DNA of 64,000 nt, taken from the NCBI GenBank assembly GCA_025358575.1, contig JANYJA010000060.1:1-64000 (forward strand). The letters run 5' to 3'. The translations under genes and the position numbers were made by a program. Shown here in pieces: positions 1-64,000 of the stretch. Numbering within the stretch: the stretch's first letter is position 1; every line of letters begins with the position of its first letter. The stretch comes from Terriglobia bacterium (lineage in GTDB: Bacteria > Acidobacteriota > Terriglobia > Bryobacterales > Bryobacteraceae). The notes under the pieces were generated by a model. The model was not told the DNA's origin. It did not search any database and worked only from the letters and a program-made list of their open reading frames with translations.

Positions 1-1353
1 TCGCTGATCCCGAACGACCCTATTGACAGGACGGATTACGCGCCCGACCTTTCCAGCGACATGATGATCTCGCACATTCAGAATTTCGCAAACGATCCGT
101 TCAACCTGCGAAAACTTCGCGAGATGGCTGCCTTGCGTGCCAGCGTCAAATCGGTCTTCATTGTCGATGAAGATCGACCGCTGGACGTCCAGTCCATCGT
201 CATTACCGATCCACTGGGTCAGCAATGGCTGGACTACGGCATCGCCGTGAGCAGCGAGCGGCTTGGAAAGCGCGACACCGACGGTAAGCAGTTGCACGTC
301 AGCGTGGCGTACAGCCTCTTGACCGAGAAGGGGAAGTTGATCGTGGAAGACTCCGAAGAGCGCGCTTACTCCGCGTTTCAGGAAGTCGCCGGAGAAAAGC
401 AGTTTATCCCCTTCGTGCTGGCAAACCGTCTTCCGATTGTGCCCGGGAATTACCAATTTGAAGTTCGCATCCTGAATCAGGAGACGGCAAAAATTTCTAA
501 GACTGAACGCAAGCTGAGCGTGGTTCGGGGCCAGCCGATTTCCCTCAGCGGTCCGATCTTAGCTACCGCCGTCGAACAAGCGCCGCAAGCCGATGCATTC
601 ACTCCCTTCCAATACTTTGGAGTTCAATTCCATCCCGCTGCCGCCCACCGTGTAAATACCCAGAATCCGCTTCGTGTCCTAGTGGAGATTAATGCGCCTC
701 CCAACAACATTGAAAATTACGAGATCGAATGGATTCTGGCAAGCGTTCAAAATCGCGAAGCGCGCCACCGCGTCACCGATCCAATCGCCAGCACGGCGTT
801 CAAAGATGGACATCTGCTGCAATCCAAATCGATTCCGCTTGCCGGCCTCGAAGACGGGGAATACCGCGTGGTTATCAACATTCATCCTGCCGGATCGCCG
901 ACAACGTTGGCCTCCATCACTGCCCCGCTAAGCATTTCCGAGGCGCCCGCAGCCGCGGATACGGACTTTCTGGGTCATGCGAGAAACTTGGCGGCGCCGG
1001 GTGTGGCGGCCTACATCCGCGCCCTTGAGGCCATCGCACAAGGTGATGAGGCTGCTGGCGCGGCTTACATGGGCCGTGCTATCGAGCAAAATCCGGCGAA
1101 TTCATTCGCCAGCGCTTACCTCGTTCAGTTTTATTACAGGCAGAAAGATTATCTCCCTATCACCAAGCTCTACGACCGGCTGGGGTGGACCGCTTTTCAA
1201 TCGTCCGCTCAAAGCCTCGCGCAGATTACGATGAGCTACTGGCAATCGGGGAATCGCGCGCAAGCCGCCGAAGTATTGGCGGCGGCGGAGTCTCAATTTC
1301 CAGATAACGCCACGATTGCGATGGTCGCCCGTGTGGTGGAAAAACCGCGATAA
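1..1353 (+). CDS. C-terminal part of an unrecognised protein with a TPR-like tail (5' partial)
   Basis: The frame is open from base 1 without a stop, so the gene begins before the window; about 450 residues are visible. I do not recognise a named domain in the first 300 residues, which alternate short beta-rich segments such as DVQSIVITDPLGQQW and look like two beta-sandwich modules. The last 120 residues are helical, with alanine-rich repeats (AAGAAYMGRAIEQNPAN, then AEVLAAAESQFPDNATI) that read like tetratricopeptide units. In acidobacteria, large secreted proteins often join beta domains to a TPR tail, so an exported protein is likely, but this is inference. It converges on the small gene at 1409-1615, with a terminator hairpin between them. 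Confidence 0.6.
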   Translation, partial: SLIPNDPIDRTDYAPDLSSDMMISHIQNFANDPFNLRKLREMAALRASVKSVFIVDEDRPLDVQSIVITDPLGQQWLDYGIAVSSERLGKRDTDGKQLHVSVAYSLLTEKGKLIVEDSEERAYSAFQEVAGEKQFIPFVLANRLPIVPGNYQFEVRILNQETAKISKTERKLSVVRGQPISLSGPILATAVEQAPQADAFTPFQYFGVQFHPAAAHRVNTQNPLRVLVEINAPPNNIENYEIEWILASVQNREARHRVTDPIASTAFKDGHLLQSKSIPLAGLEDGEYRVVINIHPAGSPTTLASITAPLSISEAPAAADTDFLGHARNLAAPGVAAYIRALEAIAQGDEAAGAAYMGRAIEQNPANSFASAYLVQFYYRQKDYLPITKLYDRLGWTAFQSSAQSLAQITMSYWQSGNRAQAAEVLAAAESQFPDNATIAMVARVVEKPR

Positions 1354-1363
1354 AACGGAAAAA

Positions 1364-1385
1364 GGGCAGACCCGGAGGCCTGCCC
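1364..1385 (-). terminator. Rho-independent terminator
   Basis: On the minus strand GGGCAG and CTGCCC form a 6-bp stem, with a further GC-rich pairing inside the loop. It is followed directly by TTTTT and then another T-rich stretch. It lies 24 bp beyond the stop of the small secreted protein gene at 1409-1615. It could also stop transcription from the plus-strand gene ending at 1353. Confidence 0.75.
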
Positions 1386-1408
1386 GACGGGAAGGATACA
1401 AAAGGAAA

Positions 1409-1615
1409 CTACTTGGCCGCTGGAGTGGTTGCGTCCATCTTGTCCGTTTTGGGCATCTTTGCGGTTTTCATGTGCTTCCTGTGCTTCTTCACTTTGGTGG
1501 TCGGGGCCGAAGTGGTGGCCGTCGCGTCGGTTTTTTGAGGGGCGGCTGCCAGTGAGAGCGCAGCGGATCCGATCATCAGGGAAATGCCAAACATTGCGGT
1601 CGTAATCGTTTTCAT
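1409..1615 (-). CDS. Small secreted Lys/Thr/Ala-rich protein
   Basis: A 68-residue protein. I chose the ATG at 1615 because it gives a classic signal peptide (MKTITTAMFGISLMIGSAAL, cleavage probably after LAAA) and has an AAAGGA ribosome binding site about 12 bp upstream. An upstream in-frame start at 1678 would bury the signal. The mature part is about 45 residues, low in complexity, rich in Lys, Thr, Ala and Met/His (KKHRKHMKTAKMPKTDKMD), and strongly basic. No family is recognised. Similar short basic secreted proteins are common in acidobacteria, with unknown function. It ends in a strong terminator, so it is probably monocistronic. Confidence 0.7.
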   Translation of the reverse strand: MKTITTAMFGISLMIGSAALSLAAAPQKTDATATTSAPTTKVKKHRKHMKTAKMPKTDKMDATTPAAK

Positions 1616-1734
1616 GGTGGTTAGTGTCCTTTGAAGGGAGTTTTCGTTGCCTTCAGTAGTAAAGACGCCTGCGCTCATTAACCCCTAGTGAACACTAAGT
1701 TAAATTGAATTCACCGGTTTGCTACCGTAAAGGT

Positions 1735-3165
1735 ATGGTCTTTTCCGAGTCATTCTTTGCCTCGAAGTTTGCAATCCAGCGCCAGGATCTTGAGAATTAT
1801 CTATCGGATGCGCTCTCCCAGGGCGGCGATTACGCCGACATTTATTTCGAATACCTAGCTACTAGCATGATTGCAATGGATGAATCCATCGTCAAAACCG
1901 CCACGCAGGGAGTTTCTCTTGGCGTGGGGGTCCGCGTGATCTCGGGCGAGCGAACGGGCTATGCGTATAGCGACGATTTGAACCCCGAGAAAATTCGCAA
2001 GGCGGCGAAGGTGGCGGCTTGTATTGCGTCAGGGCCGGCGAAGGTGGAGAAATCGCCGCTGCATGAGGGGCAGAAGCGCAATCTGTATCCTGTATTAACC
2101 GCGCCCAATGAACTCGGGTTCACCGAGCGGGTGGATCTGGTGAAACGCGCCGAGAAGTCGGCCCGCGACTACGATCCGCGCATCTTCCAGGTGCAGGCGA
2201 CTTACGCCGACAGCCTGCGCCATGTGATGGTGGCTAACAGCGACGGCATCCTGAATTTTGATCGCCAGCCTATGGCAAGGTTGAGCGTGGCGGCGCTGGC
2301 ACGGCAGAACGGCGGCGCACCGCAGCACGGGCATTCTGGCGGGGGCGGGCGCGTGGAATTGGACTTCTTCCTGACTGAAAAGACCCCGGAGCACTTTGCG
2401 CGCGAGGCTGCGCGCCAAGCGATCGTGCAGTTGGATGCGGTCGAGGCGCCCGCTGGCGAGCAGACCGTGGTCCTGGGTCCGGGATGGCCGGGGGTGCTGC
2501 TGCATGAAGCGGTCGGGCATGGACTTGAGGCGGATTTCAATCGCAAGAAGACGTCGGCATTCAGCGGGCGTATTGGGCAGCAAGTCGCCAGCAAGCTATG
2601 CACGGTGGTGGATGATGGCACGATGAACAAACGTCGCGGCTCGCTCAATGTGGACGACGAAGGCAACCCGACGCAGCGCAATGTGCTGATCGAAAACGGA
2701 ATTCTGCGTGGTTATCTGCAAGATGCGCTGTCGAGCCGTATTATGAATTCGCCCCCAACGGGCAACGGACGGCGGGAGAGCTACGAGCATATTCCGATGC
2801 CCCGCATGACGAATACCTTTATGTTGTCCGGCGAGAGCGATCCCGAGGAAATTATCCGATCGGTGCCGCGCGGGCTTTATTGCGCCAATTTTGGCGGCGG
2901 GCAGGTGGACATTACCAGCGGTAATTTCGTCTTCTCGGCATCGGAGAGTTACCTGATCGAAGACGGAAAGCTGACCCGGCCAGTTCGCAACGCGACGCTG
3001 ATCGGCAATGGTCCGGAAGCGATGAAATTCGTGAGCATGGTCGGCAACGATTTGAAGCTGGATGAAGGCATCGGCGTATGCGGTAAAGAGGGACAAAGTG
3101 TGCCTGTGGGCGTCGGAATTCCGACTGTGCGCATCGATCGGATGACCGTCGGGGGCACGGCTTGA
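1735..3165 (+). CDS. tldD: TldD family metalloprotease subunit
   Basis: TldD and TldE (PmbA) form a heterodimeric zinc metalloprotease. In E. coli it trims the microcin B17 leader and degrades unfolded peptides and the CcdA antitoxin. The catalytic HExxxH motif is visible as LLHEAVGHGLEAD (His about residue 257, His about 262). It is followed by the family segment around GRIGQQVAS and a C-terminal Gly-rich region (NFGGGQVDITSGNF). The ATG at 1735 gives 476 residues, normal for the family. A TTG at 1705 would add ten residues. TldE follows with a TTGA stop-start overlap, so the two are translated together. No RiPP precursor or cyclodehydratase gene is adjacent, so a housekeeping role is more likely than peptide maturation. 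Confidence 0.93.
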   Translation: MVFSESFFASKFAIQRQDLENYLSDALSQGGDYADIYFEYLATSMIAMDESIVKTATQGVSLGVGVRVISGERTGYAYSDDLNPEKIRKAAKVAACIASGPAKVEKSPLHEGQKRNLYPVLTAPNELGFTERVDLVKRAEKSARDYDPRIFQVQATYADSLRHVMVANSDGILNFDRQPMARLSVAALARQNGGAPQHGHSGGGGRVELDFFLTEKTPEHFAREAARQAIVQLDAVEAPAGEQTVVLGPGWPGVLLHEAVGHGLEADFNRKKTSAFSGRIGQQVASKLCTVVDDGTMNKRRGSLNVDDEGNPTQRNVLIENGILRGYLQDALSSRIMNSPPTGNGRRESYEHIPMPRMTNTFMLSGESDPEEIIRSVPRGLYCANFGGGQVDITSGNFVFSASESYLIEDGKLTRPVRNATLIGNGPEAMKFVSMVGNDLKLDEGIGVCGKEGQSVPVGVGIPTVRIDRMTVGGTA

Positions 3166-4511
3166 GCTCGAATCATCTTCCCGAGATGGCTTCGAGCGCG
3201 GTGGAGCAGGCGATGGCGGCGGGGGCTACGGATGCCGAGTGCACCGTTTCCGAGGGTGAGGAGTTTTCAGCGGGAATTCGGCTGGGGGAAGTGGAAACGT
3301 TGAAGGAGGCCGGGTCGCGCGGCGCGGGATTGCGCATCCTAATTGGGCGAAAGACGGGATCGTCTTATACTTCCGATCTCTCGCCGGAGGGAATTAGGCT
3401 AATGGTTTCGTCGGCCATTGAGCTGGCGGCTGTGACCACGGACGACCCCTTCGCGGATTTGCCCGGCACCGGCGAACTTGGATCCCTGTCAGGCGATCTG
3501 CACCTTTATAACGACGACGTGGCGGGCCTTCAGCCGGGATTCAAAATTGAGCTGGCCAAGCGGGCGGAAAAGGCGGCGCTCTCCGTGGACCCGCGCATCA
3601 CCAATTCGGAGGGCGCTTCTTTCGACTCGCATTTGGGGCGGCGCATTTTTGCCAATTCGCGCGGATTTGCGGGGGATTACCGGTCCAGCTACTGCTCGAT
3701 TAGTGCGGTCCCTGTCGCTAAACAGGGCGATTCGATGGAACGCGATTACTGGTTCAGCACCGCCCGCGGGTTCCTCGGGCTGGAGCAGCCGGAAGATATC
3801 GGACGCAAGGCGGCGGAGCGCGCGCTGCGGCGGTTAGGCGCGGTGAAAGTCGAGACTCAGAAGGTGCCGGTTATATTCGAGCCGCGCACGGCGAGGTCGT
3901 TACTCGAGAGTATTTTCGAGGCGGTGGAGGGACGGTCGATTTACCGCCAGGCCTCATTTCTTCAGGGCAGGATCGGCGAGCGCGTAGCGTCGGAAGGGGT
4001 AACAGTCATTGACGATGGCACGATCCCCGGCCTGTTCGGAACGTCGCCTTTTGACGACGAAGGGGTCCCAACCAGGCGGACGCCCGTGATCGAAAAGGGC
4101 GTTTTGAAGAGCTATCTGCTAAATACATATTCGGCGCGAAAACTGGGGTTGAAGACCACCGGCAATGCGGCGCGCGGACTTACGGGGAATGCGGGGATCG
4201 GGCATGGCAATCTGTACTTGGAAAAAGGCGCACGCACCCCGGCTCAGATGATCGGCGGGATCAAGAACGGCTTCTATGTGACCGAGCTGATCGGCTCGGG
4301 TGTAAACATTGCCACGGGCGATTATTCGCGCGGGGCCGCGGGGCTTTGGATTCGCGATGGCGAGCTCGCCTTTGCGGTGTCTGAAGTGACGATTGCGAGC
4401 ACGTTGCAACAGATGCTGACGACCCTTGAGGCGGCTGACGATCTGGAATTTCGTGGTTCCACGGCTAGCCCAACGGTGATGATTGCGGAGATGACAGTTG
4501 GCGGTCGATAG
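3162..4511 (+). CDS. pmbA: TldE/PmbA family protein, partner of TldD
   Basis: 449 residues, paralogous to TldD over its length but without HExxxH. The equivalent region reads SIFEAVEGRSIYRQASFLQG, as expected for the non-catalytic PmbA/TldE half of the heterodimer. The C-terminal Gly-rich segment (ELIGSGVNIATGDYSRGA) is conserved in this family. I take the TTG at 3162, which overlaps the tldD stop (TTGA). An internal ATG at 3186 is the alternative. The downstream small membrane protein overlaps this gene by 14 bp, so the three form one transcription unit. Confidence 0.9.
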   Translation: MSSNHLPEMASSAVEQAMAAGATDAECTVSEGEEFSAGIRLGEVETLKEAGSRGAGLRILIGRKTGSSYTSDLSPEGIRLMVSSAIELAAVTTDDPFADLPGTGELGSLSGDLHLYNDDVAGLQPGFKIELAKRAEKAALSVDPRITNSEGASFDSHLGRRIFANSRGFAGDYRSSYCSISAVPVAKQGDSMERDYWFSTARGFLGLEQPEDIGRKAAERALRRLGAVKVETQKVPVIFEPRTARSLLESIFEAVEGRSIYRQASFLQGRIGERVASEGVTVIDDGTIPGLFGTSPFDDEGVPTRRTPVIEKGVLKSYLLNTYSARKLGLKTTGNAARGLTGNAGIGHGNLYLEKGARTPAQMIGGIKNGFYVTELIGSGVNIATGDYSRGAAGLWIRDGELAFAVSEVTIASTLQQMLTTLEAADDLEFRGSTASPTVMIAEMTVGGR

Positions 4512-4974
4512 GGAAGAAAAAAAGGCATTTTCCCTCTCGGTGCCGATGATTATTGTCGGATTGTGCGTGATTGTACTCGCGGGTGTGGTCGGCTGGCTGA
4601 CTTTCGGACCAAAACCGGCACCGCCTCCGCCGCCCGTCCTGACCGCCGAAGCCAAGGTGTACTTAGACCGACTGAAGCTGAGTGATGTCGGCATTCAGGC
4701 TGCGGAGAGCTACGTGCAGCAATCCCTCGTTGAGATAATCGGCAAGATCGCAAACACCGGAGGCCGCACGGTGAAATTGGTAGAAGTGAATTGCATATTC
4801 CACAATGTTTATGGTCAGGTAATTCACCGCGAACGGGTGGCAGTGGCAGGACGCCGGACCGGTTCCCTGACGCCTGGCGCGGTAAAGCCCTTTCGACTGG
4901 CGTTCGATAATATCCCGGCAGGCTGGAATCAGAGCATGCCAGATTTGGTAATCGCGCAGATTCAGTTCCAGTAG
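4498..4974 (+). CDS. Single-TM protein with C-terminal beta domain (DUF2393/FxLYD-like)
   Basis: 158 residues. After a short charged N-terminus there is one membrane segment (about 13-36, PMIIVGLCVIVLAGVVGW), a Pro-rich linker (PAPPPPPV), and a beta-sandwich-like domain (GKIANTGGRTVKLVEVNCIF, then RLAFDNIPAGWN). This arrangement matches proteins annotated DUF2393 or FxLYD-domain, which are anchored in the membrane with the beta domain outside; the assignment is from pattern only. The TTG start lies inside tldE (14-bp overlap), so it is probably translationally coupled. There is no known functional link to TldDE. Confidence 0.7.
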   Translation: MAVDREEKKAFSLSVPMIIVGLCVIVLAGVVGWLTFGPKPAPPPPPVLTAEAKVYLDRLKLSDVGIQAAESYVQQSLVEIIGKIANTGGRTVKLVEVNCIFHNVYGQVIHRERVAVAGRRTGSLTPGAVKPFRLAFDNIPAGWNQSMPDLVIAQIQFQ

Positions 4975-5066
4975 GGTCTCGCGAAGGCCGATGTTTTTCT
5001 AAAAAGCACTAAGTAAAATTCCAACCTAACTAACGTTTTTGCTCGAAGAGCCGATCATTTAGTTTG

Positions 5067-6374
5067 ATGCCGAAACTCCTGATTGCTACGTTGGTTATCA
5101 GTTTCGTGGAGTGCCGGGCGCAAAGTCCCGCGCCACCGCCAACCGATTCCGATAACGCAGTCGTGATTCGCGAACTACTCGACGAAGTGCGGCAACTGCG
5201 GGCACGGGTTCAGATTCTTGAATCTCGGATGCCGCGGCACTCTACCGCAGATTCCGCCCGCCCTACGAATGACGTTAAGGTCCAGATGGGTGGCGCGGCT
5301 CCGTCGGCCTCTCACGCCGACACCGAGACAGATCCGGCAGATTCGGCGAACTCGCACGCCTCCCATTCCTTTCTGACCGCGCCGACGCTCAATTTCCACG
5401 GCTATGCGGATCTGGGTTATTACCCGGTTGCTAAAGGGGGGACCACCAGTTCCTTCAGGCTTGGACAAGCAGACCTATTTTTGACGTCGAAGCTATCGGA
5501 CAGGTTGAGTTTCCTGATGGAAACCGCAATCGATTCGGATGCGAACAACCTTCCCGGCGCTGAGATCGAGCGGATTTTTTTGAATTATCGACAGAATGAA
5601 TATCTGAATGTGGTTGTGGGACGGTATCACAGTGCAATCGGTTATTTCAACGGAGCCTTCCATCATGGGCGATGGTTTCAGACCACAACCGACCGGCCAT
5701 TCCTATTCTGGTTCGAAGACAATGGCGGAATTCTGCCTATCCACAACGTGGGGGTAAGCGTGTCGGGGCGCGTTCCATCAGGCAACCTGAACGTGAACTA
5801 TGTGGTTGAAACAGGAAATGGGCGCGCATATCGGTATCCTGGCTCCGCGCCCGTTCAAACAATCAACGATGACAACAACGGGAAATCCATCAATGTCGCT
5901 TTATTTGCGACGCCGCGCGCTATGCCGGGCTGGCAGCTAGGTATGTCCATATATCGCGACCGGGCGACCCCGTATGGATCTCCTAGCGTGGAACAGAGGA
6001 TTCTCACCACCCACGTCGTCTATATCCGCGACCGCGCCGAGTTCATCACGGAAGGGCTCGTGATGCGTAACAGGCAGAAAGCCGGGTCTGGAGGCGATCG
6101 AACTACGAATGTGCCAGCTTTTTACACTCAATTTTCATACCGCTTCGGCGCCGCATCGCGCCCATACTTCCGATTTGAGTTCATGAATCCGGCGGCCTCG
6201 GATCCTTTGGTTTCGCCGGTTTTGGGAAGTTTGGGTTTCCGCCGCTCGTATACAGCTGGCTATCGGCGTGACCTTTCCGAGTTCTGCGCGATCAAGTTTC
6301 AGATCACCAGATGGCGCCGGCGCGATCTCGCCGAGACCACCGAGGGAAGCGCGCAACTCGCTTTTGTTTTCTGA
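5067..6374 (+). CDS. Outer-membrane porin-like beta-barrel protein
   Basis: 435 residues from the ATG at 5067 (a TTG lies one codon upstream). A signal peptide (MPKLLIATLVISFVECRAQS) is followed by a coiled-coil stretch (about 30-55, IRELLDEVRQLRARVQILES), a low-complexity linker, and then alternating amphipathic strands from NFHGYADLGYY to the C-terminal FVF. That ending is typical of outer-membrane barrels. The N-terminal coiled coil plus barrel layout resembles phosphate-selective porin O/P-type proteins. The substrate is not visible. The next gene, a PstS-like binding protein, starts at or just after this stop, and a GGDEF/EAL gene follows, so an anion-related function is plausible but inferred. 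Confidence 0.75.
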   Translation: MPKLLIATLVISFVECRAQSPAPPPTDSDNAVVIRELLDEVRQLRARVQILESRMPRHSTADSARPTNDVKVQMGGAAPSASHADTETDPADSANSHASHSFLTAPTLNFHGYADLGYYPVAKGGTTSSFRLGQADLFLTSKLSDRLSFLMETAIDSDANNLPGAEIERIFLNYRQNEYLNVVVGRYHSAIGYFNGAFHHGRWFQTTTDRPFLFWFEDNGGILPIHNVGVSVSGRVPSGNLNVNYVVETGNGRAYRYPGSAPVQTINDDNNGKSINVALFATPRAMPGWQLGMSIYRDRATPYGSPSVEQRILTTHVVYIRDRAEFITEGLVMRNRQKAGSGGDRTTNVPAFYTQFSYRFGAASRPYFRFEFMNPAASDPLVSPVLGSLGFRRSYTAGYRRDLSEFCAIKFQITRWRRRDLAETTEGSAQLAFVF

Positions 6375-6403
6375 GCACCGCCATCAAAATCAGGAGGGCA
6401 GTT

Positions 6404-6874
6404 TTGTATGCGAGTGTTTTTACTGCCTTCACGGCGGGTGCCAGCACTGAACGCCAACCTCCAATTGCGGTAATGGTAAACATCTCGAATTCAGTGAATG
6501 AGCTCTCCGCCAACCAGCTAAGAAGCGTTCTGCTTGGCAATTTGCGGGAATGGCCCAACCACCGCCGCATCACGATCGTACAGCGTGAACCATCCAGTCC
6601 GATAGTGTCGGCGGTGCTTAGGTCGATTTTGCAAATGTCGGTGAGCGATTACAACCGGTATTTGCTGAACTTGGATTTTAAGGGGCAATTGCCAGTCCCG
6701 GTGAAGAGCCTGATTTCCGACGAGAGCGCATGCAGTTTTGTTTTTAACGCACCCGGGGCGATAGGTTTCCTGTATGCAGAGTCGCTCGCGCAACTGCCCT
6801 GTGGAACACAGGTCCGGATCCTAAGAATCATCGATAAGCCGCAATTTTCGCCGCTAAAGGATTCGAACCGGTGA
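6404..6874 (+). CDS. Small PstS-like periplasmic binding protein
   Basis: About 156 residues matching the short phosphate-binding-protein-like family (type 2 periplasmic fold). The sequence has a beta strand near PPIAVMVNISNSVNELSANQ, the segment LRSVLLGNLREWPNHRRI typical of the single-lobe PstS-like group, and a C-terminal APGAIGFLYAE motif. The start is unusual. TTG at 6404 has a perfect AGGAGG six bases upstream, but the reading frame is open upstream, and a CTG at 6371 overlapping the porin stop would add a basic segment (AIKIRRAVLY) that makes a better signal peptide. It overlaps the GGDEF/EAL gene by GTGA. Role inferred: ligand sensing for the downstream signalling protein. Confidence 0.72.
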   Translation: MYASVFTAFTAGASTERQPPIAVMVNISNSVNELSANQLRSVLLGNLREWPNHRRITIVQREPSSPIVSAVLRSILQMSVSDYNRYLLNLDFKGQLPVPVKSLISDESACSFVFNAPGAIGFLYAESLAQLPCGTQVRILRIIDKPQFSPLKDSNR

Positions 6875-9375
6875 TTCTCAAGTTCATATCCTCCTTGCGG
6901 ATTCGCGAAACTATCCTGATCGCGATCGGCGCCGCCGCGGTTCTAGGAGCCGTCTTTGCGTCCAACGATCTGCTTCATGCGGTCCAAGAAGCCGAAACTT
7001 TTTATTCGGTGGGAATGAACGCGCTGAGCATCGAAGGCGATCTTCAGGAGTATACGCAGGGGAGTCGGCGGGTTTTCGTTTACGCGCTAACCACCAAGGA
7101 TCCAAATGTCCAGCTTCCCTACGTAAACGCTGCGCGAAATGCCGACGTTGACGTGACCCGCCTCTTCCGGAAAATCTCTCTGCTGCCTCTCAATTCCGCT
7201 TCCAAGGAAGAGATCGCGGGTTTCTATCGGGATTGGAACCGGTACTTAAAAGTGCGGAACAGCGTCACGGGGTTGATTTTAGAAGACCAGCCCGCTCTAG
7301 CCATGGAACAGGAGCGTGTCGAAGGGGCAGCCTTATTTGAAAATTGCGCCAAACGTCTAAAGGGGTTAAAGAAGCGGCTCGATCAGAACGCGCAGGAAGA
7401 GTTGGAAGCTGTGCGAAAAACGTACTATCGCTGCGCGGTCGAAGTTGGTTTTCTCATCGTAACGACCATTCTTTTCATTTACTCGTTGCGGATGTTGTCC
7501 GGCTTGAAAACGACGAATCAGCGATTGGCCGAGTCTGAAATGACGGAACGCCAGCGTGGCGAAATTCTGGAAGCGATCAGTCAGAACAAGTCGTTGGATG
7601 AGATTTTGAGATCGATAGCGGCGCTGGTGGAAAAAACGTACACCTCGGGATTGTGCGTGATCACCTTGATGGAGAACAGTATCGAACTCCCATCTGCTCG
7701 CACGGCCCCAGAAAGCTTTAGCCGCTTGAACATGGCTTGCCGAGGCGCGGAAGTGATCGACAAGATGAAATCTAAATGGATTGTGCACATTCGCGCTGGA
7801 AAGGACCACACCGTCGGATCGATTGAAGTATATTTCCCGCAACAAGTGACAGCGATGCCCGAGGATCTCCGGCTGCTTGAGCGAACGGGCCAATTGGCGG
7901 GGCTCGCGGTGGAACACGGGCTAGTCAGTTCACAGCTGGCGTTTCAGGCGAAACACGATGGCTTGACGTCGCTGGTCAACCGCGCGGTTCTTCGGGATCG
8001 CATTGGCGACGCGTTAAAACAGGCCAATGGCGACAAGAAGTCATTCGCACTTCTGTGGATTGACTTAGATCGCTTTAAACAAGTCAATGACAACCTGGGC
8101 CATCACATTGGCGATTTACTTCTGCAGCAAGTCGCGCAGCGCCTGCTTGCTTGCATCCGCGACAGTGACACGGCAGCGCGGATCGGGGGGGACGAGTTTG
8201 TCATTCTGCTGCCTCGGTGTGAAACTTCGCAACTGGCCGTCGAGATAGCAGGGCGAATAGTCGGGCGGCTTAATGAACCGGTGCAAGCACAGCAACACAC
8301 GATTTCGGTCAGCGGAAGCCTGGGAATCAGTTTGTATCCCGAACATGGAGATGACTGCGAAACACTTCTCCGGAACGCTGACACGGCGATGTATGCCGCA
8401 AAAGCGAGTGGGAAGAACATGTTTCAGATCTATGAATCCAAGATGGGCGTGGTTTCGGCGGAGACATTCGAAATCGACCGTCAACTTCGGATCGCGTTGG
8501 ACGGTGGCGGAAAATTGATTGGCCGGAAGATTTCAAGAACCACCGAATTCGAATTACAATACCAGCCTCAAGTGAACAGCAGCGGCACTATCGAAAGTGT
8601 GGAGGCTCTGTTGCGCTGGGATAGCTCGGTGCTGGGGGCTGTTTCGCCAGCGCGATTCGTGCCGATTGCGGAAGAGAACGGAGTTATCGTTGCGCTTGGG
8701 GGGTGGGTTCTACGAGAAGCATGCAAACAGGCGGCGGTTTGGCGGCGAAGAGGCCACGACTTGCGGGTGGCCGTAAATGTATCTCCCCATCAATTCCTGC
8801 GTTGCGATTTTCCGGCGGCAGTGAAGCAGGCTTTGGCCGATAACGAACTTCCTCCCGAACTTCTGGAACTAGAGCTCACCGAGACTGCGTTTGTACGAAA
8901 TCTTGATGACATCGTCGGCCAGTTTGAAACAATCCGGCAACTCGGCGTGCGCATCTCCATCGATGATTTCGGGACAGGAAATTCCTCGCTGAGCTATCTC
9001 CGGGCGCTGCCGGTAGACGGACTCAAGATCGACCGCTCGTTTGTGGCTGGAATTGAATCTATCGATCGAAACACTTTGCCACTAGTGCGGGCGATAGTCG
9101 GCATGGCGCACGGCCTTCGACTGCGCGTGGTAGCGGAGGGGACTGAAACCCGTGGCCAGCTACAAATACTTCGGCGGGAAGGGTGCGATCTTCATCAAGG
9201 CTACTTTCTGCACCGTCCCGTTAACGCCGCTGGAATCGATGCAATTTTGAAATCCTATCCGGCCGGTCACCCGGCGTTTGCGCACGAACCTGATACTGAA
9301 GATCTGGTAGCACTCTCCCGGGTGGGATCACGCGAAATATCGAACGAACCGCAGCAACTTAGGCGTCAGGCCTAG
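6871..9375 (+). CDS. Membrane-bound GGDEF-EAL cyclic-di-GMP signalling protein
   Basis: 834 residues: TM helix about 13-32, a periplasmic helical sensor region, a second TM about 190-212, a GAF-like linker to about 350, GGDEF domain about 365-520, EAL domain about 565-810. The GGDEF motif is intact (residues 439-443), with an inhibitory RxxD site at 430-433 (RDSD). The EAL domain keeps EALLRW (578-583), the ELTET, IDDFGTG and VAEGTE motifs and HQGY, so both synthesis and hydrolysis of c-di-GMP look possible. The GTG start overlaps the stop of the binding-protein gene (GTGA). The porin/binding-protein/GGDEF-EAL order suggests that a periplasmic ligand controls c-di-GMP. The 3' end overlaps the convergent transglutaminase gene by 4 bp. 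Confidence 0.93.
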   Translation: MILKFISSLRIRETILIAIGAAAVLGAVFASNDLLHAVQEAETFYSVGMNALSIEGDLQEYTQGSRRVFVYALTTKDPNVQLPYVNAARNADVDVTRLFRKISLLPLNSASKEEIAGFYRDWNRYLKVRNSVTGLILEDQPALAMEQERVEGAALFENCAKRLKGLKKRLDQNAQEELEAVRKTYYRCAVEVGFLIVTTILFIYSLRMLSGLKTTNQRLAESEMTERQRGEILEAISQNKSLDEILRSIAALVEKTYTSGLCVITLMENSIELPSARTAPESFSRLNMACRGAEVIDKMKSKWIVHIRAGKDHTVGSIEVYFPQQVTAMPEDLRLLERTGQLAGLAVEHGLVSSQLAFQAKHDGLTSLVNRAVLRDRIGDALKQANGDKKSFALLWIDLDRFKQVNDNLGHHIGDLLLQQVAQRLLACIRDSDTAARIGGDEFVILLPRCETSQLAVEIAGRIVGRLNEPVQAQQHTISVSGSLGISLYPEHGDDCETLLRNADTAMYAAKASGKNMFQIYESKMGVVSAETFEIDRQLRIALDGGGKLIGRKISRTTEFELQYQPQVNSSGTIESVEALLRWDSSVLGAVSPARFVPIAEENGVIVALGGWVLREACKQAAVWRRRGHDLRVAVNVSPHQFLRCDFPAAVKQALADNELPPELLELELTETAFVRNLDDIVGQFETIRQLGVRISIDDFGTGNSSLSYLRALPVDGLKIDRSFVAGIESIDRNTLPLVRAIVGMAHGLRLRVVAEGTETRGQLQILRREGCDLHQGYFLHRPVNAAGIDAILKSYPAGHPAFAHEPDTEDLVALSRVGSREISNEPQQLRRQA

Positions 9376-10373
9376 CGGGAGGACGAGATTTCGGCCACAT
9401 CCTGAAAGTGGTATCCGGTTTCGAAGCCTTTGAACTCTTTACCATCCACCTCGGCGTAAGGGTAGATGAAGAAGTTGAGAGGCGGGCCGGCCTGAAGTGG
9501 CGTCAAAACCAGATCGCGACCTCGCGAGAATTGAATCCGGTTCTCATCGTGAGCCCCGAAGAAGTAGAGGCGCCGGGCAGGATCTTTCGCGGCCTCTGAA
9601 GCATCGACAGGTATCCATCCAATCCCTTTGGCGTAGAATTCAGCCCAGCAATGGTATCCGCTGATGCGGCCGCTGCCGCGCTCCCGAGGCAGAGGAAACC
9701 CCATGGCGAATCTCGCTGGAACACCGATCGCCCGAGCGTAGCCGATGAAGATGGCGTGGAAATCGGTACAGTTTCCGCGCCGCGCGTCACACGCGTAGTA
9801 GATATCGCCGCGGCCCCAACCCGTGCCGGTCTTGTCATATTTAACCGTGGATACAACGTGCTCGTAAATCGCGCGTGCCTTCTCCAGGTCCGTTTTTGCG
9901 TGTGCCTGCTCCACCACATCGGAAGCCCATTCGCGGACCTTCCCATCGAGCGGAACCAAACGGTCGGGCAACAAGTACTTTTCAATGTCTTCATCGGCTT
10001 GACTCGCGGGTTCGGGCGCGAAATCGTTCTGGAGGCGTTCGATTCGCTCAGCCTCAAAATGCAACGCCGCTTTCACCCCGCGGGCCGGCGAATTTAAGAG
10101 CAAGTGGAACATCCGGTTGCCATTGGGACTTACCGTGATTTCATGCTCCGTGTTGCTCTCGACCCGCAATTTTCGAATCTTCTGATAGGCATCGTCGTGG
10201 GGCACCGGAAGCCAAAGCTCGAGCGTTTTGGAGCCAGGAGGCGGTGCCGGGATGGTTACTTCATAATCGAATAGGACGGTCCGCACTCGCGGTTCGTGAG
10301 CCGGCGCAGCATCAACGGCAACCACTCCGGATATTATTAAGACCGGCAAGAACATCAGAGATTTGATTCGCAT
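9372..10373 (-). CDS. Secreted transglutaminase-like protein
   Basis: 333 residues with a signal peptide (MRIKSLMFLPVLIISGVVAV). The transglutaminase-like fold shows its catalytic triad: Cys202 in RGNCTDFH, His241 in GYHCWAEF and Asp257 in WIPVDAS. An N-terminal beta region precedes it (DYEVTIPAPPPGSKTLELW). Bacterial members of this superfamily are usually cysteine proteases or amidases rather than cross-linkers; the substrate is unknown. The gene is convergent with the GGDEF/EAL gene and divergent from 10433. Confidence 0.88.
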   Translation of the reverse strand: MRIKSLMFLPVLIISGVVAVDAAPAHEPRVRTVLFDYEVTIPAPPPGSKTLELWLPVPHDDAYQKIRKLRVESNTEHEITVSPNGNRMFHLLLNSPARGVKAALHFEAERIERLQNDFAPEPASQADEDIEKYLLPDRLVPLDGKVREWASDVVEQAHAKTDLEKARAIYEHVVSTVKYDKTGTGWGRGDIYYACDARRGNCTDFHAIFIGYARAIGVPARFAMGFPLPRERGSGRISGYHCWAEFYAKGIGWIPVDASEAAKDPARRLYFFGAHDENRIQFSRGRDLVLTPLQAGPPLNFFIYPYAEVDGKEFKGFETGYHFQDVAEISSSR

Positions 10374-10419
10374 CGCGATAACCGGACTTTAGCACGAGAT
10401 CCCGAGCGCTCACGCCCGG

Positions 10420-10425
10420 TATAAT
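10420..10425 (+). promoter_or_regulatory. -10 box (TATAAT) for a probable leaderless transcript
   Basis: A perfect TATAAT ends 7 bp before the GTG at 10433, with no Shine-Dalgarno between them. Transcription from this box would start at or next to the initiation codon. No convincing -35 box is seen at the usual distance. Confidence 0.55.
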
Positions 10426-10432
10426 ACCGATC

Positions 10433-11341
10433 GTGTCCCGCCGGGTTATTACCATTGGCATTGTGGCCCTCGCTATTGCGGGAACCAGCCTGCTCGTTTG
10501 GAAGATGCGTCGTCCCGCAGAGCCACACGCCGATCTGCTCTCGCGGCTGCCCACTCAAAATTCTACAGTTCTCAGCGTAGACTTCGCGGTTATGCGTCGT
10601 GCTGGGCTACTCTCATTGCTGTCCACGTCGAGAACGACCGAAGAGCCTGACTATCTGTCGTTCGTGCGCGACTCGGGTTTCAATTACAAGCGCGATCTAG
10701 ACAGCGCTTTGGTCTCATTCTCGCCCGATGGAACTTATTTCCTGGTTCGTGGCAGATTCCGGTGGAAGCAGCTTCGGGACTATGCCCGACAACAGGGCGG
10801 CAGTTGCTATGACCAACTGTGCCGGATGCCAGGAAGCACACCCGAGCGCCGGATCTCGTTCCTTCCGCTTTCGGACGAAGTGATGGCACTGGCCGTGAGC
10901 CACGACGATCTTGCCGCTTCGCGGTTGCTGAAGCCGGTGATCCAGCGCCCAATCGAAGTGCCGGCCCAGCCAGCCTGGATCTCGGTGCCGGCGGCATTGC
11001 TCAGACGCGGCGATCTTCTGCCTGCGGGCGCGCGGCTGTTGGCCTCGGCTATGGCAGATGCGGAACGCGTCACCCTCACTATGGGGCCGGAGGGGTCGGG
11101 CATGGAGGCAAGACTCGAAGCGTTATGCCAATCTCCCGCGGACGCGAAGATTCTCGCCGGTCACCTGGAGAAAGCAACGGCGCTTCTTCGGGAGGCTGCC
11201 GCACACCAGTCGCGCAAGCCCGGTGAAGCAGACTTCACGTCAGTTCTAACCGCTGGCGTCTTCACGCTGTCCGACCGAAAGGTGCTGGGGCGATGGCCCT
11301 TGCGCCGCAGCTTTCTTGAAGGACTAATGAGCGGCATCTAG
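10433..11341 (+). CDS. Acidobacterial single-TM hypothetical protein
   Basis: 302 residues. One N-terminal membrane segment (about 4-22, RVITIGIVALAIAGTSLLVW) is followed by a soluble domain of about 270 residues. The pattern (LSRLPTQNSTVLSVDFAVMR, and later VTLTMGPEGSGMEARLEA) is that of anchored proteins of unknown function that recur in acidobacteria. I do not recognise a catalytic motif. The GTG start is preceded by a TATAAT box and no ribosome binding site. The PfkB kinase gene starts 1 bp after its stop, so the two are co-transcribed. Confidence 0.7.
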   Translation: MSRRVITIGIVALAIAGTSLLVWKMRRPAEPHADLLSRLPTQNSTVLSVDFAVMRRAGLLSLLSTSRTTEEPDYLSFVRDSGFNYKRDLDSALVSFSPDGTYFLVRGRFRWKQLRDYARQQGGSCYDQLCRMPGSTPERRISFLPLSDEVMALAVSHDDLAASRLLKPVIQRPIEVPAQPAWISVPAALLRRGDLLPAGARLLASAMADAERVTLTMGPEGSGMEARLEALCQSPADAKILAGHLEKATALLREAAAHQSRKPGEADFTSVLTAGVFTLSDRKVLGRWPLRRSFLEGLMSGI

Positions 11342-11342
11342 G

Positions 11343-12257
11343 ATGTCGGGATCACTGGTAATTTGCGGGAACGTGGTGCTCGATATCCTGGTTCGGCCGG
11401 TTAGCGATCCGTTGCATTGGGGGGCCACTACTCTGGTTGACGGAATCGCGCAGCATCTTGGCGGGAATGCCGGGAGCACGTCCTACACCGCTGCCAAGCT
11501 CGGCACGCCGGTTACGATCTTGACGCTTGTAGGCCGCGACGCCGCCGCAGATTGTGTGTTAGCTCGCCTGCGAGAAGCCGGTGTGGATACGTCGCTGACC
11601 GAATGGAGCGAAGCGCCGACGTCGACCGCCGTTTCGCTCGTGAATTCGGATGGCGAACGGGCGCTGCTCTACCATTTGGGCGCAAGCGGGGTGCCTTTCC
11701 GAAATATATTTGCACTTCCGCCGGACGCGAGGAGTTTCCATTTGGCAGCCGTGTTTCGAATGGAGCATCTACGTTCCATGGCACCGGAAGTTCTCCGCAA
11801 TGCGCGTGCGTGCGGCCTCGCGACATCCGCCGACACGCAATGGGATCACCATGGCGAATGGCTTGACGTACTTGCTCCAAGCCTGCCTTACATCGATTTG
11901 CTATTTGTGAACGAGGATGAAGAACGAAAGCTCGGCGGGCGGCAGAGACTGCGATCGCTCTGCGCGGGCACGATCGTGGTCAAGCTTGGAGCGGCCGGGT
12001 GCCTCGTCTGTCCCGCAGAGGGAGATGAAATCGCCGTACCGGGTTTCGCTGTGCGGGTGATTGACACAACGGGCGCTGGCGACTGCTTTGTTGGAGGGTT
12101 TTTGGCAGCCATGCACAGAGGTTGGGGCTTGCAGGATGCCGCGCGATTTGCGAATGCGGTGGGGGCTCTGGCCGTGCAGCAATTGGGGGCGACCGAAGGC
12201 GTGGTGAGTTTTGAGAATACCATCGCTTGGATGAATCTTCGTAGTAAATTTCCATGA
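11343..12257 (+). CDS. PfkB-family carbohydrate kinase
   Basis: 304 residues, the normal length for ribokinase-type kinases. Motif one is the N-terminal Gly-rich segment (HLGGNAGSTSYTAAKLG). The C-terminal signature DTTGAGDCFVGGF places the catalytic base Asp at residue 247. The first residues (GNVVLDILVRPV) are typical of the sugar/nucleoside kinase branch. The exact substrate cannot be read from sequence. It is transcribed with the upstream hypothetical gene and converges on the MFS gene at 12290. Confidence 0.9.
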   Translation: MSGSLVICGNVVLDILVRPVSDPLHWGATTLVDGIAQHLGGNAGSTSYTAAKLGTPVTILTLVGRDAAADCVLARLREAGVDTSLTEWSEAPTSTAVSLVNSDGERALLYHLGASGVPFRNIFALPPDARSFHLAAVFRMEHLRSMAPEVLRNARACGLATSADTQWDHHGEWLDVLAPSLPYIDLLFVNEDEERKLGGRQRLRSLCAGTIVVKLGAAGCLVCPAEGDEIAVPGFAVRVIDTTGAGDCFVGGFLAAMHRGWGLQDAARFANAVGALAVQQLGATEGVVSFENTIAWMNLRSKFP

Positions 12258-12289
12258 GAATGCCCGACACAGTTCCGGCCCAGGACGGT

Positions 12290-13516
12290 TCAAACCCCGC
12301 GTTGGTTAACGATATCTAATCCCCCGCGGGCGGGCAGCGCGAAAATCATCACGGCTCCGGCGATGAAAAACGCGGAGTTCAAGGCGAGCGCTGGACCCAA
12401 GCCATGACGGTCGGCCAGCGATCCAACGGCGAAGGGCGCCAACGCGCTGAAGGCGCGGCCGCAGTTGTAAGTGAATCCCTGCCCCGCCCCGCGAACCTCC
12501 GTTGGGTACAACTCCGCCAGCATAGCGCCGAACAGGCTAAAGTAACCGGAACCGAAAAACCCGACGAAAGGTCCTAGCAACAGCAGCATGCCGGGCGAGC
12601 GACTCGATCCGTAGACTGGCACGAGCACGGCGGCGGTTATTACGTAAATCAAAAACGCCGAGCGACGTCCCACGCGTTCGGCGATCCATCCGAATGAAAT
12701 ATAACCAAAGAAAGCCCCTATCTGCATCGGTACAATCCAGGCGCTGGTGAGAACCACGCTCAAACCAGCCCCGCCGTGTTCAGTCGGAGCGGAGAGAAAT
12801 CCCGGAAGCCATGTAAAGAGCCCCCAATAGGCGAAAAGCACTGATGCGGCGAGGGCCGTTGCCCCTACCGTTTTGCGGAGCAGAGGCGGTTGAAAGATCA
12901 CGGCGAGACCTGCAGACTTAGTTTCGGACCGGTTCCGATCCAGCCACACCGCCGGCTCGGCAACACCGCGACGGATTACCAGCGCCAGCAGCGCGGGAGC
13001 AATGCCCGTAAGAAACAGGACTCGCCATCCGAATCGCGGCAAGACGAACGCGGTGACTCCCGCGGCGAGCAAATATCCAACGGACCAGCCGGACTGCATG
13101 AATCCCGTGGCGCGCGCGCGCGTTTCGTCGGGCCATGTTTCGGCGACAAGCACTGCGCCCGCGGACCATTCGCCACCTAGTCCGAAACCCACCAGACCGC
13201 GCCAGAAGAGAAGCGATCCCAGGCCTGTAGAGAACGCGGTGCCTGCCGAAGCCACGGAGTAGAGAAGGATTGTCCAGACCAACATGCGCGTCCGGCCGAG
13301 GCGATCGGCCAATGCACCGCATAAGAAGCCGCCTGCGGCCGAACAGATCAACGTAAGCGAGCTGACCAGGCCTGCTTGTGCATTCGACAAACCGAATTCA
13401 GCTCGCAGTGTGTTCACCGCGAAGACGTAAAGCAGCACGTCCATGGCGTCGAGCATATAACCGGATTGAGCGGCCAATAAGGCTCGCCAGCGCAGCGCTC
13501 GAGCACGGTCACGCAC
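12290..13516 (-). CDS. MFS transporter, aromatic acid/organic acid symporter-like
   Basis: About 408 residues from a GTG at 13516, 5 bp after the stop of the cupin gene; the frame is open further upstream within the cupin gene but there lacks membrane character. Twelve hydrophobic segments are expected. The loop 2-3 motif is present as GALADRLGRTRML, and helix 1 carries GYMLDAMDVLLY with an acidic residue, as in the acid:H+ symporter (AAHS) and sialate groups. Helix 5 shows GLGGEWSAGAVLVAE. The substrate is probably a carboxylate (family inference). It is the last gene of the run that starts at 16998. Confidence 0.85.
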   Translation of the reverse strand: MRDRARALRWRALLAAQSGYMLDAMDVLLYVFAVNTLRAEFGLSNAQAGLVSSLTLICSAAGGFLCGALADRLGRTRMLVWTILLYSVASAGTAFSTGLGSLLFWRGLVGFGLGGEWSAGAVLVAETWPDETRARATGFMQSGWSVGYLLAAGVTAFVLPRFGWRVLFLTGIAPALLALVIRRGVAEPAVWLDRNRSETKSAGLAVIFQPPLLRKTVGATALAASVLFAYWGLFTWLPGFLSAPTEHGGAGLSVVLTSAWIVPMQIGAFFGYISFGWIAERVGRRSAFLIYVITAAVLVPVYGSSRSPGMLLLLGPFVGFFGSGYFSLFGAMLAELYPTEVRGAGQGFTYNCGRAFSALAPFAVGSLADRHGLGPALALNSAFFIAGAVMIFALPARGGLDIVNQRGV

Positions 13517-13521
13517 CGGAG

Positions 13522-13938
13522 TTAGGCTTGGGCGGTGCCGAGGGCCAGGATGAAATAATGCGCGCGCATGGTGCCGACATTTCGCCATCCGTGCTCCTCA
13601 TTTGAAGCGACATACGCGGCTGAACCCGGTCCCAGCACCGCGCTCTTTCCCGAGATAGTCACTTCCATGGTGCCTTCCCGAATGAGAATCATTTCTTCAT
13701 GCGCCTGGTGATGCGGGGGATGAGGAGCGTCACCTGGAGACAGTTCCGTCTGGTGTATTTCGATATTGCAGCCGGTGTGGGTGGCGCCTTGAAGCATGGC
13801 ACGCGTGCGGTTTTGTCCGCTCCGATGAACTGGAAGATCGTCAAATCGAAAAATCTTCGAAGGCAGCGTCACACGCTCCCCAGCGGCGCGGGATACCGCC
13901 ATCATCGGAATGAGCAAATTCAAATCTCGTCGTGTCAT
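13522..13938 (-). CDS. Cupin-domain protein with export signal
   Basis: 138 residues from the ATG at 13938; a TTG at 13947 is also in frame. The N-terminus MTRRDLNLLIPMMAVSRAAG resembles a twin-arginine signal. A single cupin_2 barrel follows: motif 1 PHPPHHQAHEEMILIREG and motif 2 around GSAAYVASNEEHGWRN, with His and Glu positioned to bind a metal. Function unknown; such proteins act in isomerisation, dioxygenation or ligand binding. It lies between the ankyrin gene and an MFS transporter on one transcript. Confidence 0.8.
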   Translation of the reverse strand: MTRRDLNLLIPMMAVSRAAGERVTLPSKIFRFDDLPVHRSGQNRTRAMLQGATHTGCNIEIHQTELSPGDAPHPPHHQAHEEMILIREGTMEVTISGKSAVLGPGSAAYVASNEEHGWRNVGTMRAHYFILALGTAQA

Positions 13939-13948
13939 CGCATCCAAT

Positions 13949-14446
13949 TTAGCAGGCTGCTGAAGGGCCGCTGCCCAGTAACTTCATAACGGCAGCGTGA
14001 TTTTTTTCAGCCGCCAACGACGCCGCTGTTTGGCCCGCATCGGAAATGAAAGTCTTGTCTGCTCCGTGGGCCAGCAGAAATGCCACCAGCTCGGCGTCGC
14101 CGTTTTGCGCGGCGGCATGCAGCGGCGTCCATCCACCATGTTGTTTCGAGTCCGGCTCCGCTCCGCGCTCAATCAGCCAGCGTGCCATCGCGGATTGCTT
14201 CCCGGCGACTGCGGCGTGGATGGGTTGATTGGCCATGGCATTTTGAGACCGCGCCAGCACATCGGCACCGTGTTCCACCAGATACTCGGCTATCGACGCA
14301 TGTCCGAAATATGCAGCCAGGTGCAGCGGAGTCCAACCGTCCGCGCTGAAGCACCGAACTAATTCGGGGTAAAGGTCCACGAGCTGCCGGACAGTGGCCG
14401 CGTCGCCGCTCTGAGCGGCCTCGGTAATCTCCTGGCTTTTTTCCAT
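13949..14446 (-). CDS. Ankyrin-repeat protein
   Basis: 165 residues made almost entirely of ankyrin repeats. At least four units are seen, with the consensus ends DGWTPLHLAAYFGHASIAEY, NQPIHAAVAGKQSAMARWL, GWTPLHAAAQNGDAELVAFL and the last around GQTAASLAAEKNH. There is no signal peptide and no attached enzyme domain, so it is probably a cytoplasmic protein-binding module. It starts 1 bp after the queE stop. A link with queuosine synthesis is not established. Confidence 0.88.
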   Translation of the reverse strand: MEKSQEITEAAQSGDAATVRQLVDLYPELVRCFSADGWTPLHLAAYFGHASIAEYLVEHGADVLARSQNAMANQPIHAAVAGKQSAMARWLIERGAEPDSKQHGGWTPLHAAAQNGDAELVAFLLAHGADKTFISDAGQTAASLAAEKNHAAVMKLLGSGPSAAC

Positions 14447-14447
14447 G

Positions 14448-15119
14448 TCAAGTGCCTCGTGTGTTTCCGTATAAATCGACGTGCAAACGCGGACTATAAC
14501 GAAAGCCTTCGCGTTTACACAACTCGGAGAGCCAAACCGAACGTTCGCGCAAGACGGCAGGGTCGGTGCCTTCGGGCATCAAAATAATCTTGCGGCGGTC
14601 GGCCTGCACCGCATCGAGCACCGCACAAACTTCGGCCACATCTTCGGTCGCGGCCAGAACGAACTTCAATTGATAATCGTAGCCACCCATCAGCCGCTTC
14701 AAAACATCCGGTTGCAGACGCAGACGCTCATGCTGCGCGCGAAACGGCCCCTCCGGCGTTGAGTTGGCCAATTTCGGACTGATACTCATAAGGTCGCAGG
14801 CGACATCGAGAAAAACCGTTCCCGCCGTCTCGATCGTCACGTGTATTCCGGCGGCGCGCAGGCCCTGGGTTAACTCCACAATGCCCGGCGCGATCATGGG
14901 CTCGCCGCCCGTCACCACCGCGTACGCGGCGCGAAATGCGAGTGCGCGCCCCAGCACTGTGGCAACTGGCATCTCATCCCCTTCTGGAGACCATGACGTG
15001 TAGGGCGTGTCGCACCAGGAACAGCGCAAATTGCAGCCGCTAGTTCGGACAAACACCGATGGCACGCCCACCAGAGATCCTTCGCCCTGTATAGAGTAAA
15101 AGATTTCCGAAATTTTCAC
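14448..15119 (-). CDS. queE: 7-carboxy-7-deazaguanine synthase
   Basis: QueE is a radical SAM enzyme that converts 6-carboxytetrahydropterin to 7-carboxy-7-deazaguanine in the preQ0/queuosine pathway. The protein has 223 residues with the family's N-terminus ([17 protein letters not shown]), the cluster motif CNLRCSWC (Cys29, Cys33, Cys36) and TGGEP. The GTG start overlaps the queC stop (GTGA). queD and queF are not in the window. Confidence 0.95.
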
Positions 15120-15793
15120 GTGACTGCCGGGTCCACCAGCCCCGCTTCAGCGAAACCTTTGCGACGCAGGAGGCAGGAGTCGCACAGGCCGCAAGCGCGT
15201 CCGTCCACGTCAGGATCGTAACAGCTATGCGTGAGCGCGAAATTGAGACCCAATTCCTTGGCCCGGCGCACAATGTCGGCTTTGGACATCGTAATCAGCG
15301 GAACCTGAATGCGAAGGCGCGTGACGCCCTCAACCCCGGCCTTGGTCGCCAAGTTAGCCATGGTCTCGAAAGCCGCAATGAACTCCGGACGGCAATCGGG
15401 ATAGCCCGAGTAATCGAGGGCATTCACGCCGATGAAAATGTCCGAGGCTTCCAGCACTTCTGCCCACGCTAGCGCCATCGATAGAAATATTGTGTTACGC
15501 GCCGGCACGTAAGTCAGCGGAATTTCACCGGACATTTCTTCCACCGTGCGGCCCTTGGGCACTTCGATGTCGTCGGTAAGCGCGGACTGCCCGAACATGC
15601 GCAGGTCGATCGTCGCGACGCGATGCTCAGCGGCACCGAGGCTGGCCGCAATCTTCACAGCCGCAAGCAGTTCCACTTTATGACGCTGACCATAATCGAA
15701 CGAGAGCGCGTAACACTCATATCCCGCGGCTACAGCGATGGCGAGACACGTGGCGGAATCCAGTCCGCCGCTTAACAAACAAATGGCTTTCAT
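15116..15793 (-). CDS. queC: 7-cyano-7-deazaguanine synthase
   Basis: QueC makes preQ0 from 7-carboxy-7-deazaguanine, ATP and ammonia. The ATP pyrophosphatase PP-loop SGGLDS lies at residues 8-13 (225 residues in all). The zinc site near the C-terminus reads C-X9-C-X2-C-X2-C (ending CGLCDSC). The ATG at 15793 is the true start: it overlaps the upstream MFS stop (ATGA) and gives the normal N-terminus [10 protein letters not shown]. The frame stays open for 567 bp upstream only because it runs through the transporter gene. Coupled to queE by GTGA. Confidence 0.96.
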
Positions 15794-16998
15794 GCAGTGG
15801 CCGGAATTTTCAAGCGCAGCGCCAAAACGAACCCGATCAGCGGGAAGGCGACTAAAGCCGTGAACGCAAATTGAAGCGAGGAATGATCGGCAATCCACCC
15901 GATCAGGGGGATGAAAATGACGCCCGCCATGCCCCATGAAAAGCCCATCATAAGCGCCGAGACGGTGCCCATCTGCCCGGGTGCCAGCCGCTGGGCCATG
16001 ACCACATTGACCGGAACCGTGAACAGCAGTACCAAGCCACATATGAAGAGAGCGACCGTTGACAGCCACCCCGAGGTGAAAAGAAAAAGGGCCAATAGGG
16101 GCGCCGCCCCGAGCATTGAAATTACAATGACGCGTTTCCCCCCGAAGCGGTCGGCGAGGTGTCCGCCAGCAACGCCGCCGAGAGCGCCGGCAATTAGAAA
16201 GAGCGAAAGGCTGTAACTCGCTCCCGTGAGCGAAAAGCCGCGCTGCGTTTTTAAGTAAAGCGGCAGAAACTGTGTGAATACGATCTGCACGACGGAGCGC
16301 AAAAACACCAGCAAATACAGAATAGTCAGGGGCCGCGCCACGGCGCGCAAGGGCGCCCATTCAAACCGCGCCCGGACGAGCCCGGCCGACGCAGGGGTTG
16401 GCTTCAAGAAGATGAAGAGCAGCGCGGTGATGAAGATTCCGAACAGCGCTGCGAATGCGCCCGCCGTGAGTCCCCAGCGTCCGCAAATCGCGGAAAAGAC
16501 AGCAGGCCCGAGCGCCAGACCGACGGTTCCGGAACTGATGAAGATAGCCATGGCGCGTCCGCGAGCGTGCTTGATACCGCTGGTCGCATTAGCCGCCGCG
16601 TGGGGATGAAACGAAGCCATTCCCGCTCCGCCGAGGAACACCATCGCCAGCAGCATCGGGAATCCGGATGCCAAGCCGAGCCCAGAGATAAAAATCCCCG
16701 CCACCGCGGGCGCAAGGACGGTGAACAGCCGCGAAGGGTACCGGTCCGACAGTAATCCATAGAGCGGCTGCGATACCGAGGAGGAGAGCGAGAGCATGCC
16801 TCCAAGCAGGCCGGCCTGCGTGAGGCTGAGGTGAAATTTCGCCAGCAGCAGAGGTTGCAAAACGCCGAGCGATCCGGAGTATAAGTCCACCGCAAGATGC
16901 GCCACGCAGTAGAGGACGAAAGGAGCAAGACTCACCGCGGCTACAGCGGGAAACGACGCGGAATCGGGCGGCTCTGTCGCAATGGCGGAAGAACTCAT
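15790..16998 (-). CDS. MFS transporter, fosmidomycin-resistance (Fsr) type
   Basis: 402 residues with about twelve hydrophobic helices. The family hallmark is the sequence [14 protein letters not shown], which resembles the FHP motif of Fsr-type efflux proteins. Helix 2-3 loop: [11 protein letters not shown]. It is first in the minus-strand run (MFS, queC, queE, ankyrin, cupin, MFS) and overlaps queC by 4 bp. Efflux of a drug-like compound is a family inference; association with queC could instead mean transport of a deazapurine-related compound, which is speculative. Divergent from 17065. Confidence 0.85.
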
Positions 16999-17064
16999 GG
17001 GAAGACTTCATTATACGAGCCGAGGGTCCGCGCGGCCTGCGTTACACTGAAGTCTCAGGCTTCC

Positions 17065-18084
17065 ATGTTGGTCCCCGTAACGCGCCGCGCCGCTTCCGCT
17101 AGTCTTCTGTGCTTCGTTCTGGCGGCTCAGGCGACGGCCCAGGTGCCCATCAAAGTTCAGGTAAATGAAGTCATTCTGCCGGTTACCGTGACCGACGACA
17201 GGGGCCGATTCGTCTCCAATCTGGACCGGAAAGACTTCCACATTTTCGACGAGGGCAAGGCCCAGAAGATCGACTATTTCACGCGCGATCGCAGCCAGCC
17301 GGTGGTAGTGGGCTTCCTGGTGGAAGTCAGCAACGCCATGAAGATCCACTGGAAAACTTATCAGGATGCGATCTCAGAGCTGATCCTGAACCTGCTTCCC
17401 GGCGACAAGAAGTTCAGTGGGTATCTGATTTCCTACGGCAACGAGGCGGAGCTGCAGGTCAACACCACCAGCGATTCCGAGAAGATGGTGGAGAAGCTGC
17501 GCCGCATCAAGCCGGCCGGGGGCGCGGCGCTGTACGATGCCATCTACGCGGCCTGCACCAATCGGGCGCTGGTGAAGGGCGAGCCCTACGAGCCGCGCCG
17601 CGTCATCATCGTGATCGGCGATGGGCACGATTCGGCCAGCAAGAAATCATTGAACGAAGTGCTGGAGCTGGCGCAGCGTAATCTGGTAACCATCTACGCC
17701 ATGAGTTCAGTGGCATTCGGCTTCGGCAGCGAGGGGGAAAAAAATCTCACGCGCCTTGCGGAAGAGACCGGCGGACGCGTGGAGTACCCGCTGAACAATC
17801 TCTACAAAGACGTGTCTGGATATCTTTCGACGCCATCCGATGAGGGCAATTACGCGCTGAAGGTGGGGACTGGCGGATACGCGGCTGAAATCGCCAACGG
17901 GATTTACCATGCCGTGGCCGATATTGCGGGAGAGGTCACCACGCAGTACATTCTGCGCTACACTCCTTCGGTTTCCGCCGAGGGCAAAGAAGATAAGGTG
18001 TTTCGAAATTTGAAAGTGCAAGTGGATCTGCCCAACGTAAAAGTGCGCTATCGGAAGGGCTACTATCCGCTGAGTCCGCAATAA
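17065..18084 (+). CDS. VWFA-related acidobacterial-domain secreted protein (TIGR03436 type)
   Basis: 339 residues from the ATG at 17065, which starts a signal peptide (VTRRAASASLLCFVLAAQAT, cleavage near AQA). Then comes the beta domain typical of the family (VNEVILPVTVTDDRGRFVSN, followed by DFHIFDEGK), a von Willebrand A-type domain (VVVGFLVEVSNAMK in place of the usual DxSxS, so the MIDAS is degenerate) and a C-terminal segment ending KVRYRKGYYPL. These proteins are abundant in acidobacteria; their role is unknown, probably in envelope protein interactions. The next gene begins 4 bp downstream. Confidence 0.9.
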   Translation: MLVPVTRRAASASLLCFVLAAQATAQVPIKVQVNEVILPVTVTDDRGRFVSNLDRKDFHIFDEGKAQKIDYFTRDRSQPVVVGFLVEVSNAMKIHWKTYQDAISELILNLLPGDKKFSGYLISYGNEAELQVNTTSDSEKMVEKLRRIKPAGGAALYDAIYAACTNRALVKGEPYEPRRVIIVIGDGHDSASKKSLNEVLELAQRNLVTIYAMSSVAFGFGSEGEKNLTRLAEETGGRVEYPLNNLYKDVSGYLSTPSDEGNYALKVGTGGYAAEIANGIYHAVADIAGEVTTQYILRYTPSVSAEGKEDKVFRNLKVQVDLPNVKVRYRKGYYPLSPQ

Positions 18085-18088
18085 AGCC

Positions 18089-18913
18089 ATGCCCGCCGTC
18101 ATTCCATTTCGCGTCCAGCCTCGCGCTGAGTATTCGGTGCTGGAATTAGCCGCGCCTGGGCGGCAGCCGGTTCCGATAGGAGTTTTGCTCTTGGACCCGG
18201 AATCAAATGAGGCGGCTTTCAAACTTCTACCCGATCGGGCGGAATTACTAGGCGACGAAGACGACGGTCCCGCCCTGGTGGATGCCGAATTTCTGGAAGC
18301 GCTCGATCTCGATTTCACCGAGCGCATCAAGGAGCTGGGCGGCAAACGATTTCGGGAGTCGCTGGAAGATTCGCTCTCGCATGTTTTGCGTATCTCGGGC
18401 AGCGAAGCGGTCTTCGCGAGTAATTTCGACAGGACGCTGCAGCGTCTCTATCACGAGCATGTCGACACGCGCGTGCGACGCTTTGCCACGCATCTCCCGC
18501 TGTACTCGATTCAAGCCGCCGCCACCAAGTGGGGTGAAGACCAGGAAGGCGAAATATCCGACTGGGTGCTGGCGCCAGAAGGAATGAAGCTCAACGAAGG
18601 CATGTTTGTGGCGCGGGTGGTGGGTCGCTCCATGGAGCCGCTGATTCCGGATGGAAGCTTCTGCATCTTTCGCGCGCCGGTGGTGGGGTCGCGCAATGGC
18701 AAGCGGCTGCTCATCGAGATTCTGGGCGCGACCGACCACAGCGCGCGCTACACGGTCAAGCGTTACACCAGCCGCAAGGTTCATTCTGAAGAGGGTGGAT
18801 GGGAGCACGATGAAATTCGGCTGGAACCGCTCAATCGCGAATTTGAAGCCTTCTCACTGGCCCCGGATCAACTGCGCGTGATCGGTGAATTTGTTCAGGT
18901 TCTCGAACCCTGA
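18089..18913 (+). CDS. S24/LexA-like peptidase-fold protein without a DNA-binding domain
   Basis: 274 residues. The C-terminal half has the S24 signature GRSMEPLIPDGSFCIFR (Ser181) and a Lys in YTVKRYTS (Lys224), the Ser/Lys dyad of LexA-type autoproteases. The first 120 residues are acidic and show no helix-turn-helix; they look like a separate domain (PRAEYSVLELAAP at the start). It is therefore not LexA. Similar proteins combine an unknown N-terminal domain with the S24 fold and may cleave themselves or a partner. mutY overlaps the stop, which makes a link to DNA damage worth considering, but this is inference. Confidence 0.78.
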   Translation: MPAVIPFRVQPRAEYSVLELAAPGRQPVPIGVLLLDPESNEAAFKLLPDRAELLGDEDDGPALVDAEFLEALDLDFTERIKELGGKRFRESLEDSLSHVLRISGSEAVFASNFDRTLQRLYHEHVDTRVRRFATHLPLYSIQAAATKWGEDQEGEISDWVLAPEGMKLNEGMFVARVVGRSMEPLIPDGSFCIFRAPVVGSRNGKRLLIEILGATDHSARYTVKRYTSRKVHSEEGGWEHDEIRLEPLNREFEAFSLAPDQLRVIGEFVQVLEP

Positions 18914-19905
18914 AGTCTTTCTCTGCGCTGCTGATCGCCTGGTACGACAGAGGTCACCGCGATCTTCCATGGAGGCGGACGCGCGATCCCTGGGCGATTC
19001 TGGTTTCCGAGATCATGCTGCAGCAGACGCGGGCGCAGACGGTCATCCCCTATTACGAGGCGTTTCTGGCGCGCTTCCCCGATCCTATATCGCTCGCTCG
19101 TGCCCCCGCTACCGAAGCGCTCGCCGCGTGGAGTGGGCTGGGCTATTACTCGCGTGTCCGCAATTTGCAGGCGGCGGGAAAACGGATCGTCGCATTGGGT
19201 CGTTTCCCTGATAATTATGAAGCCATCCGCAATTTGCCCGGCGTGGGCGATTATACCGCGGCGGCCGTCGCCAGCATTTCATTCGACCTTCCGTACGCCG
19301 TGCTCGACGGGAACGTGCTGCGGGTGCTGGCGCGTATCGCGAACGATGCCGGCGACATCGCGTCGTTGGCGACACGGAAGCGCTTTCAGCAGCTTGCCTG
19401 CGACCTTCTCGATAAAAAAAGGCCCGACATCTTCAATCAAGCGATCATGGAGCTCGGCGCGACCGTCTGCCTGCCCCGCTCGCCGCTCTGTTTGCTTTGT
19501 CCCGTGGCGAAACTCTGCGAAGCTCGCCAAAACGGAGCCCAAGAGAAGTTGCCCGTGAAGCTCCGAAAATCAGTGACGCAAGAAGCGGTTGTGGATCTGG
19601 TGCTCATCGAGAATGGTTCATTGCTCCTGCTGAAGCGGCGCGCCTCCGATTCGCGCCGCTTGGCGGGCTTCTGGGAGTTGCCGGAACTGAGTGAAATTCC
19701 CTCGCTTAAATCTATAAAACCGATCGGCACGGTGCGGCACAGCATCGTCAATCACCGTTACGAATTTCGCATCTACGCGGCGAAGCTGGCTGGCAGGAAG
19801 GCTCTTCCAGGATTCCAGTGGATCGACCGGGACGATATGAGCAGGGTGCCGGTGAGCTCGGTGGTGAAGAAGGCGTTGCGGGCAGCTACCACCAATCTTC
19901 GCTAA
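18910..19905 (+). CDS. mutY: A/G-specific adenine glycosylase MutY
   Basis: MutY removes adenine mispaired with 8-oxoguanine in base-excision repair. The protein shows Glu34 in SEIMLQQTR, the helix-hairpin-helix LPGVGDYTA at about 109-117, catalytic Asp133 in LDGNV, the iron-sulfur motif C-X6-C-X2-C-X5-C, and a Nudix-like C-terminal domain (LLLLKRRASD). The N-terminus (AWYDRGHRDLPWRR) is only covered if translation begins at CTG 18910, which overlaps the upstream stop as CTGA; between an upstream stop codon at 18886 and ATG 19015 no ATG, GTG or TTG is in frame. From ATG 19015 the protein would lose Glu34. It may be coupled to the S24 gene. Confidence 0.92.
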   Translation: MKSFSALLIAWYDRGHRDLPWRRTRDPWAILVSEIMLQQTRAQTVIPYYEAFLARFPDPISLARAPATEALAAWSGLGYYSRVRNLQAAGKRIVALGRFPDNYEAIRNLPGVGDYTAAAVASISFDLPYAVLDGNVLRVLARIANDAGDIASLATRKRFQQLACDLLDKKRPDIFNQAIMELGATVCLPRSPLCLLCPVAKLCEARQNGAQEKLPVKLRKSVTQEAVVDLVLIENGSLLLLKRRASDSRRLAGFWELPELSEIPSLKSIKPIGTVRHSIVNHRYEFRIYAAKLAGRKALPGFQWIDRDDMSRVPVSSVVKKALRAATTNLR

Positions 19906-19912
19906 GTGGTAC

Positions 19913-19936
19913 CTATTCTCCGCGTCAGGGGAATAG
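19913..19936 (+). terminator. Possible terminator after mutY
   Basis: CTATTCTCC and GGGGAATAG pair over nine bases with one G-T, separated by six bases, 8 bp after the mutY stop. The following sequence is only weakly T-rich, so termination strength is uncertain. Confidence 0.4.
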
Positions 19937-19986
19937 TGTTGTGCTCCAGATAGCTGCAAGAATGAAAGGTCAACACAGGTCCATGC

Positions 19987-20775
19987 ATGCTCTCCGCGCG
20001 TCTCGCTTGGTCGATTCTGCTGGTCGCGCCCTCATTTTCGGGCGCTTCTTCAGATAGGTCTACGGCACCGTCGTATTCCGTCGCCAGTATCGTCAACGCG
20101 GCTACCAACACCGCGGGACTGCTCGCGCCCAATACCATCGCCACGATTTACGGCTCGAACTTGTCCTACGACACTCGCGCCGTGAGCATCGCCGACCTGG
20201 AATCGGGAGTTCTGCCCACGCGGCTGGGCGGCGTCACGGTCTACGTCAACAGCATCGCGGCGAATCTGTTTTATGTGTCGCCGACGCAGATCAATTTCCT
20301 CATCCCGAACGTTCTGATCCCGGAAGATGTGAATATTGTCGTCGCCAGAGAGGGGACAGCGGGTCCCTACGTGACAGTGACCCTGCTCGACGTGGCGCCA
20401 GGATTGTTTCAGTTGAGCAAAGATACGATCGTCGCGACGCATGCGGACGGGACCGTGATCACAGCCGCCGCGCCGGCGCAAGCGGAAGAGATCGTGGTGC
20501 TTTATGGGGTGGGTCTGGGACCGACGGATCCGGAAGGCTCGTCGGGACAACTGGCGCAGGGTCCGCAGCCTATCCGGCACCGCGATCTGCAGGTTATCGT
20601 AGCCGGGACACCGGTGGACAGCGGAGCGATTTACTATGCGGGGGCGACGCCTGGATTCGCGGGACTATATCAGATCAACGTGAAGCTGCCCGGTGTGATG
20701 CCGACGAACCCGGAAGTTCGGGTCGCGCTGGGTGGGCAGGTGAGTCCAGCGGCACTGAAGATTCCGACGCAATAA
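19987..20775 (+). CDS. Secreted Solibacter-type TIGR03437 protein
   Basis: 262 residues. The signal peptide lies at about 1-20 (LSARLAWSILLVAPSFSGAS). The rest is one TIGR03437-type unit, a domain usually seen at the C-terminus of large Solibacter proteins: start VASIVNAATNTAGLLAPNTI, then IYGSNLS, VYVNSIAANLFYVSPTQINF, VVLYGVGLGPTDP and YQINVKLPG. It stands alone here. It is assumed to be beta-rich and extracellular; function unknown. A hairpin follows the stop and separates it from the convergent Spy-like gene. Confidence 0.88.
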   Translation: MLSARLAWSILLVAPSFSGASSDRSTAPSYSVASIVNAATNTAGLLAPNTIATIYGSNLSYDTRAVSIADLESGVLPTRLGGVTVYVNSIAANLFYVSPTQINFLIPNVLIPEDVNIVVAREGTAGPYVTVTLLDVAPGLFQLSKDTIVATHADGTVITAAAPAQAEEIVVLYGVGLGPTDPEGSSGQLAQGPQPIRHRDLQVIVAGTPVDSGAIYYAGATPGFAGLYQINVKLPGVMPTNPEVRVALGGQVSPAALKIPTQ

Positions 20776-20777
20776 AC

Positions 20778-20815
20778 AAACTGGCCGCCGATCAGCGTGA
20801 AACGGCGACCAGTTT
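20778..20815. terminator. Bidirectional hairpin between convergent genes
   Basis: AAACTGGCCGCC (20778-20789) pairs with GGCGACCAGTTT (20804-20815) with one mismatch and a 14-base loop. The outer A-T pairs give each strand a short U-rich end. It lies 2 bp after the TIGR03437 gene and 16 bp beyond the stop of the Spy-like gene on the other strand. Confidence 0.6.
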
Positions 20816-20831
20816 GGGATTTGCCGATTTA

Positions 20832-21293
20832 TTAGAACCGCTGTCCCGGTCCTCCGCCCATCATCCCCATTCCCTGGTGCCAACCGCCTTGAGATTCAAG
20901 AGCGGTGAGTTTGGTCTGCTGGTCGGGCGTCAGGATGGCGAAAATCGCGGCCTGCGCTTTGGCATCGGTTCCAATGCGTTGCGCGCTCAAGCCGCCGAGC
21001 GTCGCAGCGGCGGAATCAATGGTGGCAATGTCGTCTTTCTTGATCGCATCGCTCAGGCTCTGGTGCGCGGTCTTCATGTTAGCGGAGAGTCCGGAGTTGG
21101 CGGTCGCGGCGGTGGTCAAGATGGTGGTGGCCTGCGTCTGCTGCGCGGTGGTCAGCGAAAGTAAAGTGGTAAGGTGCGCCACGTGACGTTGAACCATCGT
21201 GGCCGGATCGGGCGGAGTGTGCGGGCCCTGGGCGAAGACAAACGAGGTCAACAATAGAGTACTGCAAGCAATTCCTATCAGAGTTTTTTTCAT
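20832..21293 (-). CDS. Periplasmic Spy/CpxP-like protein
   Basis: 153 residues with a signal peptide (MKKTLIGIACSTLLLTSFVF, cleavage after AFA-like FAQ). The mature protein is helical with two LTxxQ-type motifs, LLSLTTAQQTQ and ILTPDQQTKL, as in the Spy/CpxP chaperone family, and a Gly/Met/His-rich tail (GWHQGMGMMGGGPGQRF) that might bind metal. Members act as ATP-independent periplasmic chaperones or stress sensors. It is a lone gene with a hairpin at its 3' end. An imperfect GTAAAG/GTTAAA pair lies about 65 bp upstream. Confidence 0.82.
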   Translation of the reverse strand: MKKTLIGIACSTLLLTSFVFAQGPHTPPDPATMVQRHVAHLTTLLSLTTAQQTQATTILTTAATANSGLSANMKTAHQSLSDAIKKDDIATIDSAAATLGGLSAQRIGTDAKAQAAIFAILTPDQQTKLTALESQGGWHQGMGMMGGGPGQRF

Positions 21294-21419
21294 GGTCGTT
21301 ATGCAAATCCTTCACTTATTAAACGCGTCTGCTACCCAAATGGTAACCCCGCGGGCGTAAAGATTTGTTAAACCGAAAACCGGCGGCCCGTGTTTTGATA
21401 GACGTGTCACCGAAGTCGC

Positions 21420-21770
21420 ATGACTCACGGGTCTTTGCAAGCATCTTTGTTACTCGTCACGCTCGCGGTATGCTCGCACGCGGAGCGATCCACGGCGTGG
21501 CGATTGAGCATTCATCCGGGTCGCCGCTGGCTTCCTGCGATGTGAAGGACACGAGGTTCAACGAATTGACCATTCTGCATGAACCGTTGAGCGTGAGTAA
21601 TGCTATGGGAACCTCGGAACTGAAAGATTGTGGTAGCCCACGACGGAGGGCATGCTCGCGCGACTGTGAATGACAAGGACGGCAAGCCTGTTCCGGCGAA
21701 GGGAAAGAAAATGGAAGTGAAGGCCAACCATGTCGTGGCCGTGAAGCTGGCACTGCTAAGGCTCGAGTAG
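21420..21770 (+). pseudogene. Broken secreted protein gene, frames shifted at least twice
   Basis: From the ATG at 21420 a signal peptide-like segment (LQASLLLVTLAVCSHA) is in one frame. Directly after, the neighbouring frame reads IHGVAIEHSSGSPLASCDV, resembling the first strands of carboxypeptidase-regulatory-like domains in acidobacterial secreted proteins. The end (TVNDKDGKPVPAKGKK to LLRLE, stop at 21768) is back in the first frame. At least two frameshifts are needed to join them, so this is a remnant of a small exported protein, or less likely sequence error. Its end overlaps the convergent HAD gene. Confidence 0.4.
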
Positions 21771-22414
21771 ATGACCGTGAGCTCCTGAAAGTAACTCGCG
21801 CAAATCGGAAACCCAGTAATCAGGCCTCCACTTAGCCAGTTCAGCGGAATCGCCGTAGCCGTAGCGGACGGCGCAGACCTTGACTCCCGCAGCACGGGCG
21901 GCTTCCATATCGGCTGGGGAGTCGCCCACCATCAACGTTTCCGACGGTGGCGCGCCTAAGGCTTGCATAGAGGCGAGCAGCACGTCTGGTGCCGGTTTAC
22001 ACGGGAAGCCGTCGGTGCCTTGAACGTGATCGAAGTATGGAAGCAAACCAAATTTTTCGAGGACGATGCGGGTGGTCACGGTCGCCTTTGTAGTGGCGGT
22101 GGCTTTGCGCCCGTTGAGCTGAGACAGGGCTTCGATGACGCCCGGATATAAGTGCGTCGCGGCGTGATCGCGCTTGGGATACTCGGCCCGGTATTGCTGA
22201 ATCAGAGGCTCGATTTGTTCGGGGGAGTAGTGAAGGAAAAGATCCGTGAACAATGCGATCAGATGCAGGCCGATGTACTTCTTGAGAAATTCGAAGCTGG
22301 GTTGCGGGGCGTCAGCCACCGCGGAAAGAATCTGACCGACCGCGCCGCAAATGTCTTCGGCGGAGTCCAGCAGAGTTCCATCCAGGTCGAACAGGTAAAA
22401 CGGGTACTGCGGAA

Positions 22415-22418
<4 letters not shown>
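21756..22418 (-). CDS. HAD-family hydrolase, phosphoglycolate phosphatase-like
   Basis: 220 residues with all HAD motifs: [11 protein letters not shown] (nucleophile Asp, acid/base Asp two residues on), II the Thr/Ser near [12 protein letters not shown] Lys in [20 protein letters not shown]. The alpha-helical cap between motifs I and II and the length match the Gph/PGP subfamily that removes phosphate from 2-phosphoglycolate or related small phosphates. The TTG start overlaps the ftsH stop (TTGA), so it is coupled to ftsH. Confidence 0.88.
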
Positions 22419-24328
<1,910 letters not shown>

Positions 24329-24422
24329 AAAACCTCCGCGCCAACTTGGCGCTCCCACAGCGGCCTACTGCCTTCTTAGACGCCGAACCGCGAGCTACCG
24401 ATTCGAACTTTCACTTTGACGT

Positions 24423-25772
24423 TCACTCACGAATCTCCAGCACTAGCCGAGTGTGCTCGGAAGCTGCATAACCGGCGGCAGGACCAAACAAACGCGACCA
24501 CACGATAGCTCCTTCGTGGATTAAAACCGGCCATTTGCGCCGCTCCCACAACGGTACTCGCGCCTCCTGAAATAAATGTTTGAGCTTATCTGTACCGGCG
24601 TGGCCTTCTCTGGTGTACTGGTCTCCAGGTCGCCAATTCCGCAATCCCAGAGAACCGGCTAACCGATCCCAGTCCAAACCGTTCACCTTATAATTATATA
24701 CGGATTCCACCGGTTTCAGTTCCAGACGCATGGTGCCAGCCCCAAAGGGGAGCAAGAGCGTGCCGGGAACCAAAACTAGCAATTCCCAGTCGCGATTAGC
24801 CTGAGTTTCGAGGCCGGGCGGCGACATCCGAATCCACTCAAATGAACGGAAAACATCGACTCCGGGCAACTGGATGCGCCCGTGTCCGTCCGGGGCCGCG
24901 GCCAACGCCCGCAAGGCTTCGGCATGGCAGAAATCGATACCACGTAAGTCGCCTCTGACCATTTCCACGGCGCGGCGCACTAGGCGCCGGGACGCGGCGA
25001 CGGGCAGCGCGCAAAGAGTGTTGACGTCGAAAAGCACGCGCGGGGGGATAGGCTGCAGAACAATCCCAGCCAAGCGATCGATCTCCGTTTGCCAGTAATC
25101 CTCTTCTCCTCGCGCCCACTCGGCGGTGTTGGCGAGCGTTGCGGGGAGTGCCGGGTTCCAGTCGCGCGTCAGGGCTGGCAAAAGCTGATGCCGGATGCGG
25201 TTGCGTGCGAAGGTCAAGTCGCGATTGGTTCCGTCTTCACGCCAAGCAAGGCCGCGTTCGGTTAGAAACCCTTCGACGTCATCGCGCCCGATCTCGATGA
25301 GGGGCCGCACGCGCCCGTCCCCGGTAGTGGGCCGAATGGCGGCGAGACCAGCGGCCCCGGAACCGCGCAAAAAGCGGAATAACACGGTTTCCGCCTGGTC
25401 CGACGCGGTGTGCCCCAAGGCGATGCGGTCAAGGCCCAGCTCCGCCTTCGCGGAAGCGAAAAACCGCACGCGCGCTTCTCGACCTTCTTGCTCCACATTT
25501 CCGGGCGGCAGCATTGCCGCCGCGCCGTGAAACGCCAACTGCAAGTTTTGCGCGAGCTCTTGAACGAACCGGGCGTCCTCCCCGGACTCAGCGCCTCGCA
25601 GGCAGTGATTTAAATGGATGATGGTGAGACGAAGGCCCCAATCGCCAGCGAGCGCGGTTAGAACGTGCAGCAGGCATACTGAATCGGCACCGCCGGAGAC
25701 GGCTACGCCGACATGCTGGCCCGGTGCCAGCATACCGAACCGCCGGATGGTCCGAACAACCCGCTCAATCAC
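24423..25772 (-). CDS. tilS: tRNA(Ile)-lysidine synthase
   Basis: TilS converts C34 of the CAU-anticodon tRNA(Ile) to lysidine, so that it reads AUA and is charged with isoleucine. The PP-loop motif VSGGADS is near residue 25, followed by HLNHCLRG and ALGHTASDQAETVLFR. The C-terminal TilS domain includes WRPGDQY and KHLFQEARVPLWERR. At 449 residues it has the full N-terminal, middle and C-terminal layout. It lies between a small hypothetical gene and ftsH, the usual tilS-ftsH neighbourhood but without hpt. Confidence 0.95.
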   Translation of the reverse strand: MIERVVRTIRRFGMLAPGQHVGVAVSGGADSVCLLHVLTALAGDWGLRLTIIHLNHCLRGAESGEDARFVQELAQNLQLAFHGAAAMLPPGNVEQEGREARVRFFASAKAELGLDRIALGHTASDQAETVLFRFLRGSGAAGLAAIRPTTGDGRVRPLIEIGRDDVEGFLTERGLAWREDGTNRDLTFARNRIRHQLLPALTRDWNPALPATLANTAEWARGEEDYWQTEIDRLAGIVLQPIPPRVLFDVNTLCALPVAASRRLVRRAVEMVRGDLRGIDFCHAEALRALAAAPDGHGRIQLPGVDVFRSFEWIRMSPPGLETQANRDWELLVLVPGTLLLPFGAGTMRLELKPVESVYNYKVNGLDWDRLAGSLGLRNWRPGDQYTREGHAGTDKLKHLFQEARVPLWERRKWPVLIHEGAIVWSRLFGPAAGYAASEHTRLVLEIRE

Positions 25773-25788
25773 ATCTTGATTTTAGAGG

Positions 25789-26247
25789 TTACGCTTTGGG
25801 GTCGGCGGGCGGAGTTGCGGCTGGCGTCGCAGCCATTTTGGCGCGAATGCCTTTCATCCGTTCCCTGATGGCCAACACGCGCTCCGGGCCTCCCGGCGTC
25901 GCATTGATCAAAGCTTCGAGGTTGGCTAACGACTGTGGGCCGTATGCCGCGCGCATTTCCGGAAGCAGCGGCTCCAGCTTAGAGAAAACCGAAAAATGCT
26001 CGCCATTGGTGTCATTGAACAAATCGCCGCTGATCGCCCCGTGCTTTACCAAACCAGCTGCCATATCCCAGTAAGTCATTACCATGCGAAGGTGCCCGCT
26101 GTGTTCGCTGAACAGCGCGCGGTTCATGTCCTCTAAAGATTCCGGATGGAACTCCCGGAAGAACCAGTCGCGCGCCTGACGCATGGTGTCTTCGCGGCGC
26201 AACTCATAAAGTTTCAGAATCAAATCGGCTTCAGCTTGTTTCGACAT
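25789..26247 (-). CDS. Conserved hypothetical cytoplasmic protein
   Basis: 152 residues, mostly helical, with no signal peptide or membrane segment. Features: ADLILKLYELRREDTMRQAR at the N-terminus, then FFREFHPESLEDMNRALFS, and an Ala/Pro-rich tail (AATPAATPPADPKA). I do not recognise the family with certainty. It starts the run that leads into tilS and ftsH (16-bp gap to tilS) and is divergent from the membrane protein at 26298. Confidence 0.7.
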   Translation of the reverse strand: MSKQAEADLILKLYELRREDTMRQARDWFFREFHPESLEDMNRALFSEHSGHLRMVMTYWDMAAGLVKHGAISGDLFNDTNGEHFSVFSKLEPLLPEMRAAYGPQSLANLEALINATPGGPERVLAIRERMKGIRAKMAATPAATPPADPKA

Positions 26248-26297
26248 TGCCCAGTCAGCATAGCAAGATGCGGTAGCCTAGTCGTTCTTCTCGACGA

Positions 26298-28298
26298 ATG
26301 ACTTCGGCACACGTCACCACCCGCACCCGCGCGTCGCTCTACATCTTCATTCTGCTGGCCATCAATTTTTATTTCGTCAAGAAACTCTTCGTCGTCGAAT
26401 TCACCAACAACATGCAGCACAACGCGGGGTCGTTCATGGCCATTAGCCGCTTCATTCAACTGCATTGGCCGCATCTCGATTGGTATCCGTGGTGGTTCGC
26501 GGGCGAGCCGTTCGAAAACAGCTATACCCCCATGCTGCACCTGATCGACGCCGCTGTGGCATCGATGGCTGGCTGGTCCACGGCGCGCGCCTTCAACTTC
26601 GTTACCGGAACCTTTTACGTTACCGGCCCCGTCTTTTTGTTCCTGTTTTCCTGGCGCATCTCGCGATTCCTCGAAACCAGTTTCTTCGCCGCGCTCATCT
26701 ATTCGCTGTTCTCGCCCTCACTCATTTTCAAAGTCTTCCGTTACGACGTGGGAAGCCTCTGGAATCCCTGGCGCGTGAAGACCCTCATCTTCTATGGCGA
26801 AGGACCACACACGGTTGTGCTCGCGGCGCTCCCGTTGGCGCTGCTGCTCACATACCTCGCCATTCAAAGGCGGCGCTACATTTGGATGCTGGGGGCCGCG
26901 TCGGCCATGGCGTTCCTCGTTCTCGTGAATGCTTTCGGCGCTGTCGATCTCGGCATCGGCTGTGCGTGTCTCCTCGCCGCCCTCCCCTTGAAGCAAATTC
27001 CGCGCGCCGTACCGCTCGTAACGGGTCTCGCCATTGCCGCCTATCTTTGGGCGAGCCCGTTCCTGACGCCCTCTGTCATTCAGACCATCTCGCTTAACTC
27101 GCAAGCGGTCGGCGGAGATTTCAGCATGCGCGCCATGCTGCCGACGCAAGCGCTTATCTTCGCCGGCTTTGCTGTACTGTGGTTCCTCGCGCGCCGTCTG
27201 CCAGACCCATTCACGCGCTTCAGCCTGCTATTCGGCTATGTATTTCTCGCCGTCACGACGGCCTTCACTCTCTGGAATAAGGCAGCTTTGCCGCAACCCA
27301 ATCGGTACAGCCTCGAGATGGATCTCGCCATTCCGCTTGCGTTCGCCTTCCTGCTCCGCCCAATCGTGCGGCGGCTTTCGCGCGACGCCTGCGTGGCCGG
27401 TCTCACTTTGTTCGCCGTTCTCGCCGTCCACCAAATTGTCCAATTCGGCAGGTATGCACGCACGGTCACGCGCGCAATCGACATCACCCGAACGATCGAA
27501 TACAAAGTAGCAAAGGCCTTTGACACTCACGTGGGTGGGCTCCGCGCCTTCGTCACGGCTCAAGCCGGCACTTGGCTCAACGTCTTTTCAAACACGCCCC
27601 AGATGAATTCCGGCCATGACCCTTTCAGTCCGAACTGGGTGGTTGGCATGGCGACGTTCACCATCTTCTCCGGTATGAACGCAGGCACGCACGATGCGGA
27701 GAACAGCATTGTCTGGCTTAAGGCGCTCGGCTGCCACGCCATTTATGTGCCCGGCCCGAACAGCCGTCTCGACGCCAAACCGTTCGAGCACCCAGCGAAG
27801 TTCGACGGCATTCTGCCCGTTCTCTGGCACGAAGAAGACGACACCATCTATACGGTGCCGCAGCGAACTCCATCGCTCGCGCATGTGGTTCCCGAAGCTG
27901 CCGTGGTCGAGCACCGTCCAGTTAACGGTCTCGACACTGCCGAAGCCGTCCGCTACATCGCCACGCTGGACGATCCCGCGTTGCCGCCCGCCATCATGAC
28001 TTGGCCAAGCCCGAGCGAGGGGCACACCCGAACCGTTCTGCATCCCGGCCAGGTTCTCTCGGTGCAAGTAACTTATGACCGTGGATGGATCGCCCGAGCC
28101 AATGGCCGCAACGCCCGCATTACTCGCGATGGCATCGGCATGTCTGCAGTTCACGCCGCATGCGACGGAGACTGTGCCATCGACTTCATCTTCGACGGCG
28201 GATTGGAACGCAGAATCTGCCGCTACCTGAGCTGGACGATTTGGTTTGGAGCGCTGCTTGCAATCCCCGTGACGTACCCGCTCCGAAAGCTATACTGA
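26298..28298 (+). CDS. Multi-TM glycosyltransferase-like membrane protein (PTPS-related, PF10131-like)
   Basis: 666 residues with about ten hydrophobic helices up to about residue 385 and a soluble C-terminal domain, then a last helix near the end (ISLV-like segment LSWTIWFGALLAIPVTYPLR). The N-terminal luminal region (HLDWYPWWFAGEPFENSYTP) is characteristic of the group annotated as 6-pyruvoyl-tetrahydropterin synthase-related membrane proteins, whose fold resembles GT-C glycosyltransferases using lipid-linked sugars. Activity is therefore inferred, probably envelope glycan assembly. The methyltransferase gene begins 6 bp downstream. Confidence 0.72.
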   Translation: MTSAHVTTRTRASLYIFILLAINFYFVKKLFVVEFTNNMQHNAGSFMAISRFIQLHWPHLDWYPWWFAGEPFENSYTPMLHLIDAAVASMAGWSTARAFNFVTGTFYVTGPVFLFLFSWRISRFLETSFFAALIYSLFSPSLIFKVFRYDVGSLWNPWRVKTLIFYGEGPHTVVLAALPLALLLTYLAIQRRRYIWMLGAASAMAFLVLVNAFGAVDLGIGCACLLAALPLKQIPRAVPLVTGLAIAAYLWASPFLTPSVIQTISLNSQAVGGDFSMRAMLPTQALIFAGFAVLWFLARRLPDPFTRFSLLFGYVFLAVTTAFTLWNKAALPQPNRYSLEMDLAIPLAFAFLLRPIVRRLSRDACVAGLTLFAVLAVHQIVQFGRYARTVTRAIDITRTIEYKVAKAFDTHVGGLRAFVTAQAGTWLNVFSNTPQMNSGHDPFSPNWVVGMATFTIFSGMNAGTHDAENSIVWLKALGCHAIYVPGPNSRLDAKPFEHPAKFDGILPVLWHEEDDTIYTVPQRTPSLAHVVPEAAVVEHRPVNGLDTAEAVRYIATLDDPALPPAIMTWPSPSEGHTRTVLHPGQVLSVQVTYDRGWIARANGRNARITRDGIGMSAVHAACDGDCAIDFIFDGGLERRICRYLSWTIWFGALLAIPVTYPLRKLY

Positions 28299-28304
28299 CT
28301 GCAA

Positions 28305-29435
28305 ATGCAGCCCAGCGTTCTGCAGCGGTATCTGGCCGCCTTCGCGCGAATGTATGGCTGGTTTTCGTTTGATGCCGCGTTGCTGTTCATGGCTTACAAC
28401 CAGTTGCTGAGCACGGCTGGGACTTCCGGCGACACGCTGGAGATCGGGGTGTATCACGGTCTTTCTTCCATCTGCGTCGCCGCTTTGCGAGGCACTGGGC
28501 GCAAATTTTACGCCATCGATCTATTCGAGGAACTGGGCACTAACGACGCTTACGGTGCCGGTGCCAGTTACCGCAAAATCTTCGAGGACAACATTCAGTC
28601 CATGCACGGTACTCTCGATTTCGTCATCCCGATCGCCACGGCTTCCAGTAATTTGAAATCGTCGGACTTCACGCCATCCTTCTCGTTCTGTCACGTGGAC
28701 GGCGGGCACTCTCCGAAAGAGACCCTTGACGACTTAAAATTCGCGAGCGACATTCTGCTACCCGGCGGCCTTCTCGCTTTGGACGATTACTTCAATCCGC
28801 AGCATCCCGGCGTCTGCGAGGGCGCGCTTGATTTCATGCGGTATCAAGAAGGTGTTCTGACTCCGCTCGCTATTGGTTTCAACAAGGTGCTTTTCCAAAA
28901 GCAGCCCGCGCCCGCCATCAGTCTCAACTCAGAGTTTGCACGGAGCTTCGCTCAAGTTCGCCACCAGCAAACCACCATGTGGAGTCTTCCGGTACTTCTC
29001 TTTGACACCCCGCTGCGCGCCTACTTCGACCTCTACGCCTCCACACCCGAACGCCTGGTACCCTTGGGAGACGCAGGCGTTCGCGCATTTTTTTCGAATG
29101 ATAAAGCGCTGGTGAAAACTCGCCGCGGAAAATCTTTCAAGCTGCCGATCACCGTGAAAAATGTCTCGGCTGAGCCTTTCCCCGCTGGCGAGCGCGTCTT
29201 CGGGCTCTCCTACCACTTGCTGTCTCACGATGGGCTGACGATGCGGCACGATAACGCGCGTTCGTATTTCGCCGCGCCGCTGCAACCGGGCGCTGAAATC
29301 AAACTGAATCTCAACGTCACCGCGCCATCGACCCGCGGCCGCTACCAGCTCGAAATCGACCTGGTCTGGGAAGGGGTGATGTGGTTCAAGGACGCGGGAA
29401 ATCCAGCGCTTCTGGTGGCGCTGGAAGTTCGTTAA
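28305..29435 (+). CDS. Class I SAM methyltransferase with C-terminal beta-sandwich domain
   Basis: 376 residues. The N-terminal 200 residues are a Methyltransf_24-type Rossmann domain: motif I LEIGVYHGLSSICVAA, motif II acidic end FYAIDLFEE, and the FCHVDGGHSPKETLDDL segment with GGLLALDDYF. The last 120 residues form a beta domain (KLPITVKNVSAEPFPAGERV, then RGRYQLEIDLVWEG), resembling an Ig-like/Wzt-C-type carbohydrate-binding module. With the preceding glycosyltransferase-like gene this suggests modification of a surface glycan. It ends 2 bp from the convergent SMP-30 gene. Confidence 0.83.
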   Translation: MQPSVLQRYLAAFARMYGWFSFDAALLFMAYNQLLSTAGTSGDTLEIGVYHGLSSICVAALRGTGRKFYAIDLFEELGTNDAYGAGASYRKIFEDNIQSMHGTLDFVIPIATASSNLKSSDFTPSFSFCHVDGGHSPKETLDDLKFASDILLPGGLLALDDYFNPQHPGVCEGALDFMRYQEGVLTPLAIGFNKVLFQKQPAPAISLNSEFARSFAQVRHQQTTMWSLPVLLFDTPLRAYFDLYASTPERLVPLGDAGVRAFFSNDKALVKTRRGKSFKLPITVKNVSAEPFPAGERVFGLSYHLLSHDGLTMRHDNARSYFAAPLQPGAEIKLNLNVTAPSTRGRYQLEIDLVWEGVMWFKDAGNPALLVALEVR

Positions 29436-29437
29436 CG

Positions 29438-30523
29438 CTACGCGATGTGCGCGCCCTGCGCTTCCACGTACACCGTATACAGCGATTGCCCCGCCGCCAT
29501 AAAAAGGCGGTTGCGCTTCTTGCCGCCGAAGCAGATGTTCGCGCAGATCTCGGGCAGCAAAATCATCCCGATTCGCTCTCCCGATGGCGTGAACACATGG
29601 ACGCCGTCATACCCTTCTCCCACCCAGCCGGCACCCACCCAGATGTTTCCGTCGGTATCGGCGCGGATGCCGTCCGCCAGTCCCGCTCCCTTGCCGGCGA
29701 GTTCCATGGACACGTATTGCTTGCCGTTGCGCGCGGTCTTGCCGTTCTCGACGTCGTATACCTTGATGATCTTCGGTGCTTGCGGAAAATGCGTGGCACC
29801 GGTGTCGCAGATGTAGACTTTCTTGTAATCCGGCGAAAAACAGATACCGTTGGGCTTAAACAAATCGTCCGTGATCATGGTCACCTTGCCGCTAGCGCCA
29901 TCGACCCGGTATACCGCTTCCTTTAAAGCCAGGGGACCTTTGTTACCTTCGTAGTTCAACAGGCTGCCGTAACCTGGGTCGGTAAACCAAACGGCGCCAT
30001 CGGGGTGGACCACGATATCGTTCGGCGCGTTGAACGGTTTCCCGTTCCATTTATCGGCAATCACCGACACCGAGCCGTCATGCTCGTAACGCACTACCCT
30101 CCGGTTACCGTGCTCGCACGAAAGCTGACGGCCCTGATAGTCGAACGTGTTCCCGTTGCTGTAACCAGCCGGACTGCGAAACGTGCTGATGTGCCCGTCT
30201 TCTTCCAGCCACCGCATTTGCACGTCGTTCGGGATGTCGCTCCACATCAGATAGCGCCCCACGCCGTTCCAGGCCGGCCCCTCGGACCAAAGTCCGCCCG
30301 TATAGAGCCGCCGAATCGGCGTGTTGCCGATCTTGTATTTGTCAAAGCGCTTGTCGAGCGAAACGATGTCGGCGTCGGGATATCGAAGCGGATTCTTGCT
30401 GCTATAGTCTCTCTGCGCCATCGCCACTCCAGGTGCCACCAGCGCGCCGCCCCCAGCAGCCGCCAAAAACGAGCGTCGGCCTACTTGGGTTTGATCACGG
30501 ATAACTTTCGATTTTGTGTCCAC
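29438..30523 (-). CDS. Exported SMP-30/gluconolactonase-family protein
   Basis: 361 residues. The twin-arginine signal VGRRSFLAAAGGGALVAPGV sends it through Tat. The mature part is a six-bladed propeller of the SMP-30/gluconolactonase/LRE-like family: LWSEGPAWNGVGRYLMWSDI, then FNAPNDIVVHPDGAVWFTDP, ICFSPDYKKVYICDTG and ADGIRADTDGNIWVG, with the conserved Glu and Asn residues for a divalent metal. Lactone hydrolysis in the periplasm is the likely reaction; substrate unknown. Last gene of a minus-strand run with the HDAC-family gene. Confidence 0.9.
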   Translation of the reverse strand: MDTKSKVIRDQTQVGRRSFLAAAGGGALVAPGVAMAQRDYSSKNPLRYPDADIVSLDKRFDKYKIGNTPIRRLYTGGLWSEGPAWNGVGRYLMWSDIPNDVQMRWLEEDGHISTFRSPAGYSNGNTFDYQGRQLSCEHGNRRVVRYEHDGSVSVIADKWNGKPFNAPNDIVVHPDGAVWFTDPGYGSLLNYEGNKGPLALKEAVYRVDGASGKVTMITDDLFKPNGICFSPDYKKVYICDTGATHFPQAPKIIKVYDVENGKTARNGKQYVSMELAGKGAGLADGIRADTDGNIWVGAGWVGEGYDGVHVFTPSGERIGMILLPEICANICFGGKKRNRLFMAAGQSLYTVYVEAQGAHIA

Positions 30524-30602
30524 GGGAATTCAGCATACAGCAGTTCGGTCCGGCCCCGCGCGAACCGCATCTGGGCCATACACGTCGGATTTCGCTAAAA
30601 GA

Positions 30603-31586
30603 TTAAGAACGCTCTCCCATGCCACCGGCCGGAGGATCAACCATGCTTTTTACGTGGGCGGTAGCGGCGGCGGCAAGGCCGGAGAGATTGTAGCCGCCTT
30701 CTAACACCGACACCACCCGGCCGTTAGCGTGTTTATCGGCGATGGTCAGCATCATCCCGGTCAAGTCCGCGAAGTCTTTGTCATCCAGAAGAAATTGGCC
30801 TAATGGGTCCCCTCGCCGGGAATCGAACCCGGCTGAAATCATGACGAGGTCCGGACGAAAACTCTCGGCCGCGGGAAGCAGGTGCGCGGTAAAAGAGCCC
30901 AGCACGGCGTCGCGGCCGGAACCCGCCGGAAGCGGGCAGTTGAGCGTGGTGCCGATGCCGGGGCCGCTTCCTGTTTCCGCCGCGTTGCCGGTACCCGGAT
31001 ACCACGATGACTGGTGGGTGCTGAAAAAAAATACGGAGCCGTCGCGATAGAAGATATCTTGCGTGCCGTTGCCGTGGTGTACGTCCCAATCGACAAGCAG
31101 GACGCGCTCCACGCCGTAGCGCTGCTGGGCGTAGCGGGTACCAATGGCGATGTTGTTGAACAGGCAGAAACCCATGCCGCGAGCCTGACTCGCGTGATGT
31201 CCAGGGGGGCGGACGGCGCAGAAAGCATTTGAAGCACGACCCTGCATCACCGCGTCGACGGCTTGCAGGACGCCGCCCACCGCGCGCAAGGAGACCGCCC
31301 ACGATTCACTCCCGACGGAAGTATCGCCGGTGCTCAATTCGTGCGCGCCGCTGGCGATTTCGGCTTCTACCAGATCGATATATCGGCGTTCATGGCAGAT
31401 GGCCAGTTCGTCTTTCGTCGCCGAACGCGGCGTGAGTGGCGGGCAAGTTTGCATCAATCCAGCGGCGGCGAGCGAGTTTCGAACGGCTTCATAACGCGCT
31501 GGCGATTCGGGATGGTCTGAACCGGGAAAATGCTCGGTGACGATAGCGTCCGTCAGCAATGCGGTCTTACGCCGGGGCGGGCTCAC
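30603..31586 (-). CDS. Histone deacetylase-family (AcuC/HDAC class II-like) deacylase
   Basis: 327 residues. Zinc-dependent deacetylase motifs: VRPPGHHAS (tandem His), VDWDVHHGNGTQDIFY (Asp and His zinc ligands), FFSTHQSSWYPGTGN, and ISAGFDSRRGDP with the third metal ligand. Bacterial members remove acetyl groups from small amines (acetylpolyamines) or from acetyl-CoA synthetase lysines. The GTG start overlaps the stop of the small upstream gene (GTGA), and the SMP-30 gene follows. Confidence 0.93.
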   Translation of the reverse strand: MSPPRRKTALLTDAIVTEHFPGSDHPESPARYEAVRNSLAAAGLMQTCPPLTPRSATKDELAICHERRYIDLVEAEIASGAHELSTGDTSVGSESWAVSLRAVGGVLQAVDAVMQGRASNAFCAVRPPGHHASQARGMGFCLFNNIAIGTRYAQQRYGVERVLLVDWDVHHGNGTQDIFYRDGSVFFFSTHQSSWYPGTGNAAETGSGPGIGTTLNCPLPAGSGRDAVLGSFTAHLLPAAESFRPDLVMISAGFDSRRGDPLGQFLLDDKDFADLTGMMLTIADKHANGRVVSVLEGGYNLSGLAAAATAHVKSMVDPPAGGMGERS

Positions 31587-31855
31587 GATAAACTGCCGCC
31601 AGTGGTCAGGGTGACGTTCGATGCCAGGCGGAGCAGCCAGATATTTTGTTCGACCGGAGAGATGGTGGGATTATTTGAGTGGATGAAATTCAAAGTGGAT
31701 TGGGCGAATTCTTTGCGGTCGTCAGCAATGGTGGCGAGGCCATCCTCCACCTGCCGCAGAGCTCCTTCCTTCGATGCGGGCATGGTGGAGAGTAGTTGAG
31801 ATGAGGATTGGGGCGCGTCGCCCTCGTCGGGGAGTATCCAGGTGTAGACGACCAT
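31583..31855 (-). CDS. Small hypothetical protein coupled to the HDAC-family gene
   Basis: 90 residues, acidic, no signal peptide or membrane segment, and no recognised motif. The sequence starts VVYTWILPDEGD and contains a helical middle (EGALRQVEDGLATIADDRKE). It overlaps the deacylase start by 4 bp (GTGA), so the two are probably translated together, which supports it as a real gene. Function unknown. Upstream is about 90 bp without a gene and then the 3' end of the NHL pseudogene. Confidence 0.6.
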   Translation of the reverse strand: MVVYTWILPDEGDAPQSSSQLLSTMPASKEGALRQVEDGLATIADDRKEFAQSTLNFIHSNNPTISPVEQNIWLLRLASNVTLTTGGSLS

Positions 31856-32256
31856 GTCTTAACTATTACTACAGTCCAGAGCCCCCCGGGCGTGGCCTAC
31901 CGGGAGGATAAGGGCGGACAGATCCGAGGGCGCGCCCAAAACCGATGTCACTGAGTTAGGATGTTAAGCGTGTTCGTTCCGTCATCTACAAAATAGAGAC
32001 CTTCGGGAGCGAATACCAACCGGAAAAGCGTTCCGGATCTGGGTGGGTTGCCTGTACTATCTAACAGCTTTCAAAAAGATTGAGGTCCTCCCGGACTTGG
32101 GATCACCAGAAAACCGTCCGCTCCATTTACGGTTGCAATCCCTCCATTTGGGCCAATTGCAAGACCAAGGGAACGTTAAGACTTCCCGCCTGCGTGACTG
32201 TCATTCCGGTAGACGCGCTAAACGTTTGGGAGACGGCATCTGGGATCACTGCTATG

Positions 32257-32264
32257 CGATTGTC
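32257..32264 (+). repeat. 8-bp target duplication, left copy
   Basis: CGATTGTC, identical to 34551-34558, directly abuts the left inverted repeat of the element. It marks the insertion and lies inside the Asp-Asn-Arg codons of the NHL pseudogene. Confidence 0.85.
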
Positions 32265-32280
32265 GGTAGTGGTGCAGTTT
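32265..32280 (+). repeat. Left terminal inverted repeat of the element
   Basis: GGTAGTGGTGCAGTTT; one mismatch to the right repeat. It ends 5 bp before the stop codon of the passenger membrane gene. Confidence 0.85.
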
Positions 32281-32285
32281 GAATT

Positions 32286-33236
32286 TCAATTTCTGATCGT
32301 GAAGCCGGGGCGCGGTTGCGAAACTACAGCGAGCTTGTTGGCAACACGAAGTCGCTCCATAACAGCAATGTGTCTGTCCTCTTCCATTTTGATAGAAGCG
32401 GGGTCGGTCGGAGCCGTCAAGGGATCGAGGTATGGAATTGATTTGTATCCAACACACACAACTAATGTTTTGTTGTCCAGATCTGGAGCGGGAGGACCAA
32501 TTCTGGCGGTCCAGTTGTTTTCACGTAAGAACCTTAACAAGGTTCCGGAGGCCCCATCGGCCAAATCCACAGGTTCGGGATTGCCAGTCACTACCGAACT
32601 TGGTTTGAAAATGACAACGCCATCATAGAATCTTCCGTTTAGCGACGGATTTGATTCTATCTTGGTGACATTCCATTTTGCCGCTAATAGAATGCACTTA
32701 AGAGAATGTACCGCTCTAATTACCTCTTGATCTTGGAGATAGTTAATCTCGACCGTTATATCTCGAAACTGCATGAGTGGAAAGAAACACTGCGTTCCTT
32801 CTGTGGTAACGGCCAAGTCTCTGGGCGTTAAGGGTTTTTCCAATTCTAGGCGCTTAAGTTTCTCCGACTCCGCGACGCTGTTAGCTATCGCAGCTCGCTC
32901 GTATGCTTCGGCTGCTTTTTGTTCAGACTCCGTTATTAGTTGATTTGACTTCTGTTCAATATCAGAGTTGACGGATCGAAGCGTACGCTCTTTTCGGTGC
33001 GCAAGGAATTCAGCGATTAGTTCCCCCGCAACACCTAGGGTGACTAGTCCTGTACCAATTATCTCAACAAGAACCCTCCAGTCAAATTTATAAATCAGCG
33101 AAGTGACAGGAAAGAAAAGTTCAAGTGAAAGGCCAATGACAATGACGCCAGTTAAACCGACCATCCAAATACCCAAAGAGTCTATAGACTCTTCTAGGCT
33201 CTGTCGGCGTTCCTCTAGCTCCGCTTCAGGCTTCAT
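32286..33236 (-). CDS. Passenger two-TM coiled-coil membrane protein, unrecognised
   Basis: 316 residues. N-terminal acidic helix (EAELEERRQSLEESIDSLG), TM1 about 24-45 (VGLTGVIVIGLSLELFFPVT), TM2 about 53-76 (VLVEIIGTGLVTLGVAGELI), a coiled coil about 80-125 (HRKERTLRSVNSDIEQKSNQ), and a cytoplasmic C-terminal domain of about 170 residues of unknown fold with a conserved-looking core (TARIGPPAPDLDNKTLVVCV). It is not a transposition protein. The gene lies wholly inside the IS1-type element and is transcribed away from the small basic gene, with a 104-bp shared promoter region. Its base composition is less GC-rich than the host. I do not assign a function. Confidence 0.75.
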   Translation of the reverse strand: MKPEAELEERRQSLEESIDSLGIWMVGLTGVIVIGLSLELFFPVTSLIYKFDWRVLVEIIGTGLVTLGVAGELIAEFLAHRKERTLRSVNSDIEQKSNQLITESEQKAAEAYERAAIANSVAESEKLKRLELEKPLTPRDLAVTTEGTQCFFPLMQFRDITVEINYLQDQEVIRAVHSLKCILLAAKWNVTKIESNPSLNGRFYDGVVIFKPSSVVTGNPEPVDLADGASGTLLRFLRENNWTARIGPPAPDLDNKTLVVCVGYKSIPYLDPLTAPTDPASIKMEEDRHIAVMERLRVANKLAVVSQPRPGFTIRN

Positions 33237-33340
33237 GGAACGCCAACGTAAGCGCAGATTGTACTGTAGACTCGTGATGCTTGTTTGTCTTGTGATTCAT
33301 ATTTTCGTGATGGTGGCTCTGCATGTGAGATAATGGTACC

Positions 33341-33610
33341 ATGCCACCACGAGCAAGCAAAGCCAAGAGCCCGCGATTGAAAGACCCCGTATTGTTTGCC
33401 AAATCCCTCATGGAGAGCGTAATCGGAGAGAAGTGGGACGGTACACCGCTTGAGCATCCCCCGGACCGAGAAAAGAACCCTCACGCCGTCGCTATGTCTA
33501 AGCTGGGAGCGTCCAAGGGAGGTAAGGCTAGAGCCGAGAGCTTAACACCTAAACAACGAAGCAAGATAGCAAAAAAGGCAGCAAAAGCACGTTGGGGTAG
33601 GGTAGCTTAA
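33341..33610 (+). CDS. Passenger small basic protein with GGKARAxxLTPxQR motif
   Basis: 89 residues, strongly basic. The C-terminal part ASKGGKARAESLTPKQRSKI continuing to KKAAKARW is a motif seen in many short proteins from phages, plasmids and chromosomes, often of unknown function and possibly nucleic-acid-binding. The N-terminus (MPPRASKAKSPRLKDP) is Lys/Pro-rich. Divergent from the membrane passenger gene and 69 bp before the transposase start. It might regulate the element or act with the membrane protein; neither is shown by the sequence. Confidence 0.7.
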   Translation: MPPRASKAKSPRLKDPVLFAKSLMESVIGEKWDGTPLEHPPDREKNPHAVAMSKLGASKGGKARAESLTPKQRSKIAKKAAKARWGRVA

Positions 33611-33643
33611 CCACTTTATTTTGCATTATCTGATCGTTGATTG

Positions 33644-33672
33644 TTGACATTGCATCCACGAGCAAGCATAAT
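33644..33672 (+). promoter_or_regulatory. Transposase promoter, near-perfect sigma70 type
   Basis: TTGACA (33644-33649), 17-bp spacer, CATAAT (33667-33672). The ATG of the transposase follows 7 bp later at 33680, without a good Shine-Dalgarno, so the transcript would be leaderless or nearly so. Confidence 0.7.
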
Positions 33673-33679
33673 AAGAAGT

Positions 33680-34531
33680 ATGAACAGGATGGATACAGCA
33701 AGACGCGCTCAAGTGGTCCGGTGTCTGATCGAGGGTTGCTCGATTAATTCGACCGTTCGCATGACGGGCGTCGCGAAACATACCATCCTGAAACTGCTGG
33801 TTGAACTCGGTTCGGCTTGTGCCGAATTTCTGGATGGAGCGATGCAGAATCTCAACTGTAAGCGCATTCAGGTTGACGAGATTTGGCAGTTTGTCGGATG
33901 CAAGTAGAAGAACGTCACGGTGGATAAGCTCGAACGAGACGGAGTTTGCGGCGACATCTGGACATGGACCGCGATTGACGCCGATACCAAGCTAATCCCA
34001 TGCTGGATGCTCGGGATGCGCGATCCCTCCACCGCCCGTGACTTCATGACGGACCTTGCTGGACGGCTTGCCGATCGCGTACAGCTTACAACTGACGGCC
34101 TGAAATGCTACTTGACCGCCGTCAGTAGCGCGTTCGGTGAGGATGTTGATTACGCGATGCTGGTGAAGATTTACGGAAACGAGCCGGAAGGTCACAAGCG
34201 CTACAGCCCCGCCGTCTGCATCTCATGTGAGAGCCGAAACGTTACAGGTACACCGGACCCTCAGCACATTAGCACGAGCTATGTTGAGCGCGCCAACTTG
34301 ACCATGAGAATGAATATGCGCCGCTTCACTCGCTTGACGAACGCGTTCAGCAAAAAGGTTGAGAATCATGCCGCTTCGGTTGCGCTCTACATGATGCACT
34401 ACAACTTTGGCCGCGTTCACATGACGCTCAAAACGACCCCGGCTGTTAAGGCGGGAATCGCGGATCACGTCTGGTCCGTGGAAGAGATCATCGGCTTACT
34501 CGAAAAGCGCGAAAAGTCCGTCGCGGCCTGA
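33680..34531 (+). pseudogene. IS1-family DDE transposase interrupted by an in-frame TAG
   Basis: Reading through the TAG gives 283 residues with IS1-type features throughout. There is an N-terminal helix-turn-helix (STVRMTGVAKHTILKLLVEL), then the catalytic residues Asp66 in QVDEIWQF, Asp139 in LTTDGLKCY and Glu203 in STSYVERANLTM. IS1-type cores such as GDIWTWTAIDADTKLIPCWM and KKVENHAASVALYMMHYNF are also present. Both halves are in the same frame; TAG is codon 76 (33905-33907), between the first and second catalytic residues. The first half alone cannot be active. Either the element is dead or depends on readthrough. There is no A-rich slippery site like that joining insA and insB in E. 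coli IS1. Confidence 0.88.
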
Positions 34532-34534
34532 TTG

Positions 34535-34550
34535 AAACTGTACCACTACC
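34535..34550 (-). repeat. Right terminal inverted repeat of the element
   Basis: Read from 34550 on the minus strand: GGTAGTGGTACAGTTT, one mismatch to the left repeat at position 10. It begins 4 bp after the transposase stop. Confidence 0.85.
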
Positions 34551-34558
34551 CGATTGTC
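34551..34558 (+). repeat. 8-bp target duplication, right copy
   Basis: CGATTGTC, identical to 32257-32264, directly next to the right inverted repeat. Eight to nine bp is the known target duplication size for IS1-type elements. Confidence 0.85.
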
Positions 34559-35391
34559 CAAACTGTCCGCCACGTAAAGTGTTCCGTGTTCGCTGAGACC
34601 AACTCCGGTCGGTCCGATCACCAGCGCCGCGGGGTCGGTGCGCTCGGGGAATCTTGTTGCCTATCACCGTCATCGATGCCACGTGCGGCATTTGCATTCC
34701 CGCTGTCACGAGTCCAATCCGAACAACTGTCCCCCCGTTTACGACGTTTGGCAACGCCGCGACAGTACCGTTGAGCACATTCGTTACGAAGAGCAATCCT
34801 TTGCCGCCTTCGTCGAGTGCCGCCATGTCCCACGGACCGTTAACCAGGGTGCCTTCGATTGTTTCAACAGCAACGCCCATGTTATTCAAAACGATGAGGC
34901 ATCTGGACCATCGTTGAAGTGCCATCGGTTGTCGGCAGACTGCCCACAATTACACAGGCGGAACGCAGTACGACGAGAGCTGCCGTCAAACCCACTCACC
35001 CGGGGCATGCTCCGGGTAACGAACTCGCATCAATTTGCGCAAAGAGGGCCACGGTTCCGTTGGGTGCGACCTCGACGATAGTAGTTCCCGTCCCTTGCAA
35101 ATTCGCACTGTTATTGAAGTTGATGATTAACATATAGTCAGCCTGCAACTTCCCGGGGCTCACGACTACCCTCTCCATACCGTATGGATTGAGGTCGCCA
35201 TTAGCAGGTACTGTGGACGCCACCGTTCTGATGTTCAACATCTTGGCCTCGTCCAACCGATCAGCGATGGCTACCCCCGTCAGCATAGATAGTCCGACTA
35301 TTCCAAATATCACTTTTCGTATTCTCATATTCTTCCCTCCTTGCCGGTTATCCACCCTACGGACATTAAATCTTTAATTATCCGACGAAAC

Positions 35392-35419
35392 GTGAAAGCG
35401 TTGTAAAACTTTAGTAAAA
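35392..35419 (+). promoter_or_regulatory. Triple GTAAAA direct repeat, 11-bp period (CpxR/OmpR-like operator)
   Basis: GTGAAA at 35392, GTAAAA at 35403 and GTAAAA at 35414, each 11 bp apart, one helix turn. This is close to the enterobacterial CpxR box GTAAA-N5-GTAAA and to OmpR/PhoB-type tandem half-sites. It lies about 65 bp upstream of the NHL pseudogene start (minus) and about 170 bp upstream of the cytochrome gene (plus). Confidence 0.55.
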
Positions 35420-35467
35420 ACTATGGAGTTACTACTCCATACTCCGAAGCCAGGCACGAAAGACGGC

Positions 35468-35484
35468 TTTTACAAAGTTTTTAC
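35468..35484 (-). promoter_or_regulatory. GTAAAA direct repeat, 11-bp period
   Basis: On the minus strand CTTGTAAAAACTTTGTAAAA: half-sites at 35484-35479 and 35473-35468, 11 bp apart. It is in the 256-bp gap between the NHL pseudogene and the di-haem cytochrome gene, in opposite orientation to the site at 35392. Confidence 0.5.
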
Positions 35485-35584
35485 AAGATAACTGCAACCG
35501 GCATTAGTGGGATCGCTACTCTTACCTATAGCAAATGCACTTCCTACGTTTTGTGCCGTGCTAATAGTCGTGCGGATACAGAGG

Positions 35585-36721
35585 ATGGACCTTACGCATA
35601 AGGATGCGCCTAAATGCGAACGGCTAGTCGCGATATTCTTGTTAGCCGTTTCGTTGTCAGCACAGACTGTGGGGCCAGAAGACCGCCGGGTTACGGCCGT
35701 GCAAGGCGTAAGCTGGCTCAGTCATCTCCACCGAACCTTCAATGAGACCAGTATGGGCAGGACGGGGCATTTAGGACCACCTCCGCCGCTGCCGGGACAA
35801 TCGCTTCATCGCTGGCAACCGAAGCCGTCCACGGGCTTCGCAAGGCCTCTACTGGTTTTTGATGGTGCGGACTTGTTTCGTATCAACTGTCAGGGATGCC
35901 ACCGCGATTCTGGTCTCGGCGCGCCCCCGGAAATCAACTCGGTCATCGATCCAGTCCGTGCCACTTCCGTCGCGCTTATCAGGGAACGGATGAAGAAGGC
36001 GCATCAAGACATGAGCGCGGCGGATATAGCCGAGCTTGCCAAACAGTCCAAAACTCTCTTGCTGCAAAGGCTCCGGAACGGGGGCGATAACATGCCGCCG
36101 CCCATCTTGAGCGAATTAGAAATCGGCTCGGTTTTCGCCTATCTGGAACAACTATCCGGTGTGCCAAGTGCTGAAAAAAGACAAATAGCAGTCAAGGAAT
36201 CTGCGTCCCGTCTGGGCGAGCAAATCGTAAAGGCTAACTGTCACACCTGTCACAACGCGACCGGGGCCAATCCCGACCCTCAACAGCTATTAGACGGCGC
36301 GATTCCACCGCTCAGCACCCTAACCGCGCGCGTGAACCAGACCGAGTTTATCCGCAAAGTGGTGGACGGCGCCCCTATCGCCATGGGAATGCCCCCAATG
36401 TCTTACCGAGGCAGAATGCCAGTGTTTGTCCACCTGAGCGAGGAGGAAGTCAGCGCGGCGTACCAATACCTGGTGCTGTACCCGCCAGTGCCCAATCCCA
36501 TGAGTTGGACCGGATATAACCCAGCCAAGACGCCGGAGCCCAGGCTAGAATCCTCGTCCCCAGCGATTGTCCGTGAGCCGGCTGAACACAGTCCCGCAGC
36601 GCTTCCGCGAAGGGCGCCCTTGCCATCGTCCCACCCGCGACCTGCATCTAGTGAAAAGCCAACTGAGACCATAGTGACCCAAGCGAGGTCATCTCGCTGG
36701 GGTGACCGGCTTCGGCGATAA
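35585..36721 (+). CDS. Secreted di-haem c-type cytochrome
   Basis: 378 residues from the ATG at 35585, which starts a plausible signal peptide (CERLVAIFLLAVSLSAQT). A GTG at 35507 gives a longer, less likely form. Two cytochrome c domains are seen: haem site CQGCH in LFRINCQGCHRDSGLG and CHTCH in IVKANCHTCHNATG. Candidate axial Met ligands are NMPPP and GMPPMSYRG. The 90-residue tail is Pro/Ser-rich and probably unstructured. It acts in periplasmic electron transfer; partners unknown. GTAAAA repeats lie upstream, and a convergent secreted protein follows 16 bp after the stop. Confidence 0.82.
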   Translation: MDLTHKDAPKCERLVAIFLLAVSLSAQTVGPEDRRVTAVQGVSWLSHLHRTFNETSMGRTGHLGPPPPLPGQSLHRWQPKPSTGFARPLLVFDGADLFRINCQGCHRDSGLGAPPEINSVIDPVRATSVALIRERMKKAHQDMSAADIAELAKQSKTLLLQRLRNGGDNMPPPILSELEIGSVFAYLEQLSGVPSAEKRQIAVKESASRLGEQIVKANCHTCHNATGANPDPQQLLDGAIPPLSTLTARVNQTEFIRKVVDGAPIAMGMPPMSYRGRMPVFVHLSEEEVSAAYQYLVLYPPVPNPMSWTGYNPAKTPEPRLESSSPAIVREPAEHSPAALPRRAPLPSSHPRPASSEKPTETIVTQARSSRWGDRLRR

Positions 36722-36737
36722 GAGCCCTGACGATGAT

Positions 36738-37994
36738 TCAAGGCCGTTCGGTGCTCTGTAAGTCCAGACTCACCCGTTCCCCATTGATTGACACAAAGCT
36801 TTGATTAATCAGTTGTTGGCCAGAACAGTCGTATTGCTCATAGCAAAGAAGGAACGCCGTCGGGAAAATGTACTCGACCGCTTCGGCGCTTGCACCCGCC
36901 GACCCCGCAAGCCTCACGGTGGTGCTGAAATCAATCCCATCGAAATCGGGGCGTGTTTTGAGAGTTGCGAGAATTGGCCGGATTAGATGCGCAACGTGCT
37001 CATCAAACGCTAGAGCGGCTATTCGATATTGAGAGCCCGGCTCGGTCTCTTTGAGAGTGGTTGTGATTGACAACTGCAGGTAGGTCCCCTTATGAAACTC
37101 TATGAAAGCGGGTGGGGCGTAAGCGACGAAGTGAGCCTCTTTATCCAGTTCACTAACCAACCGATTCAACGCTTCCTGGCTTGAGCTTTGCCTTTTGCGG
37201 AGGATCTCCCGACTCCCAGCCTTTGGGGATTCTGGCGGTCCGGAGGACGCGAACCTCCGCGGGTCCTGCGGATCGGAAATCTCGGTAATACTTGCGTCTA
37301 CCGCTGGTTTCGTGTTTAAGTGCAACGGAAGCGGTTGAGGTGTGTTTTCCGCGGTGATCTCGGCGTGTCCTCCCGGCCAGCCCGCTACCGGCTTCCCGTC
37401 GACAAATAACGTGTCCTGCATGAGTGCGGCCTGCCGCTCTCCGGCAGTGCCTGCCGAAATATAGAGAATAGCCGAGGGGCGCGACAAGATGAATGCATCG
37501 TTTTCCGCATTCTCCGTGCTTACGCCCAATACTTTTTTTCGCACATGATGCGAAATCTCGAGTGAAAACGCCTGCAGCTTAGCCTCCCGCCCCAGAACTG
37601 GCACCGCCGCCTGTAAAATCGGCACCATAACGTCCTGCACGGTACGCAGCGCACGCTCTTCTTTGTCCATCAACTCCGCTGAGTAAGAAGCGTAGTAATT
37701 CGCTGTAATCTCGAGCACGGTCTGGTCGTGAAACTTATAAAATTGGATAGCTCGCTGATCCTTACTTTGCTTCTGTTGCTCGTTCAGATCCAGCGCGCGG
37801 CTAAAGTACAACCGATACGGAAATCGATGCGCCGAAAGGGCAGTCCCAACTGTCTTCAACTCCGCGAAGTGCGCTTCCTGCAAAGCGCGCATATCAAGGT
37901 TCCGGATCTCTGGCGGCGAAAGAACCTGCGCAAAAGTGCCCCCGGATAAGGCAGCGAAACAAATGGCTGCGCATGACACCCTAATTGTTTGCAT
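36738..37994 (-). CDS. Secreted hypothetical protein
   Basis: 418 residues. A signal peptide is clear (RVSCAAICFAALSGGTFAQV). The mature protein is mixed alpha/beta with no recognised family: FPYRLYFSRALDLNEQQKQ near the start, AILYISAGTAGERQAALMQD in the middle, and a C-terminal part with two Cys (LLCYEQYDCSG) that could form a disulfide. It is intact, unlike the two genes upstream on the same strand (cupredoxin and cytochrome-barrel pseudogenes); the 62-bp gap to the cupredoxin suggests one former operon. Confidence 0.7.
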   Translation of the reverse strand: MQTIRVSCAAICFAALSGGTFAQVLSPPEIRNLDMRALQEAHFAELKTVGTALSAHRFPYRLYFSRALDLNEQQKQSKDQRAIQFYKFHDQTVLEITANYYASYSAELMDKEERALRTVQDVMVPILQAAVPVLGREAKLQAFSLEISHHVRKKVLGVSTENAENDAFILSRPSAILYISAGTAGERQAALMQDTLFVDGKPVAGWPGGHAEITAENTPQPLPLHLNTKPAVDASITEISDPQDPRRFASSGPPESPKAGSREILRKRQSSSQEALNRLVSELDKEAHFVAYAPPAFIEFHKGTYLQLSITTTLKETEPGSQYRIAALAFDEHVAHLIRPILATLKTRPDFDGIDFSTTVRLAGSAGASAEAVEYIFPTAFLLCYEQYDCSGQQLINQSFVSINGERVSLDLQSTERP

Positions 37995-38056
37995 GGATCG
38001 ATACCTTTCGGACGAAGTGGGACTGGGAATCGGAAGACCCCGATTGACGCGGTCGG

Positions 38057-38664
38057 CTACTTCGACAAAGTGAAGTCAAGTGCTGCGTCGCCCGTTACCT
38101 TCAGGGATTTGGATTGCACCTTCATGCCTTCGTGCCATGCCGAAGCCGTGTATTGACCATCTGGCAGGTTCGGAATCTTATAAGTTCCGTCTGCCTCGGT
38201 AGAGCGGAATATGGTGTCGGAGCTACGAGAACGTACGCCGACATCTCCGCGTGGACGTTACAAAGAAGGGGCACGACGCCGGGACTATCGAACTTAAACT
38301 CCCGCTTTTGTCCAGAAGGCCACGTCCCGAGATTGTGGCCCATTTTCTTGTTGCCGCCTACCGACGGCCAGAAGATGCTGTGGGCCACTTTGTCGCTGTT
38401 CAGAAACTCCACACCCGTGCCGACTGAAACCGCAATAATGTGCGGCCGAAAGAGCAGATCTTTTTGATTTACCATAACTTTTTCGGTCGGCGCCGGAAAG
38501 CTCTTGCCGGGGACCGCTCCAATGTAGACTAATGAAACTCCCTGGGTGCCTGCTACCTTTCCGGAAAGCGCGCTGGCATGTAACTCGGATGCCTGAATCA
38601 GCGCACAGGCGAGCAAAACCGTTGTGACGACTTTTACCTGGGTGTGCTTTAATTGATAAGTCAC
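38057..38664 (-). pseudogene. Cupredoxin (plastocyanin-like) exported protein, frameshifted
   Basis: The first 150 codons give a signal peptide (VVTTVLLACALIQASELHA) and a cupredoxin domain with copper ligands in VAHSIFWPS and LLCNVHAEMSAYVLV (His, Cys, His, Met). Near 38210 the frame breaks. Continuing in the neighbouring frame gives TEADGTYKIPNLPDGQYTAS, then WHEGMKVQS and a stop at 38059-38057, the expected carboxypeptidase-regulatory-like C-terminal segment. One missing T (TATTCC for TATTTCC) explains it. The copper domain itself is intact, so a truncated protein could still be made. It starts 18 bp after the cytochrome-barrel gene. Confidence 0.75.
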
Positions 38665-38682
38665 TATAAATCCTTTCGATTT

Positions 38683-40320
38683 TTAGTACACAAATTCGAG
38701 CCCGACTAGCGCCGTGTTTACTCGGAACGAGCTGAGGGCAGGGGCGGCTCCTGTCCACGGGATCGGTGAAGACAGTGGCCGTTTGTTTAGGACGAAACTG
38801 GTACTCAAATGAGGCTTTGATATTCGGGTGAATCAAAAAATGCACGCCGGGGGTAGAGCGATTCCGCTGCGAACGTAAGGGTCCAAAGAAAGGCGTGCCG
38901 CTGGCTAAAGCGAGGCTATTAACGCGATCCGCGCTGGAATGCGCGCCGTCCCACCGCCCAATCGCATAATCCAGGGAAGAACCAAGAAATCCGCCATTGA
39001 ATTTTGCCGGAACGCTTGAGACGAAACGCACCGGCGCGGGGCTGCTGAGCCAATAGGCAGCGAGATCAGCATGCCATTTTGATCGATCGGCAGTAGGTTG
39101 TTGTCGCGGCCATACATGTAGACTCCAAACAGGTTTAAGGTTCGATAGTTAAAGCTAAAGTCTCCACCGGCCCGGTAATAGGGTTCACGCGCATAGACCA
39201 GCCGGGTATCGCCTCCGGATACCGAAGCGAGAAAGCTCTGTTGCGATTTTCCGCGCAGGTAAAACGTGCCGGCATTTAGATACGTATGATCGTGGGGACC
39301 GGTCGTCCCCGCGGCCTGAATGGCATTCCGGCTCTCAGAATCGCGCTCCAGGTTGAACCGGTACGAGAAACGAGCGTATACGTCATTAAGACTAGAATGC
39401 GAGCCGAATCCGACCCCGCCGTTCGATCCACCAGTTGCCGAGGGTACAAAGGGGCTGGTGTTGTTGGTCTGACTCAACCCGCTGGTATTTTGGTTCAGAA
39501 TGGCGACTGAATAGCGGTAGCCCCCGTACGTGTGTCCACCGCTCAGCTCAACCCCTTTGCCCGCGCCTGCAAAAGTGAATTGGTTGGACACGTTCTGCTG
39601 ATTCGCAAGCATGGAGTTGATTGCGCCGATGTTGCTTTGCGAGTAAATGTCGTAGGGGCTCAAATTGATGCTGCGCGCCTGCGTAAATGGCAGATCAAGT
39701 TCGAACTGCCCTGAGCGGAGGCTCAGCGAGTCTTTGGGTAGTTTCAAAAATCGGCCGATGTTTACGAAACGCAGATATGCGACTCCCAAGCCCCCAGCGG
39801 CGTTCGAGCCGCCCACGCTGATGTCATCATCTATCCAAAACGCGATATCGCCGCCGAAATTGCCGGCCGTGAAGATGCTAAAGAATCCGGTTTAAAAATC
39901 GGTACGCGGGATGATCTGAGGCAGCGCGCCGGGTGCAGCCAACGCATTGAACCGGTTTCGGTTATTGCCCGTCAGTTGAAAAAAGCTATTCATGCGCAGG
40001 CCGATTGGCGGCATTCCGGGAATCTGGCCTGGCCATACGCTGCGCGGCCAAACCTCTTTTTGAGCCGCACTTCCCAGCAACGTTGGCGCTATCTTCATAA
40101 AAATCTCATCATCTTTCGGGATCTTGAAGCCAGTGTCCTTGAATGGCTTCCCGAAATCGTTCAAGTTAGGAAAATCCACGTGACAAGTGCTGCACGACGT
40201 TTGATATTGGCGCGCGAACGCGGGAATCGACTATGTTCTCATCGGCACGTATAACAGAAAAATGGCAATGATCACGACTGGTCCCGGAATATAAACTCGC
40301 TGGCAGCTAGTGGCCCTCAT
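38683..40320 (-). pseudogene. Cytochrome c-outer-membrane barrel fusion gene, four lesions
   Basis: The start is ATG 40320 with a signal peptide (IPGPVVIIAIFLLYV). A haem motif CSTCH (40194-40180) in a short cytochrome segment follows (FARQYQTSCSTCHVDFPNLN), then about 400 codons of beta-barrel-like sequence (GGDIAFWIDDDISVGG, LRSGQFELDLPFTQ, YRYSVAILNQNTSG) ending LVGLEFVY at 38683. Lesions: in-frame TAG at 40233-40231, in-frame TAA at 39894-39892, a frameshift near 39035 and another near 38750. Related intact proteins in acidobacteria and deltaproteobacteria are annotated as cytochrome C; a role as an outer-membrane electron conduit is my inference. Confidence 0.72.
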
Positions 40321-40371
40321 CGCCGTGTCTTCCTTTAAGAACAACCGTAGTTCGCACAAAGGTTGGGAGTC

Positions 40372-40399
40372 GTTAATATCATGTAAAAGCATTGTAAAA
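40372..40399 (+). promoter_or_regulatory. GTAAAA direct repeat, 11-bp period
   Basis: GTTAAT at 40372, GTAAAA at 40383 and GTAAAA at 40394, each 11 bp apart. It lies about 50-80 bp upstream of the cytochrome-barrel pseudogene start (40320), in promoter position. Same pattern as at 35392. Confidence 0.55.
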
Positions 40400-40458
40400 G
40401 GCGGCTTACCGCGCACGACGGCACATGTCCGTCAGTAACTCTCACCTTGATCGTTGGC

Positions 40459-40560
40459 TTAGTGTCTGCGAAAGTGCGAGACAGTTATGTATAACCCCCA
40501 CGCGATTGCGAACGAGATCACAAGAAATAGTGAAATAGCGAACATCACGGAAGCGAACAT
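40459..40560 (-). CDS. 33-residue single-TM membrane protein
   Basis: A start at ATG 40560 gives a protein almost wholly one membrane helix: MFASVMFAISLFLVISF, then AIAWGLYITVSHFRRH, with a positive C-terminus. A GAGGG ribosome binding site lies 7 bp upstream and sits in the loop of a perfect 7-bp hairpin. Comparable tiny membrane proteins stabilise or regulate larger complexes (KdpF, CydX type), but no such partner is adjacent, and I do not assign a family. A GTAAAA repeat lies about 60 bp upstream. The 414-bp gap between the pseudogene and the LigT-like gene otherwise holds only the regulatory repeats. Confidence 0.6.
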   Translation of the reverse strand: MFASVMFAISLFLVISFAIAWGLYITVSHFRRH

Positions 40561-40561
40561 G

Positions 40562-40582
40562 GATCAGCCCTCAGAGCTGATC
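40562..40582 (-). promoter_or_regulatory. Hairpin with ribosome binding site in its loop
   Basis: GATCAGC pairs perfectly with GCTGATC around a 7-base loop. On the minus strand the GAGGG ribosome binding site of the small membrane protein (40572-40568) occupies the loop and the stem edge. The stem could modulate access to it; alternatively the palindrome is a protein-binding site. Confidence 0.5.
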
Positions 40583-40617
40583 ATACGAAGGATGGGCATG
40601 GAAGTAGTCTCTAACCT

Positions 40618-40634
40618 GTAAAAACCTCGTAAAC
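40618..40634 (+). promoter_or_regulatory. GTAAAA/GTAAAC direct repeat, 11-bp period
   Basis: GTAAAA at 40618 and GTAAAC at 40629, 11 bp apart, about 58-74 bp upstream of the small membrane protein start at 40560. Same pattern as the three other sites in this region. Confidence 0.5.
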
Positions 40635-40734
40635 ATTGCGGTTATCCGCAAACTTACAGAAGGTGTGACAGAACGAAGGTGTAAAATTGCTGCACTGGCA
40701 ACTGGAAATCAATGCGCGGAATAAAATGCGGTAA

Positions 40735-41295
40735 TCAGCGCAAACTCGGAGTGGGAAGCGGAAAGTCGGCTAGATCCCTCCACTGATTCTCGCCCTGATT
40801 TTGGACCAACGCCAAAGTATCCACACGAAAAGTCCGCGGACCGGTATAGCTCGCCCATCGACGCTTAGCTATTTCCAGAGCTTCCGCTACTTCGCTTTCT
40901 TCCAGATGCTGCGCGACGGTGATGTGCGGATGGTACTCGAAAGGTCCCTGATACCGAACGCATTTTTGATTCAGAGCACGGTACAACTCGCGGAGTGAAT
41001 GCGCGCCCTTCGCGATGCTGATATAAATGACGTGGGATTTTTGAAAAACTTCAACTTCGCCAAGGGTGATTTCGAACGCTGGGAAATCGGTCACGCCTTG
41101 CCGGATCTCCGCCGCCACCCGCTCCGGCTCGACCTTCACCGGGCGAGGCGGCAAAAGCGTCACGTGGGCGTGCGGGTTGCAATTAGGCGAAAGCTCCAGC
41201 CGCAGGTCATCCAGGAAAACCGCGAGCGTTTTCGGCAGGTAACTGACCAGAGCAAAATGATTTAAAAAATCCGACCCGTTCGACGAACAGCCCAT
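40735..41295 (-). CDS. 2'-5' RNA ligase (LigT)/cyclic phosphodiesterase-family protein
   Basis: 186 residues from the ATG at 41295. The two HxT/S motifs of the 2H phosphoesterase superfamily are present: HAHVTLLPPR and HPHITVAQ. Members hydrolyse 2',3'-cyclic phosphates of RNA or related nucleotides, and some ligate tRNA halves in vitro. The first motif reads H-V-T, the second H-I-T. It is a lone gene divergent from nuoI. Confidence 0.85.
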   Translation of the reverse strand: MGCSSNGSDFLNHFALVSYLPKTLAVFLDDLRLELSPNCNPHAHVTLLPPRPVKVEPERVAAEIRQGVTDFPAFEITLGEVEVFQKSHVIYISIAKGAHSLRELYRALNQKCVRYQGPFEYHPHITVAQHLEESEVAEALEIAKRRWASYTGPRTFRVDTLALVQNQGENQWRDLADFPLPTPSLR

Positions 41296-41381
41296 CACCG
41301 TCCCCGATTGTAGCGCGAATCTACTAGAAACGTGAAGCGAAACTGGGTTGCGCTAATCTAAGATTTGTATACGGTCGATAG

Positions 41382-41837
41382 ATGAAGAAATGGCTAAAAA
41401 GGATTCTGCTCACGGATTTGTGGCGCGGAATGCGCGTTACATTTCGGAACCAAAAGCCGAGTCTGATTTACACCGAACAGTATCCGGCGGAGAGACCGCA
41501 TGTCGCCGAGCGGTACCGCGGGGCACCCCGGCTCAATATCCATCCGGAGAACGGCGAGACTTTGTGTATCTCTTGCAATTTGTGTGCTTTAATCTGCCCC
41601 GAGAATCTGATCGTGGTGATCAGCGAGCGTAACGAAAAGACGCGGCACAAGGAGTTGATCCAGTTCACATACGACCTCTCGCGCTGTATGTTCTGCGGCC
41701 TGTGTGAAGACGCCTGCCCGGTGGATGCGCTGGAGTTGACGCAGGATTTCGAAATGGCCAGCTTCACGCGCGAAGGCCAGATTTGGGACCGGCAGATGCT
41801 CGAAGAAGGCCCGCTGCCTCGCGAGTACTCCAGTTAA
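41382..41837 (+). CDS. nuoI: NADH-quinone oxidoreductase subunit I
   Basis: 151 residues. Two [4Fe-4S] ferredoxin motifs are complete: CISCNLCALICPENL and CMFCGLCEDACPVDAL, which carry clusters N6a and N6b in the arm-membrane junction of Complex I. N-terminal basic amphipathic segment (KKWLKRILLTDLWRGMRVTF). It is the first gene of the block I-J-K-L-M-N-H; nuoA-G are not upstream, where a divergent LigT-like gene stands. Confidence 0.95.
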   Translation: MKKWLKRILLTDLWRGMRVTFRNQKPSLIYTEQYPAERPHVAERYRGAPRLNIHPENGETLCISCNLCALICPENLIVVISERNEKTRHKELIQFTYDLSRCMFCGLCEDACPVDALELTQDFEMASFTREGQIWDRQMLEEGPLPREYSS

Positions 41838-41859
41838 GTTCGATCTCATAGATAATCTA

Positions 41860-42366
41860 GTGTTGGACGTTTTCTTTTTCTATGCCTTTGCGGCGCTGGT
41901 GCTGGGCGGCGCGCTGCTAACGGTGACGCTGCGCAACACCGTGCATTGCGCCATCAGCCTGATCGCTTCGCTTTCGGGAGTGGCGGGAATTTTCCTACTG
42001 CAAAAGGCTGAATTTCTGTTTGCCGTGCAAATCATCGTCTATGTTGGCGGGGTGATGGTGCTGTTCCTGTTCGTGATCATGCTGGTGAACCTGGACACGG
42101 CGGCGCGCGACCGGCAGTTCAACCGGCAATGGATCGCGGCGGTGGCCTGCGTTTTGGCGATTGGCGCTGAGGGGGTTTATTTCGTGCGATCTGGGTCGGG
42201 CGCTTGGACGTTTGCGGCACCGTCGGAGTTTGCATTGAGCGCGGGGAATACGGAGGACATTGCGCGGATGTTGTTTTCCGAATACCTTGTGCCGTTTGAA
42301 ATCGCGTCGGTGCTGCTGCTTGTCGCGGTGGTGGGATCGGTGCTGATGGCGCGGAGGGAAGCCTAG
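41860..42366 (+). CDS. nuoJ: NADH-quinone oxidoreductase subunit J
   Basis: 168 residues from a GTG at 41860, with five hydrophobic helices. The conserved third helix is IIVYVGGVMVLFLFVIML, including the Tyr-Val-Gly-Gly pi-bulge region. Part of the membrane proton-translocating arm of Complex I. nuoK starts on the base after its stop. Confidence 0.93.
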   Translation: MLDVFFFYAFAALVLGGALLTVTLRNTVHCAISLIASLSGVAGIFLLQKAEFLFAVQIIVYVGGVMVLFLFVIMLVNLDTAARDRQFNRQWIAAVACVLAIGAEGVYFVRSGSGAWTFAAPSEFALSAGNTEDIARMLFSEYLVPFEIASVLLLVAVVGSVLMARREA

Positions 42367-42675
42367 ATGGCTCCCATCACGACGGGTCACTATCTGGGGC
42401 TAAGTGCCGCGCTCCTGCTGATCGGCGTGGCGGGCGTTCTCACGCGGCGCAGCATCGTGGTCGTGCTAATGTCGATCGAGCTTATTTTGAACGCCGTGAA
42501 TATCAACCTGATTGCGTTTTCAAGCAACTCGCAGAACGTGCGGGGCCAGATTTTCGCGATGTTCATTATTGCCGATGCCGTTGCGGAAGCGGCCGTCGGC
42601 TTGGGAATTCTGATCGCGCTATTCCGGAATAAGGACACGGTTCTGGCCGACGAAGTGGACCTGCTGAAGTGGTAA
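42367..42675 (+). CDS. nuoK: NADH-quinone oxidoreductase subunit K
   Basis: 102 residues, three TM helices. The two conserved Glu residues are present in MSIELILNAVNINLIAF and ADAVAEAAVGLGILIALFR, which act in proton transfer (MrpC-like subunit). It overlaps nuoL by 7 bp. Confidence 0.95.
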   Translation: MAPITTGHYLGLSAALLLIGVAGVLTRRSIVVVLMSIELILNAVNINLIAFSSNSQNVRGQIFAMFIIADAVAEAAVGLGILIALFRNKDTVLADEVDLLKW

Positions 42676-44639
42676 GCGCGCTCGACCAGTTGTGGATGAT
42701 TCCGCTGTTTCCGCTTGTCGGGGCTGCGGAGGCTCTGCTGATGGCAATATTTGCTCGGGGGAGGTGGAAGCGGGCGGTCAGCGTGTTCTGTCCGGGGATG
42801 GTGCTGCTGTCTTTTGTGTGGTCGGCGGCAGCGGTGATGACGCTGTCGCATGAACCGGCGCGCGTGCATCAGGTGATTTTGGCGTCGTGGCTTCCGCCGA
42901 TGGGCGCGGAATGGGGCATCTATCTCGATCCGTTGAGCGCGGTGATGATCCTGATCGTCACGGGTATCGGATTTTTGATTCATCTGTATTCGGTCGGATA
43001 CATGGCGCACGAGAGCGGATACGCGCGGTACTTCGGCTGCCTGAATCTGTTCGTCTTCTTCATGCTCGTGCTGGTGCTGGCGAATAACTACGCGCTGCTC
43101 TTCGCGGGATGGGAGGGGGTGGGGCTTTGCAGTTACCTGCTGATCGGATTTTTCTATCGGAAGCACGCGGCGGCCGCGGCGGGGATGAAGGCGTTTATCG
43201 TGAACCGCGTGGGCGATGCGGGCTTGCTGCTGGCGATTTTCATGCTGTTCGCGACGTTCGGCACAATTCGTTTCGCGGACATAGTGAATGTTCCTGCAGG
43301 CGGCGTGACGGTGCTGGCGCTGCTGTTGTTTGCGGGAGCGGCCGGGAAATCGGCGCAGGTGCCGCTGCATGTTTGGCTGCCCGATGCGATGGAAGGGCCG
43401 ACTCCGGTTTCGGCACTGATTCACGCGGCGACCATGGTCACGGCCGGCGTCTATTTGATTGCACGGTCAAGCGCGATTTTCGGCGTGTCACCCGAAGCAT
43501 CGGCACTGGTAGCGGCGGTTGGAGCGTTCACGGCGATCTTCGCGGCCATGATTGCGCTGGTGCAGAACGATATCAAGAAGGTGCTGGCTTATTCGACCAT
43601 TAGCCAATTGGGCTATATGTTCCTGGCGCTTGGAACGGGCGCGTGGTGGGTCGCGATCTTCCATCTGTTCACGCATGCGTTTTTCAAAGCGCTGCTGTTC
43701 TTGGGCGCGGGTTCGGTGATTCACGCGCTTGATGGGGAGCAGGATCTGCGGCGTATGGGCGGGTTGAAGAAGACGCTGACGATCACGCACGCGACCATGT
43801 TCATTGCGGCGGTGGCGATCTCGGGGATTCCGGGACTGGCAGGGTTTTTTTCCAAGGATGCGATTCTCTCGGAAGCGTTTCGCGCCGGATCGACGGCGTT
43901 ATACGTGGTGGGTCTGGTGACGGCGGGGCTGACCGCGTTCTATATGTGGCGGCTGATGCATCTGGCGTTTTACGGAAAAAAGAGCGTCCCAATTCATGCG
44001 CATGAGGGGCCGTGGACAATGCGCGTGCCGCTGATCGCCCTGGCTGCCGGGAGCTCGCTGGCGGGCTGGATCGGAGTTCCGGAGCAGTGGCACACGCCTG
44101 CGCTCTTTCGAGCTTTTCCATTATGGATCGCGCCGGTATTTCACCAAGCGCTTCGTGAGCCTGCCGGAGATCCGAGGATGGAGTGGATACTCATGGGCGC
44201 GTCGGCTGCTGTAGCGCTCGTCGGCGTCACACTGGCCCGCTACTTCTACCATCACCGGCCCGCAATGCCGGGTTCCTTCGAGCAATCGCTTAGGCCGCTG
44301 CACGGAATCTTGCTCAACAAGTGGTATGTGGACGAATTTTATGAGCGCGTGTTTGTAAGTGGATTGGCTAAGGGCGGCGGTCGCCTGCTAAGCCGCTTCG
44401 ATACCGGCGTGGTCGATGGCGGCGTGAACGGAACGGCTTGGCTGACCCGCTTGTCGGGACGCATTTCAAAGTGGTGGGACGAGTGGGTGTTGGATGGCGG
44501 GATCACGCTCGGTGCTTATTTCGTCAAGCTGCTGAGCTACCCGGTGCGCGTGCTGCAGAACGGGCACCTGCAATCGTACGCACTCGTTTTTGCCATGGGA
44601 ATGGTGGCGCTGTTCAGCGTCTACGTGTTCAGCCGATGA
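42669..44639 (+). CDS. nuoL: NADH-quinone oxidoreductase subunit L
   Basis: 656 residues, antiporter-like subunit of the distal membrane arm. It has about 16 TM helices with the Glu in LLFAGWEGVGLCSYLLIG and Lys in GKSAQVPLHVWLPDAMEGPT. The C-terminal long lateral helix region (NGTAWLTRLSGRISKWWDEW) is present. Starts GTG within nuoK and overlaps nuoM by ATGA. Confidence 0.95.
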   Translation: MVSALDQLWMIPLFPLVGAAEALLMAIFARGRWKRAVSVFCPGMVLLSFVWSAAAVMTLSHEPARVHQVILASWLPPMGAEWGIYLDPLSAVMILIVTGIGFLIHLYSVGYMAHESGYARYFGCLNLFVFFMLVLVLANNYALLFAGWEGVGLCSYLLIGFFYRKHAAAAAGMKAFIVNRVGDAGLLLAIFMLFATFGTIRFADIVNVPAGGVTVLALLLFAGAAGKSAQVPLHVWLPDAMEGPTPVSALIHAATMVTAGVYLIARSSAIFGVSPEASALVAAVGAFTAIFAAMIALVQNDIKKVLAYSTISQLGYMFLALGTGAWWVAIFHLFTHAFFKALLFLGAGSVIHALDGEQDLRRMGGLKKTLTITHATMFIAAVAISGIPGLAGFFSKDAILSEAFRAGSTALYVVGLVTAGLTAFYMWRLMHLAFYGKKSVPIHAHEGPWTMRVPLIALAAGSSLAGWIGVPEQWHTPALFRAFPLWIAPVFHQALREPAGDPRMEWILMGASAAVALVGVTLARYFYHHRPAMPGSFEQSLRPLHGILLNKWYVDEFYERVFVSGLAKGGGRLLSRFDTGVVDGGVNGTAWLTRLSGRISKWWDEWVLDGGITLGAYFVKLLSYPVRVLQNGHLQSYALVFAMGMVALFSVYVFSR

Positions 44640-46123
44640 CCGACCACTTACTAAGCATCGTATTGTGCACGCCTTTAGTGGGGCTGCTGGTTTTACTGGT
44701 GATTCCGTCGGAAAATCGCTCGCTGCTGCGCATCTGGGCCAATGTCGCGGCGTTTGCGGGATTTCTGGTTTCGTTGCCCTTGGTATTCCGGTTCAACTCG
44801 TCTGCTAGCGGGTTTCAATTTGTCGAACGCGCGGATTGGATTCCGTCGCTCGGCGTGCATTATGCGATCGGCATCGATGGCATCAGTTTGCTTTTGGTAA
44901 TGCTGTCCACGGTCATCGGATTAATCGCTGTGCTGTGCTCGTGGGTTTCCGTAGAGACGCGCGTAAAGGGTTATTACGCGATGTTCCTGCTCCTGCAGGT
45001 GGGCATAATCGGAGTTTTTGTTTCGCTCGACGCGTTTCTGTTTTATGTGTTCTGGGAGCTCGTTCTCATCCCCATGTACTTCATCATCGGGCTATGGGGC
45101 GGACCGCGGCGGCTGTACGCGGCAATCAAATTTTTCCTCTTCACGCTGGTAGGTTCGGTGCTGATGCTGCTCGGTTTGCTGGCTCTTTACTACCTGCATC
45201 TCCAGCAGTTCGGATATTATTCGTTCGAGATTTCTGAACTCATGAAACTCAACCTGCCGCTGGCGACGCAGCAGTGGATCTTCTGGGCGCTGTTCTTCGG
45301 CTTCGCCGTGAAGGTCCCCATGTTTCCCCTGCACACCTGGCTGCCCGATGCGCATGTGGAGGCACCCACGGGCGGCTCGGTGGTGCTGGCCAGCGTAATG
45401 CTGAAGATGGGAACGTACGGGTTCATGCGCTTCTCCCTGCCCCTGCTGCCACAAGCCTCGGCGGATCGCATGATCGTGCAGATCATCGCGGTGCTTTCGA
45501 TCATCGCGATTCTTTACGGCGCGCTGGTGAGCCTGGTGCAGCAGGATTGGAAGAAGCTAGTCGCGTATTCGTCAGTCAGCCACATGGGTTTCTGCACGCT
45601 CGGTATTTTCGCCTTGAATGCGAACGGGCTCGTCGGCAGCGTCATTCAACAGGTAAGTCACGGAATCACGACGGGGCTGCTGTTCCTGCTGGTCGGGATG
45701 GTTTACGAGCGGCGACATACGCGCGAAATCGGCAACTTCGGTGGCTTGGCGCAAGTAATGCCTAAGTTCGCGGTGGCATTCGCGATCGCGATGTTTGCAT
45801 CCGCCGGACTGCCGCTGCTCAGCGGCTTCGTCGGCGAGTTCACAATTCTGCAAGGGGCGTTTCAGGCGAACCGGACATGGGCGGTGTGGGCCGTGTTCGG
45901 TGTGGTGCTCGCCGCGGCATATCTGCTCTGGCTGTATCAGCGGACCATGCTCGGCAAAATCACTCACGATGAGAACCGCCTCTTGCGCGATCTCTCGTGG
46001 CGCGAAGGCGCGGTGCTTCTGCCGCTGATCGCGTGGACCTTCTGGATCGGGATTTATCCCAAGCCGTACTTCGATATTCTCGCCAAGCCCGTCGCCGAGA
46101 TTGTGGCGCGCACACATAAATAA
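44636..46123 (+). CDS. nuoM: NADH-quinone oxidoreductase subunit M
   Basis: 495 residues from ATG 44636, which overlaps the nuoL stop (ATGA); an in-frame start at 44438 would lie inside nuoL. It has antiporter-type helices with the key Glu in FYVFWELVLIPMYFIIG and Lys in KVPMFPLHTWLPDAHVEAPT. Proton-pumping subunit of the Complex I membrane arm. Confidence 0.95.
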   Translation: MTDHLLSIVLCTPLVGLLVLLVIPSENRSLLRIWANVAAFAGFLVSLPLVFRFNSSASGFQFVERADWIPSLGVHYAIGIDGISLLLVMLSTVIGLIAVLCSWVSVETRVKGYYAMFLLLQVGIIGVFVSLDAFLFYVFWELVLIPMYFIIGLWGGPRRLYAAIKFFLFTLVGSVLMLLGLLALYYLHLQQFGYYSFEISELMKLNLPLATQQWIFWALFFGFAVKVPMFPLHTWLPDAHVEAPTGGSVVLASVMLKMGTYGFMRFSLPLLPQASADRMIVQIIAVLSIIAILYGALVSLVQQDWKKLVAYSSVSHMGFCTLGIFALNANGLVGSVIQQVSHGITTGLLFLLVGMVYERRHTREIGNFGGLAQVMPKFAVAFAIAMFASAGLPLLSGFVGEFTILQGAFQANRTWAVWAVFGVVLAAAYLLWLYQRTMLGKITHDENRLLRDLSWREGAVLLPLIAWTFWIGIYPKPYFDILAKPVAEIVARTHK

Positions 46124-46124
46124 G

Positions 46125-47573
46125 ATGTCGTATTACAGCGCCACCGATCACTTCGTGCTGCTGCCAGCCATTCTGCTGGCGCTATTCGGATGCGCGGTTT
46201 TGTTGCTCGATTTTGTCTTCAGCGGCTTGCGCAGAGCTGCGCTACTGACGTTCACTCTGCTGGGGCTGGCGTTCTGCGGAGCGGCTTTGTGGCGGCAGCA
46301 GGCGTATCTGAATTCCGGCCTGGGCGAATTGACGGCATTTGGCGGAGCGCTAACTATCGACCGATTTGCGCTCTTTTTCAACTGGCTGTTTTTGGGCGCG
46401 TCAGCGCTGGTCGCGATTGTTTCGCTGGCATATTTGGATCGCAAGAAGACCGGGCCAAGCGAGTACTATGCGCTGATGCTCTTCGCGCAATGCGGCATGT
46501 TTTTCCTGGCCGCTGGCACGGATCTGGTGACTCTCTTCATCGGCTTGGAACTGATGGCGTTGAGCTTCTATGTGATGGTCGGGTTCCTGCGCCGCGAGAA
46601 ACGCTCCAACGAAGCGGCCATGAAGTACCTGTTGCTGGGCGCGTTTTCAAGCGGCATTTTGGCCTACGGATTCTCAATCTTGTATGGGATCTCAGGCTCC
46701 ACCCGCCTTAGCGACATCGCCACCGCCGTAGCCGCACGCGGCGCTCACGACCCCGTTCTGTTCCTCGCTTTAGCGACAACGGCGGCGGGTGCGCTGTTCA
46801 AGATATCCGCGGTCCCTTTTCACATGTGGGCGCCGGATGCCTATGAAGGCGCGCCGACCACGGTGACCGCGTATCTCGCAGTAGCTTCGAAAGCCGCGGC
46901 ATTCGCGCTGCTGTTGCGATTATTACTAGGGCCCCTCGAATCTGCCCGCGCGATCTGGTCGCCGATACTTGCCGTCGTCGCCGTCGCCACCATGACGCTG
47001 GGAAATCTCGCGGCAATCAGTCAGAACAATATCAAACGTCTGCTGGCCTACAGTTCAATCGCGCACGCCGGTTACATCCTGCTTGGGTTAGTCGCCGGCA
47101 ATGAGACAGGGATTCAAGGCGTATCGGTATATCTTCTGGTCTATACAGTCATGACCACGGGCGCGTTCTTCGTCGTTTTGACCATGAGCGGCGGCGAAGA
47201 CATCGCCGATCTCGGCGGACTCGCCAAACGCAAACCATGGCTCGCCATGCTGATGCTGCTATTTCTGCTGTCTCTCGCCGGCCTGCCGCCGACGGCTGGA
47301 TTCTGGGGCAAATACTACATCTTCCTCGCGCTCATCCAGACGGGGCATTACACCCTCGCCGTCATAGCCACCTTATATATCGCCGTCGCGCTCTACTATT
47401 ACTTCCGCATTGTCCGCTTCATGTTTGCCAGCGATGCGGAGAATCCCGCGCCTGAAACCAGTTTCGGCTTACGACTGGCCCTGGGAGTCACCGCCGCTCT
47501 TACGCTGGGAATCGGACTCTATCCGGAGCCGTTTCTGAAGATGGCCCAGAGCAGTTTAATTGGGACGCCATGA
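46125..47573 (+). CDS. nuoN: NADH-quinone oxidoreductase subunit N
   Basis: 482 residues from ATG 46125, right after the nuoM stop (TAAG ATG). Antiporter-like membrane subunit with conserved Glu in FIGLELMALSFYVMVGFL and Lys in FKISAVPFHMWAPDAYEGAP. Its stop overlaps the nuoH start (ATGA). Confidence 0.95.
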   Translation: MSYYSATDHFVLLPAILLALFGCAVLLLDFVFSGLRRAALLTFTLLGLAFCGAALWRQQAYLNSGLGELTAFGGALTIDRFALFFNWLFLGASALVAIVSLAYLDRKKTGPSEYYALMLFAQCGMFFLAAGTDLVTLFIGLELMALSFYVMVGFLRREKRSNEAAMKYLLLGAFSSGILAYGFSILYGISGSTRLSDIATAVAARGAHDPVLFLALATTAAGALFKISAVPFHMWAPDAYEGAPTTVTAYLAVASKAAAFALLLRLLLGPLESARAIWSPILAVVAVATMTLGNLAAISQNNIKRLLAYSSIAHAGYILLGLVAGNETGIQGVSVYLLVYTVMTTGAFFVVLTMSGGEDIADLGGLAKRKPWLAMLMLLFLLSLAGLPPTAGFWGKYYIFLALIQTGHYTLAVIATLYIAVALYYYFRIVRFMFASDAENPAPETSFGLRLALGVTAALTLGIGLYPEPFLKMAQSSLIGTP

Positions 47574-48745
47574 ACGCGGTCATTCAACACCCGCTGTTTA
47601 TCCCGGTGCTAACGACGCTGGTGGTCTGCGCTCTGTTTCCGTTGGTCGCGGGCTATCTCGTCCTCATTGAACGCAAAGTCCTGGCGGATTTCCAAGTCCG
47701 CCTTGGACCCATGCGCGTCGGCCCGCACGGCCTCTTGCAACCGCTTGCCGACGCGTTGAAACTCATCCTCAAGGAAGACATTATTCCCGAAGATTCGGAC
47801 CATCTGATCTTCTGGATAGCCCCGATCATCTCAACCTTCACCGCGCTCACCGCCTTCGCCGTCCTCCCCTTCAGCGCTCGCATTTTTGTAAGTGACGTGA
47901 ATGTCGGTATCCTGGTCATCTCGGCCGTCTCAGCAGTCGGGATATTAGGCATCATCCTAGGAGGATGGTCGTCAAACAGTCACTACTCGCTGCTCGGAAG
48001 CTTGCGCAGCGCCGCGCAGTTAGTTAGTTACGAAGTAGCTCTAACATTCGCCCTGCTCTCCGCGCTCATGGTCGCAGGCACGTTGAGCATGCAGGGGATC
48101 GTGCACGCGCAGCAGCAGCGCGGGGTATGGTTCGTCTTCGAAAACTTCGGCTTCATGATTGTGCCGTTCGTGGTGTTCCTGATCTCCGCGACCGCTGAAA
48201 CCAATCGCATTCCGTTCGACTTACCCGAAGCAGAATCGGAACTCACCGGCGGCTATCACACGGAATATAGCGGCGTCCGCTGGGGCTTCTTCATGCTGTC
48301 GGAGTACGCGAATTTATTTGTGGCGTCAGCCGTCGGCGTGACTCTCTTCTGGGGCGGATGGTTGCCGCCCTTCCCGAGTGTCGCTGCACTAGGATGGTTC
48401 TTCGACGCTCTATTCCCCGCCCTGATCTTCGCCGGTTCAGGCGCGAGCAGCTTAGTGCTCATCCCGAAACTGCCGTATCGCCCGCATCGAATCCTAATGG
48501 CGATAATCGCCGCCGCACTCGTTGCCTTCGGTGCCCTGTTCCTTGTCCCCGCGCTCACTACTTGGTTCGCACCGGTATTCTGGTTCTTATTCAAGATCGC
48601 GCTGGTAATTTATCTGATGATCTGGTTCCGCGGCACCTTCCCCCGCTTCCGCTACGACCAATTGATGAATATCGGATGGAAGTACATGATTCCGATCGGC
48701 ATGGGCGCCGTGATGGTGAACGCGGTGCTGGGGATGTTTCGCTAG
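47570..48745 (+). CDS. nuoH: NADH-quinone oxidoreductase subunit H
   Basis: 391 residues, eight TM helices; the subunit that forms much of the quinone-binding chamber. Seen: IERKVLADFQVRLGPMRVGP, LADALKLILKEDIIPEDSD, and the charged loop ETNRIPFDLPEAESELTGGY. The C-terminal FRGTFPRFRYDQLMNIGWKY is present. It follows nuoN by ATGA, although in most bacteria nuoH lies between nuoG and nuoI. Confidence 0.96.
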   Translation: MNAVIQHPLFIPVLTTLVVCALFPLVAGYLVLIERKVLADFQVRLGPMRVGPHGLLQPLADALKLILKEDIIPEDSDHLIFWIAPIISTFTALTAFAVLPFSARIFVSDVNVGILVISAVSAVGILGIILGGWSSNSHYSLLGSLRSAAQLVSYEVALTFALLSALMVAGTLSMQGIVHAQQQRGVWFVFENFGFMIVPFVVFLISATAETNRIPFDLPEAESELTGGYHTEYSGVRWGFFMLSEYANLFVASAVGVTLFWGGWLPPFPSVAALGWFFDALFPALIFAGSGASSLVLIPKLPYRPHRILMAIIAAALVAFGALFLVPALTTWFAPVFWFLFKIALVIYLMIWFRGTFPRFRYDQLMNIGWKYMIPIGMGAVMVNAVLGMFR

Positions 48746-48758
48746 CTGCCAATTTTCC

Positions 48759-48787
48759 TTGACTTGCGTTGTATAAGAGCGTACAGT
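48759..48787 (+). promoter_or_regulatory. Sigma70-type promoter for the large secreted protein gene
   Basis: TTGACT (48759-48764), 17-bp spacer, TACAGT (48782-48787), about 45 bp before the ATG at 48833, which has GGAG 8 bp upstream. It sits in the 87-bp gap after nuoH, so the next gene probably has its own promoter. Confidence 0.45.
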
Positions 48788-48840
48788 CGGGTCTTACCTG
48801 GACATTGCGGGCGTCGTACTGGAGAAAACGTAATGGCTCG

Positions 48841-48865
48841 TCTCTCTCTCTCTCTCTCTCTCTCT
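48841..48865 (+). repeat. (TC)12 microsatellite inside the signal-peptide codons
   Basis: Twenty-five bases of pure alternating T and C, starting 8 bp after the ATG at 48833. In the frame of the long downstream gene it encodes alternating Leu-Ser. Its present length leaves ATG 48833 out of frame with that gene; one more TC unit or two fewer would restore it. Such dinucleotide tracts in 5' coding sequence are classic slippage sites. Confidence 0.85.
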
Positions 48866-48872
48866 GCTTCTG

Positions 48873-51017
48873 ATGGCTTCGTTCGCGTCCGGACAGATCA
48901 CTCCAACTAGCGATCCCATAGCCGAATCTGCCGCGCCCTACGGCGGACCGCTCCTTTCGCCAGGCTTGATCTCGTCGGGATTGCTCGCGCCCGGCACCCC
49001 GCCGCCCCCCGCCGCAACGGTCTGCGCTGCAGGATCGCCATGCGTTCTTACCGGTCAGTACAACCGCTACCGCTCAAGCGTAAATTTGGCAGAGACGACA
49101 CTCGGCGGAATGACGGATTTTACCTACTTCGCACCACTAAACTTTTTTAAGCTCGACGCCGCGGATATGCCAAGCGGGCAAACTTATAACCCCGTGATGG
49201 CTCAGCCCCTCTACCTGACCGGTGTGACCATCCTGAGCGTTGTTTATAACGTCCTACTTGTGGCCACCTTGAACGATACCGTATACGCATTCGACGCCGA
49301 TACAGGAACAAGATTGTGGAAGCGCACTGGGAGCACAGCTCTGTATCAAAACTGCGGAGGGTTGACTCCACAACCCTTCACGAAAATAGACTCTTTGGGA
49401 AAACCGGGGGTGTTAACGCTGCCTTATTACGGCATTGTTTCAACGCCAGTTGTCGATATTGTTCCAACGACTCCAGTGATGTATGTTGTATCGGCGTGTG
49501 CGACAGGCCCCACCGCGACAACATATTCGTGGTACATGAACGCTATTGACGTAACAACGGGTAATGATATGACTGCTCTTCCTGTTCCGATCGGCGCCTC
49601 TACTTTTTTTACACCTAGCTACCAGATCCAACGACCGTCGCTGCTTTTAAATCACGTGAACGATGGAGGCGGGCACATCAGCACATACGTATATGCCGGG
49701 TTCGGAACCGGCGTTGCCGAGTTGGCTGGGGGCTTATACACTTATCACGGCGCGGTATTTGGATATTCCGTAGTCTACTCGCCGTTTTCGATTACCGCCT
49801 TGACCGGCGGGCCATTCACTACCTCCAGTTCTACGCTCACAACGTCGATATTCCCCGCGAATGCAAGTCCGCCTTCATGTACGGGCGCTCATTGTTACTA
49901 CGGTGACAACTGGATCGGCAATGGGGGCGGTCTCTGGCAGTCCGGAAAAGGGTTGGCCGCAGACGGCTCCGCTAATGTATTTTTCGGCTCGGGAAATGGA
50001 CCATTTGATTGCAACTCGACGGGTGTAGGACAGACCTCCTGTACGGACGCAACCAACGTTTTGAGTTGGGGCCAGTCAGTAGTAAAGCTGCCCGCGCCGA
50101 CCAGTAACGCGCTCGGCTCTCCAAGTGATTTTTTCACCCCAAACAGGTACACTTTCCGAAACGAGTCCGGTTCAACAAAAGCAGCTTACCAATTCGAAGA
50201 GCTCAACCGCTACGATCTGGATTTTGGTACACCCGGGGTAGTGCTGTTCCAAAAGGTGATTAGTGGGACGCAAACCAATGTCTACGCCATCACGGCAGAC
50301 AAGACAGGATTTGTTTACTCACTTCCGGCAAACAACGGCTTCGGCTTGGGTCAGTTCCGAGCGGGGGATGTCGGCGTCACCTCGGGCACATCGCAAACCC
50401 AACTCCCTTTTCAGGCGACCGACTATCCGCCCCCGATCGGCAGCACTACGGTCTGCCCGAGCAGGCTTGACAGTCTTCATTTTAACGACATTCCGTCCGA
50501 CCAAATCAACGAATTGGCATTTTGGAACGATCTCTTGTTTGTTTGGCCATGGAATGAGACCGCCCGCATTTTCCAGGGGACCCTGTCCAACGCCGGATCA
50601 ACCTATACGTACAGCTTCGGAACCACTCCCGCATTTCCTACCACCGGAACTTTTGGTTCGACTGCTGGCTACCCAGGCGGGATAATGGCAATTGCGGCTA
50701 ACGCGGGCAGGAGCGCTACGTTATGGACCGCGTTGACGCCGTCGGGCTCCAACGACGAAACGCTGCACTTCAATGGAAAGCTTTTTGCCTACACTGTTCA
50801 AACGAGCCCGGTAGGCCTTACCTACAAGTGGGATAGCAGTGTGGCAGCTAACGCCGCGTGCAGAGCGCCCCCGGTTTCGGTAAGCACCTGGAAGGTTTCG
50901 CCGTTTGCCGAGCCTACCCTGGCAAACGGTAAGGTTTATTTGCCAGTGTTCAACGCTGCGTCTGGTTCTTCCACCGTTAGCGGAATTCTTGTTTCGGTAC
51001 CTGCACCCACTAATTAA
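48873..51017 (+). CDS. Large secreted PQQ-like beta-propeller protein, probably phase-variable
   Basis: 714 residues from ATG 48873. The better start is ATG 48833 (GGAG 8 bp upstream, signal peptide MARLSLSLSLSLLLMASFA when in frame), but the (TC)12 tract now puts it out of frame. ATG 48873 has no ribosome binding site and lacks most of the signal. The body is beta-rich with PQQ-type propeller strands (LLVATLNDTVYAFDADTGTR, NVYAITADKTGFVYSLPAN) and Cys pairs (CAAGSPC, CTGAHC), so it is extracellular. It is followed by a GloVer-repeat secreted protein. Presumed surface or secreted; ligand unknown. Confidence 0.8.
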   Translation: MASFASGQITPTSDPIAESAAPYGGPLLSPGLISSGLLAPGTPPPPAATVCAAGSPCVLTGQYNRYRSSVNLAETTLGGMTDFTYFAPLNFFKLDAADMPSGQTYNPVMAQPLYLTGVTILSVVYNVLLVATLNDTVYAFDADTGTRLWKRTGSTALYQNCGGLTPQPFTKIDSLGKPGVLTLPYYGIVSTPVVDIVPTTPVMYVVSACATGPTATTYSWYMNAIDVTTGNDMTALPVPIGASTFFTPSYQIQRPSLLLNHVNDGGGHISTYVYAGFGTGVAELAGGLYTYHGAVFGYSVVYSPFSITALTGGPFTTSSSTLTTSIFPANASPPSCTGAHCYYGDNWIGNGGGLWQSGKGLAADGSANVFFGSGNGPFDCNSTGVGQTSCTDATNVLSWGQSVVKLPAPTSNALGSPSDFFTPNRYTFRNESGSTKAAYQFEELNRYDLDFGTPGVVLFQKVISGTQTNVYAITADKTGFVYSLPANNGFGLGQFRAGDVGVTSGTSQTQLPFQATDYPPPIGSTTVCPSRLDSLHFNDIPSDQINELAFWNDLLFVWPWNETARIFQGTLSNAGSTYTYSFGTTPAFPTTGTFGSTAGYPGGIMAIAANAGRSATLWTALTPSGSNDETLHFNGKLFAYTVQTSPVGLTYKWDSSVAANAACRAPPVSVSTWKVSPFAEPTLANGKVYLPVFNAASGSSTVSGILVSVPAPTN

Positions 51018-51055
51018 CACAAGTCTACCTGTTATCAACTTTAAAGGGGCTATTT

Positions 51056-52417
51056 ATGAATATGATCCGTTCTGCTCTAAAAGTTTGCATCCCGATATTG
51101 CTACTTGCCTCAGGTGCTGCCTTCGCCCAGGAAGCCGCAACCACGCCGACTTTTAAGCTCTTGTACACGGCACCCCAGACTTTTCTGGCGGCGGAGCCAA
51201 TTACTCTGGTTGAAACCAGTGTGGGCACGTTTAACGGGCTCTCTATCGCCCAGAACAATGCTTTCGGCGCCTCCATATTCTCGATGGATTATTTTGGTAA
51301 TGTGCAGAACGTCTACACGGCTCCGCCTTTCTTTTATATCGCGGCATTCGTTCAGGCATTGGACGGAAGGTTTTATGGGCCTGGCTGGTATATGCAGAGT
51401 TCTTTGAACTATCAATATATTTCTGTAGATCTGACTGGTAGCGCTCAAAGTTACAAAACTGCTCCGTGGATACCAGGTTCGTGGTCTCTTACTTCTCCAG
51501 CGGGTCTTATCTATAACTTTGTGAGCGCCTCGGTTGGTGGGGCATTTGTCTTCGCGCAGATTGGTCTCCACGGTGTGATCACCCCGTTGCACCAATTCAG
51601 CGGAAGTGACGGGTTTCCATATGGTGGCACTAACCTCGTGCAAGGCCAAGATGGCAACATTTACAGCATTGCTTTTAAGAGTTTGTCTGGAATCAGCACC
51701 GGGTGGCTGTACCGGATGACTCCCCAGGGGCAGTACACAAAGGTGGTAAGTCTTCCAGTCGCTGGCGCCGGCGGATTAGCCGCTCCGATCGTCGCCGCAA
51801 GTGATGGAAATATTTATGGGGCGTTTCCGCGCGGCGGGGCCACGCAAACAGGCATGATTTACAAGGTCGCTGCCGACGGTACCTATCAAAAGCTCCTTGA
51901 TTTCCCGGCGACCGGCATGACTCAGCCGGCTTTCTTGGTGGAGGGCAGCGACGGCAATCTGTATGGATCGACCGACGGCGGTCCATCCTACTTGTTCCAG
52001 GTTAACCTAAAGACACTCAAGCTGACACGGCTTCATAAGTTTCAACCTAATGAGGGGCTCTGCAGTTGCTCGCTGGTGCAAGGTATGGACGGCAAACTCT
52101 ATGGCGCTTCTCCGCTCGGCGGCCTCTATGGCCTGGGGACGATTTTCTCGCTAGATATCGGTCTACCCAAACCAAAGCCGTTCGTCAGCTCGTTCTCGCC
52201 CACAACCGGCGCAACCGGCCAGCCCATTCTGCTCTGGGGACGAAATCTGCTCGGCGCCAGCTCGGTCTCATTCAACGGCGTCGCGGCCGCAACCATCACG
52301 GTGAATTCCACCCAAGCCGTCTACGTCGATGTGCCCTCCGGCGCGACGTCCGGCCCGATCACCATCACAACCCCCAACGGCACTTTCACCACCACGACCA
52401 GTTTTCAGGTGCCTTAG
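51056..52417 (+). CDS. Secreted GloVer-repeat protein with C-terminal IPT/TIG domain
   Basis: 453 residues. AAAGGGG lies 7 bp before ATG 51056, which begins a signal peptide (IRSALKVCIPILLLASGAAF). The middle holds tandem beta repeats of the choice-of-anchor GloVer type: LVQGQDGNIYSIAF, IVAASDGNIYGAFPRGGA, LVEGSDGNLYGSTDGG and LVQGMDGKLYGASPLGGLYG, usually with LYRMTPQGQYTKV-like partners. The last 90 residues form an IPT/TIG-like Ig fold (SFSPTTGATGQPILLWGRNL). Presumed extracellular; function unknown. Ends in a hairpin. Confidence 0.88.
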   Translation: MNMIRSALKVCIPILLLASGAAFAQEAATTPTFKLLYTAPQTFLAAEPITLVETSVGTFNGLSIAQNNAFGASIFSMDYFGNVQNVYTAPPFFYIAAFVQALDGRFYGPGWYMQSSLNYQYISVDLTGSAQSYKTAPWIPGSWSLTSPAGLIYNFVSASVGGAFVFAQIGLHGVITPLHQFSGSDGFPYGGTNLVQGQDGNIYSIAFKSLSGISTGWLYRMTPQGQYTKVVSLPVAGAGGLAAPIVAASDGNIYGAFPRGGATQTGMIYKVAADGTYQKLLDFPATGMTQPAFLVEGSDGNLYGSTDGGPSYLFQVNLKTLKLTRLHKFQPNEGLCSCSLVQGMDGKLYGASPLGGLYGLGTIFSLDIGLPKPKPFVSSFSPTTGATGQPILLWGRNLLGASSVSFNGVAAATITVNSTQAVYVDVPSGATSGPITITTPNGTFTTTTSFQVP

Positions 52418-52444
52418 CCAGCCGCAGCGGAAGCGCTACGTTGT

Positions 52445-52475
52445 GGGACGCCGATTCGGACCGCGACGGCGTCCC
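52445..52475 (+). terminator. Hairpin terminator
   Basis: GGGACGCCG and CGGCGTCCC form a perfect 9-bp stem with a 13-base loop, 28 bp after the GloVer gene stop. The bases after it are only moderately T-rich. Confidence 0.6.
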
Positions 52476-53717
52476 GTCTGACTTATTGATAAGATAGCCA
52501 CTCAATGCGGCAAAAGTTTTACGGCTGGTGGGTGACGTTCGCGGTGTTCTGCACCTTCGGCATTGCGGTAGGAATTCCCTACTACAACATGCCGTTCTTC
52601 TTCGACTATTACAAGAACACGTTCCACTGGCCCATCCACAACATCACGCTCGGTTTTCCAATTGCCGCGCTGCTCACTCTGTGGGTCGGCCCGGTGCTGG
52701 TGCCGCGGTTTAGCCCGCGCAAACTGATTGTTGCCGGAACCACGCTCACATTTTTCGCGTTTCTGGGCTTCGGTTCCATGAATGGGAACCTGTGGCTTTA
52801 CTACGCCTTCTGGTTCCTGTACACCATGGGCTACATTCTGTCCGGTCCCATCCCCCACCAGATCGTCATCTCGCAGTGGTTCCGGCGCAACCGCGGCACC
52901 GCGATGGGTATCGCCTACGTCGGCGTCGGCGTATTCGGGAGCATCGGGTCTTACATCGTAAAACCGCTCACCGAGAATCTGGGCTTTCGCAATGCGCTCA
53001 TGATTCTGGGATCCCTGATGTTCCTTGCCTGGCCCCTGGCGCTCTTCGTCATTCGCGATAAGCCCGCCGATGTCGGTCAGTTTCCGGATGGCGACGCCCA
53101 AGCCAACGCCGATTCCGGTGTCGCGCCGCGCAGCTTCGCCTATCTCTTGAGTAAGTGGCAGTTCTGGATGTTACTTGTCGGGAGCTTCTGTTCGATAGGT
53201 GCCATCGGAGCCATCAATCAGCACATGAAGCTGGTGTTCCGCGATGCCGGTTTCACCGATCAATCCATCCTAAATTCGGTGTGGCGAATCGCTTCCATTC
53301 TGATTCTTGTGTCGAGTATTGCAGGCCGGCTTTTGATCGGGCGCCTCGCGGATAAATTCCCCATGAAATATGTGATGACCGCGACTTACTTCGTTGTCGC
53401 CGCCACCATTCCGCTGCTCTTGATGGTCGCGCCGCCAGCCACTCCGTACGTGTTCGCGGTGATCTTCGGTTTCGCCATGGGCGCCGACTACATGCTCATT
53501 CCGTTGATGGCTGCTAAGCAGTTCGGCGTGAACTCGCTGGCGCGCGCCATGGCCGTGATTCTGCCCATCAACACCATCGGGCAGACCTGGGTGCCTGAGG
53601 GCGTTTCCGCTTTGCGCGAGCACTTCGGCAGCTATTCGGTCGCGATGGGGGCCGTGTTGACCGTCGCGATGGTGGGCGCGGTAGCCATCGCCCTGCTGCC
53701 GCGGCACGGATTGGACG

Positions 53718-57617
<3,900 letters not shown>

Positions 57618-58215
57618 AACTCTCCTGAAGTGTGTGTGATGCGGCTAGCGGCGCAACGAGTGTAAATGCAAGTTTAACATGCCGGAATCACCGTATAAAT
57701 CAAGGCGTTTCCCGCAACGGTACAAGTCATTACCTAGCCGTGAGGATACCCGAATCGACGCGAACACCTGCTTCGGCTGGCCATCGGTATGCTTTCGAGG
57801 ATAGCGGGCGCGGTCCAACTCAACTCGAAGTGAGCTCAACGCTGCAGGTCAATGCGGATGGCACGGGCGCCGCGAGCTGAACAGCAGGAGGCGGGCGCCC
57901 AGGCACAATTCCAGGCTCAAGCTGCCCGTCCTTTAACCATGCAGGAAACCGTATTGCTCAGTGCCTTTCAAATCCCGGAGGACGGTCTTCGAAGAGCACG
58001 TCACGGATCGCGCCGAAAAGCAAGGCGGGTTCCGCCCATTTAGCCGCGACGGGAAAGTTAATCGAACCTCGTCTCGCCGTATCGCTATCTCACGACGCCG
58101 ATTTTTTCAGAGACCACAGCGCCATCCGCGGCTTTCGTGTGCAATTTCGTCATCATCGCTGGTTCATAGCGAGTTTATTGAATGCGGACCACTAGCAAAC
58201 TAACCACCGCTCCCT
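57618..58215. other. About 600 bp without a convincing gene
   Basis: Between metK and the DUF1326 gene. Short open frames exist on both strands (for example 57632-57880 plus), ending in plausible coding-like words (TQLEVSSTLQVNADGTG), but none has a ribosome binding site or recognisable family. It may contain a decayed gene and the metK promoter. No tRNA or riboswitch fold was recognised. Confidence 0.5.
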
Positions 58216-58896
58216 TTACTCCGAGACCTCAGAAAAGTTCCCGACGAATGCGCTGCGTTTGTCGGGGCTGCTCCACGTGGTACCGAGACCCTCGCCCCGG
58301 AACTGGTGGGCAACGGCGACGGCGGGCATGGCATGGGTCAAGTTGGTGAGCGGCTGGTACCAGACTTCTTCATTGCGGCAAATGTGGTCTCCCGAGGCCA
58401 TGGCGCGAGTTTCGATCTTCGCGAGGGTGCCGGCGGTGAGAGTCGCCTTCATGCTGTGGATGTCGCCGTTGGCGAAGGTCAGGTCGACGGGCTCGAAGTC
58501 GACACGGACGATTTGCTGGAGGAGGTCGCCGCCCATGTGCTTGGCGAAGCTCTTGAGCGCCAGTCGCTGTTCCCCGTTGGCACGGTCATCAATGATGAGC
58601 ACCGACTTGACGGGGTACGCGGTGTGATAGACGTCGCCAAGAGTCGAGCTGGCGCGAATGACGCCGACGACGGAGAGACCATTGAGATCCACGCCGTCCC
58701 ATGAGCCGTTCGAGACTTTCCAGCCGAAGACGGCGAGTTGGCCGACGAGACCGGTTTCGGAGTTGGCGAAGCAAGGGCCTGTGTAGACATCGGCAGTACG
58801 GGCTTCGACGTAATCGCCTTGAATCGAATGGGACGGGAGGCTGGCGGCGCTACAGATACCCGCACAGAGGATGAGGGAGCCTAGAGAGCGTTTCAT
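58216..58896 (-). CDS. DUF1326-family protein with signal peptide
   Basis: 226 residues from ATG 58896, which begins a signal-peptide-like segment (KRSLGSLILCAGICSAASLP); a longer form from 58947 would bury it. The rest matches the DUF1326 pattern: GDYVEARTADVYTGPCFANS, then GWKVSNGSWDGVDLNGLSVV and HICRNEEVWYQPL. The family has no known function and contains conserved Cys and His that might bind metal (inference). It is 14 bp after the small Cys-rich gene and may belong to the molybdenum hydroxylase run. Confidence 0.82.
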   Translation of the reverse strand: MKRSLGSLILCAGICSAASLPSHSIQGDYVEARTADVYTGPCFANSETGLVGQLAVFGWKVSNGSWDGVDLNGLSVVGVIRASSTLGDVYHTAYPVKSVLIIDDRANGEQRLALKSFAKHMGGDLLQQIVRVDFEPVDLTFANGDIHSMKATLTAGTLAKIETRAMASGDHICRNEEVWYQPLTNLTHAMPAVAVAHQFRGEGLGTTWSSPDKRSAFVGNFSEVSE

Positions 58897-58910
58897 GCAC
58901 TCCAATTGTA

Positions 58911-59144
58911 TCAAAGAGGCTTGTAGCAACGTCTCGCCTCGTTGCACTCGTACTCATCGACGAGCTTGCTGTCCGGGCCGAGGCAGTTGTAGGTATGCTG
59001 GCACCAGAAGGCGCGGTCATTGCCATGGGGGACTGTTGGGTCCCACTCGGCTTCGATAAACAGACCTTTCCAGCGCAGATTTTCGCAGCGGTCGTGACCC
59101 ACGCGCGTTAGGCCGGAGCGCTCCCCGCGATCGGCAAGCGCCAT
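58911..59144 (-). CDS. Small Cys-rich conserved hypothetical protein
   Basis: 77 residues with five Cys in the second half, rich in Trp and aromatic residues (CENLRWKGLFIEAEWDPTVP, DRAFWCQHTYNCLGPD, ECNEARRCYKPL). No signal peptide is evident. The composition suggests a small metal-binding or disulfide-rich protein; related small acidobacterial proteins exist, but I cannot name a family. It starts 2 bp after the FAD-subunit gene and is followed by DUF1326, so it is probably part of the same transcript. Confidence 0.6.
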   Translation of the reverse strand: MALADRGERSGLTRVGHDRCENLRWKGLFIEAEWDPTVPHGNDRAFWCQHTYNCLGPDSKLVDEYECNEARRCYKPL

Positions 59145-59146
59145 CG

Positions 59147-60118
59147 CTAGCCCTTTACCGCTTCCAGCAGTGCGCGCTTTATCGCTACTCGCGCCAGTTG
59201 CACCTTATATGCGTTCTGACTGAGCGGCGTTGCATCCATCAGCGCTTGTTTCGCGGCTTGAGTGGCGACTTCTTCGGTGATGCCCTTACCGGCGAGCACC
59301 TTGTCGGCCGCCGTGGCTTCGAAAGGCGTTGGGGCGACGTGGCCGAGCACGACACGGGCGCTCGTGACTGTCGACCCGTTCATCTTCAGAGCGACGGATG
59401 CAGTCGCCAGCGGCCAATCGAGAGCCGTCTTGTGACGCACTTCGTAAGTGGCATTGCGAGTGCCAATTGGAACATGAATCTCACTTACTAACTCATTCGG
59501 CTGGATTGCAACCTCGCGCATGGATTCATTCAGCGGAGTTACGAAGAACTTGTCGGCTGCAATATCGCGACTGCCCGATGCCGACACCACGCGCACCGTG
59601 GCCCCCAGCGCCACCAGAGCCGGCCCCAAGCTGGAAGGGCTGACGAAGAACGCGGGCCCGTTGTTGTTCAGAATGGCGTGATAGCGATTTTCGCCATCCG
59701 GCACCAACGCCTTGTTATTGTCCATTGCGAGGACGCCGTAACCTTGGCGAAAATACCAGCAGCGCGGGCGCTGGCATAAGTCACCGCCCACGGTCCCCAT
59801 GTTGCGGATTTGCGGGCTCGCGACGCCGCGAGCGGCTTCCACCAGAGAAGGCAAGCTCTTGCGCAGGAGCGCATTTTCCATAAGGTCGTCGAACGTCACC
59901 ATAGAGCCGATGCGGACGCCATACTTGCCTGAAGTGATTCCACCGAGCTCTTTAATCTGCTTAATGTTCACGATGAGCCGAGGCGTCACCAGATGTTCTT
60001 TCATCATGCTAATGAGGTCCGTGCCTCCGGCCAGCGGCTGCACCTCACCCGGCTTGGTCGAGAGCAGCCCGAGCGCTTCCTGCAAAGTCGCAGGACTCGC
60101 GTATGCGAAGTTTTCCAT
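59147..60118 (-). CDS. Molybdenum hydroxylase FAD-binding subunit (CoxM/PaoB-like)
   Basis: 323 residues of the FAD-binding (PCMH-type) family with CO dehydrogenase flavoprotein C-terminal domain. FAD motifs: PLAGGTDLISMMKEHLVTP and NMGTVGGDLCQRPRCWYFR. In PaoB-type proteins the following loop carries more Cys for a [4Fe-4S] cluster. Here the loop reads QGYGVLAMDNNKALVPDGEN, with no Cys, so the cluster is probably absent. It passes electrons between the [2Fe-2S] subunit and an acceptor. Starts 1 bp inside the stop of the large subunit (TAATG). Confidence 0.92.
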   Translation of the reverse strand: MENFAYASPATLQEALGLLSTKPGEVQPLAGGTDLISMMKEHLVTPRLIVNIKQIKELGGITSGKYGVRIGSMVTFDDLMENALLRKSLPSLVEAARGVASPQIRNMGTVGGDLCQRPRCWYFRQGYGVLAMDNNKALVPDGENRYHAILNNNGPAFFVSPSSLGPALVALGATVRVVSASGSRDIAADKFFVTPLNESMREVAIQPNELVSEIHVPIGTRNATYEVRHKTALDWPLATASVALKMNGSTVTSARVVLGHVAPTPFEATAADKVLAGKGITEEVATQAAKQALMDATPLSQNAYKVQLARVAIKRALLEAVKG

Positions 60119-62256
60119 TATGCGTTCCTTCCTTCGAGTGCTGCCAGAACGTGCATTGGCGTAAGCGGCACCCGCGGCACGCGGACTCCGATGGCATTCG
60201 CTACTGCGTTCGCAATGGCCGCGACCACGCCGATGGCCGGTGGTTCGCCGAGTCCGATCACGCCGCGCTTATCGTGCTCCGGAGTGATGTCGAGATGCGA
60301 AATAATCTCGCCAATGTCACCGATTCCCGCCAGCTTATAAAACTCCATGTCGGGATTCAGCATACGTCCGGTGTAGGCGTCCATCACGCGCTCTTCCATC
60401 AGCGCGCCGCAAATTCCCATGATCACGGCGCCATGAATCTGGCTGTCGGCCAGCTTAGGATTGACAACTAGCCCGACATCCTGAACGGCCACGAATCGGT
60501 TCATCTTGACGATGCCAGTTTCCGTGTCAACGCTGACATCCGCCATTTGGATTCCCCCCACGCCGCTCGAATTCAAACCTTCGGGCTTACGCTGATCGTT
60601 CGCGCCCATCTCGGAAATTTTGTTTGTTCCGAGCTTGGCGCATGCCGCCTGCCACGTCATGCTCTTCGACGGATTGTCCTTCATTTGAATCCGGCCATCG
60701 ACGGCTTTGAGCTGTTCCGGCTGCACGCCCATAACAGGAGCGACTGTCTCCAGCAATTTATTCAAGGCGTTCACGGAAGACTTGCGCGTGGATGACGAAA
60801 CTCCGCCGACCGTAGTCGATCCGCCGGAAGGTCCGGATGGCGGCAGCGAGTTATTGCCCATAACCAATTGCACCGAACCCACCGGCAGGCCGAGCGTTTC
60901 AGCGGCGACCTGGGTGATGACAGTGCGCGTGCCGCTGCCGACGTCTTGACTGCCGATTTCGATCTGCACCGATCCATCGGGATTGATGATGGTGCGGCAC
61001 TGACTGGTGTGGCCGCCGCCGCCCCACGTGTTGATCGCAAGCCCGAGGCCGCGCTTCACAGGGCCGGGATCGCCCTCGCCGCGCTGATGCCAGTTCTTCT
61101 TCCACTCGATCAATTCGGAAGCCTTGACCAACTGCGCGCGGTACGTGTCGGCCCGCGCCGTCACTTCCAGATTCTTCATGAAGAGATCGACGGGATCCAT
61201 CTTCAGCTTCGCCGCCAAATCTTCCAGAGCACTGCAAGTTAGGTAAGAGGCTTGGGGATGGTTCGGCGCCCGCCACGCGCGTACACCGCCGGTGTTTGTC
61301 GCAACGGCACTATGGGACATGCGTTTGTTGGGAATTTCAGTGAACACATAGGGCAGCGGAGGCGATCCGCCGCCGCCGATTCCGCCGGTCGCCCAAGACT
61401 CGGACTGCCACGCGGTGATGGTCCCGTCTTTCTTCGCCGCTACTTTGATCTTCGCGAATCCCGACGGACGGTTGCCGCCGATCATCAGCTCGTCCCTCCG
61501 CTCCAGCATCAACTTCACCGGACGCCCGCCGCTCATCTGCGAAAGATAAGCCGTCTCGACGCCCCAACGATCCGCCGCAAATTTGCTGCCGAAGCCGCCG
61601 CCGATGTAATCCATCTCGACTTTGATTTTGCCAGCGGGATATTTTAGTGATGTTGCGAGATCACCGCCGATGCCGGAGACGTTCTGCGTGGAAGGCCAGA
61701 GGTTTAGGCCGTCCTGCCGCCACTCGACGACGTTGCCGTGCGATTCCAGGCAGCAGTGTGTGAGGACGGGAATTCCGTAAAAGCCTTCGACCACGACGGC
61801 GTCGGCATCCTGAAAGGCCTTGTCAGGATCGCCCGTGACCTGCTCGCCGGCGGCTTTCGCGCGCGGGCCGGCCTTCGACAAATCCTCTTCCTTGACGAGG
61901 TGCGGAAGGACTTGATACTCAACCTTAATGTTGCGAATGGCGTCGCGCGCGATTTCTTCGGAGGTGGCGGCAACAGCGGCGATCTCGGCGCCCTCCCACT
62001 GAATCTCATCGCCCGGCGCAGCGATGGCGCGCACCGCCGTGACACCCTTCAAGCTCTTGGCGTCATCGAGATTGATGCTGACGATTTTCGCGTGCGCATG
62101 CGGCGAAGTGAGAAGCATGCCGAACAGCAGATCTTTGCGATAGAAATCTGAAGCGTACTTGGCGCGGCCGGAAGATTTCGCGCCTCCATCGAGCCGGCTG
62201 ATCCGCTTGCCGATGACGCGGCGGTCATTCATCGGTGGCCAACTGTAATCAGGCAT
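60118..62256 (-). CDS. Molybdopterin-binding large subunit of an aldehyde oxidoreductase-like enzyme
   Basis: 712 residues, xanthine dehydrogenase/aldehyde oxidase fold: N-terminal hammerhead (GKRISRLDGGAKSSGRAKYA) and MoCo domains 1 and 2. The catalytic Glu is in GLGEPPAIGVVAAIAN near the C-terminus, and MoCo contacts lie in GGGFGSKFAADRWGVETAYL and VRAWRAPNHPQ. The CODH-type loop is not present, so this is aldehyde oxidoreductase-like (PaoC) rather than CO dehydrogenase. Substrate unknown. It overlaps the [2Fe-2S] subunit by 8 bp. Confidence 0.93.
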   Translation of the reverse strand: MPDYSWPPMNDRRVIGKRISRLDGGAKSSGRAKYASDFYRKDLLFGMLLTSPHAHAKIVSINLDDAKSLKGVTAVRAIAAPGDEIQWEGAEIAAVAATSEEIARDAIRNIKVEYQVLPHLVKEEDLSKAGPRAKAAGEQVTGDPDKAFQDADAVVVEGFYGIPVLTHCCLESHGNVVEWRQDGLNLWPSTQNVSGIGGDLATSLKYPAGKIKVEMDYIGGGFGSKFAADRWGVETAYLSQMSGGRPVKLMLERRDELMIGGNRPSGFAKIKVAAKKDGTITAWQSESWATGGIGGGGSPPLPYVFTEIPNKRMSHSAVATNTGGVRAWRAPNHPQASYLTCSALEDLAAKLKMDPVDLFMKNLEVTARADTYRAQLVKASELIEWKKNWHQRGEGDPGPVKRGLGLAINTWGGGGHTSQCRTIINPDGSVQIEIGSQDVGSGTRTVITQVAAETLGLPVGSVQLVMGNNSLPPSGPSGGSTTVGGVSSSTRKSSVNALNKLLETVAPVMGVQPEQLKAVDGRIQMKDNPSKSMTWQAACAKLGTNKISEMGANDQRKPEGLNSSGVGGIQMADVSVDTETGIVKMNRFVAVQDVGLVVNPKLADSQIHGAVIMGICGALMEERVMDAYTGRMLNPDMEFYKLAGIGDIGEIISHLDITPEHDKRGVIGLGEPPAIGVVAAIANAVANAIGVRVPRVPLTPMHVLAALEGRNA

Positions 62257-62872
62257 GTCGCGATCCTTTCATTTCTTTGGCGGCCTCAAGAACGGCTTTG
62301 CGTACGCCAACGTAAGTTCCACAGCGGCATAGATTGCCGCCGAGCCCGTGTTCAACCTGTTCGTAACTGGGGTCGGGATTGCGGTCAAGGAAACCCTTCG
62401 CGGCCATTACGAAGCCCGGGGTGCAGTATCCGCACTGCTGACCATCCTGGCTCACGAAAGCCGCCGACACGGGATGCAATTTCCCGGCTGGCGCGAGGCC
62501 CTCGATGGTTTGGATGTCGCGCCCTTGCGCATCGATGGCGAGGACGGTGCAACTATAATTCACTTTGCCGTCGATCATGACGGTGCAAGCGCCGCAGGTG
62601 CCTCGATCGCATACGCGCTTGGCACCAGTCAGGCCGATCTGGTTGCGCATGGCGTCGAGCAGAGTGACGCGTGGTTCGACGATGATGTTGACCGGCTTGC
62701 CGTTGACCTTGAGTGTGATCGGGGCGGCGTCTGGGCCGATGGTTTTGGCGACTGCAAAAGGTTCGGCGAGCGCGGTTTTCTCGAGAACAACGGCGCCCAC
62801 AGCGGTGCTGGTGATGCCGACGCCGCGGATGAAACCGCGACGGGAGGTGCCTGGGGGATTTTTGGACTTCAC
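62249..62872 (-). CDS. [2Fe-2S] subunit of molybdenum hydroxylase with Tat signal (PaoA-like)
   Basis: 207 residues from the GTG at 62872, with GAAAGGG upstream; a longer reading frame to 62917 has no signal improvement. The N-terminus has a twin-arginine signal (PGTSRRGFIRGVGITSTAVG), so the holoenzyme is exported folded, as in PaoABC. Two clusters: plant-type ferredoxin motif CDRGTCGACTVMIDGKVNYSC, abbreviated here as C-X4-C-X2-C-X11-C, and CGYCTPG...LCRCGTY in the all-helical domain. Order S-L-M equals the usual one. Confidence 0.93.
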   Translation of the reverse strand: MKSKNPPGTSRRGFIRGVGITSTAVGAVVLEKTALAEPFAVAKTIGPDAAPITLKVNGKPVNIIVEPRVTLLDAMRNQIGLTGAKRVCDRGTCGACTVMIDGKVNYSCTVLAIDAQGRDIQTIEGLAPAGKLHPVSAAFVSQDGQQCGYCTPGFVMAAKGFLDRNPDPSYEQVEHGLGGNLCRCGTYVGVRKAVLEAAKEMKGSRHA

Positions 62873-62954
62873 GATATGGGTCCCTTTCGTTGGTGGAGGT
62901 TCGGAAACTATAACCATATACCAGGGACGGGGCGCGCCGCAAAGCGGTATGGGG

Positions 62955-64000
62955 TTAAGGGGTTGTGTTCAGAAAGACGATGGCTTTCTCCGCACCGAAA
63001 ACCACGCCGACGAAATCCGGCTTGCCATCGCCGTTCAAATCCCCGGCGGCCACATCCGTGGAGTAGAGCGGGCCCGACAGAAGCAGGGGCGGTTGAAAAG
63101 TCCCGTCACCATTGCCCGTAAGCACGGCGTAGAAACCAGTGTTTGAATCGGCGACGACAAGGTCCTGCTTGCCATCATGGTTGAAGTCCGCAACGGCAAT
63201 CTTGAACGGGTTTGAGCCGCCATTCACAAATCTTGGGGCCTGGAAGGTTCCGTCCCCGTTGCCGAGCAGCACGGCGATGGAACCGGTCGATCCCGCAGGG
63301 GTATTTGCGACCGCCACATCGAGTCGCCCGTCGCCGTTGAAATCCCCCAGCGCGAAGCCTTGGAGCAACTCCCCGGCCGGGTATAACTTGGCCGCATCGA
63401 ACGTGCCATCGCCGTGTCCGAGCAGCACGGCCATACTGCCATTTTTATGCGGCTGCTGATTTCCTTGATCGACAACAATGAGGTCTCCCTTACCGTCGCC
63501 GTTAACGTCGGCGATCTTCAGCAATATCGGATAGTTGCCGGTAACTAAGTGGACCGGAGGTTGAAACGTGCCGTCTCCGTTGTTGAAAAGAATCGTAAGA
63601 TGACCGCCCGTGGGATTGGCATTGGTGACGGCGATGTCGGGTTTGCCGTCACCGTTTAAATCACCCACCGCGATTCCGTTCGCATCTTTCCCCGCAAAAA
63701 GAATAACTGGCGCTTGGAAGGTTCCATCGCCGTTTCCAAAAAGTACGCTGATGTAATACTGGAATCCGCTCGCGACGGCTATGTCGAGCTTGCCGTCGCT
63801 GTTCAAATCCACGACTTCCAGAAACGCTGGCTTGTTGACGGACGCCGGGATGGCGGCGGTAAATGTTCCATCCCCTTTGCCCAAGAAAATTGAGATGTTA
63901 TTGGAGTTGTTATTGGTGACGGCCAGATCGGGTATGCCGTCTCGATTGAAATCGGCAATTGCGACGCTTTGGGGATCCGTGCCGACGGGGTAGATTACTC
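62955..64000 (-). CDS. FG-GAP/VCBS-repeat secreted protein (5' partial)
   Basis: The frame is open through base 64000, so the N-terminus lies outside; about 347 residues are seen. They are tandem FG-GAP beta-propeller repeats of about 50 residues: VALGDFNGDGR-like units such as GDLNGDGKPDIAVTNANP, ADVNGDGKGDLIVVD, GDFNGDGRLDVAVAN, ADFNHDGKQDLVVAD, each with NGDGTFQAP-type strands and calcium-type DxNxDG loops. Usual location is extracellular; function may be adhesion or substrate binding. It ends 40 bp from the start of the Mo-hydroxylase run without a clear terminator. Confidence 0.9.
   Translation of the reverse strand, partial: VIYPVGTDPQSVAIADFNRDGIPDLAVTNNNSNNISIFLGKGDGTFTAAIPASVNKPAFLEVVDLNSDGKLDIAVASGFQYYISVLFGNGDGTFQAPVILFAGKDANGIAVGDLNGDGKPDIAVTNANPTGGHLTILFNNGDGTFQPPVHLVTGNYPILLKIADVNGDGKGDLIVVDQGNQQPHKNGSMAVLLGHGDGTFDAAKLYPAGELLQGFALGDFNGDGRLDVAVANTPAGSTGSIAVLLGNGDGTFQAPRFVNGGSNPFKIAVADFNHDGKQDLVVADSNTGFYAVLTGNGDGTFQPPLLLSGPLYSTDVAAGDLNGDGKPDFVGVVFGAEKAIVFLNTTP

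Follow-up and report, generated by a model that had tools for sequence, protein, structure and literature searches.

Two intergenic regions of one gene cluster in a Bryobacteraceae genome contain four tandem repeats of the half-site GTAAAA, all within a stretch of 64,000 nucleotides (the window), which raises the question of what these repeats do and, should they be operators, which protein reads them. We consider it quite probable that they are operators of regulated promoters, with RR-X (our working name for an uncharacterised OmpR-type response regulator) as the likely regulator.

Tandem sites and the predicted promoters behind them

Three of the four sites match GTAAAA-N5-GTAAAA exactly, a pattern with 0 expected occurrences in the window (100 dinucleotide shuffles), while the fourth has a single mismatch and an exact GTAAA-N6-GTAAA core (Table 1), so that the four in-phase sites reported in the initial annotation were borne out. 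Two of the starts given there, 35392 and 40372, proved to be those of weaker third half-sites, which had also been recognised as being in phase, and the strong pairs begin 11 bases later (35403 and 40383). When up to two mismatches are allowed the window has further matches at positions 1339 and 6120 only, against a chance expectation of 2.16, and because these are at chance level the statement that there is no other in-phase pair still holds. All four sites are direct repeats with a period of 11 bp, close to one turn of the helix; as this period is strict, the sites read GTAAA-N6-GTAAA in CpxR notation, and not GTAAA-N5-GTAAA, the box to which the initial annotation had likened them. In the direction of the genes the sites read TTTTAC-N5-TTTTAC. 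A search of positions 33000-41400 against Rfam gave no match.

Behind each site in the window, a weak -35 element and a -10 element stand at a fixed distance. The geometry was taken from relatives, in which the same site often precedes the gene for A1 (working name for a stand-alone Trans_reg_C protein of about 120 residues without receiver domain): 28 A1 promoters aligned on the site share a conserved -35 that resembles ACGACC and, after a spacer of 17 bp, a -10 of the form TAGNAT; counted from the first TTTAC, the two elements are at +25 and +48. At the ten sites of the genome studied here, TANNNT is found in the +48/49 slot in 6/10 (P = 9e-8 compared with the flanking rate). A full promoter pattern derived from the A1 promoters of other genomes, with three mismatches allowed, occurs at five places in the genome versus none for the reversed control, and these are the four sites in the window and the operon of a TIGR03118 protein and a decaheme cytochrome. 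Because a pattern from other Bryobacteraceae finds these five places and its control none, we infer that the four sites are operator-promoter units, at which an OmpR/PhoB-type activator would bind and activate. Since the same tandem site stands at a fixed distance from the core promoter in four promoters, a single regulator, of a type widespread in bacteria, probably switches on a group of genes for electron transfer and secreted proteins. Operators of the OmpR/PhoB family are positioned next to or over the -35 element, and the layout is the usual one for an activator of that family.

In the picture that we propose, TTTTACA half-sites follow each other on the coding strand every 11 bp, as a pair or at times a triplet. 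They would cover positions from approximately -60 to -45 and border directly on a poor -35 element, and the spacing to the -10 is constant. An OmpR/PhoB-type winged-helix regulator would bind them as a dimer, with its subunits head-to-tail and on the same side of the helix, and would recruit RNA polymerase, thereby switching on genes for c-type cytochromes, a cupredoxin, secreted proteins of NHL/TIGR03118 type and other envelope proteins. Computation gives the sites with their positions, orientation and phase, the layout of the promoters, the specificity of the pattern in the genome, the targets that recur, the neighbouring genes and the conservation; the binding protein, activation and signal are what we infer from them.

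Table 1. Tandem sites, predicted core promoters and associated genes in the window, and sites elsewhere in the genome
Feature	Position	Strand	Remarks
Tandem site 1 (GTAAAACTTTAGTAAAA)	35403..35419	+	Exact match, 0 expected; predicted operator of minus-strand NHL gene
Third half-site of site 1	35392-35397		GTGAAA; weaker, in phase
Tandem site 2	35468..35484	-	Exact match; predicted operator of plus-strand di-haem cytochrome gene
Tandem site 3	40383..40399	+	Exact match; predicted operator of minus-strand cytochrome-barrel/cupredoxin operon
Third half-site of site 3	40372-40377		GTTAAT; weak, two mismatches, in phase
Tandem site 4 (GTAAAAACCTCGTAAAC)	40618..40634	+	One mismatch to GTAAAA-N5-GTAAAA; predicted operator of minus-strand 33-residue membrane protein gene
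Core promoter of site 1	35365..35393	-	-35 slot ACGTTT (35388-35393), -10 slot TTTAAT (35365-35370)
Core promoter of site 2	35494..35522	+	-35 slot GCAACC (35494-35499), -10 TACTCT (35517-35522)
Core promoter of site 3	40344..40373	-	-35 slot ACGACT (40368-40373), -10 TACGGT (40344-40349)
Core promoter of site 4	40580..40608	-	-35 slot ACTACT (40603-40608), -10 TATGAT (40580-40585)
Secreted NHL-type protein gene	34496..35355	-	ATG near 35328; stop and frame changes; six-frame reading
Di-haem c-type cytochrome (Cytochrome_CBB3/Cytochrom_C)	35585..36721	+	ATG 35585 after promoter; Pfam 2e-15
418-residue secreted protein, end of barrel/cupredoxin operon	36738..37994	-	No Pfam or NCBIfam match
Cupredoxin-like protein (Copper-bind), target operon	38122..38664	-	Pfam 2e-4
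CXXCH outer-membrane barrel protein	38905..40320	-	In-frame stops and frame change
33-residue membrane protein	40459..40560	-	ORF; no Pfam match; start about 20 bases past predicted -10
Site outside window	contig C29		Before TIGR03118 and cupredoxin protein, then DmsE-type decaheme cytochrome and barrel
Site outside window	contig C139		Before NHL protein
Site outside window	contig C114		Before Ferritin_2-like protein
Site outside window	contig C252		Before BON protein
Site outside window	contig C34		Before FG-GAP protein
Site outside window	contig C63		Before acyltransferase

Distribution in the genome and the genes downstream

The genome (4.77 Mb, 95.6% complete) was scanned by pattern searches combined with simple ORF calling, in which the longest ORFs, and not a trained gene finder, set the gene limits. 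GTAAA-N6-GTAAA occurs ten times, with four of these in the cluster described here. Among all 55 GTAAA/GTAAA pairs with spacings of 3-16, N6 is the commonest (ten, where every other spacing has 3.5 on average), and all ten N6 sites are intergenic versus 3/21 located pairs with other spacings (one-sided Fisher test, calculated by hand: 6e-6, and 3e-4 once the four sites in the window are left out). The 10-bp form GTAAA-N5-GTAAA is found five times, and the one occurrence which could be classified falls inside an ORF. The TTTTAC-N5-TTTTAC reading points toward the gene at 8/10 sites by the ORF list, and at the other two, before the broken barrel gene and the 33-residue gene, as judged by eye. With one mismatch allowed the motif is not above its reversed control (18 versus 24 genome-wide), and because of this a loose matrix is useless here, and the strict core and full promoter pattern are needed. 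The genome-wide scan suggested in the initial annotation thus showed matches enriched at promoters of redox and envelope genes; the N6 sites are all intergenic and stand before the genes listed in Table 1, and the outcome that it had named as refuting its reading, equal frequency in coding or shuffled AT-rich sequence, was not seen.

While the sites do lie upstream of the genes named by the initial annotation, the gene calls need correction: the NHL and cytochrome-barrel genes are both broken in the window, and the N-terminal piece of the NHL gene has no Pfam match. An IS1-like transposase gene adjoins this NHL gene. The barrel orthologues in relatives have intact open frames (547-675 aa), and the second copy in the same genome is also intact. 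Because both window genes carry stops or frame changes and the barrel is intact elsewhere, part of the controlled genes appears to be decaying here; the cytochrome and 33-residue genes look intact. The barrel loci of relatives that could be read show no conserved operator before the barrel gene, with a degenerate TTAACA-type tandem in genome G015 as the sole exception. Other targets recur: a TIGR03118 gene with the site is found in this genome and in G029, and in G046 the site separates such a gene from a divergently oriented RR-X, NHL genes with the site are shared with G062, and Ferritin_2-like genes with G045 (by sequence likeness). Genes for ECF sigma factors have the site in G118, beside the RR-X operon (Pfam), and in G027, G039 and G076 (sequence likeness), while in G090 TIGR03118 and NHL genes are close to RR-X.

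Candidate regulators and alternative readings

The RR-X gene of this genome is split by two contig ends (C139:1-354 and C171:1-350). The C139 part ends in KPFGT and C171 begins with ARIHAVLRR, with about four residues missing in the alignment, and the halves align end to end with full-length orthologues, being 74% (C139) and 68% (C171) identical to the protein of genome G100; read across the contig gap, they probably form one gene. It contains a receiver and a Trans_reg_C domain, with RegX3, MtrA, KdpE and PhoB as best matches, but stays below every equivalog cut-off (MtrA 216 of 300 bits; PhoB 208 of 296 for an RR-X orthologue). RR-X is directly behind the C139 NHL gene, and because this gene is just upstream and its promoter has the site (C139:1448) and a TACCAT -10 at +49, RR-X is probably autoregulated through the NHL operon. 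Behind RR-X the row of genes continues with a receiver protein that stands alone, then a putative porin, a cupredoxin-like protein and finally a kinase with HisKA and HATPase domains; a kinase motif screen found none within short flanks of RR-X, and Pfam places the histidine kinase at the end of the row both here and in G118.

In the family-wide search of 121 genomes, the strict site was most often directly upstream of A1 (34/96 sites, in 33 genomes), and it is right upstream of A1 at 29/30 loci from the genome set. Similarly, a scan of the GTDB collection, which overlaps the genome set in species, found the exact site at 62/78 A1 loci, with a -10 at +48/49 in 61/62; these A1 records are Acidobacteria by title, and mostly Bryobacterales or Bryobacteraceae where order or family is given. 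In four genomes an A1-like gene lies directly before RR-X, and the exact site precedes the pair in all four. The A1-lacking genomes G100, G092 and G120 have the site upstream of the full response regulator RR-X. Over 71 RR-X loci (site with at most one mismatch within 320 bases upstream) it is present at 20/25 in A1-lacking genomes and at 0/46 in A1-bearing ones. These promoters are not independent, and because 4-6 changes on the tree explain all 71 loci this exclusion is strong as a pattern and weak as a count. RR-X of A1-bearing genomes has nearly the same recognition helix, yet its own gene lacks the site; the idea that RR-X lost its specificity in those genomes was rejected, as the helix shows no such loss. 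The site before RR-X is at variable distance and mostly reversed, so that the coding strand reads GTAAA, and because of this reversal autoregulation at RR-X may be repression, or the site may serve a divergent gene.

Our preferred candidate in this genome is thus RR-X, autoregulated via the site of the NHL promoter, whereas in many relatives the autoregulatory site would instead be at the stand-alone A1 gene. That RR-X binds the sites is likely, although by sequence alone the motif is not assignable to RR-X over another OmpR-family protein of the genome. More tentatively, and a little short of what we would call probable, the Bryobacteraceae may have a redox/secretome regulon with one type of operator, of which the autoregulatory copy moved between RR-X and A1 by lineage. 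In this reading a signal-gated regulator would have been put under, or replaced by, a regulator without its former receiver, with the DNA code unchanged.

The association with A1 in relatives makes it reasonable to ask whether an A1-type protein regulates the sites here as well, which may hold for those relatives. A profile search of this genome, which listed nine winged-helix regulator matches, found no A1: the best matches were ordinary regulators at 1e-17, where most genuine A1 proteins fall between about 1e-50 and 1e-63, and the conserved asparaginase/small protein/aroA locus is intact without it. A1 was accordingly rejected as regulator in this genome, and we regard this explanation as very unlikely. 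A CpxR-type regulator reading the sites as CpxR boxes is unlikely too, even though the published motif GTAAA-N5-6-GTAAA (PMC9600279) fits. The two most CpxR-like regulators of the genome, encoded on C196 and C125, reach 179 and 213 bits against the NCBIfam CpxR cut-off of 341; the C125 protein has a CpxR-like helix (SPFDRSIDMHVSHLRRKL) and scores within a bit of its top match, OmpR, and the C196 regulator adjoins a sensor kinase. Neither gene has the exact site upstream, so autoregulation of the cpxRA type is not seen, and in relatives the site goes with the genes for RR-X and A1, which are both unlike CpxR.

Instead of an operator for a transcription factor, the TTTTAC pairs could be part of the promoter itself, an upstream element recognised by RNA polymerase or by a specialised sigma factor, since they are AT-rich, at a fixed distance from the -10 and in a single orientation at most targets. 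This is quite unlikely given the 11-bp phased repeats with a third copy in phase, the mere ten such sites per genome, the reversed motif at variable distance upstream of RR-X, and the way in which the position of the site follows the genes for two DNA-binding proteins that are related to each other. Chance occurrence in AT-rich intergenic DNA, for which the shortness and composition of the motif and its one-mismatch count could be cited, is extremely unlikely and already largely refuted by the empty shuffles, the -10 position, the full pattern and the recurrence of targets across genomes.

Comparison with known systems

If regulation by RR-X is correct, it defines a predicted regulon for which the operator code, the layout of the promoters and the candidate partners of a two-component system can be named, together with a short list of targets, made up of multihaem cytochromes, cupredoxins and NHL/TIGR03118 proteins. 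The papers searched describe no regulon for the Bryobacteraceae, a family of soil bacteria. The exclusion between A1 and RR-X would also be a natural experiment, in which the operator of a response regulator passes to a receiver-less relative.

The initial annotation had likened the sites to CpxR boxes and other OmpR-type tandem sites. The OmpR-type part is supported by the 11-bp direct repeats, the position in the promoter, the orientation, the fixed distance to the -10 and the redox/envelope enrichment, while the CpxR part is not supported, given the sub-cut-off scores of the regulators and the lack of exact sites at their genes; footprints and gene neighbourhoods point to another regulator of the OmpR family. 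The likeness to the CpxR box of E. coli CpxRA is nevertheless real because the published motif allows a spacing of 5-6 (PMC9600279): half-site letters, tandem layout and envelope-located targets are the same, and the spacing of 6 is within the range. The present sites differ in their strict 11-bp period and flanking TT (TTGTAAAA), in targets (cytochromes, cupredoxin and NHL/TIGR03118 proteins), and in having a candidate regulator that is not CpxR-like, with an A1-type receiver-less partner; RR-X matches MtrA, PhoB and KdpE better than CpxR.

Published sites of the OmpR/PhoB family are direct repeats (PMC4832192), and ArcA sites have 11-bp spacing, often with a third repeat (PMC3798270). The operators of PhoB, ArcA and M. 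tuberculosis PhoP thus share the 11-bp direct repeats, sometimes three in phase (PMC3798270, PMC4832192), but have another half-site sequence and another regulon, and none of the ten sites has phosphate-uptake genes directly downstream. With the regulators MtrA, RegX3, KdpE and PhoB, RR-X shares the combination of receiver and Trans_reg_C domain, and differs by its equivalog scores below cut-off. These comparisons suggest that the system is an unnamed member of the OmpR family, to be filed neither as Cpx nor as Pho.

A1 and operator-linked genes in relatives

A1, the stand-alone winged-helix protein of relatives, is at least 53% identical across the family, has a near-invariant promoter and lies in many genomes in a fixed neighbourhood that includes aroA; no description of it was found. 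The same operator (TTTTAC-N5-TTTTAC) precedes four ECF sigma factor genes, one Pfam-confirmed and three assigned by sequence likeness, and in G118 the promoter of such a gene has an A1-like core (ACGAC, then TAGCAT). It also lies upstream of a secreted-protein gene in G049 and G008 (loci L020 and L130), members of two genera, with similar products (DSWIYxALKRLAAMGY).

Surroundings of the cluster and the barrel gene

Features of the window and of related loci
Feature	Location	Strand	Remark
IS1-like transposase gene (DDE_Tnp_IS1)	window 33641-34531	+	in-frame stop near 33906
CXXCH outer-membrane barrel gene	window 38905-40320	-	in-frame stops, one frame change
Putative NADH dehydrogenase (nuo) operon, nuoI-J-K-L-M	window 41382-46123	+	by-eye reading
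A1	L058-L087, L240-L319		receiver-less winged-helix protein, about 120 residues
ECF sigma factor genes	L229 1836-2657; L143, L139, L040		preceded by the operator

The cluster borders the putative nuo operon, and its broken NHL gene adjoins the IS1-like transposase gene, which is likely a cause or companion of the decay there. The source genome holds a second, intact copy of the barrel gene (C232:95110-95976), and the orthologues in 17 other family genomes are free of internal stops. Upstream of the barrel gene in G015 (L118), about 420 bases from the CXXCH codons, are three in-phase repeats with an 11 bp period (TTTACA/TTAACA/TTAACA), a variant with spacing similar to that of the Pho box.
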